Below are positions 1-31,265 of a stretch of 31,265 nt of DNA, one piece after another (position 1 is the first letter of the stretch; the number at the start of each line of letters is the position of its first letter). The notes under the pieces are model-generated. The model was not told where the DNA came from. It saw only the letters and a program-made list of their open reading frames with translations, and did not search any database. A program made the position numbers and the translations under genes. The DNA lies in the IMG/VR virus record IMGVR_UViG_3300030451_004253, positions 1 through 31,265 of that record; one strand, 5' to 3'. The DNA comes from a virus.

Positions 1-14
1 GATTAGATCGTCAC

Positions 15-488
15 ATGGCAGAAAGAGAATATGTCGTATGTGTAGGAGATACATCAATAGGACTTGATGAACTACACGATCCCATTGGTAAAGAAGAAAT
101 ATTAATTACACCTGTTATCGCTGGAGCTGGAGGAAATACAGGGAAAATTATTATAGGAATAGCTTTAATTGCTACTGCTATCTTTATGCCAGCATCTGCT
201 GGTGCAGCATTTGCAGGGATAAAAGCTGCTGGTTGGGAAGGAGCAGGTTGGGTTGCTACTACTTTGTTTAAAACTGGTACTGCGTTGGTTTTATATGGCA
301 TAGCAGGGATGCTTACTCCTGTTCCTAAAACACCTGAGAAAACTGAAGACCCAAGAGAATCGTTTAATTTTAGCGGGATTACCAATACGAACGCCGCAGG
401 TGTTCCTGTCCCTATTGTTTTAGGACGTACAATAACAGGAAGCGTTGTTGTCAGCGCAGGTATTGATACCGTTCAGGTAGACACATGA
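15..488 (+). CDS. Tail assembly protein, lambda gpI-like
   Basis: This 157-aa protein resembles the phage lambda tail assembly protein I family, which acts with the tail-tip protein J while the tip complex is built. The C-terminal third carries the family-like stretch around residues 117-150: a SFNFSG start, a NTNAAGVPVPIVLGR segment and a VVSAGI ending. The middle (about residues 43-100) is hydrophobic and glycine/alanine-rich, with two potential membrane-spanning or amphipathic segments, as is usual for this family. The stop overlaps the start of the J-like gene by 4 nt (ATGA), so the two are probably translationally coupled. The gene before it lies outside the window; a TAG at 4-6 could be its stop. 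The family call is made by recognition, with no search. Confidence 0.8.
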   Translation: MAEREYVVCVGDTSIGLDELHDPIGKEEILITPVIAGAGGNTGKIIIGIALIATAIFMPASAGAAFAGIKAAGWEGAGWVATTLFKTGTALVLYGIAGMLTPVPKTPEKTEDPRESFNFSGITNTNAAGVPVPIVLGRTITGSVVVSAGIDTVQVDT

Positions 489-3400
489 CTACAACAATTA
501 TTGGTGCTGGTTCAGGGAAAGGTGGCGGAGGTAGTAGTAGAACTCCTCGGACAGCAAGAGATAGTTTAGACAGTAGAGAATTTGCAAACGTAACGGAAGT
601 CATTGCAGAAGGGCCAATTGAAGGTCTTGCTAACGGATTACAATCTGTTTTCTTAAACGACACTGCTCTTCAAAATGCAAATGGAACGTATAACTTTCAG
701 GATGTTGATTTATACGAAAGAACAGGAACAGCAAATCAAACTGTAATTCCTTTAGATTCTTCTCGTTCCGTTTTAAGTTCTACTGCTGTTAATGTTCCAG
801 TAACTAAAGATTACCCTGTAACAAGAACAATAAATGATACAAGTGTTGATGCTGTCAGAGTAACAATTAATATTCCTGCACTTCAGAAAATAAACAACGA
901 AAATGGGGATACTTTAGGTTCACAAATTCAATTAAAAATAGCTGTTAGATATACAAATATTTCGACAGGAAATCAGACGGCCTATGACAACGTGATTGGG
1001 TATGATACAGATGAAATAATAAAAGGAAGAACTGCTGATTCATACAACAGACAATACGAAATTAGATTTAAAAAAGGCGCTGGAGAAATAGGAGAAAATT
1101 CAACTTATACAATTAAAGTTACAAGAGTAACGAAAGATTCTACTGATTCATTACATTCTAATGCGTTTAATTGGAGTTCATTTACTACTGTTAAATTTGC
1201 ACCTCAAACATATGACAACACGGCGTTAATTGGCATCAGATTGGATGCACAACAATTTAGTTCAATCCCTTCGAGAAAATATGATATTAAAGGTTTAAAA
1301 GTACAAATTCCAACAGGAGTTACGGTTGATAGTGATACAGGAAGAATTATCTATCCGACTAACTTTATATGGGATGGAACGTTTCAAGCTGCAACCTGGA
1401 CTTCATGCCCTAGCTGGCTGTTATATGCGTTACTTTTAAACAGTAGATTTGGACTTGGAGATCATTTTGAGGCTTCGCAATTAGATAAATGGGCGTTTTT
1501 TCGTGCTAGTAAATATGCCAATGAAGAGGTTTCATATACATTGGATTATGGGGATGGAGGAGTAGTAACAAAAGAAGCGAGATTCAGTTGTAATGCAACA
1601 ATTAATTCAACAGATGAAGCCTATAACGTAATAAATCAGCTTCTTTCTGTAATGCGTTGCCAAGGTTTTTGGGAAGATGGAAGTTTAACTATTGGTCAAG
1701 ATGCGCCTTCTGATCCTGTTTATAATTTTAATCAAAGCAATGTAACCGAAGAAGGTTTTTCATATACAAATGCAAGTAATAAAAACAAGCCAACAGTTGT
1801 TGTTGTTGCTTATTTAGATTTGACTTTAAAAGACAGGGCATATGAAGTTGTAAAAGATACCGATGCAATTACCAAGAGAGGACAAATCAAAAAAAGTGTT
1901 ACGGCTTTTGCTTGTGCCAGTAGAGCGCAAGCTAATAGATTAGGTAAGTGGCTTTTATATGAAGAAAATAATAGTGAAATTGTTGCTTTTACTTCTAATT
2001 TAGTTACAGCCCAGTTATTAAAACCAGGGCAAATAATATCTATTGCTGATCCTGTAAAGGCAGGTTCAAGAAGAGCTGGAAGGATCAGTTCAGCAACAAT
2101 TAATTCAATTGATATTGATGACGGTGGCGAAATAAGTAATATAAATCTTTCAAATTCTCCATCATTAAGTGTTATTTTACCAGATGGAACATTTGACTCT
2201 GGTCATTTAATTACAAGTGTTGGTAGTTATTGTATTGGTAATTATTGGGACATAGATTATACAACAGGAGGCGGATCGATAACAATTGGAGATACTTTTC
2301 AGGCAATACCAGAAGCAAATAGTGTATGGGTTGTAGAAAGTTCAGACTTACTAACTTCCTTATGGAGAGTAATAGGAATAAAAGAAGAAAATGATTTCTT
2401 ATATACAGTTGAAGCCGTTTCACATAATCCAGGTAAATATCAATATATAGAACAAGGTCTTGCCTTAACACACAGAGACACGACGAATTTAAATGTTATT
2501 CCTGCAACACCGCAAAATGTACAAGTTTTAGATGTTCCACGTTATGACGGCACAACAACGAAAGAGCTTCAATATGAATTAAATGGTCGAATTGCGATAA
2601 AAGTAACAATTCACTGGGCAGGCGTTTCAGGCGTGGATCGTTATAGAGTTAAGTGGAGACATGAAGACGATAATTTCACAACTCAAATGGTAAATAATAC
2701 CACAATTGATTTAATGGATGTAAAACGCGGGACGTATTCAATACAAGTTTCAAGTATTAGCTCTAGTGGAATATTATTTAGTGAACCTGCTACTTTTAAT
2801 TTTAGGGTTGATGGCATAGAAGATCCTCCTGATGGTATTACAGGACTATCAATGGTTCCAATATCTGAAACTTTAGCGGTTCTATCTTGGAAAGAAGTTG
2901 CTGAGTTAGATGTTAAATTAGGCGGTCAAATTATTATCAGACATGACCCCAGAACAACGGGATCAGCTAATTGGTTGACAAGTAATAAGATTGTTGATGG
3001 TGTTTCAGGTGCTTCGACTCAAAAACAAGTTCCTTTATTAGCTGGAACGTACTTTGTTAAGGCCCAAGATTATTTAGGTAATAAATCAACGAATCCTGCT
3101 TCTTTTGTAACTACATTACCTGAAACAACAAGACGATTAAATATAAAAACATGGAGCGAAGAAACTGGATTTTCTGGAGCAAAAGTTAATAGTGCTTTAG
3201 GTGTTACAGGAGATAATTTGGTTTTAACTCCTAGTCCTTATGTTGCCTCTGGGTATCATGATCCTTTTTATGTCAACGGAGATGAAGAGGGTGAATATAC
3301 GTTTGCGACAACCTTTGATTTTGGTCATGCAGGAGTTCAATACGACGCAGTATTAAGGAAAGAAGTTATCAGTAATTCAATCGCAGCAACGGGGACATTG

Positions 3401-3937
3401 TGGGACGCAAGATTTGGTTTGTTTGATGCTGCATCAGGAACTATTGACGGGGACGTGCGCGACGAGGCAAATGTTGATTTATATGTAAGAACAACTCCTG
3501 ATGATCCAAGTGCTTCACCTACATGGGGAAATTGGGCAGAGTTTGAAGCTGCAATCATTAGGGCAAGAGGTGTTGAAGTAAAAGCCGTTATTTCTTCGCT
3601 TAGCTCAGATTCAAAGGTGACAATTAGTGCTTTAGGTGCAACGCTAGATTTATTACAAAGAACTGATAGTGCTTCTGTTGAAGCTGACGGCTTGCTACCA
3701 GATGACAATACAAATCCTTTGGTTAATAAAACAGGGACAGGAATTTATGCTGTCACTTTTGAGAAAGCTTTTTATGATACGCCACAAGTTCAAATTACTC
3801 CTAACGCTTCAAGTTCAAATTTATTTGTAAGTGTTTCTAGCTTAAGTCGTACAGGATTTACCGCAACATTCAATAATGGGAGTAATGTAGACACAGCATT
3901 TATGTACACTGTGACAGGATTCGGGAGGGCCATCTAA
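485..3937 (+). CDS. Tail tip / host specificity protein, lambda J-like
   Basis: This large (1150 aa) central tail-tip protein is of the lambda gpJ type, which sits at the distal end of a non-contractile tail and contacts the host receptor. The N-terminus has the glycine/serine-rich start and the VTEVIAEGPIEGL segment typical of J proteins. The baseplate-hub-like part fills about residues 30-660. Fibronectin type III-like domains follow at about 671-780 and 785-870. The C-terminal 250 residues are beta-rich and end in a segment with FEKAFYDTPQVQITP, like receptor-binding domains of other phage tips. The stop and next start share an A (TAATG). The order gpI then J strongly supports a siphovirus. 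The receptor is unknown. Confidence 0.88.
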   Translation: MTTTIIGAGSGKGGGGSSRTPRTARDSLDSREFANVTEVIAEGPIEGLANGLQSVFLNDTALQNANGTYNFQDVDLYERTGTANQTVIPLDSSRSVLSSTAVNVPVTKDYPVTRTINDTSVDAVRVTINIPALQKINNENGDTLGSQIQLKIAVRYTNISTGNQTAYDNVIGYDTDEIIKGRTADSYNRQYEIRFKKGAGEIGENSTYTIKVTRVTKDSTDSLHSNAFNWSSFTTVKFAPQTYDNTALIGIRLDAQQFSSIPSRKYDIKGLKVQIPTGVTVDSDTGRIIYPTNFIWDGTFQAATWTSCPSWLLYALLLNSRFGLGDHFEASQLDKWAFFRASKYANEEVSYTLDYGDGGVVTKEARFSCNATINSTDEAYNVINQLLSVMRCQGFWEDGSLTIGQDAPSDPVYNFNQSNVTEEGFSYTNASNKNKPTVVVVAYLDLTLKDRAYEVVKDTDAITKRGQIKKSVTAFACASRAQANRLGKWLLYEENNSEIVAFTSNLVTAQLLKPGQIISIADPVKAGSRRAGRISSATINSIDIDDGGEISNINLSNSPSLSVILPDGTFDSGHLITSVGSYCIGNYWDIDYTTGGGSITIGDTFQAIPEANSVWVVESSDLLTSLWRVIGIKEENDFLYTVEAVSHNPGKYQYIEQGLALTHRDTTNLNVIPATPQNVQVLDVPRYDGTTTKELQYELNGRIAIKVTIHWAGVSGVDRYRVKWRHEDDNFTTQMVNNTTIDLMDVKRGTYSIQVSSISSSGILFSEPATFNFRVDGIEDPPDGITGLSMVPISETLAVLSWKEVAELDVKLGGQIIIRHDPRTTGSANWLTSNKIVDGVSGASTQKQVPLLAGTYFVKAQDYLGNKSTNPASFVTTLPETTRRLNIKTWSEETGFSGAKVNSALGVTGDNLVLTPSPYVASGYHDPFYVNGDEEGEYTFATTFDFGHAGVQYDAVLRKEVISNSIAATGTLWDARFGLFDAASGTIDGDVRDEANVDLYVRTTPDDPSASPTWGNWAEFEAAIIRARGVEVKAVISSLSSDSKVTISALGATLDLLQRTDSASVEADGLLPDDNTNPLVNKTGTGIYAVTFEKAFYDTPQVQITPNASSSNLFVSVSSLSRTGFTATFNNGSNVDTAFMYTVTGFGRAI

Positions 3938-5154
3938 TGCCACAAGCAAACCCACCAGGCGGAGCAAATGATCAGCGTTTAGAAAACGTAACTTTTCCGC
4001 AAGCAAGGATGGATATTAATGACAACCTTGAAGCTCTTCAAACATTAAATAGCGGTAACAGTGAGCCATCAACTAAAGCTGCTTTTATGCAATGGCTTGA
4101 TACCAACACTGATCCTGCTGTTTTAAAAATTAGAAATAGTGCGAATAATGGTTGGATTGAAGTGGGATCGTTAAGTGCGACAGAATATGCAACGAAAGGT
4201 TTAACAGCAATTGCTAATGGTGGAACGGGTGCGACGACAGCAGCAGCCGCCGCAGCAGCATTATTACCGGCTCAAGCTAATAATTCAGGAAAGAATTTAA
4301 CAACTGATGGAAGTGCCTTAAGTTGGGCTGAAACTATTTCATCTTCCTTTGCTCGTTTTGACTACACAGGTAACACCCAAACTTGGACTAAGCCATCAAC
4401 AGGGACAATTGTTGTAATCCTTTGTTGGGGTGGCGGCGGTGGTGGTGCTGTAGATAGTCAATCAGATGAAGGCGGAGGAGGAGGAGGTGGCGGAGCCTGT
4501 GGTTTATTGATAAAACCTTTTTCTGAATTAACAGACAGTAGTTACACAGTGACGGTTGGTGCGGGAGGAGCGCAAAGATCAGGTAATGGAGAAGGGTTTG
4601 ACGGATCAAATTCAACTGTTGTAGGGACAAACGACGGAACTATCGTTACTGGTTATGGTGGTGAGGGAGGGGTTAGAGGAACAAATAGTTATAACTCAGG
4701 AGGAGGAGGTTTTGGCGGAGGGAATACTAAGCATGGGAACCAATACAGTGCTCAAAAGATACAGGCAATGAGCGACGGGGCAGGATGGGGAGCATACGCA
4801 ACAGGAACATCACCAAACTATACAAACGGTATGGGAACTAGATTCGCTGGCAGCGCAACTTTTGGCGGTGGTGGTGGTGGTAGTGCTAGACCTTGGGGTA
4901 CTTTTTATAATTACGGTGGTTCTTCTGTCTTTGGTGGTGGTGGTGGTGGAGGATCGAATGAAAATGGGAATACAGTGGGGGACGGAAATGCATGGGGTGG
5001 AACAAGTATGTTAGGCGGTAACGGAGGGAACGGCGGCGGTGACAGTGGTGGTGGAAATTCTACTGCTGGTTCTGTCCCTGGCGGAGGAGGCGGTGGTGAT
5101 GACTATACTGGCCAAGCAGGTGGCGCTGGCAGAGTTGAGTTCTATGTTTTTTAA
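3937..5154 (+). CDS. Glycine-rich tail adhesin
   Basis: This 405-aa tail-associated protein starts on the last base of the J-like stop codon (TAATG). Residues 1-140 look like an attachment region, with an alanine run (TAAAAAAA) near residue 103. From about residue 145 a TWTKPSTGTIVVILCWGGGG motif opens a glycine-rich domain that runs to the C-terminus, with repeated GGGGGG tracts broken by short variable loops. In this type of domain, seen in T2 gp38-like adhesins and many tail fibres, polyglycine strands form a sandwich and the loops set specificity. It is therefore probably a receptor-binding adhesin at the tail tip. The glycine tracts are coded by a mix of GGT, GGA and GGC, so the DNA is less repetitive than the protein. 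Confidence 0.75.
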   Translation: MPQANPPGGANDQRLENVTFPQARMDINDNLEALQTLNSGNSEPSTKAAFMQWLDTNTDPAVLKIRNSANNGWIEVGSLSATEYATKGLTAIANGGTGATTAAAAAAALLPAQANNSGKNLTTDGSALSWAETISSSFARFDYTGNTQTWTKPSTGTIVVILCWGGGGGGAVDSQSDEGGGGGGGGACGLLIKPFSELTDSSYTVTVGAGGAQRSGNGEGFDGSNSTVVGTNDGTIVTGYGGEGGVRGTNSYNSGGGGFGGGNTKHGNQYSAQKIQAMSDGAGWGAYATGTSPNYTNGMGTRFAGSATFGGGGGGSARPWGTFYNYGGSSVFGGGGGGGSNENGNTVGDGNAWGGTSMLGGNGGNGGGDSGGGNSTAGSVPGGGGGGDDYTGQAGGAGRVEFYVF

Positions 5155-5205
5155 AAAGCAAAATTTATATTATTTGAATTACACTGTTAAGAAAGCGTTA
5201 GTCCT

Positions 5206-5547
5206 ATGGCAATAGCACCTGGAACGTATGACATGACGATCCAACGAAGATCGGATCATAGTGTAAATTTTGAGCTAAAAGATTCAAATAATGCTGCTGT
5301 TAATTTGACAGGTTATACTCTGACTTCACAAGTTTGGGATGAATCGAGGACAAGCAAAGCAGCAGACGCAACCATTACGGTTACTAATACAACAGGTGGT
5401 TTGTTTACTTGGAAGGTGACGGATACTCAGACAACAACCTTTACGGCTACTGAATACAAATATGATATTTTATTAACCAATGGATCCGGTGACAAAGAAT
5501 ATTGGGTTGAAGGTACAATTTACATGAGTGAAGGTTACACAGCATGA
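5206..5547 (+). CDS. Small beta-rich tail/baseplate protein
   Basis: This 113-aa protein opens with MAIAPGTYDMTIQRR and continues as alternating beta strands (NFELKDSNNAAVNLTGYTL, then a WDESR turn, then TGGLFTWKVTD). The layout recalls the small beta-sandwich domain of BppU-type baseplate proteins and similar proteins placed just before phage fibres. It has no membrane segment or signal peptide. Its last codons overlap the start of the long fibre gene (ATGA), which suggests it is made with the fibre and may link it to the tail. It is separated from the upstream adhesin by 51 nt. The functional call is by position and general fold; I do not recognise a precise family. Confidence 0.6.
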   Translation: MAIAPGTYDMTIQRRSDHSVNFELKDSNNAAVNLTGYTLTSQVWDESRTSKAADATITVTNTTGGLFTWKVTDTQTTTFTATEYKYDILLTNGSGDKEYWVEGTIYMSEGYTA

Positions 5548-8336
5548 CATCAGTTAACGTCACTACGAATAAAAATACAATCACCGTTCAAGAAGGTGAC
5601 GCTACGACAGTTACGGTCGCTACTCAAGGGCCGCAAGGTGCTTCGATAGCAGGGCCAGCAGGAGCAGATGGCGGTTCAAATATTGTTTTAGATTCAACTC
5701 CACAATTAGGAGGTGACTTAGATGCAAATGGTAATGATATTGACATGGGTACAAATGTTATTACAGATGCAAGAGTCGGAGAATGGCTTGCGACAAAGAC
5801 AAAAGTTGACGGAATAGAAAATGCAGCAACGGCAGATCAAACAGGAGCAGAAATAAAAACAGCGTATGAAGCAGAAAGTGACACAAACGCTTTCACTGAT
5901 GCGTTGAAAACAAAGCTTGAGGGAATAGAAGCCAGTGCAACTGGAGATCAAACAAACGCAGAAATTAGAACTGCTGTAGAAGCAGCGTCAGATTCAAATG
6001 TATTTACAGACGCAGATCATACAAAGTTAAACGGCATAGAGTCTTCGGCAACTGCCGACCAAACAGGAGCAGAGATTAAGACTGCCTATGAAGCCGAGTC
6101 AGATACAAACGCTTTCACTGATGCTGAGAAAACAAAGTTATCAGGAATTGCTACGTCTGCTAATAACTATGTTCACCCGAACCATAGCGGTGAGGTCACT
6201 TCGAGTGCTGATGGGGCAACAGTTATTGCATCAAATATTGTTGATGAAGACAACTTAAAAATCAGTAATTCCCCTTCTAATGGAACGTTCCTTCAATACA
6301 AAGATGGAACAGATGAATTAACTTGGGCAACACCTACTGATACGAATACAACTTACACAGCAGGAACAGGATTAAACCTTAGTGGGACTGAATTTTCTGT
6401 TACATCATTAGCACTTACAACAGTTCAGGAAGCGGCTAACGAAACGGCCATGCTTGCGTTAACAACGCAAGAGGGTGATGTTGTTGTTCGTACTGATGAA
6501 AATAAAAGCTATGTAAAAAATGCAGGTACGGCTGGAACGATGGCAGATTTTACTCTGCTTAGAACCCCAACTGATGCTGTTCTTTCTGTTAATGGAAACA
6601 CTGGAGCGATCACGGCAGCTCAGATTGCAAGTGCAGTTGAAGCGGCTTCTGATTCAAATACCTTCACGGATGCAGACCATACGAAACTAAACGGAATTGA
6701 AACGAGTGCTACTGCTGATCAAACTGGAGCTGAGATAAAAACTGCTTATGAAGCCGAGTCAGATACAAATGCCTACACAGATGCAGAAAAAACAAAGTTA
6801 GCTGGTATAGAAGCCTCTGCTACAGCAGATCAAACGGATGCTGAAATTAGAGCTGCTGTTGAAGCCGCTACTGATAGTAATGTTTTCACTGACGCTGATC
6901 ACACAAAATTAAACGCTATAGAAGCCAATGCTACTGCTGATCAAACTGGTGCAGAGATCAAGACTGCATACGAGGCAGAGGCGGACACTAACGCTTTTAC
7001 TGACACGTTAAAAACAAAGTTAGATGGTATTGCTACAGGCGCAGAAGTAAACGTCCAAAGTGATTGGAACTCTTCTTCAGGAGATTCTCAAATACTTAAT
7101 AAGCCAACAATCCCAACCAATACAGACACAACTTATTCAATCTCTTGTGTTGATGGAGATAACACAGATGAAGAAAAGATTCGTTTAACTGCTGGAGGTG
7201 ATGGCAGTGGTACAGATGATGTTGTCTTAGAAGCTGGTACAGGTTTAAGCATTGCTAGATCAGGCGATAAAATCACATTTACCAATACAGTTACAGATAC
7301 AAATACACAGCTAACAACAGAAGAAGTTCAGGACATTATCGGCGCAATGGTCGCTGGTAATACTGAAACTAATATTTCGGTGACTTACGACGATACAAAT
7401 GGAAAATTAGATTTTGTTTCTACAGATACGAATACAACTTATAGTGTTGTAACAAGTAGCGCCGATGGTTTAGCGCCACAATTACCTGGCTCCCATGGCG
7501 GTAAATTTCTTAAGGCAGATGGAACGTGGGAAGTACCACCAGATACCAATACACAAGTAAATATAGATGACACACCAGTTAACGGTGTTACTGATGAGGC
7601 TATAAGTTCTAATTGGGCCTATGATCACAACGCTGCCACAGGAAATAGTGCTCACGTACCAGCAGCAGGTAGCTCTGGTCAGTTTTTAAAACATGACGGC
7701 ACGTGGGGTACTCCTCCAGATACAACATATTCAGTACAAGACGGGCAACTTTCTCAGAACAATTTCACTGACGCAGATCATACAAAGTTAGATGGAATAG
7801 AGACTAGTGCTGATGTAACTGATGCAACCAATGTAGACGCGGCTGGAGCCGTAATGAATAGCGATCTGGATGGTAAGGGTGAACTATTAGTAGGTGACGG
7901 TTCAGGCGATCCAACTGCTTTAGCTGTAGGTACTAATAATTATGTTTTAACTGCTGACTCTGGTGAAGCTACTGGTGTTAAATGGGCTGCTGCGGCAACA
8001 GGAACCCCAGAAGGTACAGCAATACTTTCTACAGGTGAATCAGGTGGTACTAAATTTTTAAGAGAAGATGGTGATGGTACTTGTTCATGGCAGACGGTCT
8101 CTGGAGGCGGTGGCGGAACCCCAGGAGGCGCAAACACTCAAGTTCAGTACAACTCTTCTGGTAGCTTTGCTGGTTCGTCAAATCTTACATTTGATGGGAC
8201 AAATCTTGCTGTTGGAGGTACAGTAACAGCAACATCAACTGCATTGGCGACAGGTGGAGTTAGGAAAATTTTTACTTCTGCTTCATCGCCTCAAGCTTCT
8301 GACGGGGCAGTGGGGGATATATGGTTAAAATTCTGA
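5544..8336 (+). CDS. Long tail fibre with 37-residue repeats
   Basis: A 930-aa fibre protein. Residues 1-45 contain a short collagen-like Gly-X-Y run (GPQGASIAGPAGADGG). Two blocks of a 37-residue repeat occupy residues 89-200 and 358-493; each unit carries TADQTGAEIKTAYEA and ends in FTDAxKTKL. A single related segment (FTDADHTKLDGIE) recurs near residue 745. Between blocks are beta-rich spacers with TDTNTTY motifs, and GSHGGKFLKADGTWE near 650. The C-terminus has the motif TPGGANTQVQYNSSG and ends with DGAVGDIWLKF, an ending I recall from marine phage fibres. Such proteins form trimeric shafts that hold receptor-binding tips. The start overlaps the preceding gene by 4 nt. No intramolecular chaperone domain is obvious. 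Confidence 0.8.
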   Translation: MTSVNVTTNKNTITVQEGDATTVTVATQGPQGASIAGPAGADGGSNIVLDSTPQLGGDLDANGNDIDMGTNVITDARVGEWLATKTKVDGIENAATADQTGAEIKTAYEAESDTNAFTDALKTKLEGIEASATGDQTNAEIRTAVEAASDSNVFTDADHTKLNGIESSATADQTGAEIKTAYEAESDTNAFTDAEKTKLSGIATSANNYVHPNHSGEVTSSADGATVIASNIVDEDNLKISNSPSNGTFLQYKDGTDELTWATPTDTNTTYTAGTGLNLSGTEFSVTSLALTTVQEAANETAMLALTTQEGDVVVRTDENKSYVKNAGTAGTMADFTLLRTPTDAVLSVNGNTGAITAAQIASAVEAASDSNTFTDADHTKLNGIETSATADQTGAEIKTAYEAESDTNAYTDAEKTKLAGIEASATADQTDAEIRAAVEAATDSNVFTDADHTKLNAIEANATADQTGAEIKTAYEAEADTNAFTDTLKTKLDGIATGAEVNVQSDWNSSSGDSQILNKPTIPTNTDTTYSISCVDGDNTDEEKIRLTAGGDGSGTDDVVLEAGTGLSIARSGDKITFTNTVTDTNTQLTTEEVQDIIGAMVAGNTETNISVTYDDTNGKLDFVSTDTNTTYSVVTSSADGLAPQLPGSHGGKFLKADGTWEVPPDTNTQVNIDDTPVNGVTDEAISSNWAYDHNAATGNSAHVPAAGSSGQFLKHDGTWGTPPDTTYSVQDGQLSQNNFTDADHTKLDGIETSADVTDATNVDAAGAVMNSDLDGKGELLVGDGSGDPTALAVGTNNYVLTADSGEATGVKWAAAATGTPEGTAILSTGESGGTKFLREDGDGTCSWQTVSGGGGGTPGGANTQVQYNSSGSFAGSSNLTFDGTNLAVGGTVTATSTALATGGVRKIFTSASSPQASDGAVGDIWLKF
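5808..7022 (+). repeat. 111-bp (37-aa) tandem repeats in the fibre gene
   Basis: Block one (5808-6143) has three units. Block two (about 6615-7022) has one partial and three full units. Two unit types alternate: A-type with IKTAYEAESDTNAFTDA and B-type with IRTAVEAASDSNVFTDADH. The copies are nearly identical as protein but differ at many third codon positions, so they are not recent duplications. Confidence 0.85.
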
Positions 8337-8350
8337 CGGATGGTAATTAA

Positions 8351-10675
8351 ATGACTGTTTATTATATAGATCCTGAAAATGGGAACGATTCCAATAACGG
8401 GCAATCGTTCGCAAATAGAAAGAAACGGATGACATCTGGGTTTAGTAGTGGTGATGAACTTCGTTTTATAAAATCACCTGAACCGACGAGTTTAGGTAAT
8501 GCAAGTTGGGAAAAAGATGCAACCTATGATGACACTGAACTAAAAGGTAGCGCTAGAGACATAACAGGTTGTAGTTTTAATGGTCAGAGCAGCGGTAATC
8601 CTACAACCGTTACTAAGAGCGGTCATGGCTTAAGTACAGGTGATACTATTTATGTTGCTGACACTGCTTACACTTATGCGGGCGTTCATCAGATCACAAA
8701 AGTTGATAATAATGATTTCACGCTAGACGGAACGGAAAACGCTGCTGATACAGATGCTACAAGTGAAACTATTTATAAGCTAAATCCATTCTGTGTAAGG
8801 CTTGCTAGTTCACCGATTAAAAATATAATTTGCCATCAAGGTTTGGACGGTGGTGGCGATCTGGATTGGACAGCAGTAAACGGAACAACAGGTAGAGAGA
8901 CAACTAATTGGCAATCAGGTTATAAAAGTGCAAGGTATTTTAAAGCTGATAATGGGGTTAGTGGAAAACTTGCTTATGTTCAGTTAAATAATGCTTTAGA
9001 CCTTAGTGGTTATCAACAGATTAGTTTTAGATATTTTTGGGATTACAACAACAAAAGAACCACAGAAGATTATTTTTCAATCCGTCTTTGTTCTGATACC
9101 TCTGGTGACACAACAGTGCATCAAGTCCCGATTAAACCCCCTTGTGGTGATGACACGGACAGATGGGGATGGTACACCCATGATTTCGGTACAAATTTAA
9201 ACTCTTCAATTCAATCAATTGCTATACATGCTGATATAGAAATTAATGCCAATAACACTGAAATTCAAATTGATAATGTTATAGCTTGTAAGGCTAAATC
9301 ATCTGCTGATTCTTTACATCATGGAAGTCTAATCGGTAAAGGTACTACACACATGTCGAATTGGTATCCAATTCTGGCAATCGTCGATAAAATTGTACTT
9401 ATACAAAATTCCCCTTTTCAACATGATGGAGTAGATGACTACACAAGACCTTTACTAGAGACGACAGAAACAGTTACTACTTATAAAAGAGAGTGCTTTA
9501 CAAACCCTTCTTTTTACAATAATGATGAAAACGGCGAAGGTGTCTTCTTAATTGCCTATACGGAGAATCTAACCATTAGCGGCGGTTGGAATACTACAGA
9601 TATGTCTTCTCAAGACACCAACGCTGGAACATGGCTTGGGATGCATGGCCCTTTATATTCAGCTATTCAAGGTACTAGTAGACCTGGAATAAGTCTTAGT
9701 AATTTTGGTTATGTGAGAGGTTATCAATCAACAGAAATTTACGGTTATGAAGAAGCTGGTGGATCAGTAACTAACTGTCAATCAATAATTCCTATCTTTG
9801 GCATGGGAGGGCTTAAACGTACAACATTTACTAACTGTAAATGGTTCTCTTGTGATCCAGGGATGGCTGATAGTTCAAGCTACTATAACCATGACAGTGT
9901 ATATAAAGATTGTACCTTTACTAATTCAATTGTTAAAAACTACAGTACCATACCTCGAGCATCTAATACTTATATTAACTGCACTTTCAATCAAGTTGGT
10001 ATTGAAAATTCTTTTTTAATTAATTTTATATATAATCACGTAAATTATTTTTATAGTTGTACATTTAATAATGTACATGCCCTTATACACGGAGAGGATT
10101 TTCAATCGCATAATTCATTTGTTAATTGTTCTTTTAATAATCTTATAGACATATTTGATATAACAGATTTTGATGATGGAATGCAGGTGGACACATTACC
10201 AAATTTGTCATTTATAAATTACAACAATACAGCGAATGATCACCGTCTATATTATATGAATTGCCTCGTAACAAGTGATGCTACTACGACACAATCTGGC
10301 TCAGGTTATTCTTGGAAATTTACAGCATTATCTACTACTAATAATAAGACAAGATCCGCAGCTTTTCCTTTAAAATTTAAACTTGCTGAAGTATATGTCA
10401 CCGCTAATTCACAAGTAACAGCAACAATTTATGCAAGAAGAAGTGATAACAATACTGATGATTATGTAGCATTGGCAGCATTAGCGATAGATAATGGAGC
10501 TATAGGAATCACAACAGATGCAAAAAGTTCTGCTTTATCTGGGTCGGTTAATACTTGGGTACAATTAACACTAACCTTTACTCCTACTATTTCTGGAGTT
10601 GCAACAATTACTGCTTTAATGTCTACATCCTCAACTTCAGATAACGTCTGGATTGACACCTTGGAGATAACCTAA
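8351..10675 (+). CDS. Tail spike-like protein, probable beta-helix
   Basis: A 774-aa protein starting TVYYIDPENGNDSNNGQSF, an N-terminal motif common at the beginning of right-handed beta-helix proteins. Residues 65-140 hold a small beta domain (GHGLSTGDTIYV). The middle (about 480-640) has short recurring turns such as FTNCKWF, YKDCTFTNS, YINCTFNQ, FYSCTFNN and FVNCSFNN. This is a clear ladder of N-C-(S/T)-F repeats with one rung about every 25-30 residues, as expected of parallel beta-helix coils. The last 150 residues (SSALSGSVNTWVQLTLTFTP) resemble a jelly-roll carbohydrate-binding domain. I infer a spike or fibre tip that binds or cleaves surface polysaccharide; no catalytic residues can be named. 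Its stop overlaps the next start (TAATG). Confidence 0.7.
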   Translation: MTVYYIDPENGNDSNNGQSFANRKKRMTSGFSSGDELRFIKSPEPTSLGNASWEKDATYDDTELKGSARDITGCSFNGQSSGNPTTVTKSGHGLSTGDTIYVADTAYTYAGVHQITKVDNNDFTLDGTENAADTDATSETIYKLNPFCVRLASSPIKNIICHQGLDGGGDLDWTAVNGTTGRETTNWQSGYKSARYFKADNGVSGKLAYVQLNNALDLSGYQQISFRYFWDYNNKRTTEDYFSIRLCSDTSGDTTVHQVPIKPPCGDDTDRWGWYTHDFGTNLNSSIQSIAIHADIEINANNTEIQIDNVIACKAKSSADSLHHGSLIGKGTTHMSNWYPILAIVDKIVLIQNSPFQHDGVDDYTRPLLETTETVTTYKRECFTNPSFYNNDENGEGVFLIAYTENLTISGGWNTTDMSSQDTNAGTWLGMHGPLYSAIQGTSRPGISLSNFGYVRGYQSTEIYGYEEAGGSVTNCQSIIPIFGMGGLKRTTFTNCKWFSCDPGMADSSSYYNHDSVYKDCTFTNSIVKNYSTIPRASNTYINCTFNQVGIENSFLINFIYNHVNYFYSCTFNNVHALIHGEDFQSHNSFVNCSFNNLIDIFDITDFDDGMQVDTLPNLSFINYNNTANDHRLYYMNCLVTSDATTTQSGSGYSWKFTALSTTNNKTRSAAFPLKFKLAEVYVTANSQVTATIYARRSDNNTDDYVALAALAIDNGAIGITTDAKSSALSGSVNTWVQLTLTFTPTISGVATITALMSTSSTSDNVWIDTLEIT

Positions 10676-10938
10676 TGGGATACACCATTAAACAAAAAGA
10701 AGTAAGACCTGCTGGAGACTTGCTTATTACTGCTGAATCAGAAGAAGGAAAAGTTTTTCATGGTACGTTTGCAACCGAACCAACAGCAACGGAAATAGAT
10801 GAGTTAGTTAAAGAAAGAGCTGCGAAGGCAGTTGCGGCGCAAGCTAAAGAAGCCGAAAGAAAAGAGATGGAAGAGGCAATGTTGGCAGAGGATAAAGCAG
10901 AAGAAAAGGCAGCCGCAGAGTCGGTTGACGGTAGTTAG
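10675..10938 (+). CDS. Small charged helical protein in the tail operon
   Basis: An 87-aa protein. Residues 1-35 form a short beta-rich head (MGYTIKQKEVRPAGDLLIT). Residues 37-87 are an alanine/glutamate/lysine-rich helix (TEIDELVKERAAKAV, KEAERKEMEEAM), likely a coiled coil. There is no membrane segment. It starts on the stop of the spike-like gene (TAATG) and lies 2 nt before the lectin-like adhesin gene, so it is co-translated with tail proteins. It could be a fibre assembly factor or minor structural protein, by analogy with small proteins between fibre genes. I do not recognise the family. Confidence 0.6.
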   Translation: MGYTIKQKEVRPAGDLLITAESEEGKVFHGTFATEPTATEIDELVKERAAKAVAAQAKEAERKEMEEAMLAEDKAEEKAAAESVDGS

Positions 10939-10940
10939 AC

Positions 10941-12656
10941 ATGGGCTTAACTGGTAAAACAACTCTTCTCAGCCTCGAAAAAGTTGGCCCGTGGGGGCCA
11001 GCAATTCGTGTTAAACATATAGGTAATACAGATGAAGTCCTTGGAGCGTGGGGGCCAAGATATTTTGTTGGTGGAACGAGTAATCTTGTTCACGTAAAAA
11101 CAGCAGCAGATACTTGGTCTGAGGTAAGTAATGTTTATCTAAAAACAGCCGTAGATACTTGGAGTGCCGTTAGTCAATTCTGCGTTAAGAAAGACGCCTC
11201 GACTTGGGATGGAACAGGTGATGACATGTCTGGTATTGATTTAGTCTTTCCAGTCTTTCAATCTGCGGCAACAAATACTAATGGGACGAAGGTCATACTT
11301 ACCTATAACAAGACGTTATCTGCCACAACTGCTGCTGCCTCTGCCTTTGCTGTTGTAGTTGATGGTTCGTCTTCTACTGTTTCTAGTGTCGCAACTTCTG
11401 GCGCAACCGTTGAATTAACAATGCAAACAGGGATTCAGATTGGTGAAACAGTAACAGTTGCTTACACCGATCCAAGTGGTTCTGATGATGCCAACGCTAT
11501 ACAAGATGCTACTGGACTTGATGCTATCTCTTTGAGTGCTACTTCAGTAACAAATAATGTCGCAGCTCCAGTATTCCAATCTGCTGCTACGAGTACTGAT
11601 GGAACAAAAGTTATTCTGACTTACAATCAAACACTATCAGCGACAACTGCTGCTACATCTGCTTTTGCTGTTGTTGTAAATAGTTCTGCTGCAACCATAA
11701 CTGCTGCTGCTAGAGGTACTAATACATCAACTATTGAGCTAACATTATCTGCTGCAATAACAACCGGTCAAACAGTTACAGTTGCTTATACAGATCCAAG
11801 TGGTGCGGATGATGCCAATGCAGTACAGGGAGCTACTGGTATAGATTGTGCATCCTTTACTGCTACATCAGTAACAAATGCAGTTATTAATTTTGTATCG
11901 TCTAATTTAGTATTCCATTTAGATCCTGCCAATACGAGTTGTTATTCAGGTAGTGGAACAACAGTTAATAGCTTAGTTAACAACCACACTAACGATCATT
12001 TTGGTGATGTTACATGGAGTAGTGATAGCGGTGGGAATACTGGTGGTTATTTTGAATACGATGGGACGCAAAATTCAGGATTGACTTTTCCCTATTCTTC
12101 AGATTTTGAACATGAAAATGACGGAACAAATAGCGTATCTGATTACAGTTGGGAATTTTGGTGGTATGGCGAAGATCATTCTCCTGCAGATCCAACTATT
12201 TTAGAACCTTATATTACTTGTTTACCTGAAGATGGAACGGGCTATTGGAGCCAGACTGAGTTGGCAACACATAATATTGCTGGATATATGATGTATAGGT
12301 TAGTTACTACATCGTTAAAAGAGATAAGATTATATAGAAGATCCGCTAGTCCGACTGCGGTAGCTGCAGATCATTATGGTTGGAGTGGTAGTGTATGGCA
12401 TCATTATGTAATAACAAAATCAGGCACAACAATCAAATACTACATAAACAATAGTTTGGTAGAGACAGATACCCATTCTGATACAAATAACTCTTCAAAT
12501 ACTAAGAAATTATTTATTGGAGGTAGGTATGAATCAAGCTCTACTACTTATAGAGGCACTATCAGACTTGGTATTATTCGTATGTATCAGGGCAAAGCTT
12601 TAACAGCGACAGAAGTTGGAAATAACTACGATGCAGAGAAGTCAAGATATACTTAA
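10941..12656 (+). CDS. Adhesin with SWM repeats and a LamG-like lectin domain
   Basis: This 571-aa modular protein has three parts. Residues 1-95 hold a duplicated WGP motif (GPWGPAIRVKH, GAWGPRYFVG) and three copies of a short KTAxDTWSxVS repeat. Residues 105-206 and 211-313 are two SWM-type repeats, each starting VFQSAAT and containing GTKVILTYN, TAFAVVV-like strands, and VTVAYTDPSG followed by DDANA. Residues 322-571 form a LamG/concanavalin-like domain (LVFHLDPANTSCYSG, WEFWWYGED, WHHYVITKSG, TIKYYINNSLV, LFIGGR). SWM repeats are known from the Synechococcus cell-surface protein SwmB and similar giant adhesins. I infer a receptor-binding protein, possibly built from host-derived modules. 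It closes the plus-strand tail operon. Confidence 0.72.
   Translation: MGLTGKTTLLSLEKVGPWGPAIRVKHIGNTDEVLGAWGPRYFVGGTSNLVHVKTAADTWSEVSNVYLKTAVDTWSAVSQFCVKKDASTWDGTGDDMSGIDLVFPVFQSAATNTNGTKVILTYNKTLSATTAAASAFAVVVDGSSSTVSSVATSGATVELTMQTGIQIGETVTVAYTDPSGSDDANAIQDATGLDAISLSATSVTNNVAAPVFQSAATSTDGTKVILTYNQTLSATTAATSAFAVVVNSSAATITAAARGTNTSTIELTLSAAITTGQTVTVAYTDPSGADDANAVQGATGIDCASFTATSVTNAVINFVSSNLVFHLDPANTSCYSGSGTTVNSLVNNHTNDHFGDVTWSSDSGGNTGGYFEYDGTQNSGLTFPYSSDFEHENDGTNSVSDYSWEFWWYGEDHSPADPTILEPYITCLPEDGTGYWSQTELATHNIAGYMMYRLVTTSLKEIRLYRRSASPTAVAADHYGWSGSVWHHYVITKSGTTIKYYINNSLVETDTHSDTNNSSNTKKLFIGGRYESSSTTYRGTIRLGIIRMYQGKALTATEVGNNYDAEKSRYT
11253..11879 (+). repeat. Two tandem SWM-type repeats
   Basis: Two units of roughly 310 bp code for residues 105-206 and 211-313 of the adhesin. 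Shared words include TCTGCGGCAAC-like starts, ATACT-AATGGGAC / ACTGATGGAAC turns and GTTGCTTA-CACCGATCCAAG-type ends. The units agree well in protein but less in DNA. Confidence 0.75.
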
Positions 12657-12685
12657 TCATATCTACAATTAGTAACTCTTTCTAA

Positions 12686-12940
12686 GTGCAGAAAATTCTA
12701 AACATCATCAGTGTGATTTCTTTCCTTCTGGTAGCTGGTCTTACTGGAGGGACTGTTTTCGGAGTCCTCTGGATAACTAATGAGGACAACCAAAAGATGC
12801 TTCAAGACAAAGCAATGGAAAAAGTAATGGGTGCAATAAAAATGCCTGGATTATCTGGCCCTGCTCTTCCTACTGGAGAGTTAAGTCCTGCACAGCAAAA
12901 GAACGAAGAAAAGAAAGCATTTGGTTTGCCTAAGTTTTGA
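12686..12940 (+). CDS. Small membrane-anchored protein
   Basis: An 84-aa protein read from a GTG start. The N-terminus is one strong membrane segment (IISVISFLLVAGLTGGTVFGVLWI, about residues 7-30). A short amphipathic helix follows (QKMLQDKAMEKVMGAIK), then a proline-rich and lysine-rich tail ending GLPKF. The stop TGA overlaps the TTG start of the next gene (TTGA), so the pair is coupled. It resembles, as I recall, small membrane proteins near the structural genes of marine cyanophages; no function is known to me. A holin or virion-associated role is possible but not shown. ATG is absent near the start, and GTG fits the hydrophobic leader best. Confidence 0.65.
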   Translation: MQKILNIISVISFLLVAGLTGGTVFGVLWITNEDNQKMLQDKAMEKVMGAIKMPGLSGPALPTGELSPAQQKNEEKKAFGLPKF

Positions 12941-13653
12941 TTCCTGAGATTGGTGTAGAACCCATAAGGGTTACACCTGTTAATACTTATGTGATTAATG
13001 TACCTACCGTTAATCCTCCAAACGTACCAATTAGTGTTCCTATAGGGTTTCCAGTAATCGAAATGCCTTGTGTTAAGGCAAGGCGAAGTATTGAAAATGA
13101 TGCTCTTATTGATAGCGATCCTGAACATAATTTAATTTTGTGTCCTGCTCAGACACCAAGTTATGAGCCGATGAATTTCGAACCGATGAGGTTTGTGCCT
13201 ATAGAAGATGGAGGAGAACAACGACACGAAGAGCCAGAAATCCCTCCAGCACCAGAAGTGCCAAGAGAACAGCCAGATACTTGCCCTCCTGATGGTGCGC
13301 CTGAAGTTGGGACAAAAGTAGAAGAAGGAACTAGACAGATTATTAGGTATGAATTGGTCGGAAACCGTTGTGTAACTAGATATAAAAAATTAAATGTTCA
13401 ACAACAGATAATTGATGCGATACCCACAGTTCCGCAGGTGGTGAAAACAAGCGGAATTACTCTTGTGGCTACTACTGCTGCGCTATCTACACCAATATTA
13501 TTGAAGGCTGTTAAACCGATTATTAAGCAGGTTGTGAACAAGGTGAAGAAGGCTTTAGGTAAGAAAATAAAACGACCAAACTTATCAGAAAAAATTACAA
13601 ATGCTTACAGAGAGAAAAAAGGTTTGCCACCGTTAAAAAATAAAGTAAAATAG
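12937..13653 (+). CDS. Proline-rich protein with a C-terminal membrane segment
   Basis: This 238-aa protein starts at TTG inside the upstream stop (TTGA). The first 45 residues are proline- and valine-rich with short regular turns (PVNTYVINVPTVNPPNVP). Three cysteines follow in the central part (PCVKARR, ILCPAQ, DTCPPDG) and a fourth in NRCVTRYK, which may pair. Residues 83-120 are acidic and proline-rich. A hydrophobic segment (GITLVATTAALSTPILLKAV, about 173-192) is followed by a very basic tail (KKALGKKIKRPN). I recall similar proteins in marine cyanophages but cannot verify it or assign a function. With the partner it may form an envelope- or virion-associated complex. Confidence 0.65.
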   Translation: MIPEIGVEPIRVTPVNTYVINVPTVNPPNVPISVPIGFPVIEMPCVKARRSIENDALIDSDPEHNLILCPAQTPSYEPMNFEPMRFVPIEDGGEQRHEEPEIPPAPEVPREQPDTCPPDGAPEVGTKVEEGTRQIIRYELVGNRCVTRYKKLNVQQQIIDAIPTVPQVVKTSGITLVATTAALSTPILLKAVKPIIKQVVNKVKKALGKKIKRPNLSEKITNAYREKKGLPPLKNKVK

Positions 13654-13719
13654 AAGCGGAGAAAAGGCCAGACCCATTACCAAGCTATTAACTTAGCCTC
13701 TGCTCTGTTGGAGCGTCAG

Positions 13720-14487
13720 TTATTTCTCCTCTATTTTTGGAGAAGAAATAAGGTGTCGGTGCGGTAATACTTGACCCATTTTAGGTTTAACTACAACATC
13801 TTCACAGAGATGGAAGTAAGGAGAATTTGGAGCGAACTCTATACCGTCTTTACGTAAGCGTCCGCACTCACGTAATCTTGCGATGTGCCAGTCTAATTTT
13901 TTATTATCAATTAGTTGCTGTTGATGTTCTCCTTGTAGCTTTGCATTTTTCAAACAACGCTCTTGAAATCTCCGATCAAGTGGCATTGAAAAAGTTAAAC
14001 TTGCTCCGACGTTAAATGCGAAGTTATCTTTCTGTCCTGTACGTGTTCTTTGATGGAATAAAAGGTCTCCTTCATCGCTGTACACTGGAGCGTTGTACCA
14101 GTATTCTCTAGGTTTTTGGAACGTATGTGAGTCAGTAATAAAGGGAGAGAATGTGACCATTGGCCCCTGACAAACCACTCCTCCTCCGTACTGATTTTGT
14201 ATAAGATTTCCTTGCAAAGTTTGTATCGCCATATTGGTCAGACTGGCTGATGTATTCGCCACAGGGGCAGCAGTTTGACTTACATTTGCTAACGCACTTT
14301 GTCCACTAAATAATATTATTGCGAGAAGACTGAGGTTGTTTCGGTAACACTTTCTAAGACTGTTGTTCGATTGATTGTTGTCATATTGGACAGACCAGGG
14401 GCAACGTAACTTTCGACGTATTGAAACGCTTGACCTGGATTGGCAATCGTGACGTTTGGCTTCTGACTTAAATCTGCACCTGTCCAT
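13720..14487 (-). CDS. Exported protein, start uncertain
   Basis: The last gene of the minus-strand exported operon. The clear part begins with a classical signal peptide (RKCYRNN basic end, LSLLAIILFSG core, QSALA cleavage site) near 14350-14290. A mature protein of about 185 residues follows, with GGGVVCQGPMVTF, a REYWYNAPVYSDEGD segment, and paired cysteines in ERCLKNA, RLRECGRL and HLCEDV. The frame has no ATG, GTG or TTG just before this signal peptide. The nearest is the ATG at 14487, which adds about 50 residues of basic sequence and overlaps the upstream gene by 172 nt; a GGAG lies 10 nt before it. A non-standard start, frameshift or assembly indel are alternatives. Function unknown. 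Confidence 0.55.
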   Translation of the reverse strand: MDRCRFKSEAKRHDCQSRSSVSIRRKLRCPWSVQYDNNQSNNSLRKCYRNNLSLLAIILFSGQSALANVSQTAAPVANTSASLTNMAIQTLQGNLIQNQYGGGVVCQGPMVTFSPFITDSHTFQKPREYWYNAPVYSDEGDLLFHQRTRTGQKDNFAFNVGASLTFSMPLDRRFQERCLKNAKLQGEHQQQLIDNKKLDWHIARLRECGRLRKDGIEFAPNSPYFHLCEDVVVKPKMGQVLPHRHLISSPKIEEK

Positions 14488-14744
14488 GTATAACTTACTC
14501 CGTTAATCGTTTCGACCATTTCTGAGGGCGGCGGTGCAAGGGTCGCACCATCAATAGCAATGTTCGTTCCATTAATCGAATAAGTGTGCCCAGTGTTGAA
14601 ATCAGTAGAGACGATAGTTTCAGTAACATTTTGTGTGGTGCGTGTGACTGCTGACATCGTACCAGAGGAAAAGTTAGGAACGACTGGCACAGCTAAGATT
14701 TGGGAGGTATTTAATATTAATAACAGTGGCAGATAGCGTTTCAT
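14316..14744 (-). CDS. Exported hypothetical protein
   Basis: A 142-aa protein with a signal peptide (MKRYLPLLLILNTSQILA, cleavage probably after residue 18). The mature part is threonine/serine/asparagine-rich and probably beta-structured, with STDFNTGHTYSINGTNIAIDG and ETINGVSYTWTGADL. The motif pattern (T-G-x-T-Y-S-x-N-G-x-N-I) resembles part of the 165-aa exported protein two genes upstream (GSTYSVSGSNIKV), so the two may be distant relatives. The ATG directly follows the TAG of the 31-aa gene, which implies translational coupling. There are no cysteines in the mature part. I recall comparable proteins in marine cyanophages; the role is unknown. Confidence 0.65.
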   Translation of the reverse strand: MKRYLPLLLILNTSQILAVPVVPNFSSGTMSAVTRTTQNVTETIVSTDFNTGHTYSINGTNIAIDGATLAPPPSEMVETINGVSYTWTGADLSQKPNVTIANPGQAFQYVESYVAPGLSNMTTINRTTVLESVTETTSVFSQ

Positions 14745-14840
14745 CTATCTATTAGGATCCATAAAATGCAGCCATAATAGTAAGTGAAATACAGCGACGA
14801 AGATTAAACCAAAGAAGGCGACGATAAAAGGAATGTGCAT
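14745..14840 (-). CDS. 31-aa single-span membrane microprotein
   Basis: A very short frame starting MHIPFIVAFFGLIFVAVFHL and ending MDPNR. It exactly fills the space between two exported-protein genes. Its ATG shares an A with the upstream stop (TAATG at 14842-14838), and its TAG abuts the ATG of the next gene. About 21 of the 31 residues are hydrophobic, giving one transmembrane helix with a short polar C-terminus. The perfect stop/start packing is the main evidence that it is translated. It could be a small subunit of an envelope complex, or a holin-like peptide; no family is recognised. Confidence 0.6.
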   Translation of the reverse strand: MHIPFIVAFFGLIFVAVFHLLLWLHFMDPNR

Positions 14841-15337
14841 TACTTCACCGTCAGACTTGTTACTACAGAGCCAATGGCGGATGTGTTTGCGCCTCCAGCC
14901 GTGAGTTCGATGACTCCAGCACTTGTAATTGTTCCAGCTAAATCACCAGCGACACCTCCTGACATCGTTAAAACTTCACCGTAAGCTGGCATATCTTCAA
15001 CTACTCCACTGCTGACATCCACACCTGAACCTATAGCATTTACAGCATCTCCTTGAGTCCAGCTTTCACTGAAACTGAACGCCGACCCTACAACGTGTTG
15101 GTCATATTCTCCGACATCAAGAGTTGCTGCTGTTGTAGCAGTACCAGCAGTTAGCTTGCCGAAATGAGCATCAGTCGCAACTTTAATATTGGAACCTGAG
15201 ACTGAGTAAGTACTTCCTATTCTGTTGGCATCCGTGTAAGCGCCGTTGACTGAAAGCTGAGTTGAAGTCGTTATGCTATGCGTCATATCTGCACTAGCAG
15301 GAGACGCTAAGAGAAGCAGTAGGAAAAGTTTCTTCAT
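14840..15337 (-). CDS. Exported beta-rich protein
   Basis: A 165-aa protein with a signal peptide (MKKLFLLLLLASPASA, cleavage likely after residue 16). The mature region is glycine/alanine/threonine-rich and built of short strands and turns (HSITTSTQLSVNGAYTD, GSTYSVSGSNIKV, DVGEYDQHVVGSAFSF, SWTQGDAVNAIGSG). It has no cysteines or catalytic signature and ends GSVVTSLTVK. Its ATG overlaps the TGA of the upstream membrane protein (ATGA). The composition is that of a secreted or surface beta protein. I recall relatives in marine cyanophages, near structural genes; whether it sits in the virion or in the host periplasm is unknown. Confidence 0.65.
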   Translation of the reverse strand: MKKLFLLLLLASPASADMTHSITTSTQLSVNGAYTDANRIGSTYSVSGSNIKVATDAHFGKLTAGTATTAATLDVGEYDQHVVGSAFSFSESWTQGDAVNAIGSGVDVSSGVVEDMPAYGEVLTMSGGVAGDLAGTITSAGVIELTAGGANTSAIGSVVTSLTVK

Positions 15338-15789
15338 GTGAGTTTGCCTGTCACGGGGTCAATATCCTTTCCTGTGATTGGATCGGTCTTAACAACCTCG
15401 GCTCCAGAAATAGTTATAGGGGTCTGTACTCTAATGATTTGTTCGCCACCTGTTGTATTGCTTTTAGCCATCATTGCCTCTATTTCTTCTTTTGTAACAC
15501 CGTTACCATTCTTTTTGTCTTTAGCTGTAGCAAGGCCAAATGTACTTAAAGCTCCTGTAAAAACCGAAGCTATAAATGTGGGATCAAAATTCTGCTTTTG
15601 AAAACCAGGCAAATCTACGTACGCCAATGTCAAGATAAATCCGCTCCAAATGACAATTCCCAAACGTACAGCAACTCCAATGAGTGCTACCTGTTCATCC
15701 TTGTCTGGGGTTATCTCTTGAAGTTTTCCTAGTATCCCTTTTTTGTTTTCTTTGTTGGCTTTGCCTTCGACTTTTTGTTTGGCATCCAT
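15334..15789 (-). CDS. Two-span membrane protein, first gene of the exported operon
   Basis: A 151-aa protein. The N-terminus is strongly basic (KQKVEGKANKENKK). There are two hydrophobic segments, about residues 34-58 (VALIGVAVRLGIVIWSG) and 71-88 (TFIASVFTGALSTFGLA). The C-terminal tail is soluble, with EEIEAMMAKSN and a repeated DPxTGKxxDPVTGKL pattern at the end. The gene leads the minus-strand operon that continues with signal-peptide proteins, each coupled by overlap. The two-span form would suit a holin or an inner-membrane scaffold; neither is proven. It is divergent from the gene at 15836, with 46 nt between them. Confidence 0.65.
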   Translation of the reverse strand: MDAKQKVEGKANKENKKGILGKLQEITPDKDEQVALIGVAVRLGIVIWSGFILTLAYVDLPGFQKQNFDPTFIASVFTGALSTFGLATAKDKKNGNGVTKEEIEAMMAKSNTTGGEQIIRVQTPITISGAEVVKTDPITGKDIDPVTGKLT

Positions 15790-15835
15790 AGAGAGATAGA
15801 AACAGTAGTCTAAGATTACTCCTAAAACGTGAATT

Positions 15836-16021
15836 ATGCCTCAAGAACTACTAGCAGCACTGGTTGGGGCTGCTGTCTCTGGAGCGTTAATGGTCTTGGC
15901 GAATCAAACAAATAAAAGGCAAGGGGATATACGTGAAATTTTCCATCGTTTAAATGCTATTGAAAAGGATATAGCTACACTGACAGCAAGACGCGACCCA
16001 AATGGATGGAGGAAAAGATAG
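15836..16021 (+). CDS. Small membrane protein with coiled coil
   Basis: A 61-aa protein. Residues 4-22 (ELLAALVGAAVSGALMVLA) form a membrane segment. Residues 25-61 are a basic helix with heptad spacing (IREIFHRLNAIEKDIATLTARR). The layout of one membrane span and one coiled coil resembles small phage lysis or hemolysin-XhlA-like proteins, although those usually carry the span at the C-terminus. It may therefore be a holin-type or membrane-tethering protein; this is inference from shape only. Its 3' end contains a GGAGG at 16008-16012 that could serve the next tiny frame. Confidence 0.6.
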   Translation: MPQELLAALVGAAVSGALMVLANQTNKRQGDIREIFHRLNAIEKDIATLTARRDPNGWRKR

Positions 16022-16023
16022 CA

Positions 16024-16119
16024 ATGGCTAAGGCCAGAATTAAAGAACTAGAATTATTGATAAAACATTGGCAAAAACAAAACCCCCTACCGTCCATAGG
16101 GGGTGATGTCTATACCTAA
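16024..16119 (+). CDS. Possible 31-aa helical peptide
   Basis: A short frame starting MAKARIKELELLIKHW, predicted helical, 2 nt after the preceding stop. A strong GGAGG lies 11 nt before its ATG, which is unusual here because most genes in this window lack a good ribosome binding site. Against it, the C-terminal half overlaps a hairpin (16082-16104) that looks like a minus-strand terminator. The coding call is therefore tentative. Confidence 0.4.
   Translation: MAKARIKELELLIKHWQKQNPLPSIGGDVYT
16073..16104 (-). terminator. Hairpin with U-tract, minus strand
   Basis: An 8-bp perfect stem ACCCCCTA / TAGGGGGT (16082-16089 and 16097-16104) has a 7-nt loop. Read on the minus strand it is followed by a T-rich tract (TTTGTTTTTG). 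No T-run follows on the plus strand. Confidence 0.5.
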
Positions 16120-16163
16120 TGCTGAGTGTTTAGTACTTAAACTTGCATCCTCCTGAGAAACTG

Positions 16164-16274
16164 CTATTTAACCTTAGCCAGATTTATTTTCATGTTCAAT
16201 AGGTAAGCTCTCTCAATCTGTCTTCTCTTCTCCAAGCAGTGTGAACAAAAACATACAATCGTTTTTTGCTCCAT
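16164..16274 (-). CDS. Possible 36-aa cysteine-containing peptide
   Basis: A minus-strand frame beginning MEQKTIVCFCSHC with a basic helical remainder (LEKRRQIERAYLL). The C-x-C-x-x-C cluster could bind a metal. AGGG lies 2 nt before the ATG, a rather short spacing. The frame sits between two minus-strand hairpins, so it could be a self-contained unit. No conservation data are available, and chance occurrence is quite possible. Confidence 0.25.
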   Translation of the reverse strand: MEQKTIVCFCSHCLEKRRQIERAYLLNMKINLAKVK

Positions 16275-16306
16275 AACCCTGCTAAATTGATTAACGGTTG
16301 TAACAG

Positions 16307-16340
16307 AAAAACCTCCCCTTATGTGCAAATCTAGGGAGGT
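16307..16340 (-). terminator. Hairpin with U-tract, minus strand
   Basis: A 7-bp stem ACCTCCC / GGGAGGT (16311-16317 and 16334-16340) with a 16-nt loop. On the minus strand it is followed by five T residues then CTG. Its position downstream of the convergent end at 17029 suits a stop for any minus-strand transcript that reads past it. Confidence 0.45.
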
Positions 16341-16413
16341 TCTGTCTGGGTGGTGGGGACCACTAAGCCAAATGTAGCGGTTATATATAAGATTGTGAAG
16401 AGCGAGTCTAATT

Positions 16414-16599
16414 ATGCGAAAACTAGCTAAGCCTTTTTTACCTATTCTTTATGCTTTTTTGCGTAGTGATGCAGGTAAAAAACTGTTACTTAACCTGTTG
16501 AAAGCAGCGTCAAAACAGACTACAAATACACTTGATGATGAAGCTGTAAACTTCCTTCAATCAAGGTTATACCCAAAATCTAATACGAATTTACAATGA
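16414..16599 (+). CDS. Small basic helical protein
   Basis: A 61-aa protein starting MRKLAKPFLPILYAFLRSD and continuing with a helix (GKKLLLNLLKAASKQ) and a polar tail. The N-terminal half is amphipathic and hydrophobic enough to touch membranes, but is not a clear transmembrane span. The stop overlaps the ATG of the next gene (ATGA at 16596-16599). No family is recognised. It heads a run of three overlapping small plus-strand genes. Confidence 0.55.
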   Translation: MRKLAKPFLPILYAFLRSDAGKKLLLNLLKAASKQTTNTLDDEAVNFLQSRLYPKSNTNLQ

Positions 16600-16760
16600 C
16601 AAGTTACGATCCGAAATGGTTAGAAGAAGACCGTCAAAGAGTCTTAGATATGGAGCGTTGGTACGTCCTTGATGGTCGTCACCTACCTGACAATCCTATG
16701 CACGGTATCTACACTGGGTTAGCAGCCAAAGGTAAAGAATTAGATGGAGAATTTAGATGA
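16596..16760 (+). CDS. Conserved-looking 54-aa protein (WYxLDGR type)
   Basis: A short protein with the sequence pattern YDPKWLEEDRQRVL, then ERWYVLDGRHL, then NPMHGIYTGL. I recall this small-protein pattern (acidic helix, W-Y-x-x-D-G-R, P-M-H-G-x-Y-T-G-L) from marine cyanophages and their hosts, though I cannot search for it. It begins inside the stop of the upstream gene (ATGA) and overlaps the next gene by 17 nt, so it belongs to a coupled set. No cysteines, membrane segment or signal peptide. Function unknown. Confidence 0.65.
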   Translation: MTSYDPKWLEEDRQRVLDMERWYVLDGRHLPDNPMHGIYTGLAAKGKELDGEFR

Positions 16761-17034
16761 GCAGTTTCTTCTGCTAGATCAACTAATGGAACCTCCTACT
16801 GTAGAACAAGAATTAGAGTTAGAGAAAAAGATCTTATGGTTTACAGAAGGAGCGACAAAAGAACAACTAGTAAGACATTGTGAAGCAATAGAAAGACAAC
16901 ACTTTCATCAATCACAATTTATCGCTAATTGTTTGAAAGAAATTGCAAGATGTAAAGCTAAGATTGCTTGCTTAGAAAATCCTGTAAGACAACCTACATT
17001 TAAAAATTGGCTAAGAAAAATATTTAATTTATGA
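16744..17034 (+). CDS. Helical hypothetical protein
   Basis: A 96-aa, mostly alpha-helical protein with leucine/glutamate-rich heptads (DEQFLLLDQLMEPP, VEQELELEKKILW) and a second helix with cysteines and histidines (HCEAIERQHFHQSQF, CLKEIARCKAKIACLE). The basic end is FKNWLRKIFNL. It looks like a coiled-coil protein; the regularly spaced cysteines might bind a metal, but no known motif fits. Its stop overlaps by 6 nt the stop of the convergent zinc-ribbon gene, and no terminator lies between them. Confidence 0.55.
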   Translation: MENLDEQFLLLDQLMEPPTVEQELELEKKILWFTEGATKEQLVRHCEAIERQHFHQSQFIANCLKEIARCKAKIACLENPVRQPTFKNWLRKIFNL

Positions 17035-17244
17035 AGGAACAAACTCCGCATTAGATCCTGTTTTTATCCATTTGATTTCGTTACTATCTACAGCAATTTC
17101 CGGGTACTGAACTGAATACCAACGGTGGTCACACTCTGGACACCTTCTTCGCCGTATTGTTACTCCGTCACTGGCACGTTTAGTGCATACAACCCTAGTC
17201 CTAACGTGAGCGCACTTAGGACACGCTGCGTAAGTTTGATTCAT
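17029..17244 (-). CDS. Small zinc-ribbon protein
   Basis: A 71-aa protein with two CxxC knuckles: CPKC at residues 8-11 and CPEC at 35-38, separated by a basic stretch (RTRVVCTKRASDGVTIRRRR). This is the arrangement of the zinc ribbon at the N-terminus of the NrdR repressor and of related phage zinc-ribbon proteins. The NrdR ATP-cone is missing, so it is not a full NrdR. It probably binds nucleic acid or a protein partner of the replication set. It is the last gene of the long minus-strand replication operon. Confidence 0.65.
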   Translation of the reverse strand: MNQTYAACPKCAHVRTRVVCTKRASDGVTIRRRRCPECDHRWYSVQYPEIAVDSNEIKWIKTGSNAEFVPS

Positions 17245-17250
17245 TTTTAC

Positions 17251-17472
17251 TTACGGAGCAGGAGTGAGTATGTGTTGTGCGTGTTCTGACTGCCTACCAT
17301 CAGGCCATTTAACCCCGTAGTAGTAACAGATCCTATTTCTCTTATTGTGCTTTTCTATAACTTTGATAATAGTTCCGATAGCAGGTTCTATTTTCAGAAA
17401 TACTCCTGTGTTTCTTTTCTTGTTTACTTGATCATTAATCTTATATTTAGGAGATGCTGTCGTGTTGGTCAT
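17251..17472 (-). CDS. Small SH3-like hypothetical protein
   Basis: A 73-aa basic protein with a likely small beta-barrel: PKYKINDQVNKK, GTIIKVIEKHNKR and YYYGVKWPDGRQSE. The pattern (NDQV turn, GxIxxV strand, YxVxWxDG) is that of SH3-like or KOW-like proteins that bind proteins or nucleic acid. The end, HAQHILTPAP, is short and flexible. It starts by overlapping the upstream gene by 4 nt and lies 6 nt before the zinc-ribbon gene. The fold call is inference. Confidence 0.55.
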   Translation of the reverse strand: MTNTTASPKYKINDQVNKKRNTGVFLKIEPAIGTIIKVIEKHNKRNRICYYYGVKWPDGRQSEHAQHILTPAP

Positions 17473-17657
17473 AATTCTTTTTTCCAGAGTATTGAAGCGT
17501 TAGGGTTATTAAGTTTAGCTTTCTTATGTGCCTCTTCCTTTGAATACCCCCAATAGTTCATATTTCTACCTTGTCTTTTAGGCTCACAAACCCAAAATTG
17601 GTGAAGCTTTGCTACTGGTGGGACATTTTCTGCTGTAACAGAGGTGAAGTAAGTCAT
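17469..17657 (-). CDS. Small hypothetical protein
   Basis: A 62-aa protein: MTYFTSVTAENVPPVAKL, then HQFWVCEPKRQGR and a helix rich in lysine and alanine (YSKEEAHKKAKLNNP). It has no recognised domain. It is coupled to the genes on both sides by 4-nt overlaps, at 17654-17657 upstream and 17469-17472 downstream. That packing is the best evidence that it is real. A nucleic acid- or protein-binding role would fit its charge and position in the replication operon. Confidence 0.55.
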   Translation of the reverse strand: MTYFTSVTAENVPPVAKLHQFWVCEPKRQGRNMNYWGYSKEEAHKKAKLNNPNASILWKKEL

Positions 17658-17926
17658 TGTGTAGGTTTTTCTGAAGGTTTATCGGGAGCACTGGAACGTC
17701 CTTCGACTCTCTTTCTCACAGATTCTCTCCATACAACTTGATCTTTAGCTTCGGCTTCTTTATACACAGAACTAGGAAGGATACTTTCTAAGGAGTTGTA
17801 AATAGTTTTCCTTATCCAGGCAGTCGGTCTAATTCCCTCTTTCTGAGCTTCTGCTTCTACTAACTTGGCCCTATTAGGGTCTAGTAGTAGCTGCATATAA
17901 GTTTTGTTTCCGTGCTTCAGAGCCAT
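17654..17926 (-). CDS. Possible ribbon-helix-helix DNA-binding protein
   Basis: A 90-aa protein. The N-terminus has a short strand (KTYMQLLLDPN) followed by two helices (RAKLVEAEAQKEG and RPTAWIRKTIYNSLE), the order expected of ribbon-helix-helix proteins. A charged helix follows (VVWRESVRKRVEGR), then a polar, proline-rich tail (APDKPSEKPTQ). I infer a small regulator or DNA-binding accessory protein of the replication operon; helix boundaries are by eye. A possible TACAAC -10 lies just upstream, at 17941-17946 on the minus strand, so some transcripts may begin here. Confidence 0.55.
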   Translation of the reverse strand: MALKHGNKTYMQLLLDPNRAKLVEAEAQKEGIRPTAWIRKTIYNSLESILPSSVYKEAEAKDQVVWRESVRKRVEGRSSAPDKPSEKPTQ

Positions 17927-17951
17927 TGATAAATGTAACCGTTGTACTACT

Positions 17952-18161
17952 CTACCACGAAATCGGTCTATCGACTTTTCTTAGGTAGGATTCTCTGTGA
18001 GCTTCTCTGGATAATCTTCTTTGTTTCTTAGAACCTGCTCTAACTTCCCTTGCTCCTTCTAGAAAGTCGGCGGCTCTTTGAAGATCACTCGTCTGAGCTT
18101 TGATTATCTCTTTGTTCAGACGTTCCATCACTATCAGTCGGGCACTCTTCTCGGTAGGCAT
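17952..18161 (-). CDS. Small basic helical protein
   Basis: A 69-aa, arginine-rich protein (SARLIVMERLNKEIIKAQ, FLEGAREVRAGSKKQRR) likely to be all helical. The start at 18161 lies inside the preceding gene (77-nt overlap). An internal ATG at 18128 would shorten the overlap to 44 nt and still keep the conserved-looking helices. No family is recognised. The basic, helical character would suit a DNA-associated protein downstream of the polymerase. Confidence 0.5.
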   Translation of the reverse strand: MPTEKSARLIVMERLNKEIIKAQTSDLQRAADFLEGAREVRAGSKKQRRLSREAHRESYLRKVDRPISW

Positions 18162-18276
18162 CGACCATTACTTCAGCAAGACTGCTGTAGTATCCTACTC
18201 GCTTTTCATTGCTTTTGGTTTTGTAATACCAACCAAAATGATTCTTAGCTACTTGTATCAATGTACTTCCTCCCAT
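18085..18276 (-). CDS. Small hypothetical protein after the polymerase gene
   Basis: A 63-aa protein starting MGGSTLIQVAKNHFGWYYK, with a compact aromatic segment (RVGYYSSLAEVMVDAYREE) and an acidic, disordered tail (SDGTSEQRDNQSSDE). Its start overlaps the 3' end of the polymerase gene by 19 nt, which indicates coupled translation. The pattern W-Y-Y-K then V-G-Y-Y-x-S-L-x-E-V recalls small AP2-like or integrase N-terminal-like beta-beta-helix domains, but I would not assign it. Function unknown. Confidence 0.55.
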   Translation of the reverse strand: MGGSTLIQVAKNHFGWYYKTKSNEKRVGYYSSLAEVMVDAYREECPTDSDGTSEQRDNQSSDE

Positions 18277-20093
18277 GTGTTCCCTACCTTTACTTCAGCT
18301 AGAGAAGGTACATCTTTCAGCCATAAGGCTTCAGCACTTTCCATGATCCCCTTTAAAAGTTTTGCCCATTCATCAGCGTACTCTTCTTTAACTAAAAGAA
18401 GTATCTCATCGTGAACAGCAGCAGCAATCTTCACAACATCTTCACCAGCTTTATGAACTTCAGGCCATATATTACCTAGAGCACACTTAAGTATCGCTGC
18501 CCCCGCACCTTGTATTGGTGTATTACACCTGACAGTAACCCTGTTCAAATCTCCCTTTAAGTATCTACGCATATTAGTTACAGGAACTCGTATTTCAGGC
18601 CATTCATCATCTTCCGTGGAACGTGCTTCCTCTTGGTTTTCTCTCTGCCACTCTTTAATACCGAAATATGTATTCAACCATCCATCTCTAACAGTCTTTG
18701 CCTGTTCCTGTGACATAAGAACACCTTGAGCACCAGCGTAGTTTCTTAATCCTTCTACACCTGCCCCATAAAGCAATCCAAAGTTAGCGGATTTTGCTAT
18801 CTGTCTATCGCATCCCATCTTTTCGGCTGTGTAATCATGTAAGTCTGCACCCTCTTTAAACGCTTGAATCATATTCATATCGTTAGCTAGAGCAGCAGCT
18901 AATCGTAATTCCATTTGACTGAAGTCTGCATCTACTATTTTCCAGCCTTTAGGAGCTTCAACACAACTTCTAAACTCTTTATCTCTAGGTATCTGCTGAT
19001 TATTAGGTTTAAGAGAACTCATTCTCCCTGTTTCTGCACCTAACTGCATATATGAAGCACGGACAAATCCATCATCAGCCATCTTTTCCTGAATACTTTG
19101 TGCCATCTGTCTTCTCTTCTCTTTTTTCTTCCATTCAACTAATGTCTGGATCGTTTCGGAATCCGCAGCAGCCCTTCTAAGTGCTTCCTTACCTACACTG
19201 GCCTTACCGTTATTATCTGTTGGAGTGTAACCGAGTATAAGTGTTAGTTTGTCTAGTAATTGCTTAGAACTTTTTATATTAAAGCCAGCATACTTTTTAG
19301 TACCTAAACGAATAGCACCTGTATCTTTCGGTCTTAAATTAAAACTACCATCTTCATCTCTAGGAAGCTTTTCTCCTTCAGGTAACGCATTATCTAACTC
19401 TCTTATAAACTCATCTCCCATTTGTTGAACATCAAAAGCTTTATCTTCTTTATACTTTTGAAGAGCCTCTGCGTTCCACGGTAAACCTACCCTCCACATC
19501 TGAGCCATAGCAGGTAAAGCTTGGCATTCTAGTGTATAACTAGCTTTTAGGTTCGCTTTGCATATCTTCTGATCTAATACTTGATCTAACTCAAGTAACA
19601 CTTCTACATCCGTAGCTGCATACTCTAGTTGTTCCTTAGATAACTTAGGTTTAGACCAATCAGATCTCTGTTGTTCTTTAGGTAATTCAACAGATAAATG
19701 TTTATTAGCTAAAGCATCTAAAGAGTGCTTGGCGTGAGGTACACCGTTATATAAAAGTTTGTTAGCTATAAAAGAGCACCTAACATTTCCTCTTACATAT
19801 ATTCCCTGTTCTTGTAACCAACCTAAATCAAATACAGCATTATGGGCTAACCAAAAGCGACACCCATTGTTGAAGAATTTATCTAGCTGATCCCAATCTT
19901 TTTCTTCTAAATCAAAACAATCAATAACAACGATTGTTTTAGCTGTATAGGAACCTAACTGAATCAGCCTTAAACCACCTTTCTTCGGTTGTAACTGGGT
20001 CGTCTCAGTATCGAAGCAAATACTACTGCAAGTATTTAAGCGGTGAAGATGCTCTATCCCATAAAAGACAGAGTAATTTTGGAATGAGGTCAT
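18258..20093 (-). CDS. polA: DNA polymerase I-like (family A) with 3'-5' exonuclease
   Basis: A 611-aa replicative DNA polymerase of family A, without a 5'-3' exonuclease domain. Proofreading site: D28 and E30 in FDTET (Exo I), HNAVFD with D89 (Exo II), Y158 and D162 in YAATD (Exo III). Polymerase site: motif A at D390 (DADFSQMELR), motif B helix with R430, K434, F438 and Y442-G443 (RQIAKSANFGLLYG), motif C at H561-D562-E563. All catalytic residues are present, so it should be active. The residue matching E. coli F762 is phenylalanine (F438). In the phage literature, Phe or Tyr here is associated with virulent phages and Leu with temperate ones. It lies downstream of the helicase-primase gene in one operon. 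A possible own promoter lies just upstream. Confidence 0.95.
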   Translation of the reverse strand: MTSFQNYSVFYGIEHLHRLNTCSSICFDTETTQLQPKKGGLRLIQLGSYTAKTIVVIDCFDLEEKDWDQLDKFFNNGCRFWLAHNAVFDLGWLQEQGIYVRGNVRCSFIANKLLYNGVPHAKHSLDALANKHLSVELPKEQQRSDWSKPKLSKEQLEYAATDVEVLLELDQVLDQKICKANLKASYTLECQALPAMAQMWRVGLPWNAEALQKYKEDKAFDVQQMGDEFIRELDNALPEGEKLPRDEDGSFNLRPKDTGAIRLGTKKYAGFNIKSSKQLLDKLTLILGYTPTDNNGKASVGKEALRRAAADSETIQTLVEWKKKEKRRQMAQSIQEKMADDGFVRASYMQLGAETGRMSSLKPNNQQIPRDKEFRSCVEAPKGWKIVDADFSQMELRLAAALANDMNMIQAFKEGADLHDYTAEKMGCDRQIAKSANFGLLYGAGVEGLRNYAGAQGVLMSQEQAKTVRDGWLNTYFGIKEWQRENQEEARSTEDDEWPEIRVPVTNMRRYLKGDLNRVTVRCNTPIQGAGAAILKCALGNIWPEVHKAGEDVVKIAAAVHDEILLLVKEEYADEWAKLLKGIMESAEALWLKDVPSLAEVKVGNTWEEVH

Positions 20094-20118
20094 GGATTAA
20101 CCTAATGCTTACTCTATT

Positions 20119-20129
20119 AATGTAGCACA
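20119..20129 (-). promoter_or_regulatory. Possible extended -10 promoter before the polymerase gene
   Basis: Minus strand TGTGCTACATT then AATAGAG, in the 36-nt gap before the polymerase start at 20093. It matches the TG-C-TACNNT element seen at 23460 and 28039. No good -35 is visible at 16-17 nt. Confidence 0.35.
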
Positions 20130-20387
20130 CTAATGTATTTTAGACCATTTTTTAATCTTTTTTCGCACTAATTTCTTATCTAATCTAGTCATAAGGCAAA
20201 CCTCAAGACCACTTTCCAAAGCACTTTCTATATGGCAGTTGCAATAAACATCGTTCCAGTAATGAATCTGCTCGACCCCATTAACTTTCCCGTCTTCCCC
20301 AACGCTTGTGTATCTAACAGAGGCTAGTGGTCCGTCTTCTCCATAATCAAATGTATAAGCGCAGATGCGTAAGGAAGGATCACTCAT
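20130..20387 (-). CDS. Small hypothetical protein
   Basis: An 85-aa protein. A beta-rich first half contains RICAYTFDYGEDGPLASVR, then VNGVEQIHYWNDVYCNCHIE with three cysteines in the protein overall clustered here and in LEVCLMTRL. The C-terminus is very basic (KKLVRKKIKKWSK). It overlaps the upstream gene by 8 nt. No known domain. Its place between the helicase-primase and polymerase genes points to replication or a linked control role, but nothing in the sequence shows which. Confidence 0.5.
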   Translation of the reverse strand: MSDPSLRICAYTFDYGEDGPLASVRYTSVGEDGKVNGVEQIHYWNDVYCNCHIESALESGLEVCLMTRLDKKLVRKKIKKWSKIH

Positions 20388-20847
20388 AGGAACCCCTTAA
20401 CTCTTTTGGAACGTAGTATCTATTTTGCTCCAACCATAGTTTCAAAATAAACGGAGGGTAAGTGAAAACAGTACCGTAAGTTTTATCAAAAGCAGAACCT
20501 CTCTCTACTTTGTATTTCCTACATAGGTTAGAGAGTTCCTTACCTATCTCTCCTTTACGAGGTACATCCCAGTTTGCTCCTGTAATATTCTGTAAAGCTC
20601 TAACTGTCATATATTCTGTTATTTTCTCTTTTTCAACTAAGCGAGCTACCTGTAATTCAGTTTTCTGTTGTCTATCGTCTAAATCATTTATTTTACCTTC
20701 ATGCAGTAAAGCACTTTCAGTTAATACTGGTATTGACTGAGCAAGTATATGTGAAAGCTTCTGTAACCTAGAAGCATTGCTCTGTGGTCTTTCAGTAAGA
20801 CCACCAGATTCTTCTGACATAAAGTAGTCCGTGTGTGTGTTATTCAT
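20380..20847 (-). CDS. Hypothetical protein with coiled coil and DNA-binding-like C-terminus
   Basis: A 155-aa protein. Residues 1-25 are polar. Residues 26-75 form heptad-rich helices (ASRLQKLSHILAQ, DDRQQKTELQVARL). The C-terminal half (EYMTVRALQNITG, GEIGKELSNLCRKY, KTYGTVFTYPPFIL, WLEQNRYYVP) looks like a winged-helix or Rha/KilA-type antirepressor C-terminal domain (helix-turn-helix followed by a YP-containing wing). I infer a coiled-coil DNA-binding protein, possibly working with the upstream helicase-primase. It starts 15 nt after the helicase-primase stop. Confidence in coding is good, in function low. Confidence 0.6.
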   Translation of the reverse strand: MNNTHTDYFMSEESGGLTERPQSNASRLQKLSHILAQSIPVLTESALLHEGKINDLDDRQQKTELQVARLVEKEKITEYMTVRALQNITGANWDVPRKGEIGKELSNLCRKYKVERGSAFDKTYGTVFTYPPFILKLWLEQNRYYVPKELRGSYE

Positions 20848-20862
20848 TGTAATACTCTATCG

Positions 20863-23355
20863 CTATATATCTATAATTTGATCTTTTACAACCATATCTA
20901 AGACTTCTTTAGGCTCTACTTTCCACATCTCCCATTCATCAACCCCCTGTGCCTTAGATTCTGTGTCGAAACTCTTATCCGTTCCAGTGGAAGGATTTTC
21001 AACGACAATCGGTTTTGTCGAAACCTCTTTTTTGTCGAAACCTGTTTTTACCTTGGGGGTTTTGACAAAAGTAGGGTTTTGACAATTTGAATTGTCGTTG
21101 AAAGTCGTTCCAGTATCTATATTTTTTAGTTTCGACACACTTTCTGACCCACCCTTAGAATAAGTACCTTTTTTCACTGGAACGCTAAGAGCTTTGTAGT
21201 ACTTCGCAGGTCTTCCTCCTCTTTTCCCTTTTATTTTTGGACCGTCCACTTCTTCTACTAATTTTTGGGCCTTTAATCTTTCTATTGCGTACTTAATTGC
21301 TCTCTCGCTATGTTTTCCTCCTATATCTATTTGGGTTAGTTTCTTATTAGTCCAAGATTTACCACTGTCTCTCATAACTTTTAGTAAAGCTCTGGAGAAA
21401 GCGTTAGGACAATCAAATTGAAGACCTTCTTCTGCTTCTGGGTAACTGGATATTTTATATGTGTAGTCCAGTTTCAGGTTAAATAACATTTTCACATCTG
21501 ATCTATCATCCCTAGATTTTCTTACTTGCACGGAACGTGTATTACCTCCTATAAGTACACCTCTACTACGCACTTCTCCTATCTCTACCTCATCCATTTT
21601 TCTCATATTCCAACTCTCATCAACAGCATTCTTAATAGCTGTAGTACCTCTTTCTGAACCATCCTTGTTGTTATGATGGATAACAATTAAAGAACAGGGG
21701 TGGAATCCATTTTCACTCCCGTTCCTTCTAACAAGTTTTTTGAGAGGGAAAGCATATTCCCTAGCATTTTCACTATAAGGAGTGCTGTTATTGCAACCGT
21801 CTAAGCTATCTATAATTACAAGATCATACTTATATTTATTTTGTCTCTTACTGAATCTTGTGTACCACTGTATGTCCCACTCTTCCTCTACGTGAACATT
21901 TCTCGTATTTTTTATACCTATCTGATCAAATTGTCTTTTTACAACCCTTTCATTTTGATCACCGTTAAGCCATAAGACCTTACCTTTTGGAACTTGTACC
22001 GTATCTCCATAAACTTCAAAAGGAATACCATCCACTATGTGCTTAACAATAGTCATACACATAGCTGTTTTACCTGTTCCACCATCAGCGTGTACTAAGA
22101 GTGTCCAAGGTTTAGGAAGTAGGCCAGGTATCGTGTACTCAAGAGGGCTATCATCTAGATCATCTATACATTTAACCTTGTTACTTTTAGTCCTTTCAAA
22201 CATTTCATGGGCCTCTGCCAGTTCTTCTATATCAGCAGCACTTCTATGTTTACTTTCAATGGCTAATTTATGTAGTGCCTGTGTTCTATAAGCAGGATTC
22301 TCATTTACTGGATCGTTATCTATCTCTATATAACTTTTAATAACATCCGGACCATCAGGAATCTCTTCCTTAAATTTAAGAGGAATAGCAGAAACTTCCT
22401 CTACTAATTTATCTAAACCGTTCTGCTTTAATCTCTTTCTATCTGGGTCTTTTTCATCCGCAAGTCTTATCAAACTACCCATATTTAATCTAGTTCCATC
22501 GTTCCTCCATGTCCTATACCATCTGTCAGCACAAGGATCTTCCCCGTTTTCCCATATATATTTATAATCTGGATCGTTCTTAGACCACTCCCTCCAAAGA
22601 TCTAAACCTTCGTTTCCGTTTAACTCATTATTAATCATCGCCCCTATCTCCCACCAATAATCTTCTTGCTCTGGTCCCTTATATCCAATAACACTTAAAC
22701 AACTAGATATAATTGCAATCTTTTCCTCTTTACTTCTCTTAGACCACCTGTTATCTACATACTTAACATCAACCTCAGTATGTTTCTTCCTGTATTGCTC
22801 TTTCATACGAGCAATCAACCAATCAGGAGCAACTGGAACGTTATTTAAGTCTCCCTTAATTTCGTAACTACCTTCTCCTGAGTAGTAGTCACCAGCAATA
22901 ACACCCTGACCACCCCATAAAACTTCCCAACCTTCATTCTCCGCAGCAGTATGACTAAGAGATTCGACCTCTAACCAATGTTCCTCTGGAACGGTGAATA
23001 AGTATTTAGCAGCGTTTTTCTTAGGTGACGTAACAACAGGAGCCTGATCTAAATCTTTACCCCACTTCTTCTTTATCGCACCTAAGTTTCTATCAACATC
23101 AAAAATTACTAATCCGTCTGACTTAACTCCAGTAAATACACCAATAGCTTTAAACTTCTCTGGCTCTTTTTCAATCATTAATGCAGACTCTTCTACATTA
23201 AGGTTCAATTTCCAAGCCTTGCCTAAAGGTGACTTACCACCAGCAAAAGTATCTGGATCGTTTTCATGCTTCTTAGGTAGTAGAACACCCTTCGCATATA
23301 TCGGACAAGTAGACCAATTTAACGGAATATTAGGGATGAAATTTGTACTACTCAT
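20863..23355 (-). CDS. Primase-polymerase / helicase fusion
   Basis: An 830-aa replication protein with ordered domains. Residues 1-185 look like an archaeo-eukaryotic-type primase-polymerase: the acidic pair D86-V-D88 (IFDVDR), then SPKKNAAKYLF, then GGQGVIAGDYYSGEGSY. Residues 210-300 resemble a PriCT-2-type domain (YWWEIGAMINNEL, LWREWSKND). Residues 405-610 are a RecA/RepA-type helicase: Walker A ADGGTGKTA (K429), Walker B DLVIIDSLDG (D516) and a IVIHHNNK motif (H560-H561). Residues 655-722 form a winged helix (SWTNKKLTQIDIGGKHSE). A disordered tail of about 100 residues follows. The fusion primes and unwinds DNA for the phage polymerase two genes downstream. ATG at 23355 lies only 6 nt from a minus-strand TATAGT, so the message may be nearly leaderless. 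Confidence 0.88.
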   Translation of the reverse strand: MSSTNFIPNIPLNWSTCPIYAKGVLLPKKHENDPDTFAGGKSPLGKAWKLNLNVEESALMIEKEPEKFKAIGVFTGVKSDGLVIFDVDRNLGAIKKKWGKDLDQAPVVTSPKKNAAKYLFTVPEEHWLEVESLSHTAAENEGWEVLWGGQGVIAGDYYSGEGSYEIKGDLNNVPVAPDWLIARMKEQYRKKHTEVDVKYVDNRWSKRSKEEKIAIISSCLSVIGYKGPEQEDYWWEIGAMINNELNGNEGLDLWREWSKNDPDYKYIWENGEDPCADRWYRTWRNDGTRLNMGSLIRLADEKDPDRKRLKQNGLDKLVEEVSAIPLKFKEEIPDGPDVIKSYIEIDNDPVNENPAYRTQALHKLAIESKHRSAADIEELAEAHEMFERTKSNKVKCIDDLDDSPLEYTIPGLLPKPWTLLVHADGGTGKTAMCMTIVKHIVDGIPFEVYGDTVQVPKGKVLWLNGDQNERVVKRQFDQIGIKNTRNVHVEEEWDIQWYTRFSKRQNKYKYDLVIIDSLDGCNNSTPYSENAREYAFPLKKLVRRNGSENGFHPCSLIVIHHNNKDGSERGTTAIKNAVDESWNMRKMDEVEIGEVRSRGVLIGGNTRSVQVRKSRDDRSDVKMLFNLKLDYTYKISSYPEAEEGLQFDCPNAFSRALLKVMRDSGKSWTNKKLTQIDIGGKHSERAIKYAIERLKAQKLVEEVDGPKIKGKRGGRPAKYYKALSVPVKKGTYSKGGSESVSKLKNIDTGTTFNDNSNCQNPTFVKTPKVKTGFDKKEVSTKPIVVENPSTGTDKSFDTESKAQGVDEWEMWKVEPKEVLDMVVKDQIIDI
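20965..21136. repeat. Iteron-like repeats and palindrome, possible origin
   Basis: Inside the 3' end of the helicase-primase gene the word GTCGAAAC occurs three times on the plus strand (20965-20972, 21017-21024, 21034-21041) and once inverted (21129-21136). TTTTGACA occurs twice (21060, 21077). A 16-bp palindrome GACAATT-TG-AATTGTC sits at 21081-21096. The GTCGAAAC copies fall in different reading frames of the gene, which points to constraint on the DNA. Origin function is inference from the analogy with origins inside replication genes such as lambda O. Confidence 0.5.
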
Positions 23356-23387
23356 GTGCTACTATACCTTTGTAAAGTTTAATTTTT

Positions 23388-23424
23388 AACCCTGTCAGGT
23401 ATAGCCAACCTGAGAGGGTTTTTT
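23388..23424 (+). terminator. Plus-strand terminator in the divergent region
   Basis: Stem AACCCT-G-TCAGGT / ACCTGA-G-AGGGTT with one G-G mismatch, a 7-nt loop, then TTTTTT. It lies between the divergent starts at 23355 and 23501, before the SSB promoter, so it would stop antisense read-in to the SSB gene or end a very short leader RNA. Confidence 0.75.
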
Positions 23425-23436
23425 CATTCTAACCCA

Positions 23437-23465
23437 TAGACAAACAAATGTCCATGTGCTACTGT
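23437..23465 (+). promoter_or_regulatory. Promoter of the SSB-like gene
   Basis: TAGACA (23437-23442), a 17-nt spacer, then extended -10 TGC-TACTGT (23460-23465). The expected start of transcription is near 23472, leaving a leader of about 30 nt. CATGTGCTACT at 23453 is an exact copy of the 11-mer at 23353, 100 nt upstream. Confidence 0.6.
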
Positions 23466-23500
23466 AATAGAGCAATTAGGCAACTACGCCACTCTAAAAC

Positions 23501-24112
23501 ATGCCACTCATTTCCAAACGTCTTCGTGACTCATCATCCACAGGCAACTCAAGCTATTTAAAACCATCCGACATCAAAGATGGGGATAGTTTACGTTTCT
23601 CTTTGTTATCTGAAGACGGACTAGACTATTACCTATTTTGGGTACAAGAAGTATCAGGATCAGGAAGAAAGCCTATTCGTTGTGAAAACGATCCTTCTCC
23701 CGAAGATATTGATTCACTTCTAGAGCAAGCTCAAGAAAGATGGGGCAAGGAATACCAACGCCCTGTGAATAAAGATGGAACAGGTAGTGATCCTATAAAA
23801 ATGGCCTCTTCTGTACCTGTTTACAACTTTGAAAAACAGTGCGTCCAAGTACTTGAATGGAGTCAATCAACTATCACTCAAGCACTAGATGAGATAAGTC
23901 AGATGGAAGACTATAAAGACTGTATGACTGAAATTGATCTAGTCATAAAGAGAACAGGACAAGGTAAAGAAACTAGATACAGCGTTAATGCTGTCCCTAG
24001 AAAGAAAGGTGCTACAGCTTCCATTGAGCTTGCATGGAAAGAAACCCAAGAAAAAGGTTTCGATATAAGACGCTTGCTAGATGGGGGAGACCCTTTTAAA
24101 GCAGCAGCTTAA
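23501..24112 (+). CDS. Single-stranded DNA-binding protein-like
   Basis: A 203-aa protein like the single-strand binding proteins (T4 gp32-like) of marine phages. An OB-fold-like core includes DGDSLRFSLLSEDGLDYYLFW and a segment VPVYNFEKQCVQVLEWSQST, followed by TEIDLVIKRTGQGKETRYSV and a NAVPRKKG ending. The order 'x-V-x-x-W-S-Q-x-T-I-x-x-A then D-L-x-I-x-R-x-G-x-G' is what I recall from those proteins. It ends GGDPFKAAA, recalling the short interaction tip of SSB proteins. It would coat the DNA strands exposed by the helicase-primase at 20863-23355, which is divergently transcribed. It has its own promoter and a strong terminator. Confidence 0.7.
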   Translation: MPLISKRLRDSSSTGNSSYLKPSDIKDGDSLRFSLLSEDGLDYYLFWVQEVSGSGRKPIRCENDPSPEDIDSLLEQAQERWGKEYQRPVNKDGTGSDPIKMASSVPVYNFEKQCVQVLEWSQSTITQALDEISQMEDYKDCMTEIDLVIKRTGQGKETRYSVNAVPRKKGATASIELAWKETQEKGFDIRRLLDGGDPFKAAA

Positions 24113-24118
24113 ATAAAC

Positions 24119-24147
24119 AAGGGGTCGCACAGACCCCTTTCTTTTTT
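24119..24147 (+). terminator. Terminator after the SSB-like gene
   Basis: Stem AAGGGGTC / GACCCCTT (24119-24126 and 24132-24139), loop GCACA, then TTTCTTTTTT. A classical rho-independent terminator 7 nt after the SSB stop. Confidence 0.9.
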
Positions 24148-24170
24148 AGTCCTTTTGATATATATTAATT

Positions 24171-25025
24171 ATGGGAACGTGTATTTACTCACCATTAATG
24201 GGAACGCTAGACAAACAGAACGCTCTAGCCGACCTAAGACACTGGAAACTGGAACGAGATGATACCCAAACTTTATATCCACACAGGATATATCGAGATG
24301 CTAAGAAAAATGTATATCATTCAGTAACCCATATCCTTAGTCAAACCGCACCCCAAGAGAAAAAAGATGCACTGGAACGTTGGTTACAAAGACCCAACAG
24401 TTACACCGAAAGGGACATTGCTTGCAAACGTGGAGAACTTGCACACTCACATGCAGAATACCTTCTCAAAACTGGTGCGAAGCTTTCAAGAAACGCTGGC
24501 AACAACCGAGGAGTCTGGAAGACTGGATCGGACGGACTTGAACGGTGCCCTAGCAAAGTTACAAAGTGGGCACTCGAAAAGGCAGCAGAAAACGCCCCTA
24601 AAGTTGGTTTCTCAGCCAGTGGCTACGCCCGAGGCTTACGGTCTTTCATCCTGGAACGTGTAACGGCAATCCACGCATCCGAATTTAGCGTCTACAACGA
24701 ACAACACGGCTACGCAGGAACAGCAGACGCCCTAATAGATATAGACGGAGACGGCCCATTCATAGCCGACTGGAAGACTGCAAAAGATACACGTAGCGAA
24801 TCCATCATTGACCAATTTTGCTGCCAACTTGGAGCGTACAGCCTAGCTTTAAAATCCCTAATAGGACTCCGCCCTAAGAAAGGAGCAGTAATCATCGCTA
24901 GACGTAGCGGTGCCCCACAAATAAAAATCCTCAGCGAACTCGAATTAAGAGCCGCTGAGGTATGGTTCCTGGAACGTAACGAACAGTACCAGCAGTCTTT
25001 ACAAAAGTCAGTCAGTCATATTTAA
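24171..25025 (+). CDS. PD-(D/E)XK nuclease, RecB/Cas4-like
   Basis: A 284-aa nuclease of the PD-(D/E)XK superfamily. RecB-type signatures: RGELAHSHAE at residues 88-96 (histidine and glutamate motif), GTADAL with D186, ADWKTAK with D200 and K202, and QLGAY with Q219 and Y223. These residues form the metal site in RecB, lambda-exo-like and Cas4 nucleases. No Cas4 iron-sulphur cysteine set is seen. It likely trims DNA ends for recombination-dependent replication or packaging, and follows the SSB gene, which fits. The start is uncertain: ATG at 24171 or ATG at 24198, both in the same ATTA-ATGGGAACG context. The last 14 nt overlap the convergent gene. Confidence 0.85.
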   Translation: MGTCIYSPLMGTLDKQNALADLRHWKLERDDTQTLYPHRIYRDAKKNVYHSVTHILSQTAPQEKKDALERWLQRPNSYTERDIACKRGELAHSHAEYLLKTGAKLSRNAGNNRGVWKTGSDGLERCPSKVTKWALEKAAENAPKVGFSASGYARGLRSFILERVTAIHASEFSVYNEQHGYAGTADALIDIDGDGPFIADWKTAKDTRSESIIDQFCCQLGAYSLALKSLIGLRPKKGAVIIARRSGAPQIKILSELELRAAEVWFLERNEQYQQSLQKSVSHI

Positions 25026-25197
25026 GACCTTTACATATATAGAACCTCATCAACGTAGTTTTATTAGTACCTAACTCTTTAGCTTTCTTTTCTAACAAAT
25101 CAATTACTTTTAAAGGTAGTCTAGTACCCACTGTTTTCATAGCAGTGGATTCTTTTTGCTCAATAAAAGTAACTCCATCAATAGTAATTTTATTCAT
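25012..25197 (-). CDS. Ribbon-helix-helix protein
   Basis: A 61-aa protein. A short N-terminal strand pair (MNKITIDGVTFIEQK) is followed by KTVGTRLPLKVIDLLEKKAKELG and NKTTLMRFYICKGLK, the strand-helix-turn-helix order of CopG/Arc-type ribbon-helix-helix DNA-binding proteins. It is the last gene of the 26.7-25.0 kb minus-strand block, starts with a 4-nt overlap on the gene before, and overlaps the end of the nuclease gene by 14 nt. It probably dimerises on an operator; the GTATC half-sites at 26504-26561 are one candidate target, without proof. Confidence 0.65.
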   Translation of the reverse strand: MNKITIDGVTFIEQKESTAMKTVGTRLPLKVIDLLEKKAKELGTNKTTLMRFYICKGLKYD

Positions 25198-25355
25198 AGC
25201 CCATCATGCCACTTAGTACCAAAAGCAGACATCATGTCATCATCTGATGGCTCGTCATCTTCTGGCTCATCTTTCTGATTCCAAAAAGAGTTATTAAACA
25301 AGTCATTTTCAGCTTGCCTAAAAATCTCAGAATCCGTATAACGTCTAGTACTCAT
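25194..25355 (-). CDS. Small acidic protein
   Basis: A 53-aa protein: MSTRRYTDSEIFRQAENDL then an acidic stretch (QKDEPEDDEPSDDDMM) and an aromatic end (KWHDGL). The frame continues upstream to 25502, but that part is the wrong frame of the next gene. I chose the ATG at 25355 because it leaves only an 11-nt overlap with the upstream gene, like its neighbours. The strongly acidic tail (about 10 acidic residues in 16) suggests a DNA mimic or an interaction tail. No family is recognised. Confidence 0.55.
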   Translation of the reverse strand: MSTRRYTDSEIFRQAENDLFNNSFWNQKDEPEDDEPSDDDMMSAFGTKWHDGL

Positions 25356-25587
25356 TTTTCTCACTCCAATTAAGTTGTTCTTTGATGGAACGTCCATCAT
25401 CAGCCAAGTCGATAAGAATCTTTTTAAAATCCTCCCAACTTTTATCATCCCCAGAATGTACGCTGTCCCATGTAGCAGCAAAATCTGGACAAAAAGTTTC
25501 AATCATGTAGATAACCTTAGGTAGAACTAAGGCATCTTCATAATGAATCCCGCAATAGGGATGTAATGTTTCTGGATCGTTAGACAT
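25345..25587 (-). CDS. Hypothetical protein
   Basis: An 80-aa acidic protein: MSNDPETLHPYCGIHYED, then a helix with YMIETFCPDFAATW, then SWEDFKKILIDLADDGRS and a polar end. It resembles small helical proteins of unknown role in phage accessory regions. The gene is packed against its neighbours (1-nt gap upstream, 11-nt overlap downstream). Two cysteines and a histidine pair in PYCGIHYED could bind metal, though no motif is known to me. No function can be assigned. Confidence 0.55.
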   Translation of the reverse strand: MSNDPETLHPYCGIHYEDALVLPKVIYMIETFCPDFAATWDSVHSGDDKSWEDFKKILIDLADDGRSIKEQLNWSEKNEY

Positions 25588-25588
25588 T

Positions 25589-25765
25589 TTAGTGACCTAT
25601 GTAAGGAAAATAATTACGTGGATCGTCACTATTCCCAGCATCTTCAGCATCTAGAACAGTAACCTTTAGTCCACTAATCCCAGAACTTTTTAGTATCTGG
25701 GTAATAGATTGTCTTGTGTATGCATGTGTATGCTCTACACGTATTAAAAAATCAGTGTGTTTCAT
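25589..25765 (-). CDS. 58-aa hypothetical protein
   Basis: A minus-strand frame starting MKHTDFLIRVEHTHAYTRQ and ending DPRNYFPYIGH. It contains a helix (SITQILKSSGI) and a strand (GLKVTVLDAED), a plausible small alpha/beta fold. It fills the gap between its neighbours, overlapping the upstream gene by 14 nt and lying 1 nt before the next, and has the same codon preferences as they do. No domain is recognised. Tight packing is the main support that it is translated. Confidence 0.6.
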   Translation of the reverse strand: MKHTDFLIRVEHTHAYTRQSITQILKSSGISGLKVTVLDAEDAGNSDDPRNYFPYIGH

Positions 25766-26114
25766 TGGAACGGAACATAATTAAGTGCTTAAATTTGCCT
25801 AATAAATTGGCATAATGTTGCTGCGCCTTCATGTATCTTTCTGGTTCTTCCGTAGAATCAATAGAAAGCATAATGTCCTCAGCATCCCTAAGTAGAACTG
25901 ATGGATGGATCGCTTTATACCCACCCTCAGTTTCTACCTTGTCTGTTCTAAAGTTTTGATAAGCAGCTCTATACCATTCGTAAGAAGTAGTGGAGCTTAT
26001 TCCGTAATCTTGTTGCAACTCAGTTGTTACATTCCTACGGATATGCTTATCTTTAATTTTTAGATTGTCTAATAGAGCTTGTTCTATAAACTCTATCCCT
26101 TCTTGTTTATCCAT
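25752..26114 (-). CDS. Helical DNA-binding-like protein
   Basis: A 120-aa, all-helical protein. The central part (NVTTELQQDYGISSTTSYEWYRAAY) has helix-turn-helix spacing, with a homeodomain-like recognition helix. The C-terminal part (LLRDAEDIMLSIDS, YMKAQQHYANLLGKFK) forms a helical bundle. The layout is similar to that of the terS-like protein at 29693-30136 (a YGISSTTSYEWYRAA segment against EGIGRDTAWADWKKV), followed by a helical pair. It could be a second DNA-binding or packaging-related protein, or just another HTH regulator. It overlaps the next gene by 14 nt. Confidence 0.55.
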   Translation of the reverse strand: MDKQEGIEFIEQALLDNLKIKDKHIRRNVTTELQQDYGISSTTSYEWYRAAYQNFRTDKVETEGGYKAIHPSVLLRDAEDIMLSIDSTEEPERYMKAQQHYANLLGKFKHLIMFRSNETH

Positions 26115-26146
26115 AATAAAAAAGTCCGTAATTCCCGTAAAAATTA

Positions 26147-26467
26147 CTAAACGCTAATCACGCAATCTCTTACAAGATCTAAACGAATACCTTCTTTATT
26201 TAGTGGATCGTCAGTTACTAATAATTTTGATTTGACTAAAAGTTCGATCACTTCTATATCACTGAAAACCGTAATGTTATAAATGTGATCCTCTCTAAGC
26301 GCATAAATGTGATTTAGGGTACTGAAATAAAAATCCCTAATATCGCCGCTTTTACAATCCCATTTATCTGGCTCGATATAGGTTAAAAGGATACCTGACC
26401 CTTTAACGTGTAACTCATTTTTACCCTTTAGATGGATAAAAATTTTATCGTTTGGTTGAAAACCCAT
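26147..26467 (-). CDS. Hypothetical protein
   Basis: A 106-aa protein: a beta-rich first half (DKIFIHLKGKNELHVKGSGILL, then DKWDCKSGDIRDFYF) and an alpha/beta end (VIELLVKSKLLVTDD, GIRLDLVRDCVISV). No catalytic motif, membrane segment or signal peptide. It lies 32 nt before the helical gene, in the same direction. Upstream is a 90-nt stretch of GTATC/GATAC half-sites, which may control this block. I do not recognise it. Confidence 0.5.
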   Translation of the reverse strand: MGFQPNDKIFIHLKGKNELHVKGSGILLTYIEPDKWDCKSGDIRDFYFSTLNHIYALREDHIYNITVFSDIEVIELLVKSKLLVTDDPLNKEGIRLDLVRDCVISV

Positions 26468-26503
26468 AATAAGAGTGTCCGATAGTGGTGGAACTTCTTT
26501 AAT

Positions 26504-26561
26504 GTATCACAGTAGATAGGAGTATCTAGTAGTTTGTTTTGATACTGTAATAAAGTATCAA
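26504..26561. promoter_or_regulatory. Cluster of GTATC/GATAC half-sites with a 23-bp palindrome
   Basis: GTATC at 26504 and 26522, then the palindrome TTGATACT-GTAATAA-AGTATCAA (26539-26561). These four half-sites lie in a 90-nt space between the starts and stops of minus-strand genes. The palindrome overlaps the TGA of the 58-aa gene. The arrangement looks like an operator. No repressor is identified. Confidence 0.45.
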
Positions 26562-26734
26562 CTGTTTAGAAAAGTATTTTGTGAACAGTAAGGATTAACA
26601 TCTACATCTTCTATGTGTCCTATGTACTGATTTTTATTTTCATAGTATTCATCTAAATAATCGTTATAGTCTAGACCTTGCTTAAACCAATTTGGATATT
26701 TAGAACAGAATTGTTCCCTAGTTAGATAATCCAT
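26558..26734 (-). CDS. 58-aa acidic hypothetical protein
   Basis: A minus-strand frame starting MDYLTREQFCSKYPNWFK, with YNDYLDEYYENKNQY and ending SQNTFLNS. It is rich in tyrosine, aspartate and asparagine, and most likely a small helical protein. The first residues (LTREQFCSKYPNWF) recall helix-turn-helix excisionase-like starts. Ninety nt separate it from the next gene. A possible promoter (minus strand TACAAT at 26786-26791) lies upstream. No family is certain, and there is no Shine-Dalgarno sequence. Confidence 0.5.
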   Translation of the reverse strand: MDYLTREQFCSKYPNWFKQGLDYNDYLDEYYENKNQYIGHIEDVDVNPYCSQNTFLNS

Positions 26735-26785
26735 GATGGAACGTTAGCTAAAATCTATATACCATATTTTAGGCTAAAAAACTCT

Positions 26786-26791
26786 ATTGTA
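26786..26791 (-). promoter_or_regulatory. Possible -10 (TACAAT) upstream of the minus-strand accessory genes
   Basis: Minus strand AATAATACAATAGAG matches the TACAATAG core of the plus-strand promoters at 28039 and 28734. No clear -35 is seen. It would drive the 58-aa gene and those after it. Confidence 0.3.
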
Positions 26792-26819
26792 TTATTTTAC
26801 TAACATTTCGATTTTTAGC

Positions 26820-26847
26820 TTGTCTAATCTACCTTATGCTGTATAGT
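26820..26847 (+). promoter_or_regulatory. Promoter of the DUF932-like gene
   Basis: TTGTCT (26820-26825), a 16-nt spacer, TATAGT (26842-26847). If used, transcription starts near 26854, which favours the ATG at 26875 over the one at 26836. Confidence 0.45.
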
Positions 26848-26874
26848 TATAAATGTAATACATCAGGTCCATCC

Positions 26875-27960
26875 ATGACTTTCATTAACAACGAGAGACA
26901 CTATCAAACTGAATTAGATACTGTCTATTCAAAATCTAACCCTATTATGGTGGAACGTCAGAATCAAAGTTCTACATTTAGAAGATTAGGTTATCAAAGG
27001 CAAGGCAATGAAAGTATTATTGGAGAAACTATTACGGATAATAAGACTAACGAGCAAATCTTCTATGACACAGGTTTAACTTTTGACGTTCATACAGTTC
27101 CTTTAGTTGCTGATACTGCTAAATGTGACACTATTCACTCTAATGGTTACATAGATGTCCCTAACGCTAAAGCATTAGTAAATGGTAGAACTGGAACTGT
27201 TTTAAGTGCTGTCAGTGGAACGTATCAACCATTAAACAACTCAAGAACTTTAGATATTATTGAGCAAAACAAAGATTTTTTAGATATTGAAAATGTGATT
27301 AATGGACAAGGTGGTGCTTTTAGTTTTGTTAGTTGTGCAATGAAGGATAATATCGGAGAAGTATCTCAAGGGGATGCAATTAAAAGAAGGATGATCTTTA
27401 TTAATAGTTTTAATAATGCTTATTCTTATAAAGTAGTAATTATTGATTTTAGGTTATTTTGTTTCAATCAAATGGGCCGAATAAATAAGTCTAAAAATAA
27501 ACTTACTATGAAACATTCAAAAAACATTACTAACTGGTCTAAGCATCTACCTGAATATATCGCTCAAAATAGAGATGATTTGCAAGAATCAATCGAACAA
27601 TTTAAAGCAATGAAAAAAGTTGAATTAAAAGGTACTGAAACCCTTAAAGAGATTTTCCTTCATTCATTACAAGATAAACTCAAAGGTCAGATTACAGATA
27701 AGCAAACTAAGGAAAAAAGAAATAAAACTATTAATGATATTGATAAAGAGTGGAATGAAGTAAAAAATAATTACTATAGAGATAATGACTTTTCTTTATA
27801 TGGTGCGTTAAATGCTATTACCTACCAACAGACACACAGTGAAGGTAGAATATTAGATGAGAATAAAAACGCTATGAATAGATACCAGTCTTTAATCGCG
27901 GGCCCCTGCGGTAATCGAATAGATATAGCTAGAGAAAAGTGCTTACAACTTACTAGATAA
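26875..27960 (+). CDS. DUF932-like phage/plasmid protein
   Basis: A protein of 361 aa from ATG 26875 (MTFINNERHYQTELD); an upstream in-frame ATG at 26836 would add 13 residues but lies within a likely promoter. The pattern matches the DUF932 / phage-plasmid-like family: an N-terminal region with VLSAVSGTYQPLNNSRTLD, a central RRMIFINSFNNAYSYKVVIIDFRLFCFNQMG, and a helical end with KHSKNITNW and NMFNRY-type ends (NAMNRYQSLIAG). The function of this family is unknown; members are common in phages, plasmids and genomic islands. It is the first gene of the A+T-rich accessory block and is followed by a strong terminator. Confidence 0.7.
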   Translation: MTFINNERHYQTELDTVYSKSNPIMVERQNQSSTFRRLGYQRQGNESIIGETITDNKTNEQIFYDTGLTFDVHTVPLVADTAKCDTIHSNGYIDVPNAKALVNGRTGTVLSAVSGTYQPLNNSRTLDIIEQNKDFLDIENVINGQGGAFSFVSCAMKDNIGEVSQGDAIKRRMIFINSFNNAYSYKVVIIDFRLFCFNQMGRINKSKNKLTMKHSKNITNWSKHLPEYIAQNRDDLQESIEQFKAMKKVELKGTETLKEIFLHSLQDKLKGQITDKQTKEKRNKTINDIDKEWNEVKNNYYRDNDFSLYGALNAITYQQTHSEGRILDENKNAMNRYQSLIAGPCGNRIDIAREKCLQLTR

Positions 27961-27986
27961 ATACATTAATTAGCTGATAATCTGTG

Positions 27987-28012
27987 AGGGACTTGTAAAT
28001 AGTCCCTTTTTT
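27987..28012 (+). terminator. Terminator after the DUF932-like gene
   Basis: Stem AGGGACT / AGTCCCT with loop TGTAAAT, then TTTTTT. The stem sequence is the same as that of the terminator at 28685-28709. Confidence 0.9.
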
Positions 28013-28016
28013 AATG

Positions 28017-28044
28017 TTGATTATCCTGTCTAGTATGCTACAAT
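28017..28044 (+). promoter_or_regulatory. Promoter of the 181-aa gene
   Basis: TTGATT (28017-28022), a 16-nt spacer, extended -10 TGC-TACAAT (28039-28044), followed by AGATTTAAATTCACCC as the leader. There is no Shine-Dalgarno before ATG 28072. Confidence 0.7.
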
Positions 28045-28071
28045 AGATTTAAATTCACCCAAAATTTTAAA

Positions 28072-28617
28072 ATGCCTTTTCAAACTGTAGAAACTGGTTT
28101 TACTTCTAAAACTTCTTTTGTAACTGCTAGATCAATTTTGATCAAAAAATTAGATATGTATAAAGAAATTTTAGATGAAGTTACAAGAGCTTATGAAATT
28201 TTAAAAACTTATGAAGGCAAAAAGCTAGGTAAAAAGACTAGAGAAAAGATTAATGATGATTTTTATAATAACGGATTGGGCTGTTATTTTGCTAATGTTG
28301 ATGATGCTTTTGTCTGGTACGTTAGGAACGATAATCATGTGAGAAACTTTGGAAGTAAGCATGATTGGCAACTAACAATTTATAAAGATATGCATGAAGC
28401 TTCACCAAAGGTAAACAGCGAAAAGATTATTAATGATAATAAAGGTTATTTTGTAGAGTTTAAAAAACAGATTGAAGATATAGAGAAAAATCTTTCTAGT
28501 GATGCGCCAGAGCGATTAGATGATTTACACAAAGATCTAGACACTAGAAAAAAGAATTTAGAGAAGGTGTCAAAGAGTTTAAATTTAGATACTTATTCAA
28601 CTTTTTATTGGTCTTAA
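28072..28617 (+). CDS. Helical hypothetical protein in its own transcription unit
   Basis: A 181-aa protein, largely coiled or helical: TARSILIKKLDMYKEILDEV, YEILKTYEGKK, and a C-terminal KKQIEDIEKNLSS with LDDLHKDLDTRKKNLEKV. A small beta segment with GCYFANVDDAFVWYVRND and KHDWQLTIYKD lies between. It has no membrane span or cysteine motif. Promoter and terminator frame it as a single-gene unit, and its codons are A/T-ending like its neighbours. Function unknown; such stand-alone genes are often early or accessory (host-takeover) genes. Confidence 0.6.
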   Translation: MPFQTVETGFTSKTSFVTARSILIKKLDMYKEILDEVTRAYEILKTYEGKKLGKKTREKINDDFYNNGLGCYFANVDDAFVWYVRNDNHVRNFGSKHDWQLTIYKDMHEASPKVNSEKIINDNKGYFVEFKKQIEDIEKNLSSDAPERLDDLHKDLDTRKKNLEKVSKSLNLDTYSTFYWS

Positions 28618-28684
28618 AAATGTTTATTTTAATTTGTATTGTATGACATAGAGATCATTAACTACAAATAGAATATAGATTTTA

Positions 28685-28709
28685 AGGGACTTTTTACAGT
28701 CCCTTTTTT
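28685..28709 (+). terminator. Terminator after the 181-aa gene
   Basis: Stem AGGGACT / AGTCCCT with loop TTTTAC, then TTTTT, 68 nt after the stop. The stem arms are the same as those at 27987. Confidence 0.9.
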
Positions 28710-28711
28710 AC

Positions 28712-28739
28712 TTGCGTGTCTGTTCTACTGTGTTACAAT
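28712..28739 (+). promoter_or_regulatory. Promoter of the 75-aa gene
   Basis: TTGCGT (28712-28717), a 16-nt spacer, TG-T-TACAAT (28734-28739). The leader GTAATTCACCCACAATTTC closely matches that at 28051-28070. Confidence 0.7.
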
Positions 28740-28766
28740 AGATATGTAATTCACCCACAATTTCAA

Positions 28767-28994
28767 ATGATCAACAAACTTTGCAAGTCTTTACCTGATG
28801 GATCTTTTCTAGTATTTGCAAAACATTATAGAGACAATTACAACAAAGTAAAATTTATTGCTAACTTCTCAGCCTGTGCAGATATGGAAAAGTCTATTGA
28901 TAAGTGGTTAACTGCTTGTTTATCAAGTGACCTTTGGGGTATTGAATATTCCAAAATTAGAGAATCTGAAGTCACTGTAATACTTTCTTTTTAG
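28767..28994 (+). CDS. Small hypothetical protein
   Basis: A 75-aa protein: MINKLCKSLPDGSFLVFAK, then YRDNYNKVKFIANFSACAD, a helix (MEKSIDKWLTACL) and a final strand (SEVTVILSF), a small alpha/beta fold. The frame is open 17 codons further upstream, but that part is the promoter and leader, so I take ATG 28767. That ATG sits at the same place in the leader as the ATG of the 181-aa gene. No family is recognised. Confidence 0.6.
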   Translation: MINKLCKSLPDGSFLVFAKHYRDNYNKVKFIANFSACADMEKSIDKWLTACLSSDLWGIEYSKIRESEVTVILSF

Positions 28995-29029
28995 GTCTTT
29001 AACCGTACTATTTCTATAACTTACTAACT

Positions 29030-29224
29030 ATGAATCACATTAGAACGCACAAAAGGCAAGCCACAGACAGAAAAGAGAAGATTATGCTGTCTAGTATGGT
29101 ATTTTTATCTGCTTTATTCTTTGGCGTTTGTTCCTGGTCTTTCTATATCGAAGATCAGCAACACTTGGAACGATGCTTACAAAGAGAATCTTCAAGTTAT
29201 TGCTATAAAACTATCTACGGTTAA
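29030..29224 (+). CDS. Small membrane protein
   Basis: A 64-aa protein: a basic start (MNHIRTHKRQATDRKEK), a membrane span (LSSMVFLSALFFGVCSW, about residues 20-36) and a short tail with cysteines (RCLQRESSSYCYKTIYG). The two tail cysteines could form a disulphide on the outside. No known family. It is 35 nt downstream of the 75-aa gene, probably in the same transcript, and is followed by a strong terminator. A lysis or superinfection-type role is conceivable, without evidence. Confidence 0.55.
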   Translation: MNHIRTHKRQATDRKEKIMLSSMVFLSALFFGVCSWSFYIEDQQHLERCLQRESSSYCYKTIYG

Positions 29225-29245
29225 TTAACTACTAAAAATTTTTCT

Positions 29246-29273
29246 ATCCCCTATCCCACGTAGGGGATTTTTT
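29246..29273 (+). terminator. Terminator of the accessory block
   Basis: Stem ATCCCCTA / TAGGGGAT (29246-29253 and 29261-29268), loop TCCCACG, then six T residues. It closes the plus-strand accessory block. Confidence 0.9.
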
Positions 29274-29356
29274 ATTGTCTGCAATTATTTTTACTAAACT
29301 ACTACACTACTTCGACGTCGCCTTCTTTAATAGCAATGCCTATATGATATTGTAGT

Positions 29357-29505
29357 TGTAGAAAACTACAGTAGCTATGTCGTTACTGTACTACATAACT
29401 ACAGTAGAGTAGACATGGGGGGTATGTCTCGAAAATGTTGGCAACTTTTTCATGAGCCCCAGGACTTAAATTTATTTTGGTGAATAATACTCTCCTGTAC
29501 TACAT
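29357..29505. repeat. Repeat-rich non-coding stretch beside the terminase genes
   Basis: The 244 nt between 29274 and 29517 have no gene. CTACAGTAG occurs at 29366 and 29399, with its reverse-oriented core TACTGTA at 29384, so hairpins can form (7-bp arms at 29384-29390 and 29400-29406). AGACAT / ATGTCT (29411-29416, 29424-29429) flanks a GGGGGGT loop. CTGTACTACAT occurs at 29386 and 29495, and a third copy at 30227 overlaps the terL start. This is a candidate packaging (cos or pac) or origin region, because packaging sites usually lie near terS. Confidence 0.45.
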
Positions 29506-29517
29506 ACATATACTACA

Positions 29518-29703
29518 CTAACGATCCATATCTGTCAATATTCTTTGAATTAATTTGTCTTTCGATAAATGAGTTCTAGTTCCTGCAAGGACTCCCAGTT
29601 GTTTACACGTTAAGTACCTCAGAAATTTGTAGTATCCTTGTAGGGGGGCAGGGGAGCGATAAACAAAAGGCCTGCCCAATAGGTCCAAAAATTTACGAAT
29701 CAA
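29518..29703 (-). CDS. Small SAP-like protein downstream of terS
   Basis: A 61-aa protein. The N-terminal part (MIRKFLDLLGRPFVYRS) is basic. The C-terminal half (LTCKQLGVLAGTRTHLSKDKLIQRIL) has the L-T-x-K-Q-L-x-x-L-A then K-x-x-L-I spacing of SAP or LEM-like helix-extended-loop-helix domains that bind DNA. It overlaps the end of the terS-like gene by 11 nt, so it is probably co-translated. It may assist DNA recognition at packaging. The domain call is tentative. Confidence 0.5.
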   Translation of the reverse strand: MIRKFLDLLGRPFVYRSPAPLQGYYKFLRYLTCKQLGVLAGTRTHLSKDKLIQRILTDMDR

Positions 29704-30136
29704 CTTTAGGCTCTACCTGAATAGATAACTGTGGAGCATTGATATTTACGTTTTCCACACTTTCCCCAATTACTCTCCCCAACGAATCCAACACCTGAGC
29801 AGCAGTCTGTAACTGTCCTTTCCTTACAGCCTTTTCAAACAATCTGATCCTCATCGCTTGTAATCTAGGCAACAAATTCTCCCTATCAGTCTCCCAATCC
29901 TCATTATTCCATTGCTTCACTTTTTTCCAGTCAGCCCATGCAGTATCCCGACCAATACCCTCCTTAGCCGCATGATCCAAAACCAACTGCCTAACAGTCA
30001 GCCCTTCCAACTGCCTCCTATACAACTTCTGCCTCCTAGCCTCAACAATAGCATCCGTCCTCCTACCAACAGGCTCATTTTCTTTCCCTGGAACGCAAAA
30101 CTGCCCGTTTTTATTACGAATAACAGAATCAGTCAC
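29693..30136 (-). CDS. terS: Small terminase subunit-like protein
   Basis: A 147-aa, helical protein on the minus strand, beside terL. After a basic, glycine-containing start (RNKNGQFCVPGKENEPVGRR) comes a helix-turn-helix-like part (LTVRQLVLDHAAKEGIGRDTAWADW). A helical pair follows (LLPRLQAMRIRLFEKAVRKG, LQTAAQVLDSLGRVIGESVE), then a short C-terminal tail. HTH plus helical oligomerisation part is the plan of small terminase subunits. The call rests on this plan and on position; I recall a similar C-terminal pattern in cyanophage TerS proteins. Unusually, it runs divergently from terL (99 nt apart). Confidence 0.65.
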   Translation of the reverse strand: MTDSVIRNKNGQFCVPGKENEPVGRRTDAIVEARRQKLYRRQLEGLTVRQLVLDHAAKEGIGRDTAWADWKKVKQWNNEDWETDRENLLPRLQAMRIRLFEKAVRKGQLQTAAQVLDSLGRVIGESVENVNINAPQLSIQVEPKVDS

Positions 30137-30235
30137 GGACTAATCCAATAACAATATTTAAATGATAACGTCAAATCTGCAATTTAGTCCAATCTATAAG
30201 TGTATTAACCAACCAAAACTGCTACTCTGTACTAC

Positions 30236-31265
30236 ATGACTACAAAAACGATACCTTTAAGTTTACGTTGGGCACAGGGAGAAGTATTCAACAGCGAGAG
30301 TAGATTCCGTGTCCTAGTCGCAGGAAGACGCTTCGGAAAATCATACCTTTCCTGCATCGAACTTCTAAAGGCAGCCATATCCAGACCAGGCGAAACCTAT
30401 TTTTATTGCGCTCCGACTTACCGCATGGCAAAGGACATCGCCTGGAAAGAAATAAAACGCTTAATCCCAAACGAATGGATCAAAAATAAAAACGAAAGCG
30501 ATCTAAAAATAGAACTCATTAACGACTCCACCATCGAATTGAAGGGAACCGAAAACGCAATGGCTCTCCGTGGTCGAAGTCTCGCAGGTGTCGTTCTAGA
30601 CGAAGCAGCCTTCATGGATTCTGAAGTGTGGTTCGAAGTGATCCGTCCCGCCCTAGCCGACAAACAAGGCTGGACCCTCTTCATCTCCACCCCCGATGGA
30701 ACAGCAAGCTGGTTCTATGACTTATGGTGTTACGTCCCAGAAGATGAAACGGGGGATTGGAAAAGATGGAGCTTCACAACAATCGAAGGAGGCAACGTAC
30801 CAGCAGATGAAGTTCAAGCTGCCCGTGCCCAACTAGACGAACGTACATTCCGCCAAGAATTTGAAGCCAGCTTCGAGAACCTAACTGGTTTAGTTGCAGT
30901 TAGTTTCGGAGATGAAAATATTTCAACAGATGCGAAGGACATAAAAGTGATGCCAGTACTTTTGGGCGTTGACTTTAACGTAGATCCAATGTCAGGAATA
31001 TGTGCTGTTAAAGATGGGGATAACCTTTACGTGTTTGACGAAATCGTACTCACAGGTGGGGCAACCACATGGGACTTTGCCGAAGAAGTCACCCGCAGAT
31101 ACGGCGTGGATCGTAGAGTAATAGCATGTCCTGACCCTACAGGAGGAGCGAGGAAGACAAGTGGAGTTGGTGCGACTGATCATAGTATTTTAAGGAGGAG
31201 TGGATTTAATGTTTCAAGTCCGAGAGCACCGTGGAAGATAAGGGATAAGATTACTGCTGTTAATA
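30236..31265 (+). CDS. terL: Terminase large subunit (3' end outside the window)
   Basis: 343 codons are visible and the frame stays open to the window end. ATPase domain: Walker A AGRRFGKS (K35), Walker B GVVLDEAAF (D122-E123), coupling motif ISTPDG (S151-T152). Nuclease domain: GVDFNVDPM with D246, followed by FDEIVL and ACPDPTGGARK. The packaging motor pumps DNA into the procapsid using ATP and cuts it with the RNase H-like nuclease. The ATG at 30236 lies inside a third copy of CTGTACTACAT, and no Shine-Dalgarno is seen. Codon choice shifts near 30.88 kb from C-ending to T-ending codons. The complete protein should be roughly 430-550 aa, if typical. Confidence 0.95.
   Translation, partial: MTTKTIPLSLRWAQGEVFNSESRFRVLVAGRRFGKSYLSCIELLKAAISRPGETYFYCAPTYRMAKDIAWKEIKRLIPNEWIKNKNESDLKIELINDSTIELKGTENAMALRGRSLAGVVLDEAAFMDSEVWFEVIRPALADKQGWTLFISTPDGTASWFYDLWCYVPEDETGDWKRWSFTTIEGGNVPADEVQAARAQLDERTFRQEFEASFENLTGLVAVSFGDENISTDAKDIKVMPVLLGVDFNVDPMSGICAVKDGDNLYVFDEIVLTGGATTWDFAEEVTRRYGVDRRVIACPDPTGGARKTSGVGATDHSILRRSGFNVSSPRAPWKIRDKITAVN

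Follow-up and report, generated by a model that had tools for sequence, protein, structure and literature searches.

To our knowledge, replication origins of uncultured phages have rarely been located. The stretch of DNA analysed here (the window) is a virus record of 31,265 bases containing a terminase gene and a replication block, and it raises the question of why a cluster of short repeated words lies within the codons for the disordered tail of a primase-helicase. The original prediction had proposed a replication origin at this place. We asked at which level, DNA, RNA or protein, the words are maintained, and which function best accounts for them.

The gene and its disordered tail

The gene carrying the cluster encodes a protein matched by the Prim-Pol, PriCT_2 and AAA_25 families of Pfam, the last with an E value of 3e-15. 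AlphaFold2 folds residues 650-722 as helix-helix-helix-strand-strand, both in the full-length protein and with the domain alone. Foldseek matches this region to MarR/PadR-type winged helices (best E 5e-3), and the copy in one relative, L105, passes the Pfam cut-off for HTH_12. Residues 726-812 have pLDDT values below 50, with 10-residue means of about 26-34 over most of the tail. The predicted arrangement, a winged helix immediately ahead of a disordered tail, is thus borne out by the structural models. The two features are as follows.

20863..23355, minus strand: gene for the PrimPol - PriCT_2 - AAA_25 helicase - winged helix protein, 830 aa
21190..21408, minus strand: winged helix at residues 650-722, the candidate array reader (AlphaFold2, Foldseek and, for the L105 copy, Pfam)

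Beyond the disordered tail, a short helix predicted at residues 807-823 (window 20884-20937) is well kept in close relatives, and an aromatic/acidic motif, e.g. FWE or WD, terminates the tails of many relatives. This C-terminal end is possibly a protein-interaction tail.

Six mirrored sites

The array consists of six sites of the form TGTC[GA]AAAC, three on the plus and three on the minus strand, mirror-symmetric about position 21050 and located within the disordered-tail codons. Four GTCGAAAC words, one of them inverted, had been noticed originally, and they are present as placed (20965-20972, 21017-21024 and 21034-21041 on the plus strand; 21129-21136 on the minus strand). They exceed chance: the whole window holds five copies versus 0.56 expected, a count of five or more being reached in 0 of 100 shuffles, and the fifth copy is isolated at 14509. 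Two TTTTGACA words described with them, at 21060 and 21077, are real but not rare as a word, with two in the window versus 2.6 expected and at least two in 74 of 100 shuffles. A search allowing one mismatch revealed two further inverted copies, TGTCAAAAC, at 21059-21067 and 21076-21084 on the minus strand. Both TTTTGACA words lie inside these copies, and the true count is therefore six sites. What had been read as a 16-bp palindrome at 21081-21096 proved to be a pair of 7-bp arms, GACAATT and AATTGTC, flanking a 2-nt spacer. The claim that the copies lie in different reading frames is correct for the site at 21016, which is in another frame, but the sites at 21033 and 20964 both read TTC-GAC. 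The intervals between the sites also carry CAACGACAAT, which forms a mirrored pair, and ACTGGAACG, which occurs twice in direct orientation; the CAACGACAAT of half-array 1 occupies the place of an extra inverted site in the relative L081. The sites and words are listed below.

21129..21137, minus strand: site 1, TGTCGAAAC
21076..21084, minus strand: site 2, TGTCAAAAC
21059..21067, minus strand: site 3, TGTCAAAAC
21033..21041, plus strand: site 4, TGTCGAAAC, inverted relative to sites 1-3
21016..21024, plus strand: site 5, TGTCGAAAC
20964..20972, plus strand: site 6, TGTCGAAAC
21091..21100, minus strand: paired word CAACGACAAT of half-array 1, with its mirror partner at 21000-21009
21000..21009, plus strand: paired word CAACGACAAT of half-array 2
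21106..21114, minus strand: word ACTGGAACG of half-array 1, kept in most relatives
20980..20988, minus strand: word ACTGGAACG of half-array 2, kept in most relatives

Relatives of the gene

No DNA-level match to the window was found among phage records. A tblastn search of phage and plasmid records returned partial protein matches of 25-31% identity in phages and plasmids, and other tblastn searches returned none. Relatives were instead collected by protein, DNA-pattern and helicase-alignment scans of viral contigs, giving at least 109 genes complete to the stop codon. Each of the three final helicase scans contributed no more than 80 loci, and one of them detected 229 relative-encoding stretches; the 109 genes are hence a sample. 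A scan of genome contigs with the helicase profile detected no relatives. Scanning the collection for partial arrays yielded nine stretches: five on contigs of gene relatives, of which L015 was new, and four on contigs that lack the gene (L010-L013). The latter were taken as chance matches in other genes, and the array was rejected as a mobile element.

Selection on the DNA

If the words were kept for the sake of the DNA, synonymous change should be suppressed across them. Disjoint pairs of relatives were used for this comparison because shared history would otherwise be counted many times. Codons 735-793 define the core of the element.

20977..21153, minus strand: codons 735-793, suppressed synonymous change, core of the element (observed/expected 0.28, 28 disjoint pairs)

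Across the 28 disjoint pairs, these codons hold 64 synonymous changes versus 232.3 expected (Poisson P 4e-39), and the lowest observed/expected ratio among 691 other windows of equal width is 0.84. Amino-acid change amounts to 0.11 in codons 735-793 versus 0.04 in the rest of the gene. A wider comparison of 1026 of the 1770 pairs among 60 non-redundant relatives gave synonymous observed/expected ratios of 0.14-0.47 over codons 735-793 and of at least 0.62 elsewhere in the gene. Five close relatives display the same behavior over codons 721-760: 21-34% of residues differ, and among the unchanged residues just 5-6% show synonymous change, versus 31-37% in codons 621-720.

Turnover of the site word

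The spacing of the sites, >53>17>26<17<52< in coding orientation, recurs in 43 of 54 relatives. Exceptions are five genes without the first site, two with 29 at the center, three with an extra overlapping match and one that is irregular. This count leaves out six relatives with CCGG- or TCGG-type words; one of these six, L081, has eight sites in mirrored order. The word itself differs between lineages. It is TGTC[GAT]AAAC in the window, L005 and L006, TG[TCA]CAAAAC in L007, L008 and L015, TGTA[AT]AAAC in a large group, TGTA[ATG]AAAG in L085 and L091, TCGGAAAAG in L081 and TGTC[TG]AAAG in L172, with other words in further lineages. Among ten representatives, the mean distance from site to site is 0.10 within a genome versus 0.24 between genomes of different type. 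The sites of one genome are turning over in concert between lineages. This bears on loss of the repeats in close relatives, which had been named as grounds for refutation. The exact word GTCGAAAC is absent from L007, L008 and L015, but the sites stay in place with their word changed; because a genome's sites change in concert, what L007 has lost is GTCGAAAC and not its sites.

A blind search for a mirrored four-site core used no preset word and left out duplicate tails and one tail containing N. Of 97 unique tails, 94 scored better than every one of their 60 shuffles. The exceptions were L026 and L184, with one equally good shuffle each, and L167, with 40 of 60; L167, considered as a further array straddling the stop codon, was rejected on this result. 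At all 60 of 60 loci (579,345 bases) the best site cluster lies in the gene tail only, a scan that tests uniqueness and not discovery because the per-lineage words were picked from the tails, and whose words fit CCGG lineages poorly (1-3 sites in L026, L042 and L080). Site clusters are confined to the gene tail also in five longer records, the window included.

Two observations concern individual lineages. Sites in the tail of L175 seem mixed, with TGTAAAAAG beside TGCGAAAAC-like words, and this is perhaps a lineage caught between two site words. Further words flanking the array were seen by eye in L044, L081, L106 and their relatives, namely CTCTC-CGCG to its left and, to its right, GGGTATATAGAG or CGTGTGAATAGGG, in part mirrored. 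The non-coding DNA of L106 also carries a version of the word found on the right.

Arrays that straddle the stop codon

In four relatives, L106-L109, the protein terminates about 40 residues early and the stop codon falls between the two half-arrays. Sites 1-3 are coding, and sites 4-6 begin 3-79 nt past the stop codon with spacing of 17 and 52. Over 110 nt, the non-coding half in L106 and in L107 matches the coding half in L112 at 71% (E 1e-12 and 1e-13). The four are close kin with identical helicase cores, so the mid-array stop represents one event. The comparison proposed originally, of whether repeats are kept when the protein tail changes, here has a clear outcome: the protein tail is cut short and the second half-array persists as non-coding DNA with the same spacing. 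The accompanying view that the protein does not require the repeats agrees with sites being kept wherever the tail changes, even with half of them past a stop codon. Collectively, suppressed synonymous change, fixed spacing, concerted turnover, the half-array past the stop codon and the blind search indicate a DNA element as opposed to a protein repeat, an overlapping reading frame or a conserved RNA hairpin. That the array is a DNA-level site array, family-wide, is close to certain.

Function of the array

We propose that the element is a putative iteron-type replication origin embedded at the 3' end of the gene for the phage's own initiator, a reading that we consider probable. Several regularly spaced copies of an initiator-sized word are found, always in the tail of the primase-helicase-winged-helix gene. 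An origin is the best functional reading because the array is single-copy per genome, always in the initiator gene, iteron-like and next to a winged helix, by which it is probably bound. As a mechanism, the winged helix directly before the tail would bind the sites, and each half-array would seat one fused primase-helicase ring, the two rings facing opposite ways. The rings would then separate the strands and prime a pair of diverging forks for the neighboring family A DNA polymerase to extend. The disordered protein tail would largely be a by-product, that is, whatever the origin sequence encodes.

Co-variation of sites and protein was assessed in 43 full-length relatives. Site distance correlates with winged-helix distance at r 0.94, with helicase distance at 0.83 and with primase distance at 0.79, a ranking that could stem from the physical closeness of winged helix and sites on the DNA. 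Counting against such a pairing, L006 retains the sites of the window despite divergence of its winged helix at a third of positions. Between the window and L007, most identity values are 0.60-0.90 in the stretch between about 1440 and 60 bp ahead of the stop codon and 0.9 or more in the flanks, as if helicase, winged helix and array had been exchanged as one cassette by recombination (window about 20923-22303). In the recognition helix, the residue after 'AI' agrees with the majority site base 4 in 58 of 61 tips, K/R accompanying C and V/I/Q/T/A accompanying A, a count that leaves out ten tips without an A/C majority and has L175, L112 and L113 as exceptions. This match represents one shared change on the helicase tree and is therefore not counted as proof of a recognition code.

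GC skew, suggested originally as a check, did not mark the array: third-position skew has the same sign on either side of it, in the window and in flanking genes of the long records. Within window 18258-25025, plus-strand third-position GC skew is negative in larger genes (at least 150 aa) of both orientations, and is thus not simply a coding-strand effect. In the window, the DNA beside the array is no more than slightly enriched in AT (0.76 at 20850-20899 versus a window 95th percentile of 0.74). Elsewhere in the window, GC content falls to about 0.29-0.31 at 26001-29000, around a DUF932 gene, versus 0.39 overall.

Other functions were weighed against an origin. It seems unlikely that the array is an operator or other regulatory element, through which the protein or another phage regulator controls transcription of the replication operon with no role in initiation. 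A repressor would also be compatible with arrays of binding sites that turn over in concert, and the gene that follows in the window (20380-20847) weakly matches a family of transcriptional regulators (E 0.0013). However, the array lies at the end of a coding region and not at a promoter, the ORF lists of G002-G004 have no regulator-like gene in the corresponding place, and a pair of mirrored half-arrays, 200 bp long, would be unusual for an operator. Partition, packaging and site-specific recombination also use inverted site arrays, and a role in one of these DNA transactions would fit the layout of the sites. We judge it improbable, since no partner gene for partition, packaging or recombination was recognized among the scanned genes and linkage is invariably to the replication gene.

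A functional hairpin, acting either as RNA within the primase-helicase mRNA or in single-strand initiation, would explain the strong fold of the coding strand (z -6.1 as RNA and -7.3 as DNA; -5.0 to -6.8 in four relatives). That fold arises because the sites are inverted. Just 6 of 54 relatives pair at the center of sites 3-4, and for sites 2-5 two positions are paired in 20 and 16 relatives; only microRNA families match in Rfam, far below gathering scores. With key pairs not kept across the 54 relatives, though each site word is conserved, we rejected a conserved RNA hairpin and regard a hairpin function of either kind as very improbable. Finally, a protein repeat or an overlapping reading frame, either of which might be suspected from an array that is coding in most relatives, can practically be dismissed, as amino acids vary and codon choice does not, sites of L106-L109 lie past the stop codon, and the five alternative frames are interrupted by stops in 60, 60, 57, 30 and 58 of 60 relatives.

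Returning to the putative origin, an extended version is tentative, and we give it slightly less than even weight. One gene may form a complete portable replicon, encoding primase, helicase and origin-binding domain, with its own tail codons serving as an origin of two mirror-image platforms that seat two rings head to head. The disordered tail would be origin read-through with no sequence function of its own, its amino acids drifting with the site word. In the L106-L109 lineage, the mid-array stop codon would under this arrangement fall mid-origin.

Comparison with known systems

The lambda origin comprises initiator-binding repeats within the coding sequence of gene O (PMC5043065). These are described as 19-bp repeats with internal inverted symmetry (PMC5043065). 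The present element instead has six short sites, arranged as two mirrored half-arrays at the extreme end of its gene. As in lambda, the repeats of the window and of most relatives are contained in the initiator's coding sequence; in L106-L109 half of them lie outside it. No lambda O family was present among Pfam or PHROGs matches, the protein being of PrimPol/AAA_25 type. Lambda O reportedly recruits a separate helicase, whereas here primase, helicase and probable DNA-binding domain are fused in one protein. The N15 origin is likewise said to lie within repA, and the origin repeats of P4 reportedly lie outside the alpha gene.

The origin proposed for pRN1 and phage BIP-1/BPP-1 is a large inverted element on the 3' side of the gene for a primase-helicase-winged-helix protein (PMC4234260). 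Shared features are an archaeo-eukaryotic type primase, a helicase and a C-terminal winged helix in one protein, along with a two-directional model (PMC4234260). Those systems are described with an SF3 helicase and a stem-loop after the gene, without iterons (PMC4234260). The window protein, by contrast, has an AAA_25 (RecA-like) helicase, most relatives carry the element within the gene, and the words of the element but not their pairing are conserved. Pfam gave no SF3 helicase family match in the window protein, and for a base-paired stem-loop 3' of the gene of the pRN1/BPP-1 kind, pairing is not kept at key positions. P4 alpha combines primase, helicase and a C-terminal winged helix that binds origin repeats (PMC4234260). 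Its primase is described as bacterial-type (Toprim) (PMC4234260), whereas the window protein has Prim-Pol and PriCT_2 matches. The replication gene of PY54 and N15, encoding RepA, is reported to be sufficient as a replicon, so that the origin travels with the gene (PMC10612081); a gene acting alone as replicon with its origin carried along would be the resemblance to the present case. In mycobacterial prophages, an origin has been suggested upstream of or within repA (PMC7157519). Among open-licence papers we recognized no description of the element reported here, and a candidate gene-internal iteron origin with mirrored half-arrays in a fused PrimPol-helicase-winged-helix gene is likely new.

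Significance

From selection acting on DNA inside a coding gene, an origin is predicted at base resolution in about a hundred phage contigs, and its probable reader is encoded next to it. Site words of several kinds, tied to different recognition helices, make co-evolution of initiator and origin directly testable. The tail is also a protein region whose sequence appears to be dictated by a DNA site and not by protein function. For phages without a close cultured relative among the phage and plasmid records searched, the gene represents a candidate one-gene replicon.
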